Source of the DNA: Ignavibacteriota bacterium
GTDB lineage: Bacteria; Bacteroidota; Ignavibacteria; Tepidaquicellales; Tepidaquicellaceae
Length of the DNA stretch: 37,082 bases
Direction of reading: 5' to 3'
Assembly (NCBI GenBank): GCA_026390755.1
Contig: JAPLFI010000075.1
Span: 1-37,082 of the forward strand
Position numbers and translations under genes: made by a program. This document shows, in pieces, positions 1 through 37,082 of the stretch. Position 1 is the stretch's first letter; the number at the start of each line of letters is the position of its first letter. The notes beneath the pieces were generated by a model. That model ran no database searches. It worked only from the letters and a program-made list of their open reading frames with translations, and was not told where the DNA came from.

Positions 1-1
1 C

Positions 2-235
2 TCACAAATAAAAGATAATTTCATATTAACGGAGATAACCGACAATGGAAGCGGCATATCTGAAGAAGTTATAGGGAATATATTCAAGCCGTTCTTTTCC
101 ACGAAAGGGTACGGAAAGGGAACCGGTCTCGGATTAGCGTTCGCCGAAAGAGTTGTTAAAGAGCACGGCGGAAAAATTGAAGTCGTTTCAAAAAAAGAAA
201 AAGGCACAACCTTAAGAATATTTTTGCCGCAGTGA
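2..235 (+). CDS. Sensor histidine kinase, C-terminal ATPase end (partial)
   Basis: This is the 3' end of a gene that begins left of the window; 77 codons and a TGA stop are present. The translation shows the end of a HATPase_c domain: the G1 box DNGSGI, an F-box-like KPFFSTK, and the G2 box GKGTGLGLA, followed by the usual short C-terminal strand. In the family this domain binds ATP and phosphorylates a histidine in the DHp domain, which lies outside the window. It directly precedes a sigma-54 response regulator on the same strand, so it is probably the cognate kinase. Sensor and membrane parts cannot be seen, so the signal is unknown. Confidence 0.9.
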   Translation, partial: SQIKDNFILTEITDNGSGISEEVIGNIFKPFFSTKGYGKGTGLGLAFAERVVKEHGGKIEVVSKKEKGTTLRIFLPQ

Positions 236-251
236 GAACTTTGTTCAATGT

Positions 252-330
252 TAAGTATTTCAATGTTAAGTGTTAAGGATAAATATTTAACATTTGAAAA
301 TTTTTCATTTAAAATTGGAAATAAGTGTTA
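252..330. repeat. Dispersed GTTAAGT/AACATTT intergenic repeat, copy 1
   Basis: The gap between the kinase and the regulator holds copies of ATGTTAAGT, then AATATTTAACATTTGAAA, then AAATAAGTGTTA. The same blocks in the same order occur at 7945-8056 between two cytochrome-region genes. GTTAAGT is a rotation of the reverse complement of AACACTT, the unit of the arrays at 29381 and 35051, so this looks like a degenerate member of one repeat family. No function is evident. Confidence 0.6.
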
Positions 331-348
331 GTACAACGATAAACAAGA

Positions 349-1701
349 GTGAAAAAGAATATAAAAATACTTTTAATAGATGATGAGCCGAATTCAACGC
401 AATTTTTAAGAAAAGCGCTGATAAAGAAGGGGTTTGACATTGTCGAAGAAAATGACAGTCTCAGGGCAAAGGAACTCATACTTGAAAATTATTTCGATAT
501 TATTATATCCGATCTTCAAATGCCGGGAATATCCGGTCTTGAACTTTTAAAGGTCAAACCAAAAAACACTTTATTTATTATGATTACAGGTTACGGCTCG
601 GTTAATTCCGCCGTTGAATCTATGAAACTGGGTGCATTTGACTATGTAAACAAGCCTTTTAACCTTGAGGAGTTTTTAATGAAAGTTGATAAGGCGGCGG
701 ATAAAATTATGATGACGAATGAGATACGCAGCCTTAAAACGCTTGTTCATAGCAAACAACCATACAGCAACATCATAGGAACGAGCAAAAGAATGTCGGA
801 GGTGTATGATTTTATTGACAGGACATCCAAAGTTAATGTAAACATTCTTATAAACGGGCAGAGCGGGACGGGTAAGGAACTTGTTGCGCGGGCGATACAC
901 CTATCAGGAGAAAGAAAGAATGAATCTTTTATTGCTATAAATTGCAGTGCGATACCTGAAAACCTTCTTGAAAGCGAGTTATTCGGACATGTAAAGGGTG
1001 CCTTTACGGGAGCTACCGAAAATCAAAAGGGTGTCTTTGAACAGGCAGATAACGGCACTCTATTTCTTGATGAAATTGCCGAGATGCCCTATCAGCTTCA
1101 GGCGAAATTATTAAGGGTTCTGGAAACGTGGGAAATTAAACCGATTGGCAGTGATAAAATTAAAAAAATTGACGTGCGCCTTATCTCGGCAACGAACCAG
1201 AATCTCAGTGAATTTATTTCGGCTAAAGCTTTCAGGGAGGATTTATATTACAGAATCTCTACAGTTTCAATAATGCTTCCCAGCCTGAATGAAAGGGCAA
1301 GCGATATTCCCGCGCTTACAAATTATTATTTAAATATACTTTCACAGAAATTCAGGAAGAAACTTAGAATTACACCCGAAGCCCTGAATTTACTGATGCA
1401 GCATAATTACAAGGGAAACGTCAGAGAACTTGAGAATATACTTGAGCAAGCGGCTATAACAACAACGAATGATTTAATCGAAATCAACCACTTTGCATTC
1501 CCCAAAAGCTTTCGTCAGGATCAGAATATTCTCAATGATTGTCTGAACAGAGCTGACAATATTAGTTTAAAGAATCTCGAGAAAATTTACATAAAAAAAA
1601 TACTCGACGGAGTTAATGGTAACAAGAGTAAAGCCTCGGAAATATTAGGTATAGACAGAAAAACGCTTTACAATAAAATTAGTGAGTATAATTTACAATA
1701 G
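349..1701 (+). CDS. NtrC-family sigma-54-dependent response regulator
   Basis: This 450-residue protein has the standard three-part layout of a bacterial enhancer-binding protein. The receiver domain (about 4-120) has acidic residues D11-D12, phospho-acceptor D55 in SDLQMPG, T80 and K102. The AAA+ domain (about 143-380) has Walker A GQSGTGKE at 170-177, the sigma-54 contact loop GAFTGA at 217-222 and Walker B LFLDE ending at 242. A Fis-type helix-turn-helix lies at about 413-447. The GTG at 349 is the start that fits, since the receiver begins at once. In the family, phosphorylation drives ring assembly and opening of sigma-54 promoters. A sigma-54-like site lies 77 bp downstream, ahead of the cytochrome genes, so these are plausible targets; that link is inference. 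Confidence 0.95.
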   Translation: MKKNIKILLIDDEPNSTQFLRKALIKKGFDIVEENDSLRAKELILENYFDIIISDLQMPGISGLELLKVKPKNTLFIMITGYGSVNSAVESMKLGAFDYVNKPFNLEEFLMKVDKAADKIMMTNEIRSLKTLVHSKQPYSNIIGTSKRMSEVYDFIDRTSKVNVNILINGQSGTGKELVARAIHLSGERKNESFIAINCSAIPENLLESELFGHVKGAFTGATENQKGVFEQADNGTLFLDEIAEMPYQLQAKLLRVLETWEIKPIGSDKIKKIDVRLISATNQNLSEFISAKAFREDLYYRISTVSIMLPSLNERASDIPALTNYYLNILSQKFRKKLRITPEALNLLMQHNYKGNVRELENILEQAAITTTNDLIEINHFAFPKSFRQDQNILNDCLNRADNISLKNLEKIYIKKILDGVNGNKSKASEILGIDRKTLYNKISEYNLQ

Positions 1702-1777
1702 TTTGTGTAATAAATCCCCACAGGCAGAATAAAAGGTCTTAAAAACGTCATTTTTTGCAATATCACACGTCATTTCT

Positions 1778-1794
1778 TTGGTATGGTTATTGCA
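1778..1794 (+). promoter_or_regulatory. Candidate sigma-54 (-24/-12) promoter
   Basis: The sequence TTGGTATGGTTATTGCA keeps the two invariant dinucleotides of a sigma-54 promoter, GG at 1780-1781 and GC at 1792-1793, separated by exactly 10 bp, and its -12 half is the consensus TTGCA. The -24 half is weaker (TGGTAT against TGGCAC). Just upstream the 9-mer ACGTCATTT occurs twice, at 1745-1753 and 1767-1775, 22 bp apart, which could be activator half sites although they are nearer than usual. It faces the receiver-like and cytochrome genes and follows a sigma-54 activator gene. This was found by eye and chance occurrence is possible. Confidence 0.35.
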
Positions 1795-1811
1795 GTCACA
1801 ATCAATGGATG

Positions 1812-1825
1812 ACCCGCAAGCGGGT
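1812..1825. repeat. Short GC-rich palindrome ACCCGC-AA-GCGGGT
   Basis: This is a perfect 6-bp inverted repeat with a 2-base centre in otherwise AT-rich intergenic DNA. It lies just after the predicted start point of the candidate sigma-54 promoter, so it would be in the 5' leader of that transcript. It could equally be a remnant of a dispersed palindrome like the one at 17596-17614. Confidence 0.5.
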
Positions 1826-1866
1826 GGCACTATGTAAGATTAAAAATTAAAGTTTAGAAAACTTAG

Positions 1867-1892
1867 AAAAAGTACTGAACAGTACCTTTTTT
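1867..1892 (+). terminator. Terminator-like hairpin before the receiver-like gene
   Basis: The inverted repeat GTACTG-AA-CAGTAC (1872-1885) is preceded by five A and followed by C and six T, giving an A/T-extended hairpin with a U tract. It lies 166 bp after the regulator's stop and 34 bp before the GTG of the next gene. It may end the regulator transcript, or act as a leader hairpin if transcription starts near 1805. The GC content of the stem is low, so termination strength is uncertain. Confidence 0.4.
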
Positions 1893-1925
1893 GTGGTAAG
1901 AAAAAACTTCAAACTATAAACAATT

Positions 1926-2354
1926 GTGAAGGAATTCGAAGAATTTTTTAGGGTGCAAATATTCAGTCTGACTCCGAATATATGCCAGTTGATAAGAAAA
2001 ATGCTTGAAAAATACAATTTTAAGCATGATTGCATTCGAATTAATGAAGATATAATAAGCGATCCGAAAAAGTTCTGCAGTCAAAGAACTTTTTTAGATA
2101 GTCTCGATAGTTTAGTTGGGAAATTAGACTGTATAATACTTGATAAGGATATAGACAGTGCTGTAAAACAAATAATTGTAGAAAAATTCAACAAAACAGA
2201 CATTATTTGTTTGCCGTCTTTGAATGAACCAGAAATATTACCATATAAAAACGTAAAACATATATCCGAGCCATTCAGATTAAGCGAATTAGAAGAAGTT
2301 TTATTGGAATTATATAATAATAAGAAGAAGAGTGAAACTGATACTGATACCTAA
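1926..2354 (+). CDS. Divergent receiver-like domain protein
   Basis: This 142-residue protein has no clear family assignment, but its pattern matches a CheY-like receiver. An opening strand VQIFSLTPN is followed by a helix, a central strand DCIILDKDID places an aspartate where the phospho-acceptor would sit, and the end reads HISEPFRLSELEEVLLELY, like the K-P-F-x-x-x-x-L end of receivers but with Glu in place of the conserved Lys. The acidic pair near the N-terminus is missing (SLTPN). This suggests a pseudo-receiver or protein-interaction module. It starts with GTG and its last 23 bases overlap the first cytochrome gene, which implies translational coupling. A role in controlling the cytochrome operon is inference. 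Confidence 0.6.
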   Translation: MKEFEEFFRVQIFSLTPNICQLIRKMLEKYNFKHDCIRINEDIISDPKKFCSQRTFLDSLDSLVGKLDCIILDKDIDSAVKQIIVEKFNKTDIICLPSLNEPEILPYKNVKHISEPFRLSELEEVLLELYNNKKKSETDTDT

Positions 2355-4290
2355 GACAATACTTTTTAAGATTCTGCGATATAATAAAAGGATTGCGGCG
2401 TTTATTCTCATCGCGGCTTTTACAGCTATATTATTTCTGGTTCTCATGAATTCAGGGTTGATAAAGGCAAAAGGCTCAGACGATTGTCTTGTCTGTCATG
2501 ATGATAAAGATCTGACGATGGAAAAAAACGGAAAAAAGATTTCACTTTACATTAACGGAAAAGTTTATGGTAAATCAATTCATGGAAGCTTTGACTGTAA
2601 AGACTGTCACGAAGGATACAATCCTGAAGCAATGCCCCACAACCCCTCCAAAAAAGAAATTAATTGTCTTTCCTGTCACGACAACGTAAAATCATCTGCC
2701 GACAATGTACACAAGAACCAGAAGTGCAGTGCTTGTCACAATCCGCATGATACGAAGCCGGTAAAAAAAAGTTCTGCGAAAGACCAGACAAAAATAAATT
2801 CTGAAAACTGTCTCGGTTGTCACAAGAATAAAAATGTTCAGTCATACTTAAAAAGCGCTCATTCGAAAAAGAACGTCGGCTGCGAAGGCTGTCATAAGGG
2901 CGGACACGAAGTCAAAAAAATAAATAAAAACGACGCAACACAAATTTGCGGCAGATGCCACGGGAATCACCAGAAAGAATTCAATAACAGCATACACCAG
3001 ACAGTACTTAAAGAAGGCAACGCAAAGGCGCCTAACTGTGTTGACTGCCATGGTTCTCATAACATAATCGGCAGTAAGTTTTCAATTGAATCACAGTCCT
3101 GCCTGAAATGCCATCTTGATGAAAAACTCTTTCCCGGAGAAGAGCGCGGCTCGGCGAAGTTTGTATCGCAGTATAAAACCAGCATACACAGTTCGATTAT
3201 GAAAGACGGTAATCCTGCGGCGGGATGTTCGGACTGTCACGGAAACCATACGATAGAGGGCGGAGAAGTTCTGAGAGACAAGAGAAAAAGAATAACAGAA
3301 GCCTGCAATAAATGTCATCCGGGCGTGATGGATAAATACAAACATTCGGCACACGGAACGGAAATGCTGAAAAACAATCCGAAGGCGCCGATGTGCATGG
3401 ACTGTCACGGCGAACACGACATAAAAGCGACACTTTCATCCGATGAATTCTCAAAGATAAATCAGGTTGAAATGTGTCTGAAATGTCATCAGGATCAGAA
3501 ACTGCCTCATAAGAATTACAAGGGAGAGGAAGTGCTGATAAGCAATTACAAAGATAGTTATCACTACCGTGCCCTGAAAGAAGGCAAGACCAATGCGGCG
3601 ACCTGTTCGGACTGCCACGGAAGCCACGAAATGAAAAAATACGATGACCCTGCTTCGAAAATTTCAAAGCAGAATATTCAGCAGACATGCGGGCAATCCA
3701 ACTGCCACATAAAACAGCTCAGCGAATACGTCGGAAGTGTTCATGAAACAGCAATAAGAGAAAAAAATAATTATGATTCACCGAACTGCACGAACTGCCA
3801 CGGCAATCATCAGATTATGAAAAATAACGAAACCGGCAGTCAGCTTTCAAGCTCAAAGGGGCTTGTACAGCTCTGTTCAGGCTGTCATAATTCAGTAGAA
3901 TTAGTACGGAAATATAATCTTCCGACCGGTAGAATAAATTCATATAATGACAGTTTTCATGGTTTGGCGGTAAGGGGCGGCTCGAAAACGGCGGCTAACT
4001 GTGAAAGCTGTCACGGTTACCATAATGTAAGGAATTCAAAAGATTCGACTTCCTCAATCAACAAGAAGAATCTTCCGCAGACCTGCGGTAAATGCCATCC
4101 GGGCGCAAACGATGCATTTCTGAATACGGCAATACACGTAACAGATTTCAAGAACGAATCACCCTGGGTTTTCTGGACAACAAGGTTTTATATGATTATG
4201 ATAATAATGACAATCGGAGGAATGATTCTGCATAATATACTGGATCTCAGAAAAAAAGTTCAGGAAAAAAATGCGAAAAAAAATCATTAA
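2332..4290 (+). CDS. 19-heme membrane-anchored c-type cytochrome
   Basis: This 652-residue protein has an N-terminal membrane segment (about 20-40), a long periplasmic heme region (52-589) and a second membrane segment near the C-terminus (about 617-637). I count 18 CxxCH motifs plus one CX4CH (CGQSNCH), so 19 c-type hemes. Many are followed by G-x-H, giving repeated CxxCHGxH units as in cytochrome c3/doubleCXXCH proteins. The C-terminal anchor and the cytochrome b gene 24 bp downstream resemble the CbcL-type arrangement, where a multiheme domain is joined to a di-heme cytochrome b to oxidise menaquinol; here the two are separate genes. The GTG start at 2332 follows a GAAGAAGAG stretch inside the preceding gene. 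Confidence 0.92.
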   Translation: MKLILIPKTILFKILRYNKRIAAFILIAAFTAILFLVLMNSGLIKAKGSDDCLVCHDDKDLTMEKNGKKISLYINGKVYGKSIHGSFDCKDCHEGYNPEAMPHNPSKKEINCLSCHDNVKSSADNVHKNQKCSACHNPHDTKPVKKSSAKDQTKINSENCLGCHKNKNVQSYLKSAHSKKNVGCEGCHKGGHEVKKINKNDATQICGRCHGNHQKEFNNSIHQTVLKEGNAKAPNCVDCHGSHNIIGSKFSIESQSCLKCHLDEKLFPGEERGSAKFVSQYKTSIHSSIMKDGNPAAGCSDCHGNHTIEGGEVLRDKRKRITEACNKCHPGVMDKYKHSAHGTEMLKNNPKAPMCMDCHGEHDIKATLSSDEFSKINQVEMCLKCHQDQKLPHKNYKGEEVLISNYKDSYHYRALKEGKTNAATCSDCHGSHEMKKYDDPASKISKQNIQQTCGQSNCHIKQLSEYVGSVHETAIREKNNYDSPNCTNCHGNHQIMKNNETGSQLSSSKGLVQLCSGCHNSVELVRKYNLPTGRINSYNDSFHGLAVRGGSKTAANCESCHGYHNVRNSKDSTSSINKKNLPQTCGKCHPGANDAFLNTAIHVTDFKNESPWVFWTTRFYMIMIIMTIGGMILHNILDLRKKVQEKNAKKNH

Positions 4291-4314
4291 ACAAGAAAAG
4301 GTATCAAGCACAAT

Positions 4315-5085
4315 ATGTCTCAAAACACGCAGGAAGAAAAGTTTATAAGAATGACGCTGAATGAAAGAATTCAGCATTTATGTCTTCTGACTTCTTTCAT
4401 AACACTCGTAATTACGGGGTTCGCTTTGAAATTCCCCGAGGCTTTATGGGTGCAGTGGTCGCGCAGTCTGCTCGGTGAAGGTGCGTTTGAATTCAGAGGG
4501 ATACTTCACAGGATAGCGGCGGTGGTAATGGTGGCGGTATCAGTTTATCACCTGTTTTATATTTCTTTCACACCGAGGGGCAGAAAATTAGTCAGAGATT
4601 TATGGTTCGGGTTATCGGATATAACAGACTTAAAAAACAGTTTTTTGTATTTAATCGGAAGGACAACTGAGCGCCCGCTCTTCGGACGGTTCAGTTATAT
4701 AGAAAAAGCTGAATACTGGGCTGTAGTATGGGGTACGGTTGTAATGGGAATAACGGGCAGTTTACTTTGGTTTGTTGACATATTTCTCCCGGTAATTTCG
4801 AATTCCGGTATGGAAATATCAACTGCGATACATTATTACGAAGCCATACTTGCGAGTCTTGCAATTTTAGTCTGGCATTTCTATTTTATTATTTTCAATC
4901 CCGATGTTTACCCGATGAATAAAGCCTGGTTAACCGGTACGCTGACTCGGGAGGAAATGGAACACGAGCACCCGCTTGAGCTGGAAGAGATTGAGAAATC
5001 ACGCGAGGCAGAGGATTCCGGCACAGCAGAGCTTAAGAAAGTTCTGCCTGAGGATGATGAATCAACGGAAAACTATGAGAGTTAA
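4315..5085 (+). CDS. Di-heme cytochrome b (HydC/FdnI type) membrane subunit
   Basis: This 256-residue protein has four membrane segments (about 21-40, 63-83, 135-158, 174-194). Histidines inside or beside them, H21, H65, H79, H173 and H188, are placed as in hydrogenase/formate dehydrogenase gamma-type cytochromes b (PF01292 group), which carry two b hemes and exchange electrons with the quinone pool. The tail after about 215 is acidic and probably disordered. It follows the 19-heme gene by 24 bp and precedes the NapC/NirT-like gene by 49 bp, so it most likely forms the quinone-facing part of a cytochrome bc-type complex. Direction of electron flow cannot be read from sequence. Confidence 0.88.
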   Translation: MSQNTQEEKFIRMTLNERIQHLCLLTSFITLVITGFALKFPEALWVQWSRSLLGEGAFEFRGILHRIAAVVMVAVSVYHLFYISFTPRGRKLVRDLWFGLSDITDLKNSFLYLIGRTTERPLFGRFSYIEKAEYWAVVWGTVVMGITGSLLWFVDIFLPVISNSGMEISTAIHYYEAILASLAILVWHFYFIIFNPDVYPMNKAWLTGTLTREEMEHEHPLELEEIEKSREAEDSGTAELKKVLPEDDESTENYES

Positions 5086-5100
5086 AACTATAAGAGCTAA
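5071..5100. repeat. 15-bp tandem duplication across a stop codon
   Basis: AACTATGAGAGTTAA (5071-5085) is followed directly by AACTATAAGAGCTAA (5086-5100), differing at two positions. The first copy encodes the last four codons and the stop of the cytochrome b gene; the second lies in the 49-bp spacer. It is a local duplication with no evident function. Confidence 0.6.
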
Positions 5101-5134
5101 GAAATAACAATTTAGTACAATAAATCACAAAGGT

Positions 5135-7228
5135 ATGGAAACAAAAAAGTTCGGCGAAAGCACAGAAAATAAAGCAGGTTCAGTTAATACAGAAGACGAT
5201 ACAATTATTATCAAGAGAAAGAAAAGAAGGTTTTTTAAAAAAGTCAGAGGATTCAGAAGATTTCTGCTTTTTTTTGGTATCTGGTTTTTTGTAGCTATAG
5301 TCTTCCTTGCGGCTTCTGCGGAATATACTTCAAGACCGGGTTTTTGTCCTACCTGTCACTATATGGAACCTTTTTACCAAAGCTGGAAGACATCATCACA
5401 TAATAAAATTAATTGCGTGGAATGTCATTTTGAGCCTGGACTTTCAGGTAAGATAAAAGGAAAAATGAATGGTTTGGTACAGATAGTAAGTTATGTTTCA
5501 AGGTCTTACAAAAAAAGAAAACCATGGGCAGACATTCCGGATAATACATGTTCGAAATCCGGATGTCATGACAGGCAAGCTTCTAACGATACGACTTATG
5601 ATTTCGGTGGGATTTCTTTCAGTCATAAGAATCATCTTACGGGGCAAAAAAGGGGGAAAACACTGAAGTGTACGAGCTGTCACTCTCAGATTGTGCAGGG
5701 TTCTCACATACAGGTTACAACCACAACATGTTTTAACTGTCACTTTAAAAAGTCTGATGACCCTGAACATAAATATGATAAACTTACAGAATGCACAAAA
5801 TGCCACGATTGGAAACACAAGACGGAGGAGCAATTAGCAAGCCTGAGGTACAATCACAATATTGTCGTTAAAAATGATATTCAGTGTAATAGTTGTCATA
5901 ATAAAGTTATATCCGGAAACGGCGATGTGGGAAAAGAAAGATGTTACCAGTGCCATTTTGAAAATGAGAGAATTGACAAATACGACGATACAGAATTTAT
6001 ACACAGCACGCATATAGTGAAACATTCGGTATCTTGTTTGATGTGCCACTCGCCCATAAAACACAAAATCGAAAAAATTGATCCGAACGCACCGCCTGAT
6101 TGCGTCAGTTGTCATACGAATGCCCACTCTTCGCAGGTTAATTTATACTCAGGCGAGAACGGGTTTAATGTGGAAAAAATGCCGAGCTCGATGTACCTGA
6201 GCGGAATTAACTGCAAAGGATGCCACACATTTCACGAACTTGACAAGAGGAATATCACTACTGATAAAGCAGAAAAAAAATCCTGTGATAAATGCCACGG
6301 TGAAGGATACGGAAATCTTGTAAAGCAATGGGAAACTTCATCGGTTAAGAGACTCGGAACGATTAAATCAATTTATAACACCGCAAAAATAATTGTGAAC
6401 GCAACTAAGAGCGATAAGAAAACCGAAGCGCTTCAGAAACTCAATGAAGCCGAGCATAACATCAAAATAGTTGAAATAGGCAAAAGTGTTCATAATGTAC
6501 AGTTCGCCGACAAACTTCTTATAGGAAGTTACGGGCTGATGAATCAGGCGTTAACGCTTATAGGTTCGGCGAAGAAACTTCCGGAATTCAAGTCGAGTTC
6601 GGAATATATACCGAATGAATGTTATAACTGTCACTCCGGAATTCAGGATATTACGGTAAAGAAGTTTAACATGAACTTTTCTCATAACCGGCATATCGCT
6701 AAGGAAAAAATTGAATGCACGAAGTGCCACTCGAACGCAAATAAGCACGGGGAATTAATAATTACAAAAGAAAACTGCAATAACTGCCACCATTCACAGG
6801 CAAAGACAAACGACGTGTGCAATAAATGCCACCCGTTCCAGGTTCAGGTTTTTAACGGTAATTTCATGAATAAAAACACGCCCGATATGATGAAAGCAGG
6901 AGGAGTCGGATGCGTTGACTGTCACCTGTCGAACGATAAAGTACTGAAACCGGACAGTAAGATTTGCGCTAAATGTCACGATGCCGATTACGAAAAAATG
7001 ACAGGTGAGTGGAAAAACGATATAAAGAATCTTACGGGTGCTATTAACAGTGAAATATCAAAGATGAACACAGCAAATTTGAGCGATGACCAGAAAAACG
7101 AAGTGGCGGAAGCGAAGAAACTTCTTGTGAAAATTAATTCAGCTCCGAGTATTTACGTTCACAATTACGGACTGGTTTCTGATCTTTTATCGGAGAAGAA
7201 ATCAAAAATGAGCAAACTGAACAAGTAA
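5135..7228 (+). CDS. 18-heme NapC/NirT-type membrane cytochrome
   Basis: This 697-residue protein has a basic N-terminus, one membrane anchor (about 43-61) and then CPTCHYMEPFYQSW and CVECHFEPG, the opening of NapC/NirT-family quinol dehydrogenases. In total there are 17 CxxCH motifs and one CX4CH (CSKSGCH). A heme-free stretch of about 110 residues after the twelfth motif separates two heme-rich blocks, and the last 75 residues are heme-free and helical. NapC/NirT proteins usually have four or five hemes, so this looks like a NapC-type head fused to long multiheme extensions that could carry electrons further into the periplasm. ATG with a nearby AAAGG supports the start. Confidence 0.92.
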   Translation: METKKFGESTENKAGSVNTEDDTIIIKRKKRRFFKKVRGFRRFLLFFGIWFFVAIVFLAASAEYTSRPGFCPTCHYMEPFYQSWKTSSHNKINCVECHFEPGLSGKIKGKMNGLVQIVSYVSRSYKKRKPWADIPDNTCSKSGCHDRQASNDTTYDFGGISFSHKNHLTGQKRGKTLKCTSCHSQIVQGSHIQVTTTTCFNCHFKKSDDPEHKYDKLTECTKCHDWKHKTEEQLASLRYNHNIVVKNDIQCNSCHNKVISGNGDVGKERCYQCHFENERIDKYDDTEFIHSTHIVKHSVSCLMCHSPIKHKIEKIDPNAPPDCVSCHTNAHSSQVNLYSGENGFNVEKMPSSMYLSGINCKGCHTFHELDKRNITTDKAEKKSCDKCHGEGYGNLVKQWETSSVKRLGTIKSIYNTAKIIVNATKSDKKTEALQKLNEAEHNIKIVEIGKSVHNVQFADKLLIGSYGLMNQALTLIGSAKKLPEFKSSSEYIPNECYNCHSGIQDITVKKFNMNFSHNRHIAKEKIECTKCHSNANKHGELIITKENCNNCHHSQAKTNDVCNKCHPFQVQVFNGNFMNKNTPDMMKAGGVGCVDCHLSNDKVLKPDSKICAKCHDADYEKMTGEWKNDIKNLTGAINSEISKMNTANLSDDQKNEVAEAKKLLVKINSAPSIYVHNYGLVSDLLSEKKSKMSKLNK

Positions 7229-7383
7229 TATTTTTGTTGCAGGATAAAAGTAAATTTAATACGGTCGGTAATTCAGTTTAGAAAAAATGAAAGATAAAAA
7301 CATACAGATTATTTAAATTAATATTTTGATATTTAAAAGTAAAATCATTACTTTTCACTAAACCTTAAACTAAAAGAAAACTT

Positions 7384-7944
7384 ATGAAAAAAAATGTATT
7401 CGTAACGGCTTCAGTAGCTGTTTGTGCAGTACTTTTCTTTGTGTTATTTTCTTCGACAATTCAGTCGCACAGCGCGGGTGACTTCAAGTATGTCGGCGTA
7501 AGCAAATGCGTCACGTGTCATAAATCCGATGCGGCAGGTAAACAACTCGACATCTGGCAGAACTCAGCCCATGCAAAAGCATGGAAAACACTGGAATCAG
7601 AAGCTGCCGATAAGATTGCAAAGGACAAGGGATTCAGCACGAAAGCATCCGAAACACCGGCTTGCATAAAATGTCACGTTCTTGGAAAAGACATCAATCC
7701 CGCAGAACTTACAGATTCCTTTGATAAGGCACAGGGCGTGCAATGCGAAAGCTGTCACGGCGCCGGTTCCGAGTATAAAGCTATGTCAATCATGAAAGAC
7801 AAACCGAAAGCCATTGAAAACGGACTAATTGTTCCGTCGGACATAGCCTCTTTATGCACAGGATGCCACAATTCCGAAAGTCCGACGGCGAAGCCGTTCA
7901 ATTTCGACGAAATGTGGGCGAAAATTAAACACGCAAAACCGTAA
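7384..7944 (+). CDS. Tetraheme cytochrome c554-like periplasmic protein
   Basis: This 186-residue protein has a signal peptide (about 1-30) and four CxxCH motifs: CVTCH (42), CIKCH (94), CESCH (121) and CTGCH (158). The spacing, the conserved W-x-x-S-x-H-A after the first motif and CESCHGAGSEY resemble the cytochrome c554 family (PF13435). Such proteins shuttle electrons in the periplasm. A 155-bp AT-rich gap precedes it, long enough for its own promoter, and its 3' side is occupied by a repeat element. It is probably the soluble link between the inner-membrane and outer-membrane components; that role is inferred from position. Confidence 0.88.
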   Translation: MKKNVFVTASVAVCAVLFFVLFSSTIQSHSAGDFKYVGVSKCVTCHKSDAAGKQLDIWQNSAHAKAWKTLESEAADKIAKDKGFSTKASETPACIKCHVLGKDINPAELTDSFDKAQGVQCESCHGAGSEYKAMSIMKDKPKAIENGLIVPSDIASLCTGCHNSESPTAKPFNFDEMWAKIKHAKP

Positions 7945-8056
7945 GTTAAGTGTTAAAAGTTAAGTGTTAAGTGTTAAAAGTTGAATGTTAAGTGTAAATA
8001 TTTAACATTTGAAATATAACATTTAACATTTGACATTTGAAATAAGTGTTAAGTGA
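7945..8056. repeat. Heptamer-type GTTAAGT/AACATTT repeat, copy 2
   Basis: Starting at the stop of the tetraheme gene, the gap is filled with GTTAAGT-type units (about six, some as GTTAAAA), then AATATTTAACATTTGAAA, two or three CATTTAA/CATTTGA units in the opposite sense, and AAATAAGTGTTAAGTG. It matches the element at 252-330 in block order. GTTAAGT is the reverse complement, by rotation, of the AACACTT unit found at 29381 and 35051. Confidence 0.75.
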
Positions 8057-8102
8057 GCGGAACTTTTTCAGGCAAACACAAATTTTAAAAAAAGTTTTTA
8101 TT

Positions 8103-8948
8103 ATGAAACATCTACGAATAATAGTTATAATATTTATCTTTGCTCTTACAGCATTGACGCAGAACTTTTTGCAGGCTCAGACGATAAATTTCAGATTCAG
8201 TACATATTTTTACAGCTGGCAAAGGCTTGATTCCTTAGTTTCAATATCAGGTACTGCTCCGACTTATACTACTCATCTCAGGGGTTACCAGAATCTTATG
8301 TTCGACGTTAACTATAAAAAATGGACATTTACAACATTTACACAGGTTGACGAAGATGTAACAAACCGTGCAGGAAAAGGATTCAATTACAGATTGTACA
8401 ATATGATGATAAAGGGGAGTAATCTCTTCGATGCATTAGATTTGAAGCTTGGGAGGCAGTATGTTTCGGCGGGTTCCGGTAAAGGCACTATAGACGGTTT
8501 ATACTTAAAGTTAAAGCTGGGAAAGAACAAGGAATACCAGTTTATCGGTTACGGAGGATATTTATCCCCGCTCAGTTATGAATTTGAAAAATATTTACAG
8601 CTGAAAGAAAACTTTCTCGCAGGCGGGCAATTCCTTTATTACGGTGTAAAGGATCTTACGCTGGGATTAAGTTACGCGAATAAAAACAGAAAGAATCCGG
8701 ATTATTACGCTCTGAGGCCTGACAGTCTGTTCAACACAAGAACAGTACTGATAGAGACCGATTCAAAGGCAGATCAGGTTGCTGGCATTGACGCCAATTA
8801 CAGGTTAATGAAGAAACATAACCTGTACGGAAGAGGATATTTTGATGTCAACAGGAAGAAATTCATTCGGGGTGAATTCAACGGAAACTTTGAGCTTATG
8901 AAAAATCTGAGGTTATCTGCGGGTTACACATACCGCGACCGCAGATAA
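8103..8948 (+). CDS. Outer-membrane beta-barrel, N-terminal part (frameshifted gene)
   Basis: The ATG at 8103 begins a clear signal peptide ending near LQAQT (about 26 residues); an earlier in-frame ATG at 8046 lies inside the repeat and adds a tail before the signal, so I prefer 8103. The rest is a series of amphipathic strands with aromatic girdle residues (e.g. FSTYFYSW, YGRGYFDV), as in a porin-type barrel. The frame ends in TAA at 8946-8948 just after YTYRDRR. The neighbouring frame continues the barrel without a break, so this is the first two thirds of a protein of about 442 residues. Flanked by multiheme genes, it is a candidate porin sheath for an electron conduit, though shorter than MtrB-type barrels. 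Confidence 0.75.
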   Translation: MKHLRIIVIIFIFALTALTQNFLQAQTINFRFSTYFYSWQRLDSLVSISGTAPTYTTHLRGYQNLMFDVNYKKWTFTTFTQVDEDVTNRAGKGFNYRLYNMMIKGSNLFDALDLKLGRQYVSAGSGKGTIDGLYLKLKLGKNKEYQFIGYGGYLSPLSYEFEKYLQLKENFLAGGQFLYYGVKDLTLGLSYANKNRKNPDYYALRPDSLFNTRTVLIETDSKADQVAGIDANYRLMKKHNLYGRGYFDVNRKKFIRGEFNGNFELMKNLRLSAGYTYRDRR

Positions 8949-8959
8949 GTTACAATTCG

Positions 8960-9430
8960 ATGTTCTGGGTTTTCGAGCATAAGAAATATCAGGAAGTAGA
9001 AGGTGGGCTTGATTATATTACTAAATTTCTCGGATCAGATATTAATCTTTCGGGCAGAGTCGCTGATGTGCTTTATGACGGAGATCATTCGCTCAAGATA
9101 CAATTAGGCGCCGGTAATTCTATTTTCGGATTGTCATTTACGAAATACACGGGATATACGGGTGAAGCGGAGGGTATTTATGGTTATATTAACCATGAAC
9201 TCATTAAGACGAAACTTACTTTCTCGGCTAACCTGAACTACACTGGCTACAAACTCGGAAAGTATGATGATTCCAGAGCGACTGCTTTAGGCGGAATTCT
9301 GGGGTTAACATGGAGGCCTGACCCGCGCATATCTATTGACGGACAGGGACAGGTTTTAGTAAATGACGTTTATAAGTACGATACAAGGTTCCTTGTGGGA
9401 TTTAATTACTGGCTATTCTCAAAACTTTAA
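8960..9430 (+). pseudogene. Outer-membrane beta-barrel, C-terminal part (other frame)
   Basis: This frame encodes the rest of the barrel, with amphipathic strands such as LTFSANLNYTGYK and a C-terminal strand ending FLVGFNYWLFSKL, typical of outer-membrane proteins that close with an aromatic residue. The open frame extends upstream of the ATG at 8960 to at least 8942. One extra C in the CC at about 8939-8940 would join the frames as YRDPQISYNSMFWVF, a natural barrel sequence. There is no signal peptide or ribosome site of its own, so it is not an independent gene. Either the gene is truly broken or the assembly lost one base. Confidence 0.75.
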
Positions 9431-9496
9431 GAAGAGTAAGGGAAAAACAGAACTTTTTGGAATGACAAAAAATACAAAAAATATAACAGCGAAACA

Positions 9497-10762
9497 ATGA
9501 GACTAAAAAAGTTTTACATTCTGTTTTTAACCTGCGCTTTGCTTTTCATATCGCTCACTGCGTATATGACAAAGAGCAGGAGCTTAAAAAATATCTTCAC
9601 GCAGTCGCAAAACTTTTTTGTGGAGATTCAAAGCAATAAGGATGTGATAAAATTCAACCATGCACTGCACATAAAAGATGCGGGACTGACGTGTAAAGAC
9701 TGTCACGGAGCGGCGCTGGAATCAGGAAAAGCTACAGATAACCTGAATCCCAAAATGGAAAAATGCGCAAGCTGTCACGACGTAAAAGATCAGAAAGAAT
9801 GTAAACTTTGTCATTACGACGGTGTTTACAAAAGCCTTGGTTCATCCGGCAAAGAGCTGAATTTCTCTCACAAGTTCCACGTCGGAAAGAAGATGGAATG
9901 CACGACCTGCCATACCGGAATAGAAAAAGTGAAATACGCAGGTGAATCAGCGTCGGGTTTCCCGAAAATGGAATCCTGTTACACATGTCACGATTCAAAG
10001 ACGGCTGTGAATAACTGCGAAGCCTGTCATACGAATCTTACAAACCTGAAGCCCGTAAATCACCTGAATTCAAATTTCCTTAACGAGCATAAACTCGTTT
10101 ACGACGCTTCGACTGGGAGACAGAACGATAACTGCATGATGTGTCACTCGTCCTATTTCTGTGAAGCGTGTCATCAGCCGGTCAAATATCAGGGTGAAAA
10201 TACCCCGAAGAATTTTTATGCGCCTTATTACACAAAAGATTTTGCCACAAGGACGGACAGGGAGAACCTTCAGAAGCTGACAACCGTACACTCGTTGAAT
10301 TATCAGTTTACACACGGACTTGACGCAGGTCAAAAGAGCTTCGAATGTAAAAGCTGTCACGACCCGGTCCAGTTTTGCGCATCATGCCATCAAAACAGAG
10401 GAAACCTGCAGACAGGATTCGCACCCGGCAGTCACCTTCAGCCGAAATTTGTCACTTATGGTGTTAATACAGGCGGCGGGCTTCATGCGGAACTTGGCAG
10501 GAAAGATATAGAATCCTGCGAAAGTTGTCACAGCGTACAGGGGGGCGATCCTACCTGTGTTAAATGTCACATAGATAACGACGGAATAAAAGGAACTAAC
10601 CCAAAAACTCACGAAACAGGATTCATGAGAGATGAAAAAGGCAACTGGCACAATACTCAGGGATCTATTTGCTTCACTTGTCATGTTGACGCAAACGCAA
10701 GACCGACCGGAAATCCCGGTATAGGATTCTGCGGTTACTGTCACGGAAAATCAAGTAAATAA
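9497..10762 (+). CDS. 14-heme periplasmic c-type cytochrome
   Basis: This 421-residue protein has an N-terminal signal or anchor segment (about 6-23) and 14 CxxCH motifs, several in close pairs (for example CASCH...CKLCH and CMMCH...CEACH). Class III cytochrome c-like histidines (FNHALH, FSHKFH) precede some motifs and probably serve as distal ligands. Between the barrel gene and the surface lipoprotein gene, it is placed where an MtrA-like decaheme lies in porin-cytochrome clusters. I see no close match to MtrA itself, so equivalence is by position and heme content only. The lipoprotein gene follows by 11 bp. Confidence 0.9.
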   Translation: MRLKKFYILFLTCALLFISLTAYMTKSRSLKNIFTQSQNFFVEIQSNKDVIKFNHALHIKDAGLTCKDCHGAALESGKATDNLNPKMEKCASCHDVKDQKECKLCHYDGVYKSLGSSGKELNFSHKFHVGKKMECTTCHTGIEKVKYAGESASGFPKMESCYTCHDSKTAVNNCEACHTNLTNLKPVNHLNSNFLNEHKLVYDASTGRQNDNCMMCHSSYFCEACHQPVKYQGENTPKNFYAPYYTKDFATRTDRENLQKLTTVHSLNYQFTHGLDAGQKSFECKSCHDPVQFCASCHQNRGNLQTGFAPGSHLQPKFVTYGVNTGGGLHAELGRKDIESCESCHSVQGGDPTCVKCHIDNDGIKGTNPKTHETGFMRDEKGNWHNTQGSICFTCHVDANARPTGNPGIGFCGYCHGKSSK

Positions 10763-10773
10763 TTTAATTTAAT

Positions 10774-11604
10774 ATGAAAAAAATTCTAAGCTATTATTTA
10801 CCGGTCATAACGATTATAATGACATTCGTCTATGGCTGCAGCAAGATAGATAACAATGCCACAGTCGCTCCCGATTTCGGATTTCACGGTACGGGATGGA
10901 TAAACCCGGCGTCTGATAATTTTCACGGCGATGTAATATCTTCCGCGAACTGGGATATGAGCGGGTGTAAATCCTGCCACGGAAATGATTATAATGGCGG
11001 CAGTGCCGGCACATCATGTTACAACTGTCACCCTCAGGGACCTGAGGGGTGCAATACTTGCCACGGCAGCCCGCAATACACCTGGCCGCCTAAAGCCCTG
11101 AGCGGCAATACACTGTCTACACAGACGGGAGTTGGCGCACATGACGTACACATGTCGCCCGACTCATCAAAAAGGATCTCAGCCGGAGTTGCCTGCAGTG
11201 AATGTCATAAACCTGTTACATCATTCTCGGATACAAATCACATTTATAACGACAGTCTGAATATCGCGAGGGTAATCTTCGGAACACTTGCAAAAACCAG
11301 ATGGGGCAGTGGAGTAACGCCTAATCCTGTTTGGAACAGAACAACACAGACATGTTCAACTGCATATTGTCACGGTTATTTCAGGAACGGCAATCTGACT
11401 AACACTCCGACGTTTATAGATCCAAACAGCGGCAGATGCGGAACCTGTCACGGCAATCCATCAACGGGCGATCCAAGACCTGGTGGAAATCATCCTGATG
11501 AGGATGATTGCAATGAATGCCACGCAGCAGTAATTAATTCTTCTGGACAATTCATCAATAAATCACTCCACATAAACGGAAAAATTAATTTTCACGAGGA
11601 ATAA
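10774..11604 (+). CDS. 7-heme lipoprotein cytochrome, CX4CH/CxxCH type
   Basis: This 276-residue protein has a signal peptide ending in VYGC, making C22 the probable lipidated cysteine. Heme motifs are CKSCH, CYNCH, CNTCH, CSECH, CSTAYCH (CX4CH), CGTCH and CNECH, seven in all. The pair CSTAYCHG...CGTCHGNP fits the CxxxxCH/CxxCH repeat family first known from Geobacter outer-membrane cytochromes such as OmcB-like lipoproteins. It is therefore a good candidate for the outer, surface-exposed end of the electron pathway. It is the last gene before a strong terminator. Surface exposure cannot be decided from sequence alone. Confidence 0.88.
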   Translation: MKKILSYYLPVITIIMTFVYGCSKIDNNATVAPDFGFHGTGWINPASDNFHGDVISSANWDMSGCKSCHGNDYNGGSAGTSCYNCHPQGPEGCNTCHGSPQYTWPPKALSGNTLSTQTGVGAHDVHMSPDSSKRISAGVACSECHKPVTSFSDTNHIYNDSLNIARVIFGTLAKTRWGSGVTPNPVWNRTTQTCSTAYCHGYFRNGNLTNTPTFIDPNSGRCGTCHGNPSTGDPRPGGNHPDEDDCNECHAAVINSSGQFINKSLHINGKINFHEE

Positions 11605-11629
11605 TTTACAGTTTTGTTTTAATTAATCC

Positions 11630-11665
11630 GTCCCGTTCGGGCAATACCCGGGCGGGATTTTTTTT
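11630..11665 (+). terminator. Strong rho-independent terminator after the cytochrome genes
   Basis: CCCGTTCGGG (11632-11641), loop CAATA, and CCCGGGCGGG (11647-11656) pair over 10 bp with two G-U wobbles, extended by a T-A pair and followed by eight T (11658-11665). It lies 26 bp after the stop of the 7-heme gene and separates it from the Ccm group. Confidence 0.9.
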
Positions 11666-11828
11666 AACAATAAAAATCCGAACATTGAGATATATAAAGA
11701 ATGTATAATCAACAACTTAATATGAAACCTATAAGTTAATTAATTTGTTATATTTACAGATAAAATAGTTTTTATTTTATGTATATTTATTTTCAAAATT
11801 TAATAATTTAAACACAATAAATATTTTT

Positions 11829-12314
11829 ATGAAAAAGTTATTTATTATCGCATTCGCAGTTATGTTAATTGCCGGATGTTCAAAAATGGAAGAGAAGAAA
11901 AGCGTGCCCGAAACGAATAAAAACACGACACAGATGGAAAATCCGCATACGAAAGGCAATATGCCGGGTGGTGACCAGACTATGAAAGACGGAACGGAAA
12001 ATATGGATGCACAGACTGAATCCGGAAAAGACCCTAAGGCGAAAGAAATATCTGATGCGGCGTGGGAACTGGACAAAAAATCCGGAAATAATCCCGACGA
12101 AGCGAAAAAGAAAGAACTTATATCAAAACACATGGCAGCAGGGAATTATCTGATGTTTGAAGCGAATGTTCCTCCGAAGGAAAAATACAAACCGGCTTTG
12201 AAGCATTTTAACAGAGTTATAAAACTTGATGCATCGAATGTCGAAGCCCTCAGGAATAAAAAGCAAATTGAAGAAATATATACAATGATGGGTAAGCCTA
12301 TACCGACGGACTGA
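11829..12314 (+). CDS. Lipoprotein with a TPR-like C-terminus
   Basis: This 161-residue protein begins with a lipoprotein signal (LIAGC, C17). A polar, probably disordered linker (about 18-75) rich in Lys, Glu and Met follows, and then a helical region (about 85-155) whose pattern ALKHFNRVIKLDASNVEALRN reads like one tetratricopeptide repeat plus a partial one. It ends 20 bp before ccmC on the same strand, suggesting one operon. In System I maturation the CcmH/CcmI component has TPR helices that bind apocytochrome; a related chaperone role here is a guess, as no CcmH thioredoxin-type CxxC motif is present. Confidence 0.7.
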   Translation: MKKLFIIAFAVMLIAGCSKMEEKKSVPETNKNTTQMENPHTKGNMPGGDQTMKDGTENMDAQTESGKDPKAKEISDAAWELDKKSGNNPDEAKKKELISKHMAAGNYLMFEANVPPKEKYKPALKHFNRVIKLDASNVEALRNKKQIEEIYTMMGKPIPTD

Positions 12315-12334
12315 GAATAAAAAATAATTAATAT

Positions 12335-13003
12335 TTGAAGACATATCTTAAAATAATTATCTTTATATCAATAACCATTGTGCTTATCGGCACGACGATT
12401 GTGCCGATACCTTTCATTCCGGGACTCGGCGATAAAGCGAGGATTATATATCTTCACGTGCCGATGTCATGGGTAGCGGTACTGGCTTTTCTGATATCAA
12501 TGATAAATTCAGTAAAGTATCTTAAGAGGAAAGAAATCATATATGACATACGGGCTTTTTCTGCGGCTGAAATCGGGTTTCTTTTTTCGATACTTGCGAC
12601 TGTTACGGGTTCACTCTGGGCGAAATTTAACTGGGGTTCATTCTGGAACTGGGACCCGCGCCAGACATCAATATTCATACTGCTTATGATTTACGGTGCA
12701 TATTTTTCGCTCAGGTCTGCAATTGAGAATCCTGAGCAAAAAGCCAAACTCAGCTCTGTATATTCGATAATAGCATTTGTTACTGTACCGTTTTTTGTAT
12801 TCATTATGCCGCGGCTTGTAGAGTCTCTTCACCCTGAAGACACAATTGTGAACTCACAGGGCAGGATAAACATGAACCCTGTTATGTTTTCGGTATTCAT
12901 GTTCTCACTCGCGAGTTTCACTCTTTATTTCTTCTGGATGCTGAATATAAAGATAAGGATTGAAAAGTTAAAATTAAAATATTCAGAATTAAAAAATAAT
13001 TAG
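12335..13003 (+). CDS. ccmC: Cytochrome c maturation protein CcmC
   Basis: This 222-residue protein with about six membrane segments carries the tryptophan-rich heme-handling motif WGSFWNWDPRQTS (100-112), with flanking histidines H41 (YLHVPMSW) and H166 (SLHPED) at the places of the two axial heme ligands of CcmC. In System I, CcmC loads heme on to CcmE at the periplasmic face. The start is TTG at 12335; the reading frame begins with the expected first membrane helix. The adjacent small ccmD gene and ccmE make the CcmC assignment firmer than CcsA. ccmA and ccmB are not in the window. Confidence 0.93.
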   Translation: MKTYLKIIIFISITIVLIGTTIVPIPFIPGLGDKARIIYLHVPMSWVAVLAFLISMINSVKYLKRKEIIYDIRAFSAAEIGFLFSILATVTGSLWAKFNWGSFWNWDPRQTSIFILLMIYGAYFSLRSAIENPEQKAKLSSVYSIIAFVTVPFFVFIMPRLVESLHPEDTIVNSQGRINMNPVMFSVFMFSLASFTLYFFWMLNIKIRIEKLKLKYSELKNN

Positions 13004-13004
13004 C

Positions 13005-13139
13005 ATGTACGAATTTCTCGAAAAAAACGCTATGTATATTGTTCTGCTGATATCTTTGATTATCTGGGCAGGGCTTTTTTACTTCACGTTTAAAGTTGAC
13101 AGAAATCTTAAAAAATTAGAAGGAGAGGGAAAAGATTGA
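13005..13139 (+). CDS. ccmD: CcmD-like small membrane protein
   Basis: This 44-residue frame starts with ATG at 13005, one base after the ccmC stop, and its stop overlaps the ccmE start by four bases (TTGA). It has one membrane helix (about 11-29) followed by a basic and charged tail, as in CcmD, which releases holo-CcmE from the CcmABC complex. The sequence is too short for a firm family match; size, topology and exact position between ccmC and ccmE support it. Confidence 0.78.
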   Translation: MYEFLEKNAMYIVLLISLIIWAGLFYFTFKVDRNLKKLEGEGKD

Positions 13140-13540
13140 CAAAGAACATTAAATTTATTATTGCGGGTATAGTTATAGTAGTTTTCGCAACCGTAGGTTT
13201 TTTCTCTTTTATGGGCAATAAAATTGAATACACTGATTTCCAGAATGCGCAGAAGAATTTGAAAAAAGTACAGATTAAAGGCGTCGTGCAAAAGGATAAA
13301 GAAATAAAATATGATGCCGGAAGCAATACATTTACATTTTACATGAAGGATGATAAGAACATGGAAATGAAAATTATCCTTGAAGGAGCAAAACCGAATA
13401 ACTTTGACATTGCTGAATCAATCGTGGCGACAGGAAGAGTTAAAGGAGATATATTCTATGCAAAAGATATTCTCACAAAATGTCCCTCAAAATACGAAGG
13501 TACGGGTGATGAAGTTAAGAGCAAGAATAAAAATATGTAG
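13136..13540 (+). CDS. ccmE: Heme chaperone CcmE, CxxxY variant
   Basis: This 134-residue protein has an N-terminal membrane anchor (about 7-25) and an OB-fold type beta domain. The heme-binding site, normally HxxxY, reads KCPSKYEG, with C116 and Y120, so cysteine replaces the heme-binding histidine. This CxxxY form is known from 'System I*' in Desulfovibrio and archaea, where CcmH and CcmG are also absent. The TTG start at 13136 overlaps the ccmD stop and has AGGAGAGGGA just upstream. Cofactor attachment is therefore expected to differ chemically from E. coli CcmE. Confidence 0.93.
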   Translation: MTKNIKFIIAGIVIVVFATVGFFSFMGNKIEYTDFQNAQKNLKKVQIKGVVQKDKEIKYDAGSNTFTFYMKDDKNMEMKIILEGAKPNNFDIAESIVATGRVKGDIFYAKDILTKCPSKYEGTGDEVKSKNKNM

Positions 13541-13551
13541 CATTGACAAGT

Positions 13552-13578
13552 GTTAAGAGTTAAGAGTTAAGAGTTAAG
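13552..13578. repeat. GTTAAGA heptamer array between ccmE and ccmF
   Basis: There are three full units of GTTAAGA and a partial fourth in the 75-bp gap between ccmE and ccmF, followed by TTTAAC. It is one base different from the GTTAAGT unit at 7945-8056 and belongs to the same 7-bp intergenic family. Confidence 0.75.
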
Positions 13579-13615
13579 TTTAACATTTACAACGATTAAA
13601 AATTAAAATTATTTT

Positions 13616-15685
13616 ATGTTAGGTAAAATACTTATATACGCCGCTTTCATAGCGTCAATTGTTTCGATGGTGAGTTTTTTCATGGTCCATCTCGGGAAGG
13701 AAAAATATTTAAATATCGGCAGGATGTTTTATCATATTACATCCATCGGAATAATTACCGCGTCTGTATATCTTTTATACCTGATATTGTCGCACCAGTT
13801 TCAGTTCGCTTATGTATGGGAGCAGAGCAGTACGGATCTTCAGCTGCCGCTTTTGATATCTACCTTTTTTGCCGGTCAGGAAGGCAGTTTCCTGTTGTGG
13901 GCACTGATGACGGCGGTTATGGGAATATTTCTTCTTAATTACGTATCAAAAGGAAACAGACTTGAACCTCAGGTAATGTCAATATTCACGCTTGTACTGA
14001 GTTTTCTCACGTTAATACTGATATTAAAAACTCCTTTCAATTACATCTGGGAAGCATTTCCAAAGGAAGTTGAATTCGGTTTCACTCCGCCCGAAGGACG
14101 CGGTCTGAATCCTCTGCTCCAGAATTTCTGGATGTCAATACATCCGCCGACTTTATTTCTTGGGTTTGCGGCGCTTACGGCTCCCTTCGCATTTGCGATA
14201 AGTGCTCTGATGAAGAACAAGTATGACGATTGGATAAAATATTCTTTGCCATGGACTTTATTCGCGGGAGGGGTTTTAGGGCTTGGCATAATGATGGGCG
14301 GTTACTGGGCTTACGGAGTGTTAGGATGGGGCGGATACTGGGGCTGGGACCCGGTGGAAAACTCATCTCTTATCCCGTGGATTATCAGCGTTGCTGGACT
14401 TCACACGATGCTGGCTCAGAAAAAAATCGGAGGTTACAAAACAACAAATCTTGTTTTGAATATACTTGCATTTCTGCTTGTTTTATATTCTACATTTTTA
14501 ACGCGGAGCGGAATACTGGGCGATTCGTCGGTTCACGCATTTGTTGACCCGGGCACCGAAGTATATCTCGCGCTTGTACTTTTTATTTCTTCATTTGTTA
14601 TAATTTCAATAATTGCCATAGTTTACAGGTTCAGGAGTTTGAAGACCACAAATAAAACAGAGCCGAGCGTATTTCTTTCGAAAGAGTCATTTCTGTTTAT
14701 CGGCACTCTGCTCTTATGCGTTTCTGCGGCGGTAATATTTACGGGGACGAGCTGGCCGCTTATATCAAAAGGTAAAATAGAAATTGATTTTTATAACAGA
14801 ATGAATTTCCCTGTTGCTATTCTTCTTATGCTTACAATGGGGCTGGGACTGTATATGGAATGGAAAAAAACCGACACAAAAAAACTTCTGTTAAACATTA
14901 TTCTTCCGGCGGTTTTATCGGTGATAGCGCTGATAATACTTTTTGTTATCGGCTTAAGAGATCCGCTCTACATGGTTTTCGCATTTACATCATTATTTGC
15001 TTTCTTTGTTAACGCCCGGCTTGCGACGAGAATTGCTAAAAGCGGTAAACTTAACTTCGGCGGAAAGCTTGCCCATATAGGGCTTGCGTTGTTTTTCCTC
15101 GGTGTTATAGGCTCGGGAAGGTACAGCGAAGAAGCAAATATTTCGCTTGAAATGAACAAACCGAAAGAGACCCTGGGATACACGTTTACTTACACCGGTG
15201 TTACGCCGTTCATGGACGCGAACAATAAACGCGATACGATGTATTATTTCAACATAAAAGTTGAAAAAGACAATAAAGAAATGATAATGCGCCCGGTGAT
15301 GTACATCAGCCAGTTTACTAATGGTATTATGAAAAATCCGGATATGAAGCTTGTTAAATTCACGACCGATTTATACTTGTCGCCTGTGAGTCTTGAACAA
15401 CCGTCCGAATTTTCGGCTGATGCTATACAGCCTGAAAACGGAGGCGTCAAAGAGGAAACACTTGTGCTTGCGGCATCTGTTAAACCGTTTATTGATATAG
15501 TTTGGACGGGCGTGGGTATAATGTTCATTGGTTTTGTGCTGGCAATAGTACGGCGCAGGAAGGAACTTGATTTCAGTATACCGGCTGGTATGCCGGAACG
15601 CAAAAAAAAGTTCTCCGGAGCGACGGCTTCCGAAAAAAAAGGAAACGGTAAAACACACACAAACAATAAGAATTTTTCGAAGTAA
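13616..15685 (+). CDS. ccmF: Cytochrome c heme lyase CcmF
   Basis: This 689-residue, many-helix membrane protein carries the signature WGGYWGWDPVENSS (238-251), the WWD domain of the heme lyase family, along with GRGLNPLLQNFWMSIHPP (161-178) and GLHTML (261-266), which supply conserved histidines. CcmF receives heme from CcmE and joins it to CxxCH cysteines in the periplasm. Length agrees with the family. The last 40 residues are lysine-rich and cytoplasmic in character. A terminator lies 20 bp after the stop, closing the Ccm operon. With 62 heme sites encoded just upstream, local placement of maturation genes makes sense. Confidence 0.96.
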   Translation: MLGKILIYAAFIASIVSMVSFFMVHLGKEKYLNIGRMFYHITSIGIITASVYLLYLILSHQFQFAYVWEQSSTDLQLPLLISTFFAGQEGSFLLWALMTAVMGIFLLNYVSKGNRLEPQVMSIFTLVLSFLTLILILKTPFNYIWEAFPKEVEFGFTPPEGRGLNPLLQNFWMSIHPPTLFLGFAALTAPFAFAISALMKNKYDDWIKYSLPWTLFAGGVLGLGIMMGGYWAYGVLGWGGYWGWDPVENSSLIPWIISVAGLHTMLAQKKIGGYKTTNLVLNILAFLLVLYSTFLTRSGILGDSSVHAFVDPGTEVYLALVLFISSFVIISIIAIVYRFRSLKTTNKTEPSVFLSKESFLFIGTLLLCVSAAVIFTGTSWPLISKGKIEIDFYNRMNFPVAILLMLTMGLGLYMEWKKTDTKKLLLNIILPAVLSVIALIILFVIGLRDPLYMVFAFTSLFAFFVNARLATRIAKSGKLNFGGKLAHIGLALFFLGVIGSGRYSEEANISLEMNKPKETLGYTFTYTGVTPFMDANNKRDTMYYFNIKVEKDNKEMIMRPVMYISQFTNGIMKNPDMKLVKFTTDLYLSPVSLEQPSEFSADAIQPENGGVKEETLVLAASVKPFIDIVWTGVGIMFIGFVLAIVRRRKELDFSIPAGMPERKKKFSGATASEKKGNGKTHTNNKNFSK

Positions 15686-15705
15686 ACAACGGCTATAAAT
15701 ATATG

Positions 15706-15730
15706 AGGGGCTTTTTCAGCCCCTTTTTTT
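15706..15730 (+). terminator. Rho-independent terminator after ccmF
   Basis: AGGGGCT (15706-15712), loop TTTTC, AGCCCCT (15718-15724), then a T run to 15730. The T run ends one base before the ATG of the Omp85 gene, so this hairpin fills the whole space where a ribosome-binding site would be expected. Confidence 0.88.
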
Positions 15731-17512
15731 ATGTTTAAGCATCCGATAAAAATATTTATCATATTGTTCTTCGTATCTTGTTCCGCGGCAAGCCCGCAAA
15801 AAAATGTTCTGCCCATCGTCAGCTCAATAAGCTTTTCAGGAAACAACTTCTTTTCGGCAAATGACCTGCTGAATTCTATGAGTCTGAAGCCTGATAAAAT
15901 TTTTACTTCCGCTGAGTTTAATACCGACCTTAAATCAATCCGGGAAAAATACAGACAAAACGGATTCTTAACGGCAAAAATTACCGGGTCAGAAGTGCTG
16001 TATAATAAAGACTCATCTTATGTTGACATCAGTATTTCAGTCAGTGAAGGTGAGCAGATTAAAATCGGGAAAATTATTATAAGCGGAAACAATCTTGTAT
16101 CAAACTCTGAAATATTGACTATATTTGAAACAAGAACGGGTGATATTCTTAATGACAACGCCCTGAATAATGATATTAAAAGCCTTCTGGATTTATATGA
16201 AAAAAAGGGCAATCTGTTTGCAACAGCTAAAATCGAGGATGTTTCTATTTACAAAGACGGCAGTGTTCAGAAAATCAGTTTATCAATTAACATCAAAGAA
16301 GAAAAAAGAGTAAAAATTGATAATGTAAAAATACGGGGTAATGAGGATACGGATGAAGATGTTATTATACGTGAGCTGAAGCTGAGAAATGATAAGACCG
16401 TTACGAGGGATGCTTTACAGCAAATGAAACTGCGTCTGGAAAAACTGAATATTTTCGAAAAAGTTGACGACCCGCAGATATTTACAATAAAGAGCAAGAA
16501 CGAAACAGGTCTTCTTATACAGGTTAAAGAAGGCAGAGCGAACACATTTGACGGAGTAATTGGTTACGTGCCTCCTGCCGTCGAAGGAGGAAACGGATAT
16601 TTTACGGGTTTGGTTAACTTATCTTTCAGAAATATATTCGGAACAGCGCGCAGGGTTGACGCCCGCTGGCAGCAGGAAACAAAGTCAACACAGGAACTTG
16701 AATTCAGATATGTTGAGCCATACGCTTTTTCATTGCCGCTGAACGCTCAGCTTAGTTTTTTACAGCGTCTTCAGGATACAAGCTATACACGGAGAAAATT
16801 TGATTTAAAAGGCGATATTTTTCTTTCTGACAGATTTACACTTGGTTTCAGCGGAGGCATAGACAGAGTAATACCGACTGATGATACTACGCAGGTGCTT
16901 TTTGTCTCTGATTCACAAATACTTTACACCGGCGCCGATATTAAATATGACAGCCGGGAAAACATATACATACCGCAGAGCGGAATTGTTTACAGGGCTT
17001 TTTATTCTTACGGGAATAAAAATATATATATCAGGGCAAATTCCCCTCCCGGCTCATCCAATCAGATTTTCTCCGTCCAGAAATATTCCATGGACCTCGA
17101 GGTCTATTTCTCATTCTTCAGCAGGCAGTCAACGTTAGTTAAGATGTTTCTCGGGCAGGTAACCTCCGATAAGCTTGAAGATAACGATTTATATAAGGTA
17201 GGAGGAATGAAAAACATCAGAGGATATCGGGATGATCAGTTCAGGGCGTCAAAATTTACTTATGGCACGATAGAGTTCAGGTACGCATTCGCAAGGAAAA
17301 GTTTTGCGCATGTATTTTTTGACCCGGGATATTATTACCGTGACGCTGACCCTGTGAATAGAATAGATAAACAGGAAGGATTTCTGTACGGATACGGAAT
17401 TGGTATCAGGCTCGAAACGGCTCTCGGAATAGTGGGAGTAAGTTACGGACTCGGAAAAGGTGACAGTTTTCTTGACGGGAAAATACATTTCGGTTTAATA
17501 AATGAATTCTGA
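15731..17512 (+). CDS. Omp85-family outer-membrane protein with POTRA domains
   Basis: This 593-residue protein starts with a signal peptide, has three POTRA repeats (about 28-108, 109-190, 191-270; note ISFSGNNFFSANDLL, IIISGNNLVSNSEIL and VKIRGNEDTDEDVII) and a C-terminal beta-barrel of about 320 residues. IRGYRDDQF at about 496 matches the conserved VRGF/Y motif of loop 6 in Omp85 barrels. Family members insert (BamA) or export (TamA, FhaC) beta-rich proteins. With three POTRAs it is shorter than BamA's usual five, so a TamA-like or accessory paralogue is more likely. Its ATG directly abuts the ccmF terminator and no Shine-Dalgarno sequence is present. Serving the local barrel and lipoprotein is possible but unproven. 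Confidence 0.9.
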   Translation: MFKHPIKIFIILFFVSCSAASPQKNVLPIVSSISFSGNNFFSANDLLNSMSLKPDKIFTSAEFNTDLKSIREKYRQNGFLTAKITGSEVLYNKDSSYVDISISVSEGEQIKIGKIIISGNNLVSNSEILTIFETRTGDILNDNALNNDIKSLLDLYEKKGNLFATAKIEDVSIYKDGSVQKISLSINIKEEKRVKIDNVKIRGNEDTDEDVIIRELKLRNDKTVTRDALQQMKLRLEKLNIFEKVDDPQIFTIKSKNETGLLIQVKEGRANTFDGVIGYVPPAVEGGNGYFTGLVNLSFRNIFGTARRVDARWQQETKSTQELEFRYVEPYAFSLPLNAQLSFLQRLQDTSYTRRKFDLKGDIFLSDRFTLGFSGGIDRVIPTDDTTQVLFVSDSQILYTGADIKYDSRENIYIPQSGIVYRAFYSYGNKNIYIRANSPPGSSNQIFSVQKYSMDLEVYFSFFSRQSTLVKMFLGQVTSDKLEDNDLYKVGGMKNIRGYRDDQFRASKFTYGTIEFRYAFARKSFAHVFFDPGYYYRDADPVNRIDKQEGFLYGYGIGIRLETALGIVGVSYGLGKGDSFLDGKIHFGLINEF

Positions 17513-17557
17513 TTTTAATAATACAAAAACAACAGGCTGTATTATAATATTGAATAG

Positions 17558-17636
17558 CTCTGTGTAATAAAATGAAGTTACGCAGAGTTCACAGACCTGC
17601 CTGCCGCAGGCAGGGAAGACGCAGAGTTACACAGAG
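17558..17636. repeat. Nested inverted repeat with GC-rich core palindrome
   Basis: CTCTGTGTAA (17558-17567) and its exact complement TTACACAGAG (17627-17636) enclose the perfect palindrome CCTGCCTGC-C-GCAGGCAGG (17596-17614). The core is also flanked by a direct repeat ACGCAGAGTT (17580-17589 and 17619-17628). It stands in the gap between the Omp85 gene and the transporter gene, in DNA otherwise very AT-rich, and looks like a dispersed non-coding element. No open frame or transposase is associated. Confidence 0.75.
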
Positions 17637-17738
17637 AAGGACTTTTTGATAATAAAAGCAAAATCGTATTTTTAGTGATAATTTTTTATCCACACATTTT
17701 TCTAATTACAGTAAAACACTAAAAACAAAAATAATTAA

Positions 17739-18641
17739 TTGAGACAAAAAATACTTAAAAACGAACCGCCGAAAAATTTTGCGCTTGCGTGGATATTGCT
17801 CGCAATACTCGCACTGATCTGGGGCAGTTCATTTATACTTATAAAAAAAGGTCTCGGTGCTTTTACGCCCCTGCAGGTTGGCACGGCGCGAATTTCATTC
17901 GCTTTTATTGCAATGATACCATATACATTAAAAAGCATAAGGGAAGTGCCGAAAGAGAAATGGAAAATCATCCCTCTGATAGGACTGCTTGGAAGTCTTA
18001 TACCGGCGATATTCTTCGCGTTTGCCGAAACGGAGCTCAGCAGTTCACTTACTGGAATTCTGAATGCGCTAACGCCGATATTTACGCTTATTATATCCGC
18101 ATTGTTTTTCTTTCATAAAACCAGAACGATGCAGATTATCGGTCTTCTGCTTGCTTTTATCGGGAGCATAGGGCTGAGTTTCGTGAGCGATACGGGCGGG
18201 CTTGGAAACATGAATTTCTATGTGTGGTTTGTTGTGGCGGCAACAATGATGTATGCCGTATCAATAAACCTTGTTAAATCCAATTTTCCTGACACCGGCG
18301 CAGTTGCGCTTACGGCGCTCGCATTGTTTTCCGTCGGACCGATTGCGCTTATAATTCTTTTCAGTACGGATTTTATCAGCAGGGTCGTAAACTCTCCGCA
18401 GGCGATTGAATCACTCATCTGCATTGCGATTCTCGGAGTTATCGGAACGGCATTTGCGTTAATACTGTACAATAAACTCCTGCAATTATCAACCCCCGTA
18501 TTTACAAGTTCCGTTACATATCTCATTCCGTTTGTTGCTGTTTTATGGGGGCTGATAGACGGCGAAAAACTTCAACTTCTTCATTACGCCGGAATGATAA
18601 TCGTTATAGCGGGTATATATATAGTTAACCGCTCAAAATAA
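17739..18641 (+). CDS. EamA/DMT-superfamily transporter
   Basis: This 300-residue membrane protein has ten predicted helices in two EamA repeats (about 15-145 and 155-298). The opening LALIWGSSFILIKKGL and GTARISFAF, and in the second half IGTAFALILYNKLL and a final YIVNRS, are typical of the drug/metabolite transporter superfamily. Substrate cannot be predicted; members move amino acids, nucleosides or metabolites. The TTG at 17739 is the best start because it lies just ahead of the first helix and no ATG is near. It is convergent with the E1 gene downstream and has no functional link to its neighbours that I can see. Confidence 0.9.
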   Translation: MRQKILKNEPPKNFALAWILLAILALIWGSSFILIKKGLGAFTPLQVGTARISFAFIAMIPYTLKSIREVPKEKWKIIPLIGLLGSLIPAIFFAFAETELSSSLTGILNALTPIFTLIISALFFFHKTRTMQIIGLLLAFIGSIGLSFVSDTGGLGNMNFYVWFVVAATMMYAVSINLVKSNFPDTGAVALTALALFSVGPIALIILFSTDFISRVVNSPQAIESLICIAILGVIGTAFALILYNKLLQLSTPVFTSSVTYLIPFVAVLWGLIDGEKLQLLHYAGMIIVIAGIYIVNRSK

Positions 18642-18692
18642 AAATTAATCAGGCGCTAAGAAGGGAAACCATCGCTCTTATTTCACCGGTAT

Positions 18693-21110
18693 TTAAAAAA
18701 ACAAAGTATATTTTCCGGAATCAGCTTCGTTCATAATCAGATAAATTTCCTTAAACACATCTTCGGCGCTTGGTTTTGAGAAATAATCCCCGTCAACTCC
18801 GTACGGTGTTCTATGCGGTTTTGCAGAGAGACATCGCGGTTTGGAATCGAGATATTGATATCCGCCCTGCTCATCAACGACCTTCTGCATCATATAAGCG
18901 CTTGCTCCTCCGGGAACATCTTCATCAACAAATAAAACACGGTTAGTTTTCTTAAGCGACTCAATAATTATTCCGAATCTGTCAAACGGCAGTAAAGTCT
19001 GCACGTCTATTACTTCTGTGTTTATGCCTGTTTCGCGGAGTTTAACTGCCGCCGTCCGGACGATATCAACCGTAGCGCCGTAAGTTACGATAGTTATATC
19101 ATCACCATGTTCAAGAACTTCGGGTACTCCGAGAGGCAAAGCAAGCTCTGCCACGTTAACAGGAAGCTTTTCCTTTAAGCGGTAAGCATTGAGGCGCTCG
19201 ATAACCATTCCCGGATCATCGCCCTTAAGAAGTGTGCCGTAGAATCCTGCCGCCTGTGTCATATTTCTCGGAACGCATATATGAATACCGCGCAGGCAAT
19301 TAATGATAGTTCCCAGCGGCGAGCCTGAATGGAAAATACCAACCAAACGGTGTCCGCGTGTGCGTATAATCACGGGAGCTTTCTGCCCGCCGTGTGTGCG
19401 GTAATGCAGAGAAGCGAGGTCGTCCGTAAGAATCTGAAGTCCATAGAACAAATAATCGAGATATTGAATTTCGACAATGGGTCTCAGTCCGCGCAGAGCG
19501 GCACCAATTCCCTGTCCCATTATGGTTGATTCGCGGATACCCGTATCAGTAATCCTTATATCTCCGTATTTTGCCTGAAGACCTGCCATACCCTGGTTAA
19601 CGTCGCCGAGTTGTCCTACGTCTTCACCTATGGCGAATATTCTCGGGTCTCGTTTGAATGCTTCATCGAAGAAAGCGAGCAGAACTTCACGTCCCGCCAC
19701 CACTCTTGAATTTTCGTCATATACGGGTTTAACCTCATTGACCTTCATAGGGCTTTCATCCGAGACGCTGTGCAAATATGTATTAAAACGATTTTCGTTT
19801 TCTTTAAGGTAATTATTGTACCATTCGTTAAGATTTACGCGTGCCGGTGATATTTCTCCGCGTGTAACAGTGAGCGCTTCGAATACTGCGGCCGCGATGA
19901 CTTTTCTTTCAATTTCAGTCGAGCGGATTAAAGTATTGCCGATTTTCTCAAGTTCGGCTTTCGCCGGACTTGATGGCGCGGTTTCGAGTATGATTTTATT
20001 AGCGGCTTCGCGCTCTTTTCTTATAGGCGCAATGAAATCACTCCACACTTCCGTCTGAGTTTTTTTCGCCGTTGATTTTGCGTTTTCTTCAATATCGTTC
20101 AGTTCTCCTTCCGTTGCTATTCCTTTGCCGAGTATCCATTTCCGGAACTGAGAGATGCAGTCATATTCCTTTTCCCATTGCAGACGGTTTTTAGTTTTAT
20201 ACCGCTCGTGCGAGCCGCTCGTGGAGTGCCCGAGAGGTTGTGTCATTTCGGTAATATGAAAAATTGCGGGGATATGTTTTTCGCGTACTATCGCAATACC
20301 TGCTTTATAAGTGTGTATAAGATTTTCATAATCCCATCCGGGCACGTGGTATATCATATATCCCTGACCTTTTTCTTCGTCGTAAGCAAAGCCGCCCAGA
20401 ATTTCGGATATATTCGATTTTGTCATCTGATAAATATTCGGCACGGAAATACCGAAACCGTCATCCCATATAGAAATTGCAAGAGGAACCATAAGAACTC
20501 CGGCGGCATTCACAGTCTCAAAAAAAGGACCTTCGGCTGTACTTGCATTGCCGATTGTGCCGAAAGCAACTTCATTTCCGTTAACAGAAAACTCTTTCAG
20601 ATGCGCAAGTCCGGGATTATGTCTGTAAAGTTTTGAAGCATAAGCGAGTCCGAGGAGGCGCGGCATCTGAGCGGCAGTCGGCGCAATATCTGAAGATGTA
20701 TTTTTCATCTCCGTTAAATTCTTCCATTTACCGTTATTATCAAGCAGGCGGGTGGCAAAATGATTATTCATAGAGCGTCCGCCGCATGCGTGCTCTTTCA
20801 AGACGTCGGTATCGCCGTATAACTGGTAAAAGAAATGTTTTGCATCGGACATTCCCGTACAAAACGCAAAAGTCTGGTCGCGGTAGTATCCCGAGCGGAA
20901 ATCACCTTTTTTAAAAACTTTTGCCATTGCAATCTGAGCAAGCTCTTTACCGTCTCCGAAAATACCAAATTGCGCCCGCCCCATAAGCGTTTCTTTTCTA
21001 CCGAGAATACTCAGCTGTCTGCTTTCATTAACAAGTTTATAATCGGATAGAATTTCGTTTTTGTTATACTTTGGAGAGTCCTTATCGTTACCTGAAACAG
21101 TTTTATCCAT
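18693..21110 (-). CDS. 2-oxo acid dehydrogenase E1, fused alpha and beta chains
   Basis: This 805-residue protein joins an E1-alpha domain (about 30-390) to an E1-beta/transketolase-like domain (about 465-795). The alpha part shows RSGYYRDQT, CGGRSMNNHF and GNASTAEGPFFE...WDDGFGIS, the thiamine diphosphate site. The beta part shows AIGEDVGQLGD, the pyrimidine-binding strand region, and VDEDVPGG in the C-terminal transketolase domain. Fused E1 proteins of this kind are common in Bacteroidota relatives and act with E2/E3 on branched-chain 2-oxo acids or pyruvate; the substrate is not decidable here. No E2 or E3 gene adjoins it. It is divergent from the globin gene with a 256-bp gap between starts. 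Confidence 0.9.
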   Translation of the reverse strand: MDKTVSGNDKDSPKYNKNEILSDYKLVNESRQLSILGRKETLMGRAQFGIFGDGKELAQIAMAKVFKKGDFRSGYYRDQTFAFCTGMSDAKHFFYQLYGDTDVLKEHACGGRSMNNHFATRLLDNNGKWKNLTEMKNTSSDIAPTAAQMPRLLGLAYASKLYRHNPGLAHLKEFSVNGNEVAFGTIGNASTAEGPFFETVNAAGVLMVPLAISIWDDGFGISVPNIYQMTKSNISEILGGFAYDEEKGQGYMIYHVPGWDYENLIHTYKAGIAIVREKHIPAIFHITEMTQPLGHSTSGSHERYKTKNRLQWEKEYDCISQFRKWILGKGIATEGELNDIEENAKSTAKKTQTEVWSDFIAPIRKEREAANKIILETAPSSPAKAELEKIGNTLIRSTEIERKVIAAAVFEALTVTRGEISPARVNLNEWYNNYLKENENRFNTYLHSVSDESPMKVNEVKPVYDENSRVVAGREVLLAFFDEAFKRDPRIFAIGEDVGQLGDVNQGMAGLQAKYGDIRITDTGIRESTIMGQGIGAALRGLRPIVEIQYLDYLFYGLQILTDDLASLHYRTHGGQKAPVIIRTRGHRLVGIFHSGSPLGTIINCLRGIHICVPRNMTQAAGFYGTLLKGDDPGMVIERLNAYRLKEKLPVNVAELALPLGVPEVLEHGDDITIVTYGATVDIVRTAAVKLRETGINTEVIDVQTLLPFDRFGIIIESLKKTNRVLFVDEDVPGGASAYMMQKVVDEQGGYQYLDSKPRCLSAKPHRTPYGVDGDYFSKPSAEDVFKEIYLIMNEADSGKYTLFF

Positions 21111-21366
21111 ACTACCTTCTGCAATTAAAAATTAAGAAATAATTCCGGCTTTAGCGCATATAAAAATCTAACTTATCAGTATTTAAAACAAAATATCTGT
21201 TGGTTAAGTTCGTAAAAGAAAGTAAAGATAAGAAACAGGGAGTATATTAAAAATGGAAATTATAAATGCAAATACTCATATTTATGAAATAACAGGAATT
21301 TTTATTGATATTTATGCGTATTAGGTATATATTAATAGATTCAGATAATAAATATAATACAAGAAT
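21111..21366. other. Divergent AT-rich intergenic region
   Basis: This gap separates the starts of the E1 gene (minus) and the globin gene (plus), so it must hold promoters for both. It is very AT-rich and I cannot choose a promoter or operator within it with any confidence. Confidence 0.4.
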
Positions 21367-21774
21367 ATGGAACACAATTTGACAAAAGAGGAGATCCGTC
21401 TCATTCAAATGAGCTGGAATTTAATGACGCTGAAGTCAAAGACTACCGGTGAAAAATTTTACGCGAATTTGTTCAAAAAACACACGGATATGGCTGAATT
21501 GTTCAAAGGGGATATTAAAGAGCAGTCGGGCGCATTGATGAGAATGGTGAAAACCGTAGTTGAAGGTTTAAATAATCCTCAGATAATAATTCCGGCTCTT
21601 CAGGAACTGGGAAGAAGACACCGGGAATACGGAGTAAAAGATGAATATTACAAAGAATTCGGGAATTTATTGGTTGAAACTATCGGTTCCGAGCTCGGAA
21701 GTGATTTTGACGTAAAAACAAAGGCGGCATGGGAGAAATTATATGATACGCTTGGCCGTGTTATGAAGAATTAG
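21367..21774 (+). CDS. Single-domain bacterial globin
   Basis: This 135-residue protein has the globin fold pattern of Vitreoscilla-hemoglobin/flavohemoglobin-type heme domains but no reductase domain. The proximal histidine is H85 in LGRRHREYGV, followed by the usual YGV...Y spacing. Tyr32 in EKFYANLF fits position B10 and Gln53 position E7, the pair that stabilises bound oxygen in this class. Such globins bind oxygen or detoxify nitric oxide with a separate reductase. The start ATG is 256 bp from the divergent E1 gene. The PHP-domain gene follows by 20 bp, suggesting co-transcription. Confidence 0.92.
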   Translation: MEHNLTKEEIRLIQMSWNLMTLKSKTTGEKFYANLFKKHTDMAELFKGDIKEQSGALMRMVKTVVEGLNNPQIIIPALQELGRRHREYGVKDEYYKEFGNLLVETIGSELGSDFDVKTKAAWEKLYDTLGRVMKN

Positions 21775-21794
21775 TTGATTAAGGCAGAACTTTT

Positions 21795-22952
21795 TTGAGA
21801 CATATAATATCCGTTTTTAAATATTTTTTTGTTGCCGTTTTTCTGGTTTTAGGTATTCCGTATCTTATTCCCCCGGTTTATAATTTTACCGAGCCTCAGC
21901 CTTTCAAAGGAAACCTGTTCTATAATCCATACGCAGGTATTGATTCGAATAAATGGCTTAAATCAAATTTCCACGAGCACTCGAATGCATGGTCGGGGAT
22001 GACAAGCGGTAAAGAGAGCACAGTTGAGGATATAAAAAAAACTTACAAAGAACTTAATTACGATATAATTGGTATATCCGATTACATGTTAGTAAATCCT
22101 GAATCAGATGCTATGGTTTATGAATACAGCTTGTCTCTTAGTAAGAGTCATTATCTGGTTTTCGGAGATTCGTGTGTGAAATGGTTTTACATTCCGTTTA
22201 TTCAGAACGTTAATCAGAAGCAATTTATGATCAACTATCTGAAAAGCGATAGAAATTATATTGCCGTTGCTCATCCGAGCATGGTAAATGCTTTCAGTTT
22301 TGGAGACATAAAGTATCTTACAAATTATGACCTTATAGAGATTATTCGTCACGAAAGAATCATGCTGGATTATTTTGACACAGTTCTCTCAAACGGACAT
22401 AAGGTTTTTTTGTTAGCCGGTGACGACGGACACAATATAAAAAAGCCTACTGAAGTCGGGGAAGGATTTACACTGATTAACAGTCCGTCGAAAAGTCAGT
22501 CAGATTTAATGAAATCGCTGAAAGCCGGAAAATCCATAGGAGTAAAGCATACGGGTAAAGATGAATCCTTAAGTTCAAAAACAGCTCTTTTAAAAACACT
22601 GCCAGTAATCACGGCATTTGATGTAGATTCATCGGGATATATAAAAATTAAATTAAACCGGAAAGCTCCTGTGATTTATTTTGTGGGGCAGGGCGGGATA
22701 GTAAAAAAAGAAGTATTAAACTCGGATACAGCCTCATATAAATTCTCTGAGACCGATACTTATATAAGAACAGTAGCGGTCTGCGAAGGTTATACTTATT
22801 ATCTGAACCCGGTGTTCAGGTATGAAAAAAATACGGAGATAATACAGCCGTCAGTTAATTCTGCGCGAACGCTCATTATACGTGTAACAGGGGCTCTTTC
22901 TGTTTTTACAGCTATATTTTTATTAATTTATTCCGGGCGGAAAAAAGAATAA
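21795..22952 (+). CDS. Membrane-tethered PHP-domain protein
   Basis: This 385-residue protein has a membrane helix near each end (about 8-26 and 360-381). Between them is a PHP-type metal site: H60 and H62 (NFHEHSN), D96 (GISDY), H160 (AVAHPS) and D211 with H213 (GDDGHN), the order found in the polymerase/histidinol phosphatase family. These usually hold two or three metal ions and hydrolyse phosphoesters. The C-terminal part (about 265-355) looks like a beta-rich domain. The helix arrangement would place the catalytic domain in the periplasm. The TTG start at 21795 is 20 bp after the globin stop. Substrate is unknown. Confidence 0.8.
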   Translation: MRHIISVFKYFFVAVFLVLGIPYLIPPVYNFTEPQPFKGNLFYNPYAGIDSNKWLKSNFHEHSNAWSGMTSGKESTVEDIKKTYKELNYDIIGISDYMLVNPESDAMVYEYSLSLSKSHYLVFGDSCVKWFYIPFIQNVNQKQFMINYLKSDRNYIAVAHPSMVNAFSFGDIKYLTNYDLIEIIRHERIMLDYFDTVLSNGHKVFLLAGDDGHNIKKPTEVGEGFTLINSPSKSQSDLMKSLKAGKSIGVKHTGKDESLSSKTALLKTLPVITAFDVDSSGYIKIKLNRKAPVIYFVGQGGIVKKEVLNSDTASYKFSETDTYIRTVAVCEGYTYYLNPVFRYEKNTEIIQPSVNSARTLIIRVTGALSVFTAIFLLIYSGRKKE

Positions 22953-22981
22953 CTGTTATTTACTGCTTACGGTTTACAAAT

Positions 22982-24616
22982 TCACTGCCTTGGCCTGAAA
23001 TATAAAGCGTATCCGCCTTTTTGTCCGATAAATTTAATATCCGTATATTTTTTCAGTTCTTCTGCTTTCGTAACTTTTGCCACAAAATAGACAGGTTTAT
23101 CTGTCTTACCGTTTAAAAGCCATTGAATTTCTGCTGATAAAGGATTTTGATTCGGCGGTGTCTGGAAATAAAAATAATGTGCATAGCTTTTATATCCGAA
23201 CGGGACCATATATACGTCTTCCCCCGCATGCTTCTGGAAATATTCAATTGCAGGTTTTTGAGAATATTCCTCGATTTTTGGTGCAACAACTGCAAGAAAA
23301 ACTGATATACAAATTGCCGTTGAAAAAAATAATACATATAAACCCTTCAATAAATTACGCGAATATATTTGCAGTAATGCGAAAATCACCGAAACAAGGT
23401 AAATTATACCGATAAGAAATTCATATCCGCCCCATGTAACCGGTGTTTGTAAGCAGGCAACGGCAAACGGGTCTTTTAAATATACGTATATATGCTCTTT
23501 ATACATAAACAATAAAGGCAGAGCTGTAATTAGTAATGAAAAAATCGTTCCGACAAATATTAATGCAATTAAAATAAACTTATTTACACGAAGATTGTTT
23601 TCCGTTATCTGTTTCAGGTAAACTGCGGCGAGGAATGACAAAGGAAAATAAGCTAAGGATGAGTAATGAACAATTTTAGTCGTTACTATTGAAAATAATA
23701 TCATTACTACCCAGAACAGTATTTTCATCAGCCTGGTGAAATTATATTCCGTTTCCGTTTCCTTTTTAACGAAGCCCATAATAGCTAACACAGAAATCGG
23801 AAAACAACCTATTGCGACGACAAGAAAATGGTAATAAAAAGGCTGTCCGTGCCCGGCATCGGGAGTAGTGAATAAACGAATCTGATATATAATGAATTCT
23901 TTAAGAAACCATGTCCCGTTTCTTAATGTTTCAATCCCGAACCATAAAAAACTCACTGCAAACGCCGTGAATCCAAATATCAGGATATTCCGCACGGTAG
24001 TTATTCGCCTGAATTTTAAAAACGACCAGTAAATAAGAACAGTTAAACAAAATATAAGCAGTCCGACCGGTCCCTTGGTAAGTATTGCCAGTCCTATGAA
24101 CAAACCGGAGTAAAAAGCGAAACGTGCAGACCTGATTTTCTCCGGCTCTTTAACAGAGGAAGCAAACCAGAATATCGAAAGAAAGATAAAATAATTAAAC
24201 AGCGGGTCAATGATTGCGGAGTGAAAATATAAGTGAGGCAGGAATGAACCTAAATAACACAAAGCCCACAGAAAACCAAACCGCTCATTGTACAGTCGTC
24301 TGCCTATGAAATAAAAAGTAAGCAGTGTAATCAACCCCGTTAATGCGTTTGGTAACCTTGCCGCAAATTCGTTTACACCGAATATTTTCATGCTTGCCGC
24401 CTGAAACCAGAAAAACAAAGGAGGCTTTTCCCAGAACGGCTCATAGTTTATCTGGACATGTGTGTAATTTCCCGTTACCAGCATTTCACGCGCCGATTCG
24501 GCAAAGTTTATTTCATCCCAGTCAAATAAGTGTACAGACCCTAAAAAAGGTATAAAGAGAAATAATGCGGAGAGGGTTATTATTAATATATATTTCCTGT
24601 TTTTATCAATATTCAT
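22982..24616 (-). CDS. GT39/ArnT-like membrane glycosyltransferase
   Basis: This 544-residue protein has about eleven or twelve membrane helices followed by a soluble C-terminal part (about 455-544). The first external loop contains FDWDEINFAESAREM (31-45) and WEKPPLFFW (62-70), the catalytic-region motifs of the PMT/ArnT family that moves a sugar from a polyprenyl phosphate donor to lipid A, protein or glycan. It is the last gene of a minus-strand group of four and follows the glycosyltransferase fragment gene by 66 bp. Acceptor and donor sugar cannot be predicted. Confidence 0.88.
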   Translation of the reverse strand: MNIDKNRKYILIITLSALFLFIPFLGSVHLFDWDEINFAESAREMLVTGNYTHVQINYEPFWEKPPLFFWFQAASMKIFGVNEFAARLPNALTGLITLLTFYFIGRRLYNERFGFLWALCYLGSFLPHLYFHSAIIDPLFNYFIFLSIFWFASSVKEPEKIRSARFAFYSGLFIGLAILTKGPVGLLIFCLTVLIYWSFLKFRRITTVRNILIFGFTAFAVSFLWFGIETLRNGTWFLKEFIIYQIRLFTTPDAGHGQPFYYHFLVVAIGCFPISVLAIMGFVKKETETEYNFTRLMKILFWVVMILFSIVTTKIVHYSSLAYFPLSFLAAVYLKQITENNLRVNKFILIALIFVGTIFSLLITALPLLFMYKEHIYVYLKDPFAVACLQTPVTWGGYEFLIGIIYLVSVIFALLQIYSRNLLKGLYVLFFSTAICISVFLAVVAPKIEEYSQKPAIEYFQKHAGEDVYMVPFGYKSYAHYFYFQTPPNQNPLSAEIQWLLNGKTDKPVYFVAKVTKAEELKKYTDIKFIGQKGGYALYFRPRQ

Positions 24617-24682
24617 ACAGGCAAATATAACAAGAATTATGATAAATAAATACTACATGAACCTTTTTCGGCGAATAAAATT

Positions 24683-26089
24683 TTAATAATGGCTGGTTGA
24701 ATCCCAGACAACTTTTTTCTGTGATATGGTATTCCTGTAAACGCTCATAGACCTTGCTATTGCAAAAAAGTTGACTACTGTATCAAGCGGCAGGCGGAAC
24801 AAACTGAAAAAGGCGTAATCCAGACCATACCAGTTATATGTAAAAATAAACCGGTGAGAAAGTCTCGAAACCATAAAAAGAAGATTAGCTATCATAAGGT
24901 ACCATAAAACCGAACTGTGTCCGACTAATGAATACATGTTGTAATATCCTAAGGCTTTCAGAACCAATGATACCGTCAAATAAACAAGCAGAATATTGGA
25001 TAGAAAAGCGCCGAAGAAGCTGAAGAATGACTTTCTGTCACGAAAGAGGAAATATTTTGTTGCAAGATTTCCTTTCCATTTATGCGCCGCCCAGTTCTGG
25101 AATACAATTCCCGCAACCCATCTTGAGCGCTGTTTAACGGATGACCAGAATTTGTTCGGAAAAAACTCGGCTGTTGCAATCCGCGAAGATTCGTCATGAT
25201 CGTCGAGTTTAACATTAAAAAACCCGGTTTTAAATCCGAGCTGATAAAACCTGAAACCAAGTTCATAGTCCTCTGTCAGGTTAACATCGTTGAAGAGCCC
25301 TGCTTTTTTTGCTTTAGGTCTCAGCATTATAGGTCCATGTTTTTGATTCAACCTTTTTTCCGAAATTTCCTCATCTTCATGAATTCTGTGAATAATCTCA
25401 TCTTCTGATTCATCAGTTGTCTCTTGCGGTAAAACGTAAGGAGAACTTTTTGGAGCATCCTGCTCTGAAGTACTGTCTTCTGTATCAATTGAAGAAAGTC
25501 CGTCTTTAATCTGATTGATTTGGTCATCAATCATTTCGAGCTTGTCTTTTACAATACTCTCGTCATGAATCTCCGATGTATTTTCAGTCTTTTCCTGATA
25601 AAAGGAATCGAAGAGCTGTTGAGGAAGATTGATTTCATTCTGCAAATCAGTATTTTCAGATTCATCCTTTCCTTTGTTTAGAAGAGCGTTTTCCGGTTCA
25701 GCAGAAAAGTCTCTTTCAGAATCGGATTCTTTTATATTTACGGCGAGATTCTCAAATCTCTGGTCGAATTCATCGAGCGATTTGAGTAATGACTCACTTT
25801 TTCTTTTTACGGCAGATTTGTCGTTATTAAATATAGTTTCGGAGGCAGAGGGAGCATCAAAAACAAGTGACTTTTCCGATTTTTCTTCGGCAATCTCTGA
25901 ATTTCTCATATCACCCGTCGTAATCATGTTTTCTTTTCCGGAAGGATCCTCAATAAGTTCTGTTGAGTCCGCATCCTGTTTGTTATATAATCGCTTAATC
26001 CTGTTCTCAATTTCTCTTATTTTATTTTCAATGTTTCCGGGTTTGCCTTTGTCTGATAAGTCTGCAGAACTATTTTTTATTGTGCTCAT
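24683..26089 (-). CDS. Disordered protein fused to the C-terminal half of a GT2 glycosyltransferase
   Basis: Residues 1-250 are acidic and Ser-rich, probably disordered, with a short helical motif at about 20-38 (IREIENRIKRLY) shared with the next two genes upstream. From about 255 the protein abruptly becomes the second half of a family-2 glycosyltransferase of the NfrB kind: TED at 272-274, QRSRW at 320-324 and three or four membrane helices (about 354-380, 393-410, 425-446). The first half, with the nucleotide-sugar site and DxD, is absent. TED and QxxRW are the acceptor/base motifs, so the remainder cannot be a complete enzyme by itself. It could work with a partner or be a non-catalytic relic. 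GAGGA precedes the ATG. Confidence 0.75.
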   Translation of the reverse strand: MSTIKNSSADLSDKGKPGNIENKIREIENRIKRLYNKQDADSTELIEDPSGKENMITTGDMRNSEIAEEKSEKSLVFDAPSASETIFNNDKSAVKRKSESLLKSLDEFDQRFENLAVNIKESDSERDFSAEPENALLNKGKDESENTDLQNEINLPQQLFDSFYQEKTENTSEIHDESIVKDKLEMIDDQINQIKDGLSSIDTEDSTSEQDAPKSSPYVLPQETTDESEDEIIHRIHEDEEISEKRLNQKHGPIMLRPKAKKAGLFNDVNLTEDYELGFRFYQLGFKTGFFNVKLDDHDESSRIATAEFFPNKFWSSVKQRSRWVAGIVFQNWAAHKWKGNLATKYFLFRDRKSFFSFFGAFLSNILLVYLTVSLVLKALGYYNMYSLVGHSSVLWYLMIANLLFMVSRLSHRFIFTYNWYGLDYAFFSLFRLPLDTVVNFFAIARSMSVYRNTISQKKVVWDSTSHY

Positions 26090-26135
26090 TCTAATTTTTC
26101 CTCTACTATAATAAACTATTAATTAAACCTTGCGG

Positions 26136-27242
26136 CTATTTTAAATTAAATTTAATAATATTCTGATTTGCTTCCTGAAGGGAAGGAAAATCGCTTATAA
26201 AAATTTTGTAAATATTCTCGGTGCCAACTTTTTCCGCAGAAAGCTTTATGTCTTTTCCTTCAAATTGTCCTGACTTCTTAAGACTCTGTAATCTGTATTC
26301 TGCTCCCTGTTCTGTTTTCCATGTTGATTCAAGAATTACGATTTTATCGTCAGCTCCGGCTAAATACAATGCATTATACCTGCTATTGAGATATCCTTTA
26401 TCAGTTTCTGTAACTCCGGAGGGCAGATCTTCTGAACTGCTGATGGAAGTACGTAAAGGGGGATTCTCTTTTTCTTTTGCGTTCAAATCGCTGAGGCTGA
26501 CTTGAAATCTTTCCTGGCTTGTTTTATTCTGACTTCTGAAATCCTTCGGCTCTGTGCTGTTTTTATAGATAAAAAATCCGACCGAACCAAGCACAACGAT
26601 TAAAAAAATTATCGTAAAAATTCTTATATTATTGGGGACGTGTTTTTTAGAGTTAGCAGAGCGATTATTCGTTAATCCCTGAAATGGATCGTCATGATAA
26701 TTTGTAGTGTTAAGATTTTCTAAATCCGCGTATCTTTGATTGTTCAAATTTAAATTTCTGTTTCTTTGATTGTTCAAATTTAAATTTCCGTTTCTTTGAT
26801 TGTTCAAAGCTAAATTTCCGTTTCTTTGATTGTTCATAGCAGAACTCCCATTCATTTGATTATTAAAAGCGGTACTTCCATTTTTTCCGTTATTTCTATT
26901 TGCAGGTTTATTTTGTCCGGACGGAGCGGTAAGTATCTTTTTTGATACTCTGTCTTCTGAATTTTCAAAATTATCAAAGTCTTCAATACTGCATATAACA
27001 TTATTGGAAGGTTTCGAAGGTTTTTGAATATGCTGATTTCTGTTTTCCGCAGAAGTGCTGAGATTTCTGTACTCTTGATTTCTGTTTACGCTCTGTGTAG
27101 CAGATTCTGCTTTTTCCAAAGAATTCATAAGAAGCGGGATTTGTTTTTCGCAAAGAAATTTAATCCTGTCTTCCAGCTCTTTTATCCTGCCGTCTATGAT
27201 TTCCGGTTTGTTTCTGTCTGATACGTATTTTGATGCACTCAT
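26136..27242 (-). CDS. SPOR-domain membrane protein with Asn-rich repeats
   Basis: This 368-residue protein has four parts. A helical motif lies at about 18-35 (IKELEDRIKFLC), also found in both neighbours. A long polar linker contains about five tandem 10-residue units of the type NNQRNGNLNL (about 120-175). There is one membrane helix at 205-226. The C-terminal domain (about 298-366) fits a SPOR fold, with KIVILESTW, EYRLQSLKKSG and YKIFISDFPSLQEA marking the two sequence halves. SPOR domains bind peptidoglycan denuded of stem peptides, often at division sites. The topology would be cytoplasmic N-terminus and periplasmic SPOR. AAAGGA precedes the ATG. Confidence 0.82.
   Translation of the reverse strand: MSASKYVSDRNKPEIIDGRIKELEDRIKFLCEKQIPLLMNSLEKAESATQSVNRNQEYRNLSTSAENRNQHIQKPSKPSNNVICSIEDFDNFENSEDRVSKKILTAPSGQNKPANRNNGKNGSTAFNNQMNGSSAMNNQRNGNLALNNQRNGNLNLNNQRNRNLNLNNQRYADLENLNTTNYHDDPFQGLTNNRSANSKKHVPNNIRIFTIIFLIVVLGSVGFFIYKNSTEPKDFRSQNKTSQERFQVSLSDLNAKEKENPPLRTSISSSEDLPSGVTETDKGYLNSRYNALYLAGADDKIVILESTWKTEQGAEYRLQSLKKSGQFEGKDIKLSAEKVGTENIYKIFISDFPSLQEANQNIIKFNLK
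26731..26880 (-). repeat. Five 30-bp tandem repeats inside the SPOR gene
   Basis: Five units of exactly 30 bp run from 26731 to 26880, each starting with a form of TTTCTTTGATTGTTCAAA on the plus strand. The units at 26731, 26761 and 26791 are nearly identical, the one at 26821 is weaker and the one at 26851 is clearly degenerate. They encode the 10-residue Asn-rich units in the linker of the SPOR protein, so expansion or loss of a unit keeps the frame. Confidence 0.92.
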
Positions 27243-27279
27243 TTTTTTAATCCTTTATAATAAATTGCTTTTTTTTGTG

Positions 27280-27495
27280 CTAACCCTTAAGGACAAGAAA
27301 TTGACGAATATCGCTCATCGAGTTAGCTTGTTTTATGTTACCAGCGTGTGATACAGAGTTTCCGTTAGTTGAAGCATTGACAAAGTGAGGAATTCTCATT
27401 TCATAGAGAAAGGTTAATCTATCCTCAATATTCTTTATTGTTTCGTAGATATTTTTACTTTTGTCAATTCCGTATGTTTTATTAGCTGTTATCAT
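27280..27495 (-). CDS. Small protein with the shared N-terminal helical motif
   Basis: This is a 71-residue frame that I do not recognise. Residues 15-36 (core IKNIEDRLTFLY, then EMRIPHF) match the N-terminal motif of the SPOR protein (IKELEDRIKFLC, then EKQIPLL) at the same distance from the start, and less closely that of the glycosyltransferase fusion. The remainder is polar and without clear structure. It lies 37 bp upstream of the SPOR gene on the same strand and is first in the group. The conserved motif argues that it is a real gene, possibly a shortened paralogue. Confidence 0.6.
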   Translation of the reverse strand: MITANKTYGIDKSKNIYETIKNIEDRLTFLYEMRIPHFVNASTNGNSVSHAGNIKQANSMSDIRQFLVLKG

Positions 27496-27892
27496 TTTTT
27501 TGTTGTTTAATTTTATCTTTTATATTACAATTCCCGTGCCAGAAAAAAAGTTAGAATTTGTTCGAAAATGGGGTTTTTTGAAACAGCGGAGGCAATTAAC
27601 GCCTAAAAAAAGAAGTTGCAATACTATGTATTTTCTTGTAATTCCATAGAAATAAAAACTTTTCAAACGAATATACTTTAATACACAACACTGTTTAAAA
27701 ATTGCCCTTCCAGCATCTTTTAGCCGTAATCCATATTTGGATATGTAATATGTAAAGAGCAAATATTCTAATTACATTAATTATCCATATTATTTATCAA
27801 TTAAATGCAGTATTTTGTCTTTTTATTAGTTATTTTATCAAATAATAGCGCCACTTAATACTTTCGTAAATAAACAATAATTACTATTTGAC
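27496..27892. other. Divergent intergenic region without a recognisable gene
   Basis: These 397 bases separate the minus-strand motif-family genes from mmsA. The region is AT-rich. Short open frames on both strands have no homology-like pattern or ribosome site, so I do not call them. One small inverted repeat, ATCCA-TATT-TGGAT, is at 27729-27742. Promoters for both directions must lie here but I cannot place them. Confidence 0.5.
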
Positions 27893-29356
27893 ATGGATAA
27901 ATTGATTTACAAAACAGCAAAAAACTACATAAACGGGAAGTTTAGAGATATTGAGAATAAAACACTTGATGTGATATCTCCTCTCGACGGGAAGCTAATT
28001 TCAAAAGTCCCGCTTTCTTCAAAATCTGAACTTGATACAGCGGTTGCCGCAGCTAAAGCTGTTTTTCCTTCGTGGTCGGCTATACCGATTAAAGAAAGGG
28101 CACAGGTTTTTTTCAGGTATAAGACCATATTGGAGAAGAACCTCGATAATCTCGCATATATTACACACATAGAAAACGGAAAAACGCTTAGTGAAGCAAA
28201 AGCAGAAGTAGAGAAAAGCATAGAGCTTACCGAGTTTGCATGTTCAATGCCGCAGTTAATCACCGGTGAAATTCTTGAGGTAAGCAACGGAGTTGAGTGC
28301 AGGATAGATTATGCTCCTGTCGGTGTTGTGGCTTCAATAGCGCCGTTTAATTTCCCGCACATGGTCCCACACTGGACAATCCCGAATGCTTTGGTGCTCG
28401 GAAACTGTATGATATTGAAACCATCCGAAAAAGTACCTGTAACTGCAAGCCATATTGCCGAAATGCTGAAAGAGGCAGGATTACCGGACGGAGTATTCAA
28501 TGTTATTAACGGTGATAAAGTGATTGTTGATGCGATATGCGATCACCCGGATATATCAGCAGTTTCATTCGTCGGTTCGACTAAGGTTGCCAAACTTGTT
28601 TACATACGGGCAACGTCAAATCTTAAAAGATGCACTGCACTGGGAGGCGCTAAAAATCATTTAATAGTAATGCCTGATGCAAATACTGATATGGCCGCCA
28701 CAAATATCGCGGCTTCAATGTCAGGTTGTGCGGGACAGAGATGCATGGCCGCCTCGGCGATGGTCGGTGTTGGTCCTGTTGACCACATAATCGAAAAGCT
28801 CTGCGAGGAAGCAAGAAAAATCATTCCCGGAAAGAATCTTGGTGCGATAATTACAAAAGAATCAAAAGAAAGAATTGAGAGATACATAACTGAAGCTGAA
28901 AAGCAGGGCGCAAAAATACTTATTGACGGTAGAAATGCCGTTGTGCAGGGCAAAGAGGGCGGATTTTATGTGGGACCTACTATAATAGATAACGTGACTC
29001 CCGATATGGCTATTGCGAAAGAAGAGGTCTTTGGTCCGGTTCTGGCGATAATCAGGACAAATACATTAGACGAAGCAATGGAAATTGAAAATAGTTCAAA
29101 CTACGGTAATGCGGCTTCGGTATTCACACAAAACGGAAGTTATGCAAAACTCGTTATGGAGAAAGCATCGGCGGGAATGATAGGAGTGAATATCGGTGTC
29201 CCCGTGCCGAGAGAGCCGTTTTCTTTCGGCGGATGGAATGAATCGAAATTCGGGACCAATGATATAACAGGGGCAAGTTCCATCGGACTATGGACACAGC
29301 CAAAGAAGACCAGCATAAAATGGAATCCGGAAGCGCAAAAAAACTGGATGAGCTGA
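27893..29356 (+). CDS. mmsA: Methylmalonate-semialdehyde dehydrogenase (CoA-acylating)
   Basis: This 487-residue aldehyde dehydrogenase has the nucleotide-binding FVGSTKVA (226-233), the catalytic cysteine C284 in GCAGQRCMA, and GGAKNH (251-256) where most aldehyde dehydrogenases have a catalytic Glu in ELGG. That change and the GQRCMA context are marks of the CoA-dependent MmsA/IolA group. It converts malonate semialdehyde or methylmalonate semialdehyde with CoA and NAD to acetyl-CoA or propionyl-CoA plus CO2. It heads the pyrimidine degradation genes and would finish both the uracil and thymine branches. It starts with ATG at 27893 after a 397-bp divergent gap. Confidence 0.94.
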   Translation: MDKLIYKTAKNYINGKFRDIENKTLDVISPLDGKLISKVPLSSKSELDTAVAAAKAVFPSWSAIPIKERAQVFFRYKTILEKNLDNLAYITHIENGKTLSEAKAEVEKSIELTEFACSMPQLITGEILEVSNGVECRIDYAPVGVVASIAPFNFPHMVPHWTIPNALVLGNCMILKPSEKVPVTASHIAEMLKEAGLPDGVFNVINGDKVIVDAICDHPDISAVSFVGSTKVAKLVYIRATSNLKRCTALGGAKNHLIVMPDANTDMAATNIAASMSGCAGQRCMAASAMVGVGPVDHIIEKLCEEARKIIPGKNLGAIITKESKERIERYITEAEKQGAKILIDGRNAVVQGKEGGFYVGPTIIDNVTPDMAIAKEEVFGPVLAIIRTNTLDEAMEIENSSNYGNAASVFTQNGSYAKLVMEKASAGMIGVNIGVPVPREPFSFGGWNESKFGTNDITGASSIGLWTQPKKTSIKWNPEAQKNWMS

Positions 29357-29380
29357 AAGAACACTTAACAGATAACATTT

Positions 29381-29440
29381 AACACTTAACACTTAACACT
29401 TAACACTTAACACTTAACACTTAACACTTAACACTTAACA
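29381..29440. repeat. Heptamer array (AACACTT)x8 plus AACA
   Basis: There are eight perfect copies of AACACTT and a final AACA, 60 bases in all, between mmsA and the aminotransferase gene; degenerate units extend left to about 29361. It is followed at once by GGAG, so the array ends at the ribosome-binding site. An identical 60-base array lies at 35051-35110. Confidence 0.97.
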
Positions 29441-29451
29441 GGAGTATAATT

Positions 29452-30786
29452 ATGGATAAGAAAGAAATTCTTCATAACAACCAGACATACACATTTACTT
29501 CATGGTCACAGCAAAAAGGACTGAATCCGATATGCATAAAAACCGCAAAAGGAATTTTTCTTTATGATTATGACGGCAGAAGATACTTTGATTTTTCTTC
29601 TCAGCTCGTTTGTGTTAATATCGGGCACGGGCATACTAAGGTTACCGAGGCAGTGGCGAAGCAAATGAGCGAAGTAAGCTACGTATATCCTGGTATGGTT
29701 ACATCTATTCGGGGTGAACTTGGTAAGAAACTCGCAGAAGTGGCACCGGGAACACTGAATAAAACATTTTTCACACTCGGCGGCGCGGAAGCCGTTGAAA
29801 ACGCCATTAAGCTTGCGAGAGTTTATACTGCCCGGCATAAAATTATTACTTTTTATCAATCATATCACGGCGCAACGTATGCTTCTGCATCGGCAGGAGG
29901 TGACCCAAGAAGGCATGCAGTTGATTCACAGCAGGCACCGAACTTTGTACACGTTGAAAACCCTTATTTCTACAGATGTCCATGGAACAGCAAAACAGAG
30001 GAAGAGTGTTCGGAAAACGCCGCCGCTCATATAGAGCGCGTGGTACAGTATGAAGGACCCGCCAGTATTGCGGCAATTATGATGGAAGGTGAATCGGGTT
30101 CTTCCGGATGCATCAAATATCCGGCAGGGTACTGGAAAAAAATTAAAGCAATAGCAGAGAAATACGGAATACTGACGATTGATGATGAAGTTATGAGCGG
30201 ATTCGGCAGAACAGGTAAATGGTTCGCAATCGAGCATCACGGAGTGGAACCCGATATAATGGTAATGGCAAAAGGGCTTACATCGGCGTATATACCGCTG
30301 GGCGGAATTATGGTAAGAGATGAAATCGCGAAAGCGTTTGATGAGAAGCCATTACCGCTCGGATTAACATACTCTGCGCACGCAGTAGCCTGTGCGGCGG
30401 CAAATGCAGTGATGAATATATATAAAGAAGAGAACCTGATTGAGAATGCGGCGCAGATGGGAAAATATATCGAAGAAAAAGTCGAAGAAATGAAACTCAT
30501 ACATCCGAGCATCGGAGATTTCAGGAATACGGGATTGCTGGGCTGTATTGAACTCGTAAAGAACCGCGAAACAAAAGAGCCGATGGCGAGATGGAATGCG
30601 CCGCCTGCGGAGATGGGAATTATGAATAAAGTTATGGCAAAGATTGCCGAACTCGGGATGTTTACGATGGGCAGATGGAATATGATTTTTGTCGCTCCAC
30701 CGCTTTGTATAACAAGGGAACAGATTGACGAGGGATTGGAGATAATATCAAAAGCAATTTCCATTGCCGACGAATACGTTAACTAA
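29452..30786 (+). CDS. Class III aminotransferase, probably for beta-alanine
   Basis: This 444-residue PLP enzyme of fold type I has the phosphate-binding GGAEA (110-114), D244/D245 in IDDEVMSGFGRTG contacting the pyridine nitrogen, and the Schiff-base lysine K274 in MAKGLTSAYIPLGG. The class III family includes omega-amino acid:pyruvate and 4-aminobutyrate aminotransferases. Between dihydropyrimidinase/ureidopropionase and MmsA the fitting reaction is beta-alanine (or 3-aminoisobutyrate) to malonate (or methylmalonate) semialdehyde. The amino acceptor, pyruvate or 2-oxoglutarate, cannot be read from sequence. AGGAG stands 8 bp before the ATG, directly after the heptamer array. Confidence 0.92.
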   Translation: MDKKEILHNNQTYTFTSWSQQKGLNPICIKTAKGIFLYDYDGRRYFDFSSQLVCVNIGHGHTKVTEAVAKQMSEVSYVYPGMVTSIRGELGKKLAEVAPGTLNKTFFTLGGAEAVENAIKLARVYTARHKIITFYQSYHGATYASASAGGDPRRHAVDSQQAPNFVHVENPYFYRCPWNSKTEEECSENAAAHIERVVQYEGPASIAAIMMEGESGSSGCIKYPAGYWKKIKAIAEKYGILTIDDEVMSGFGRTGKWFAIEHHGVEPDIMVMAKGLTSAYIPLGGIMVRDEIAKAFDEKPLPLGLTYSAHAVACAAANAVMNIYKEENLIENAAQMGKYIEEKVEEMKLIHPSIGDFRNTGLLGCIELVKNRETKEPMARWNAPPAEMGIMNKVMAKIAELGMFTMGRWNMIFVAPPLCITREQIDEGLEIISKAISIADEYVN

Positions 30787-30819
30787 AAAAAGTACGGTTC
30801 GAATAGCTTAATTTTAATC

Positions 30820-30833
30820 AACAACTAACAACT
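30820..30833. repeat. Two-unit AACAACT heptamer
   Basis: AACAACT occurs twice in tandem in the 52-bp gap before the dihydropyrimidinase ATG. It is a short member of the heptamer family seen in the other gaps of this operon and occupies the same place relative to the next start. Confidence 0.55.
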
Positions 30834-30838
30834 AAAAT

Positions 30839-32218
30839 ATGTCTGTTTTAATAAAAAACGGAAGAATTATAACGGCGTCGGAAGATTATACAGCCGATAT
30901 TTACACGGAAGGTGAAAAAATTGTCCTTATCGGAAAAAACCTGAACGTAAAAGCGGATGAAGTGATTGACGCAACGGGAAAACTTGTTATGCCGGGCGGG
31001 ATTGACCCTCATGTTCACCTTGATATGCCTTTCATGGGGACTTTTTCTTCGGATAATTATGAAACTGGAACGCTTGCGGCGCTTCACGGCGGAACCACTA
31101 CCGTAATTGATTTCATATTGCAGACGCAGGGCAAATCTCTGTTATCTGCCTACGAAACGTGGAAAAGCAGAGCGGACGGAAACGCTTACGGCGATTATGC
31201 GTTTCATATTGCCGTTACGGATTTCAACGACGAGGTAAAAAAAGAAATCGGGTATTTTATTGACGAACTCGGTATAACGTCATTCAAAACTTTCATGGCT
31301 TATAAAGGCGCGCTGATGATTGATGACAGGCAGATGACGGGTCTGATGGAAGAAGTCCGCGACCGCGGAGGCATTGTAACCGTTCATGCTACAAACGGAG
31401 ACATGATTGATTATCTTGTGGCGAAGAATAAATCGGAAGGAAGACTTGCACCGCTGTATCATTATCTGTCACAACCGGAAATAACTGAATCGGAAGCTTC
31501 GGGCAGGTTTGCCGATATGGCATACAATACAGGTGTGCCGGCATATATTGTTCATATATCCTGCGAAGGAGCATTGAGCGCCGTAAGAAGAGCGCAGGCG
31601 AGGAATCAGATTGTTTACGCTGAAACATGCATACAATATCTTATACTCGATGCTTCCCTGTATGAACAGAATTTCGAAGGTGCAAAATGGGTGATGAGTC
31701 CGCCGCTCAGAGAGAAAAAAGACCAGGCGGCACTATGGAGCGGCATCAACCAGGGTTCGGTGCAGGTTGTAGCGACCGACCATTGTCCGTTTAACTGGAC
31801 TCAAAAGCTTTCTGGTAAGGATGATTTCACGAAAATTCCGAACGGACATCCCGCGATTGAAAACAGAATGGAACTGCTTTTCAGTGAAGGTGTGAATAAA
31901 GGAAAGATTTCTCTTAATAAATATGTTGAAATCACTTCTGCGAATTCTGCGAAAATATTCGGAATGTATCCGTTCAAAGGAACTATCGGAATCGGTTCCG
32001 ATGCCGATATAATAATCTTTGACCCCGAGGAAGAGCATGAACTTTCGGTGAAAAATCATCACATGAACGTGGATTACTCGGGGTATGAAGGCTGGAAGGT
32101 TAAAGGAAAATGCAAACAGACGATTTTACGCGGAGCGCTTGCAATTGATAACGGAAAAGTGAAGATTAAAAAAGGATACGGAAAATACATAAAACGCAAT
32201 AAAACAAATAAAATTTAA
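30839..32218 (+). CDS. hydA: Dihydropyrimidinase (D-hydantoinase)
   Basis: This 459-residue amidohydrolase opens the ring of dihydrouracil or dihydrothymine to the N-carbamoyl beta-amino acid. The binuclear metal site is complete: H58 and H60 (DPHVHLD), the carboxylated lysine K150 (SFKTFMAYKG), H183 (TVHATN), H239 (YIVHIS) and D314 (VATDHCPF). Length is normal for the family. Allantoinase and phenylhydantoinase are relatives, but preT, preA and a beta-ureidopropionase in the same operon favour pyrimidine degradation. Its stop codon overlaps an AACACTT unit at 32217-32223. Confidence 0.95.
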   Translation: MSVLIKNGRIITASEDYTADIYTEGEKIVLIGKNLNVKADEVIDATGKLVMPGGIDPHVHLDMPFMGTFSSDNYETGTLAALHGGTTTVIDFILQTQGKSLLSAYETWKSRADGNAYGDYAFHIAVTDFNDEVKKEIGYFIDELGITSFKTFMAYKGALMIDDRQMTGLMEEVRDRGGIVTVHATNGDMIDYLVAKNKSEGRLAPLYHYLSQPEITESEASGRFADMAYNTGVPAYIVHISCEGALSAVRRAQARNQIVYAETCIQYLILDASLYEQNFEGAKWVMSPPLREKKDQAALWSGINQGSVQVVATDHCPFNWTQKLSGKDDFTKIPNGHPAIENRMELLFSEGVNKGKISLNKYVEITSANSAKIFGMYPFKGTIGIGSDADIIIFDPEEEHELSVKNHHMNVDYSGYEGWKVKGKCKQTILRGALAIDNGKVKIKKGYGKYIKRNKTNKI

Positions 32219-32266
32219 CACTTAACACCCGAAAAAGTTCTACTACGGAGGAAACTCCTGACGGTC

Positions 32267-32322
32267 ACTAAATACTAAATACTAAATACTAAATACTAAA
32301 CACTAAATACTAAACACTAAAT
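32267..32322. repeat. Heptamer array (ACTAAAT/C)x8
   Basis: There are eight tandem 7-bp units between hydA and the ureidopropionase gene, six ACTAAAT and two ACTAAAC, ending 6 bp before the next ATG. The reverse complement of the unit is, by rotation, TTAGTAT, the unit of the array at 33196-33269, so the ureidopropionase gene lies between two oppositely oriented arrays. A small GGAG-GAAA-CTCC hairpin stands at 32247-32258. Confidence 0.95.
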
Positions 32323-32328
32323 AACTAT

Positions 32329-33195
32329 ATGCCAAAAAAAATAAAATCAGGATTAATACAGATGTCCCTTCCCAAAACAGAAGGCGAAGGCACAATAGAA
32401 GAAATTAAGACAGCAATGCTTTTAAAGCATCTTCCTTATATAGAAGACGCCGGGAAAAAAGGAGTTCAGATACTCTGCCTGCAGGAAATATTCAACACTC
32501 CTTATTTCTGTCCCGGACAGGATAAAGCCTGGTATGCGTCAGCTGAATCAATACCGGGAAAGACTGTGGAGCGAATGCAGGAATACGCAAAAAAATATTC
32601 AATGGTGATAATTGTCCCGATTTTCGAAAAAGAACAGGCGGGAGTATTATATAATACAGCGGCAATTATTGATGCCGACGGAACCTTGCTGGGAAAATAC
32701 AGAAAAAACCATATACCGCATACATCGGGATTCTGGGAGAAATTCTTTTTCCGTCCCGGTAATCTCGGTTATCCCGTATTCCAAACGCAGTACTGCAAGG
32801 TCGGAGTTTACATCTGTTACGACAGGCACTTCCCCGAAGGGGCAAGGATACTCGGTCTTAACGGAGCAGAAATAGTTTATAATCCATCGGCAACGGTAGC
32901 GGGGCTTTCTCAGTATTTATGGAAGCTTGAACAGCCCGCTCACGCAGTCGCGAACGGATATTTCATGGGATGCATAAACAGGGTAGGCGAAGAGAAGCCC
33001 TGGAACATTGGAAATTTCTACGGCTCGTCTTATTTTGTTGACCCGAAGGGGCAGATATTCGCTCAGGCATCAGAGGATAAAGACGAACTGCTTATTGCCG
33101 AATTTGATTTGGATATGATTGAAGAAGTAAGGTCAACCTGGCAGTTTTACCGCGACAGAAGACCGGAAACTTACGGAAAGATGATAGAGCTGTAA
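32329..33195 (+). CDS. Nitrilase-family beta-ureidopropionase
   Basis: This 288-residue C-N hydrolase has the catalytic triad E53 (LQEIF), K126 (KYRKNHIP) and C163 (YICYDRHFPE). It would hydrolyse N-carbamoyl-beta-alanine (or the methyl homologue) to beta-alanine, CO2 and ammonia. N-carbamoylputrescine amidase is closely related and cannot be excluded on motifs, but the position after dihydropyrimidinase and with preT/preA supports ureidopropionase. Length is normal for the bacterial form. Confidence 0.92.
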   Translation: MPKKIKSGLIQMSLPKTEGEGTIEEIKTAMLLKHLPYIEDAGKKGVQILCLQEIFNTPYFCPGQDKAWYASAESIPGKTVERMQEYAKKYSMVIIVPIFEKEQAGVLYNTAAIIDADGTLLGKYRKNHIPHTSGFWEKFFFRPGNLGYPVFQTQYCKVGVYICYDRHFPEGARILGLNGAEIVYNPSATVAGLSQYLWKLEQPAHAVANGYFMGCINRVGEEKPWNIGNFYGSSYFVDPKGQIFAQASEDKDELLIAEFDLDMIEEVRSTWQFYRDRRPETYGKMIEL

Positions 33196-33269
33196 TTAGT
33201 ATTTGGTATTTAGTATTTAGTATTTGGTATTTGGTATTTGGTATTTAGTATTTGGTATTTGGTATTTGG
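33196..33269. repeat. Heptamer array (TTAGTAT/TTGGTAT)x10
   Basis: There are ten tandem 7-bp units plus TTGG, mixing TTAGTAT and TTGGTAT, beginning directly after the stop of the ureidopropionase gene and ending 10 bp before the ATG of the four-helix-bundle gene. It is the reverse-complement type of the array at 32267-32322. Confidence 0.95.
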
Positions 33270-33279
33270 ATAAAATAGT

Positions 33280-33630
33280 ATGCACGATTACAAGAAACTT
33301 AATGTCTGGAATGATTCAATTGAACTCGTTTCTGAAATTTACAAAATTACTAAGGATTTTCCTTCTGTGGAAAAATTCGGATTGACGAACCAGATAAACA
33401 GGTGTGCGGTTTCTATACCTTCAAATATAGCTGAAGGTTCCGGGAGAAATACAAATGGTGAATTTATACATTTCCTTGGATATGCGTGTGGGTCTTGCAA
33501 CGAATTGGAAACACAATTGATAATAGCTAATAAATTGAATTATGTAGAGGAGATAGTTTTAAATATATTAACTGAAAAATTAAACGCTATACAAAAAATG
33601 ATTTACAAATTAATTAAAAGTCTAAAGTAA
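33280..33630 (+). CDS. Four-helix-bundle protein (23S rRNA intervening-sequence/S23 family)
   Basis: This 116-residue protein shows the family signature: an opening KKLNVWNDSIELV, FGLTNQINRCAVSIPSNIAEGSGR (residues 33-56), FIHFLGYACGSCNELETQL, and a final amphipathic helix. The family (TIGR02436 type) is found in 23S rRNA intervening sequences and scattered in many FCB genomes, and is related in fold to the Avd protein of diversity-generating retroelements; its function is not established. It does not belong to pyrimidine metabolism, and it is bounded on both sides by heptamer arrays, so it looks like an insertion into the operon. Confidence 0.93.
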   Translation: MHDYKKLNVWNDSIELVSEIYKITKDFPSVEKFGLTNQINRCAVSIPSNIAEGSGRNTNGEFIHFLGYACGSCNELETQLIIANKLNYVEEIVLNILTEKLNAIQKMIYKLIKSLK

Positions 33631-33660
33631 GAAAATTAATGACTAATATACCATATACCA

Positions 33661-33709
33661 ACTACCAACCACCAACTACTAACTACTAACTACTAACTAC
33701 CAACTACCA
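33661..33709. repeat. Heptamer array (ACTACCA/ACTACTA)x7
   Basis: There are seven tandem 7-bp units (ACTACCA, ACCACCA, ACTACTA three times, ACTACCA twice), with degenerate units back to about 33647. It fills most of the gap between the four-helix-bundle gene and preT and ends 7 bp before the preT ATG. Confidence 0.93.
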
Positions 33710-33716
33710 ATAAACT

Positions 33717-35066
33717 ATGTCAGAATATAAACCACCAAAAAACGAAAAAGAATTCGAACAGAATTTTGACCAGATAAAACCGGTCATGAATAAAACAGAA
33801 GCAATATTTGAAAGTTCGCGCTGTTTATTCTGTTATGACGCGCCTTGTGTAAAAGCCTGTCCGACCTTTATAGACATACCTCTATTTATAAGACAGATAA
33901 ATAACGGAAATGTAAAAGGTGCCGCAAAGACCATTTTTTATTCAAATTATCTCGGTAATACATGCGGGAAAGTCTGCCCGACGGAAGTCCTGTGCGAAGG
34001 TTCCTGCGTTTATATTAAAGAAGGCGTAAAGCCGGTTGAAATCGGCAGATTGCAGAATTATGCGACCAATAAGGCAATAACGGAGAAGATAAAAATATTC
34101 TCGCAGGGAGAGCCTGTTAAAAAGAAAGTAGCTATTATTGGCGGAGGTCCCGCGGGATTATCCTGCGCCTGCGAATTAAGGTCTAACGGAATTGAAGCGG
34201 ATATATTCGAAGGAAAATCCAAAGCAACGGGGCTCGCCATACACGGAATAGCTCCATACAAAATTGCAAATCAGGAAGTTGACGACGAACTTGAATATCT
34301 GCTCCGGCAATTCGGATTTAAGATTCACTTTAATCATTATGTCCACGGCGTAGAAGAGTTAAGGAAAATAGAAAAAGAATACGACGCCGTTTTTATCGGA
34401 GTCGGCAATGCCAATACAACCATGCTGAATATTCCCGGAGAGAATAAGAAAAATGTCGTCGGTGCTATAGAGATAATTGAACAATTGAGAAAAAAACATC
34501 ACAAAACGGTTTTCGGGAACAAGGTTGTTGTACTTGGCGGCGGGAATACGGCAATGGACGCCGCATCAGAAGCCGCAAGAATGGGGTCGGAGGCTGTTAT
34601 ACTCGCTTACCGCAGAGCTAAGGCGGATATGAAAGGATACGAATTCGAATTTGACCTTGCAAAACGTGTCGGCGTTAAAGCGTATTTTAATGTGGCGCCG
34701 GTCGAAATACTGGGTGATGAAAAAGTAACGGGAATAAAATTCATAAAAACAAAATCGGAAAACGGTGTTATTACGAATATTCAGGGTTCCGAGTTCACAG
34801 AAGAGTGTGATATGATTATCAAGGCAACGGGACAATCGAGGCATTTTGGTTTGCTTCATAATATAGAAAATCTTGAAACTGATGAAGAAGGAAGGGTAAT
34901 AGTCAACAATGAATTCCGTACGACTAATCCTAAGTATTACGCAGGCGGTGATGCTGTTAATGGCGGGAAAGAAGTCGTTAACTCCGTAGCGGAAGGAAAA
35001 TCAGCCGGGAAAAATATTTCAAAAATACTGTTAAATAAAACCCTGTCCTTAACACTTAACACTTAA
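33717..35066 (+). CDS. preT: Dihydropyrimidine dehydrogenase subunit PreT (NADH/FAD)
   Basis: This 449-residue protein belongs to the glutamate-synthase small-subunit-like flavoproteins. The N-terminal cysteines C36, C39, C44, C48 and C83, C87, C93, C97 would hold two [4Fe-4S] clusters; IIGGGPAGLSCA (140-151) binds FAD and VLGGGNTAMDAA (272-283) binds NAD(P). PreT passes electrons from NADH to PreA, which reduces uracil or thymine. preA follows directly. The last five residues (LTLNT) and the stop are encoded by heptamer repeat DNA, so the natural C-terminus has been set by the array. Confidence 0.94.
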   Translation: MSEYKPPKNEKEFEQNFDQIKPVMNKTEAIFESSRCLFCYDAPCVKACPTFIDIPLFIRQINNGNVKGAAKTIFYSNYLGNTCGKVCPTEVLCEGSCVYIKEGVKPVEIGRLQNYATNKAITEKIKIFSQGEPVKKKVAIIGGGPAGLSCACELRSNGIEADIFEGKSKATGLAIHGIAPYKIANQEVDDELEYLLRQFGFKIHFNHYVHGVEELRKIEKEYDAVFIGVGNANTTMLNIPGENKKNVVGAIEIIEQLRKKHHKTVFGNKVVVLGGGNTAMDAASEAARMGSEAVILAYRRAKADMKGYEFEFDLAKRVGVKAYFNVAPVEILGDEKVTGIKFIKTKSENGVITNIQGSEFTEECDMIIKATGQSRHFGLLHNIENLETDEEGRVIVNNEFRTTNPKYYAGGDAVNGGKEVVNSVAEGKSAGKNISKILLNKTLSLTLNT

Positions 35067-35110
35067 CACTTAACACTTAACACTTAACACTTAACACTTA
35101 ACACTTAACA
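35051..35110. repeat. Heptamer array (AACACTT)x8 plus AACA, overlapping preT
   Basis: There are eight perfect AACACTT units plus AACA, 60 bases, identical to the array at 29381-29440. It begins inside the 3' end of preT, supplies that gene's stop at 35064-35066, and ends exactly at the base before the preA ATG, leaving no room for an ordinary Shine-Dalgarno sequence. Confidence 0.97.
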
Positions 35111-36445
35111 ATGTCAAGCTTAAAATCAAATTTTGCGGGAATAAAATCACCTAACCCTTTCTGGCTCGCTTCGGCGCCGCCGACTAACTCGGGCTATCAG
35201 GTTATGCGTGCCTTCGATAAAGGCTGGGGAGGTGCCGTTTGGAAAACATTAGGTGTACCGATTATCAATACGTCAAGCCGCTACGGAGCAGTGAACTACA
35301 GGGATAAACGAATGGTCGGGTTTAATAATATTGAACTTATATCCGACAGACCTTTATCTGATAATCTCCGCGATATAGAAGAAGTAAAGAAATATTTTCC
35401 TGAACATGCCGTGATAGGTTCGCTTATGGTTGAAACAAAACAGCAGTGGCATCAGATTATCAAAGATGTTGAAAACGCCGGAGTTGACGGAATTGAACTT
35501 AATTTCGGATGTCCGCACGGAATGTGTGAAAGGGGAATGGGCTCGGCTGTCGGGCAGGAGCCGAATGTTTTAACACAGATTGTATCGTGGGTAATGGAAA
35601 CCGCGAAAGTTCCCGTTATAGTAAAACTGACGCCTAACGTTTCGCACATCGAAGAGCCTGCGATTGCGGCGAAAAGAGGCGGTGCGAATGCTGTATCGCT
35701 TATTAACACAATTCAAAGTATTGTCGGAGTTGACATAGATAATTTTGTGCCTTATCCTGTAGTTGACGGAAAAAGTACAAACGGAGGATATTGCGGACCG
35801 GCAGTAAAGCCTATTGCCATGAATATGGTCAAGAATGTCGCGAAAATCCCGGGCTACAATCTTCCGATTTCCGGAATCGGTGGTATCGAGAACTGGCGCG
35901 ATGCGGTTGAATTCATACTTCTCGGCGCAACTAACGTTCAGGTTTGCACGGCAGTTATGCATTACGGTTTCGGAATAATCAGAGAGATATTGGCAGGATT
36001 TGAGCAATACATGGATGAAAAGAATTTCAGCACTGTTGACGAAATGATTGGTAAAGCGCTTCCGAATATACTGCACTGGGAAGAACTTAACCTGAATTAT
36101 AAGGTTATTGCGAAAATAGAGGAGTCAAAATGCATCGGTTGTCAGTTGTGTTACATCGCCTGTGAAGACGGTGCGCATCAGGCAATCGGATTACCCGGAA
36201 ATCCTGACAGCAGAATTCCGCATATCATTGAAGAGAACTGTGTCGGATGTAATTTATGCTCGATAGTTTGTCCTGTTGAGAATTGTATATCAATGGTCAG
36301 AAAAGACGAAAACAAAAAAATAATAAACTGGCAGGAAAGAACCGCGCAGGGAAATATTCCCGTAACGTTCGACGATAAGCTTGCTGGCGGCGTTGGTCAC
36401 TATATCCCCGAGCCGAAAGAGGCAATCGCATACAGGCTGAAGTAA
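35111..36445 (+). CDS. preA: Dihydropyrimidine dehydrogenase subunit PreA
   Basis: This 444-residue protein has a dihydroorotate-dehydrogenase-like FMN barrel (about 5-320) and a ferredoxin tail with two [4Fe-4S] motifs (C341, C344, C347, C351 and C377, C380, C383, C387). NFGCPHGMCERGMGSAVGQ (131-149) is the active-site region and VSLINTI and GGYCGPAVKP line the FMN/pyrimidine site. PreA reduces uracil or thymine to the 5,6-dihydro form with electrons from PreT. In mammalian DPD the loop after GMG carries the catalytic Cys (LACGQ, from memory); here the residue is V147. A bidirectional terminator follows. Confidence 0.94.
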   Translation: MSSLKSNFAGIKSPNPFWLASAPPTNSGYQVMRAFDKGWGGAVWKTLGVPIINTSSRYGAVNYRDKRMVGFNNIELISDRPLSDNLRDIEEVKKYFPEHAVIGSLMVETKQQWHQIIKDVENAGVDGIELNFGCPHGMCERGMGSAVGQEPNVLTQIVSWVMETAKVPVIVKLTPNVSHIEEPAIAAKRGGANAVSLINTIQSIVGVDIDNFVPYPVVDGKSTNGGYCGPAVKPIAMNMVKNVAKIPGYNLPISGIGGIENWRDAVEFILLGATNVQVCTAVMHYGFGIIREILAGFEQYMDEKNFSTVDEMIGKALPNILHWEELNLNYKVIAKIEESKCIGCQLCYIACEDGAHQAIGLPGNPDSRIPHIIEENCVGCNLCSIVCPVENCISMVRKDENKKIINWQERTAQGNIPVTFDDKLAGGVGHYIPEPKEAIAYRLK

Positions 36446-36458
36446 ACAAACATTAAAC

Positions 36459-36494
36459 AAACGCCCTGTAAAACATAGATTTTAGAGGGCGTTT
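36459..36494. terminator. Bidirectional terminator between convergent genes
   Basis: AAACGCCCT (36459-36467) pairs with AGGGCGTTT (36486-36494), and inside, after one mismatch, TAAAA pairs with TTTTA around a CATAGA loop. A and T runs flank the stem on both strands. It sits between preA (plus) and the sorting-domain gene (minus) and could stop transcription from both. Confidence 0.88.
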
Positions 36495-36505
36495 TATACA
36501 GCTTG

Positions 36506-37082
36506 TTACTTGACTAAAATCATTTTCTTCACTGCCATAAAATCCTTTCCTTCATTCACGAGTATTCTAGCAAAGTAAACTCCGCTTGCTAAATTCGAGC
36601 CGTTGAACTCCACCGTGTACCTTCCTGCGAACCTCGTTTCGTTGTTAATAAGGTTTTTTATCTCGCGACCAAGTATATCATATATTATAAGTTTTACCAT
36701 ACCGGTTTTTGGAAGTGCAAAGTTGATTTTCGTTACAGGGTTAAACGGATTAGGGTAATTCTGTGACATTTCGTAAGTCAGCGGTATAAGGTTATTCACG
36801 GTCTCTTTTTTAGGCGTAACTCCGATACCAAATACACGCCTTATATCACTGTTTATGTTCTTTATATGCTCCTGCCTGTCTTTCGGGCGTTTCTGTTTTA
36901 CAACATCTTTAAGTGTTTTAATCAGCGTAAGTTCCTTTTTTGCCTTAAGGCTCGTTTTTTCGTCTTTTGATTTCGATTTCTCTTCAAGGATTTTTTCTTT
37001 CAATTCGGCTTTCGATTTATCATCCTTCAAAACAACGCTCACGTTCGTGAAAATTACTTTTCTTTCCTCTTTTGTGAATTTC
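36506..37082 (-). CDS. Type IX secretion cargo with C-terminal sorting domain (partial)
   Basis: The frame stays open to the right edge, so the N-terminus lies outside; about 191 residues are visible. The last 85 residues form a type A C-terminal sorting domain: QNYPNPFNP, then NFALPKTGMVKLIIYDILGR, SNLASGVYFARI and a final KKMILVK. Such domains direct proteins across the outer membrane by the type IX (Por) system and are removed on arrival. Before it is a Lys/Glu-rich helical stretch of about 75 residues, probably coiled coil or linker. The functional domain is not in view. This is one of the best taxonomic hints for a Bacteroidota/Ignavibacteriota-type host. Confidence 0.92.
   Translation of the reverse strand, partial: KFTKEERKVIFTNVSVVLKDDKSKAELKEKILEEKSKSKDEKTSLKAKKELTLIKTLKDVVKQKRPKDRQEHIKNINSDIRRVFGIGVTPKKETVNNLIPLTYEMSQNYPNPFNPVTKINFALPKTGMVKLIIYDILGREIKNLINNETRFAGRYTVEFNGSNLASGVYFARILVNEGKDFMAVKKMILVK

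Follow-up and report, generated by a model that had tools for sequence, protein, structure and literature searches.

To our knowledge, synthases of glycosyltransferase family 2 (GT2) of the cellulose, chitin and hyaluronan type are regarded as single catalytic chains. E. coli NfrB is a c-di-GMP-activated glycosyltransferase which has its MshEN domain in the same chain and depends on WecB, the proposed supplier of UDP-ManNAc (PMC8669469, PMC8669472), and in a survey of 1705 NfrB homologues all three motifs (DxD, TED and QxxRW) were found in each one (PMC8669469). Split glycosyltransferases are represented by the MurG-like Alg13/Alg14 and EpsE/EpsF (PMC4973528). There, as in the system described below, one glycosyltransferase is spread over two proteins, one being a membrane anchor. 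Alg13/Alg14 and EpsE/EpsF have the GT-B fold and are divided at the boundary between two domains, whereas here a GT2 (GT-A-type) domain is cut internally between DxD and TED. In other bacteria SPOR domains recognise the denuded glycan of the septum (PMC6895207). FtsN and RlpA combine a single transmembrane helix (TM) with a periplasmic SPOR-like fold, and so do the proteins considered here, in which, however, the SPOR part is joined to a half-glycosyltransferase in the cytoplasm or to a helical motif. A full-text search returned no description of a split GT2 enzyme, though the literature covered was limited and absence is thereby unproven.

The whole stretch of DNA analysed (the window) is contig JAPLFI010000075.1 of assembly GCA_026390755.1, positions 1 to 37,082; its genome, labelled G000, belongs to genus g1.

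NfrB-type synthase encoded by two genes

An NfrB-type processive GT2 synthase is divided over two adjacent genes in 14 genomes of the window genome's family, which represent eight genera. The window encodes a 468-residue protein (24683..26089, minus strand) composed of the helical motif, a coil extension and the C-half of the enzyme, the latter matching the NfrB models at approximately 253–470 and PF13632 at positions 85–195. Its GT2 part (24686..25345, minus strand) retains membrane helices, TED, the proposed catalytic base (25268..25276, minus strand), and QxxRW in the form QRSRW (25118..25132, minus strand). In relatives the missing N-half is encoded directly upstream of the C-half gene. 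It contains the first TM and HDAED (the DxD site); in most cases a second TM and a SPOR-like domain come next. TED, QxxRW and the C-terminal membrane helices are found in the C-half, where the coil extension with its motif comes before them. The break lies within the catalytic domain, between the segments GTGMGFHR and LTEDYELG, and the halves tile residues 1–246 and 253–470 of the NfrB models (NF008411, PRK11234). All 19 pairs examined follow the same pattern: HD[AS]ED without TED or QxxRW in the N-half, TED and QxxRW without HDxED in the C-half. Thus the “half glycosyltransferase” of the earlier sequence-only reading is a true half and belongs, as a subunit, to an NfrB-type synthase whose split state is conserved.

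The likeness to NfrB has its bounds. The E-values with NF008411 are 2.4e-56 for the N-half and 1.5e-39 for the C-half, both scores being below the curated equivalog cut-offs. In contrast to NfrB, the enzyme is made of two polypeptides cut through the catalytic domain, a SPOR-like tail and a coil extension are added at the break, and the C-half stops at model position 470 of 723, the C-terminal c-di-GMP-binding MshEN domain being absent. NfrB proteins have DxD, TED and QxxRW in a single polypeptide; the window holds TED and QxxRW alone. Pfam gives GT2 (PF13632, PF13641) instead of a MurG-like GT-B assignment. The main locus of relatives is arranged as a TPR outer-membrane-type gene, N-half, C-half and wecB, and may correspond to the NfrB system in the presence of wecB and of the adjacent gene for a candidate TPR partner. 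The wecB gene (TIGR00236, above cut-off) lies next to the split genes in the main locus of relatives and is also adjacent on contig C436 of G000, and both it and the TPR gene are absent from the window; the TPR protein beside the main locus matched no NfrA model. Searches of PDB sequences with each half gave no match, and an AlphaFold2 model of the read-through N/C pair of G007 (stops written as Q) had a mean pLDDT of 49.8, which is uninformative on assembly.

At the break an additional domain or extension belongs to each of the halves, and in many pairs the two frames differ; an intein or a programmed frameshift was therefore rejected as the explanation. Second split GT2 pairs were registered in g7 and g8 (L069, L072–L075, L122, L127); they lack the motif and mostly the SPOR domain, and apparently constitute a separate glycan system.

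Origin of the division

The enzyme is a single unsplit chain of about 444 residues in the 15 genomes of family f2 and of 485 residues in genus g16, where roughly 45 residues are inserted at the split site. A tree of the joined cores places all split pairs together, so that one change suffices (support 81/86; recovered in 80% of bootstrap trees), and since relatives outside this one clade are unsplit, the fission most probably occurred about once. Phylum-wide, NfrB-type N-halves were found in 5 of 395 genomes, three within the order and two outside it, both of the latter being unsplit. Numbers of N- and C-half loci in split genomes are equal, with the exception of the extra C-half in G000 and a 55-residue C-half fragment in G020.

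In six of the eight genera (g3, g4, g5, g8, g11 and g14) the C-half opens with DUF772 (PF05598), a transposase N-terminal domain, followed by the motif; in g7 and g1 (window) this domain is absent and the motif stands at the start. The domain is a clear homologue of that found in IS transposases, including the one encoded on contig C257 of G000, which matches the same DUF772 query, but here the DDE nuclease part is missing and the fusion partner is a glycosyltransferase half. DUF772 is present in those split lineages that branch off first, and an IS insertion or fusion would therefore be the simplest explanation of the fission. A recent insertion in G007 and G020 was rejected, because the site of DUF772 is shared by six of the eight genera and the domain has diverged; its identity to the g4 query is 21–37% outside g4 and g14. 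The C257 transposase (L138, 4404–5415) is encoded by two overlapping ORFs and gives the only strong DUF772 match in G000.

The shared helical motif and its distribution

The sequence-only reading described a common motif around residue 20 in the products of three consecutive minus-strand genes, and both the motif and the ORF positions were borne out. It starts at residue 24 of the 468-residue C-half protein (IREIENRIKRLY), at residue 20 of a 368-residue protein (IKELEDRIKFLC) and at residue 20 of a motif-only protein of 71 residues (IKNIEDRLTFLY; 27280..27495, minus strand). The motif is a 28-residue amphipathic helix of the type I-D-x-K-I-x-E-I-E-D-R-I-K-x-L-Y-E-K, with the consensus xxIDxKIxEIEDRIKxLYEKxxP in an alignment of 17 rows and 28 columns. 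Its copies in the window occupy 27373..27456 (KNIYETIKNIEDRLTFLYEMRIPHFVNA, profile E-value 8.3e-14), 27120..27203 (EIIDGRIKELEDRIKFLCEKQIPLLMNS, 3.4e-13) and 25958..26035 (NIENKIREIENRIKRLYNKQDADSTE, 2.1e-11), all on the minus strand. Best ungapped 22-residue scores among the three 60-residue N-termini were 61, 57 and 38 against a shuffle mean of 16–19, and were reached by 0, 0 and 2 shuffles per 1000, respectively. Of the K-x-x-x-I segment said to precede each copy, the isoleucine is kept while the lysine is not conserved (NSQSI in G028, for instance).

Hydrophobic columns 3, 7, 10, 14 and 17 of the motif have 4-3-4-3 spacing, and its helical moment peaks at 102 degrees, a value equalled by 1 of 2000 shuffles. 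Extensions of the C-halves contain from one to six heptad-like units (the maximum is in G002), and the motif is the best conserved of them; in the window a second unit, LEMIDDQINQIKDG, was recognised in the coil extension (25499..25540, minus strand). The six units of G002 lie in a 712-residue extension of a 924-residue C-half (L071, 7201–9975), and the corresponding N-half is without the TM-SPOR tail.

Among 44 genomes of the order the 28-column profile matched 14 at E ≤ 1e-9, everything else having E ≥ 1e-3. Matches fell in 14 of 14 genomes with the split synthase and in 0 of the 30 others. Because the profile was built from the same proteins it later recovered, the clean result is that the motif is absent elsewhere and that its occurrence coincides exactly with that of the split enzyme. 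The motif is therefore present beyond the window and conserved in orthologues, contrary to the outcome that would have refuted the sequence-only reading, but it accompanies the split NfrB-type system and not envelope proteins generally. In G000 it heads, besides the C-half, a TM-SPOR-like protein (two copies) and the 71-residue protein, which has orthologues of 69 residues in G006 and G028, there adjoining an rseP-like gene.

Seven of the 19 split pairs, all of them second copies, have no motif, so joining of the halves does not depend on it. Nor do motif and SPOR always occur together: in G002 the motif is present and the SPOR tail missing, while in G020b and G026c a SPOR-like tail is present and the motif missing. 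One can assume that the motif is a putative accessory docking element rather than the glue between halves. It might also be supposed that the extension is both a remnant and a spacer left by transposase-driven fission, its heptads keeping the linker soluble, and that other motif copies arose by duplication without any docking. The presence of DUF772 before the motif in six of the eight genera with the split, a piece resembling the DUF772 end (FDSFY) that recurs in the extension, and the second copies devoid of the motif agree with this supposition. We consider it quite unlikely, as conservation of the motif is far above that of the rest of the extension, and the motif is retained both where DUF772 is absent (g7, g1) and on two kinds of protein having no glycosyltransferase part.

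Motif-TM-SPOR protein

The 368-residue protein (26136..27242, minus strand) consists, according to the profile, hydropathy and the structure model, of the motif, a low-complexity linker, a TM and a SPOR-like domain. The TM (residues 208–226; 26565..26621, minus strand) was assigned from hydropathy, preceding basic residues and a helix in the model, and the N-terminus is predicted to be cytoplasmic, so the motif would be on the cytoplasmic side of the membrane. In the model, residues encoded by 26142..26342 (minus strand) adopt a beta-alpha-beta-beta-alpha arrangement with pLDDT of about 90, and the predicted fold is that of SPOR domains. The most probable Foldseek match in PDB was the SPOR domain of RlpA (6i05; probability 0.98, TM-score 0.67 by target, rmsd 2.2), with a weak E-value of 0.25. 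Ten of the 12 members of the tail family match PF05036 at E ≤ 1 (best 9e-5) and the window protein does not; a PDB profile search with the tail gave weak, apparently chance matches alone.

The N-half encoded at another locus of G000 has this tail too (E = 5e-44), which suggests that the window protein originated by exchange of the glycosyltransferase N-half for the motif. The parts following the motif, previously taken as unrelated among the three proteins, are thus linked to the split enzyme in the case of the SPOR protein, whose tail is a paralogue of the N-half tail. Its linker includes tandem NNQRNGN-type repeats (26750–26900); at the corresponding place the paralogue on contigs C15 and C436 has S-[KE]-D-[FL] repeats, and it is there that the assembly breaks.

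Extra copy in the window

One N-half (contig C15) and two C-halves (window and C436) were detected in G000. The ends of C15 and C436 also carry the motif-TM-SPOR paralogue, and the repeat common to both contig ends is the ground for assuming that they join. The window cluster is an extra copy with no N-half beside it. Its C-half shares 94% protein identity with that of C436, the GT2 parts differing by 73 synonymous and 18 nonsynonymous changes (dS 0.90, dN 0.036, dN/dS 0.04), which points to strong constraint on both copies. The C436 C-half has a one-base frame change between the motif and the glycosyltransferase part, which is either an error of the MAG or a real lesion; in the latter case the C-half of the window would be the intact one. 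When window flanks were compared over 44 genomes, a PMT-like gene was found in 4 and an aldehyde dehydrogenase in 12, and no conserved setting emerged.

A half enzyme with its active site broken may naively be read as a decayed or regulatory pseudoenzyme that makes no polymer, and the frameshift in C436 fits such a reading. It is very improbable, however, given that the catalytic motifs are all retained across both halves (19/19 pairs), that dN/dS is so low, that the operon with WecB is conserved and that a split of single origin was maintained across 8 genera. Even less credible is an artefact of assembly or binning, in which fragmented genes or a mixed MAG would mimic halves and the extra copy. 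It is true that G000 is composed of 628 contigs with 3.5% contamination, that C15 and C436 are 3-kb contigs and that the extra copy possibly came from a related strain. Against this, the ORFs are complete and bear additional domains where the enzyme is cut, the window cluster lies in the interior of its 37-kb contig, and the split is seen in 14 genomes, including long contigs (454 kb in G019, 1.17 Mb in G013, 541 kb in G010). This recurrence refutes an artefact as the source of the split itself.

Possible role of the motif

The motif is, on balance, probably a cytoplasmic coiled-coil docking helix of the split NfrB-type exopolysaccharide synthase. The idea of a docking or coiled-coil tag, put forward from the sequence alone, thus remains the best reading, still a putative one: it agrees with the 4-3-4-3 register, the heptad units and the likely cytoplasmic location, although the tag belongs to one enzyme system. 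The N- and C-halves would meet at the membrane and form one active site. Since the N-half tail enters the periplasm whereas the C-half begins in the cytoplasm, the presence of the TM-SPOR tail would make two chains topologically necessary. The motif may pair with itself or with like helices, thereby clustering C-halves, and in G000 it could tie them to motif-TM-SPOR adaptors, whose SPOR domains may be able to bind denuded septal peptidoglycan. Targeting to the division site by SPOR-like tails is predicted by analogy. The 71-residue protein might serve as a linker or a competitor, and the window cluster would supply a spare C-half and adaptors to the N-half encoded on C15.

Alternatively, the helix may not pair with itself but target its carriers to a single third partner, such as a protein of cell division or of the cytoskeleton, which would gather the different proteins at one site. 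Conserved polar positions of the profile beyond the heptad core (E9, E11, R13, Y18) and the existence of a motif-only protein of 69–71 residues in three genomes speak for such a partner; repeated heptad units in C-half extensions are better suited to self-association, and we regard a third partner as rather unlikely.

In a further, more tentative scenario, a transposon cut the GT2 synthase through its active site and the two pieces persisted as an enzyme gated by assembly. It would then be active only where the SPOR-tailed N-half meets the coil-tagged C-half, for example at the division site, and the adaptors, the small motif-only protein and the spare C-half of the window cluster might tune or relocate this assembly. 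A clade-wide natural division of GT2 between DxD and TED, accompanied by unsplit sisters and an insert-bearing relative, offers a ready system for studying gene fission, assembly of split enzymes and spatial control of exopolysaccharide synthesis.

Elsewhere in the window, positions 2332–11604 contain a large cluster of the multiheme (CxxCH) cytochrome type together with an ORF for a predicted outer-membrane porin-like protein, a composition suggestive of extracellular electron transfer.

Follow-up and report, generated by a model that had tools for sequence, protein, structure and literature searches.

There are several descriptions of intergenic heptamer arrays, to our knowledge all lacking an account of their origin, and small mobile repeats were reportedly described in cyanobacteria by Elhai and co-authors in 2008. 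Intervening sequences (IVSs) of 23S rRNA are characterized by their excision from the transcript by RNase III, and we know of no function of the S23/four-helix-bundle family outside rRNA IVSs. PF05635 is the protein encoded by the 23S rRNA IVS, in which the loop of a stem-loop contains its ORF; the IVS of Coxiella burnetii carries an S23 ORF and has been proposed to be a selfish or once-mobile element (PMC4990558). The TAACTGA heptamers (MacGregor, 2015) are intergenic and often lie just upstream of start codons in Beggiatoaceae, cyanobacteria, and some Bacteroidetes; how they spread was described as not evident, with a mobile protein that binds the repeats as one suggestion (PMC4679880). Text searches of that article gave no hit for S23 or intervening sequences. 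The GGGNATC heptamers of Xanthomonas and Nostoc were described as G-quadruplex repeats and reported to be generally not tied to insertion sequences or transposable elements (PMC4692102). Intergenic heptamer arrays and PF05635 IVSs are known separately; neither a link of non-rRNA PF05635 genes with heptamer arrays nor cassettes in operon gaps were found in a search that covered the open literature but few subscription journals.

The window, that is, the whole analyzed stretch of 37,082 nt (contig JAPLFI010000075.1, Ignavibacteriota bacterium), comes from a 3.9 Mb genome assembled in 628 contigs, whose nearest relatives are Ignavibacteria-type Bacteroidota; genes were called by a simple longest-ORF rule. 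The operon at 27893–36445 encodes, in this order, an MMSDH-like dehydrogenase, a class III aminotransferase, a dihydropyrimidinase (TIGR02033, score above the cut-off), a CN-hydrolase (the beta-ureidopropionase-like ORF), a 116-aa PF05635 protein, a PreT-like reductase, and PreA; judging by the other six genes, it degrades pyrimidines/uracil by the reductive route.

Re-scanning of the sequence recovered all six period-7 arrays that a sequence-only reading had reported in this operon, with the distances from the array end to the next ATG equal, in order, to 11, 3, 7, 10, 6, and 0 bp (all features below are given on the forward strand). The gap between the MMSDH-like and aminotransferase genes contains a lone C-type array of 10.7 copies of AACACTT (29366–29440), and a weak array of 2.3 copies of AACAACT (30820–30835), taken alone close to the chance level, precedes the dihydropyrimidinase gene. 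The repeat scan yields further lone C-type arrays upstream of the CN-hydrolase gene (ACTAAAT, a unit of the same family as the arms around the PF05635 ORF, 32267–32323) and of preA (nine copies of CTTAACA, 35048–35110), the latter abutting the ATG and containing the codon at which the PreT-like ORF stops. Arrays do fill the operon gaps, as that reading had claimed for nearly every gap, but the arrays starting at 33192 and 33646 flank one PF05635 ORF in a single gap. The degenerate members that it had placed near 252–330, 7945–8056, and 13552–13578 are also present: the first two are ORF-less inverted pairs, G-type followed by C-type, at 243–330 (78% identity to part of the pair at 7940) and 7945–8040 (repeat and inverted-pair scans), and the third is a short lone G-type AAGAGTT array at 13548–13578, 7 bp downstream of a stop codon (repeat scan).

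The arrays at 33192–33269 and 33646–33710 form an inverted pair enclosing the PF05635 ORF (33280–33630; 23S_rRNA_IVP, TIGR02436 four helix bundle protein), which was identified by profile search with 137.8 bits against a cut-off of 33.8, is the sole PF05635 gene of the genome, and is related to the solved structures 2GSC and 2RLD. The left, G-type arm (approximately 11 copies of TTAGTAT/TTGGTAT by repeat scan) shares 4 bp with the end of the beta-ureidopropionase-like ORF and ends 10 bp before the next ATG, and the right, C-type arm (approximately nine copies of ATATACC/ACTACCA/ACTACTA) ends 6 bp upstream of the PreT-like start. The inverted-repeat score between the arms is 28, and in the predicted RNA fold of 33185–33720 they pair in a stem (–113 kcal/mol, z = –2.9); the agreement is imperfect, since one base per unit differs between left and right.

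A PF05635 ORF, a length of approximately 0.4–0.5 kb, and complementary arms forming a stem-loop are shared with the 23S rRNA IVS, but the window cassette is located in the CN-hydrolase/PreT-like gap of an operon, not inside a 23S rRNA helix as in Coxiella, and its arms are 7-bp arrays of an element-specific unit, whereas Coxiella has a single 28-bp stem containing one mismatch and one bulge (PMC4990558). As 7-bp intergenic arrays, those described here resemble the TAACTGA repeats, a location just upstream of start codons being seen for the C-type arrays and not for the G-type ones, but one unit is seen there and many here (AACACTT, ACTAAAT, and TTTGGTA in the source genome, none of them being TAACTGA), and inverted pairs and the PF05635 gene are central here. 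As in cyanobacterial STRRs and GGGNATC repeats, the arrays are heptameric, tandem, non-coding, and variable in copy number (PMC4692102), with 7-bp units at many sites per genome as in STRRs; the arrays described here are probably arms of cassettes, which are also present on Nostoc plasmids. MITEs and REP/RAYT elements are likewise dispersed, short, and intergenic, a minority having an ORF, but the cassettes have no transposase-type ORF and no fixed terminal sequence: in place of the fixed terminal inverted repeat of DNA transposons and MITEs, the unit varies between elements, and the ends are alike in periodicity and pairing. Presence and absence at otherwise alike sites, as for DNA transposons and MITEs, is observed at five plasmid sites. 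There is a realistic chance that the cassette constitutes a class of its own. The sequence-only reading had named cyanobacterial STRRs but had not recognized the unit sequences and their dense use between operon genes; this is partly answered by the published heptamer arrays at start codons in Beggiatoaceae, cyanobacteria, and Bacteroidetes (PMC4679880) and in Xanthomonas and Nostoc (PMC4692102).

The same plan, a G-rich 7-bp (sometimes 8–9 bp) array, a PF05635 ORF, and a C-rich inverted array, is present in relatives at the family, order, and class levels, as well as on plasmids of Nostoc, Calothrix, Geminocystis, Anabaena, Pseudanabaena, Riemerella, Gemmatirosa, and Azospirillum. Among 58 PF05635 loci, 45 have an inverted pair with score ≥14, the period being mainly 7, at times 8 or 9; G exceeds C in 39/42 left arrays, and C exceeds G in 36/38 right arrays (some of these loci are related, and hence the counts are not fully independent). 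For the first 29 PF05635 loci, the mean score of own pairs is 19.3, compared to 9.9 for mismatched pairs (0/2000 permutations), and the score of ≥14 is reached at 22/29 loci, compared to 2/30 dihydropyrimidinase genes and 6/27 GIY-YIG genes. The control gene sets likewise demonstrate a weak excess of own-pair scores (2/2000 and 17/2000 permutations), which may be explained by terminators and composition. GIY-YIG genes had been considered as a second cassette cargo and were retained as a control, as inverted arms are not the rule for them. The unit differs between elements (e.g., AGTAGGG and AGGGAAC in arms of Nostoc plasmid cassettes) and is nearly common to both arms of one element.

Closely related cyanobacterial plasmids provide similar backgrounds for the five sites with presence and absence of the cassette. 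At the first one, the empty site (L340/L342) is a stop/start overlap, GAGGTAATGGGATTTG, and the filled site (L330) reads GAGGTAATG-[cassette]-ATGGGATTTG; at another, the cassette of L341/L346, compared to L330, L340, and L342, is inserted between a stop codon and the following ATG. The cassette of L326 occupies a stop-to-ATG gap of a few bases in L343/L344, and that of L321 is inserted, relative to L345, between ribonucleotide reductase genes, its ORF being antisense to the operon. The fifth site contains a cassette with the ORF in L327 and L339, is empty in L336/L337, and in L338 retains, at the same place, the arms without the ORF. The empty sites of L340, L342, L343, and L344 have no array seed. 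A consistent target-site duplication was not found at the compared sites, only L330 having ATG on both sides. Further cassettes are located in the cas6/cas4 gap (L328, L329) and in the cas10/cmr3 gap (L332). These plasmid pairs, among them the Nostoc sp. C052 plasmid with a cassette and C057 as its empty counterpart, may serve as material for insertion studies.

Operon gaps in relatives of the source genome demonstrate a similar picture. The closest operon that also has this PF05635 gene (L072, on the same contig as L347) carries the orthologous cassette in the corresponding gap; its arms are shorter, and their units are AGTATTG/AGTAGTG vs. AGTATTT (left arm) and AGTAGTT (right arm read back) in the window, that is, the seventh, last base of the unit has changed alike in both arms. 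In 37 other same-order relatives the ordered operon is retained, with no close homolog of the window PF05635 ORF. PF05635 ORFs are present in operon gaps of other relatives (L074, L103, L108, L141, L145), and array units turn over among relatives at the same gap. The gaps of this operon are repeated insertion targets.

For the source genome, arrays were counted in a sample of 752,420 bases, comprising about a fifth of the fragmented assembly and loci picked by similarity. At score ≥21, we observe 26 arrays with period 7 and at most five with any other period, and a locally shuffled copy of the sample yields two weak arrays of any period, so that the occurrence of arrays is not due to chance. 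The commonest unit is AACACTT: three tandem copies, allowing for at most two mismatches, match 658 times in the genome (zero for the reversed control), vs. approximately three 21-mer matches in 58 relatives taken together. ORFs cover 89% of the sample, but contain none of 28 array midpoints, in agreement with the suggested non-random location of arrays and against a random spread over coding and non-coding DNA. Arrays are found in 22/446 gaps and are clumped by contig (0/5000 permutations). The claim that arrays end near start codons holds for the C-type, with the median distance of 9.5 bp between the array end and the start codon, but not for the G-type, found near the upstream stop: in co-directional gaps, 13/20 C-type arrays are nearer the start and 13/14 G-type arrays nearer the stop (Fisher p = 0.0011). 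A simple preponderance of one strand type among the arrays in gaps (12 vs. 6 by hand, later 22 vs. 16) proved weak and was dropped; the types differ in position, not in count. ORF-less pairs have the order G-type, then C-type, in 7/7 cases (twice in L043, once in each of L213, L370, and L379, and at 243 and 7945 of the window).

Taken together, these data make it probable that the arrays are arms, whole or leftover, of a small IVS-like insertable cassette living outside rRNA, this estimate spanning both the cassette arms and the origin of lone arrays. The step concerning the arms of PF05635 cassettes alone is well supported: the architecture recurs over several phyla, the orientation rule holds, filled, empty, and arms-only sites exist, and a relative has a cassette in the orthologous gap. 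For lone arrays (AACACTT, ACTAAAT, etc.), the balance tilts slightly toward all of them having originated as ORF-less or single-arm derivatives. Mobility had been one of three suggestions of the sequence-only reading and is the best supported of them, in a form, arms of a PF05635 cassette, that it had overlooked.

The proposed cassette would consist of a G-rich 7-bp array, an ORF of a PF05635 four-helix-bundle protein, and a C-rich array reverse-complementary to the first one, and would insert into operon stop/start gaps in either orientation; gaps would be tolerated sites, as all reading frames remain intact there. Its ends would have no fixed sequence, the unit changing per element and the arms of one element staying nearly complementary; due to this complementarity, the transcript or single-stranded DNA can form a single long stem whose loop contains the ORF. 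The PF05635 protein might bind this stem and promote copying, and lone arrays would be enlarged by 7-bp slippage. As the G-then-C order is identical on both strands, any insertion sets the C arm by the start codon that follows and the G arm by the stop codon that precedes, and the observed placement of arrays agrees with this expectation for leftover arms of a G–ORF–C element in either orientation. This account suggests where the intergenic seven-base repeats of many bacteria, so far unexplained, may have come from and, joining heptamer arrays with the S23 family, is testable, with cassette arms changing in sequence yet staying paired. Several points count against it: no movement is seen directly in the source genome; this genome combines a single PF05635 gene with many arrays; the ORF-bearing copy has a unit other than AACACTT; a consistent target-site duplication is lacking at the compared sites; and leaders poor in G could be partly behind the placement of G-type arrays near stops and C-type arrays near starts. 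Moreover, five ORF-less pairs join two different units (AACACTT with TACCAAA) and have no common spacer, and therefore cannot be plain copies of a single cassette; for a composite pair copied as a whole in the ordinary way, the differing spacers led to rejection.

The arrays could also be plain simple-sequence repeats, grown from short seeds in non-coding gaps by polymerase slippage favoring 7 nt, with the PF05635 gene merely located between two of them and nothing being mobile. In many bacteria, heptamers are the commonest class among long repeats of this kind, and there is a proposed slippage length (Mrazek, 2007, as cited in PMC4679880); moreover, all array midpoints in the source genome are non-coding, and one array (L199, position 7505) changes its unit stepwise, from ATTTAGT via ATTAAGT to GTTAAGT. 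Still, slippage does not predict inverted arms with a shared unit at PF05635 genes in several phyla, nor the four seedless empty plasmid sites, nor a unit that occupies dozens of sites in a single genome and hardly any in 58 relatives, and we regard it as an unlikely explanation. Less likely yet are cis-acting leaders, that is, arrays retained because they tune the translation of the next gene on binding S1, Csp, Csr, or a PF05635-like protein, a role suggested for the TAACTGA repeats. The C-type arrays, having no G on the mRNA, end at a median of 9.5 bp from the start codon, and the same position was reported for TAACTGA in Beggiatoaceae (PMC4679880), but the G-type arrays near stops do not fit, units turn over at the same gap, most of the 446 sampled gaps are array-free, and we do not see any functional theme among the inspected genes beside arrays. 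On the cassette account, array copy number before a start codon need not reflect a regulatory device.

Recombination hot spots that helped to build or shuffle the operon would agree with the clumping of arrays by contig and with five of them in this operon. However, at least 37 relatives have the usual gene order without arrays at every gap, and this ordinary order leaves no shuffling to explain; arrays are found at only 2/242 contig ends, and on this count we also rejected the idea that contig breaks mark collapsed arrays. We consider this explanation very improbable, and retain the insertable cassette as the preferred one.

A plan similar to that of the PF05635 cassettes is observed for GxxExxY (PF13366) genes, with units of 8–10 bp, e.g., CACAGAGAA, at 17/29 loci. 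Tentatively, the PF05635 cassettes and this parallel GxxExxY/PDDEXK_3 set could together form a widespread class of bacterial mobile elements, with ends defined not by sequence, but by strand asymmetry, tandem periodicity, and complementarity, and might have given rise to most intergenic heptamer arrays, among them the cyanobacterial STRRs. In the pyrimidine operons of relatives, PF13366 ORFs occupy gaps in L072, L098, L115, L120, and L133, with more found by sequence alone, and many of the PF05635 and PF13366 ORFs in these gaps are flanked by inverted arms of their own.

ORF-less array pairs in the genome of the window, in which a G-type array is followed by a C-type one, nearly always consist of one arm of the TACCAAA type and one of the AACACTT type. 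They are found in other stretches of this genome, at 1739–1886 and 6342–6595 in L043, 1–269 in L213, 1429–1610 in L370, and 469–709 in L379. Array pairs with perfectly matching arms may be unstable or unassemblable.

PF05635 cassettes are also present in CRISPR operons on cyanobacterial plasmids (stretches L328, L329, L332), in the cas6/cas4 and cas10/cmr3 gaps. GxxExxY genes (PF13366, PDDEXK_3), whose ORF is nuclease-like, constitute together with inverted arrays a second cassette type; the arrays often flanking them have a period of 8–10 bp, with units CACAGAGAA, AACGCTAAG, and CACATAGAAA (stretches L261–L290, and the pyrimidine operons of L072, L098, L115, L120, and L133).

Gaps of the pyrimidine operon in relatives L130 and L138 contain other small inserts; on visual inspection of the sequence alone, these resemble REP-type (Y1) transposases adjacent to hairpins. 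Bacteroidota-type pyrimidine operons are observed in contigs L083 and L086, with record titles Candidatus Nitrotoga and Bifidobacterium breve, and these contigs look mis-binned. In the window itself, 30-bp tandem repeats with TTTGATTGTTCAAA units are located at 26729–26882, within a minus-strand ORF (26136–27242).
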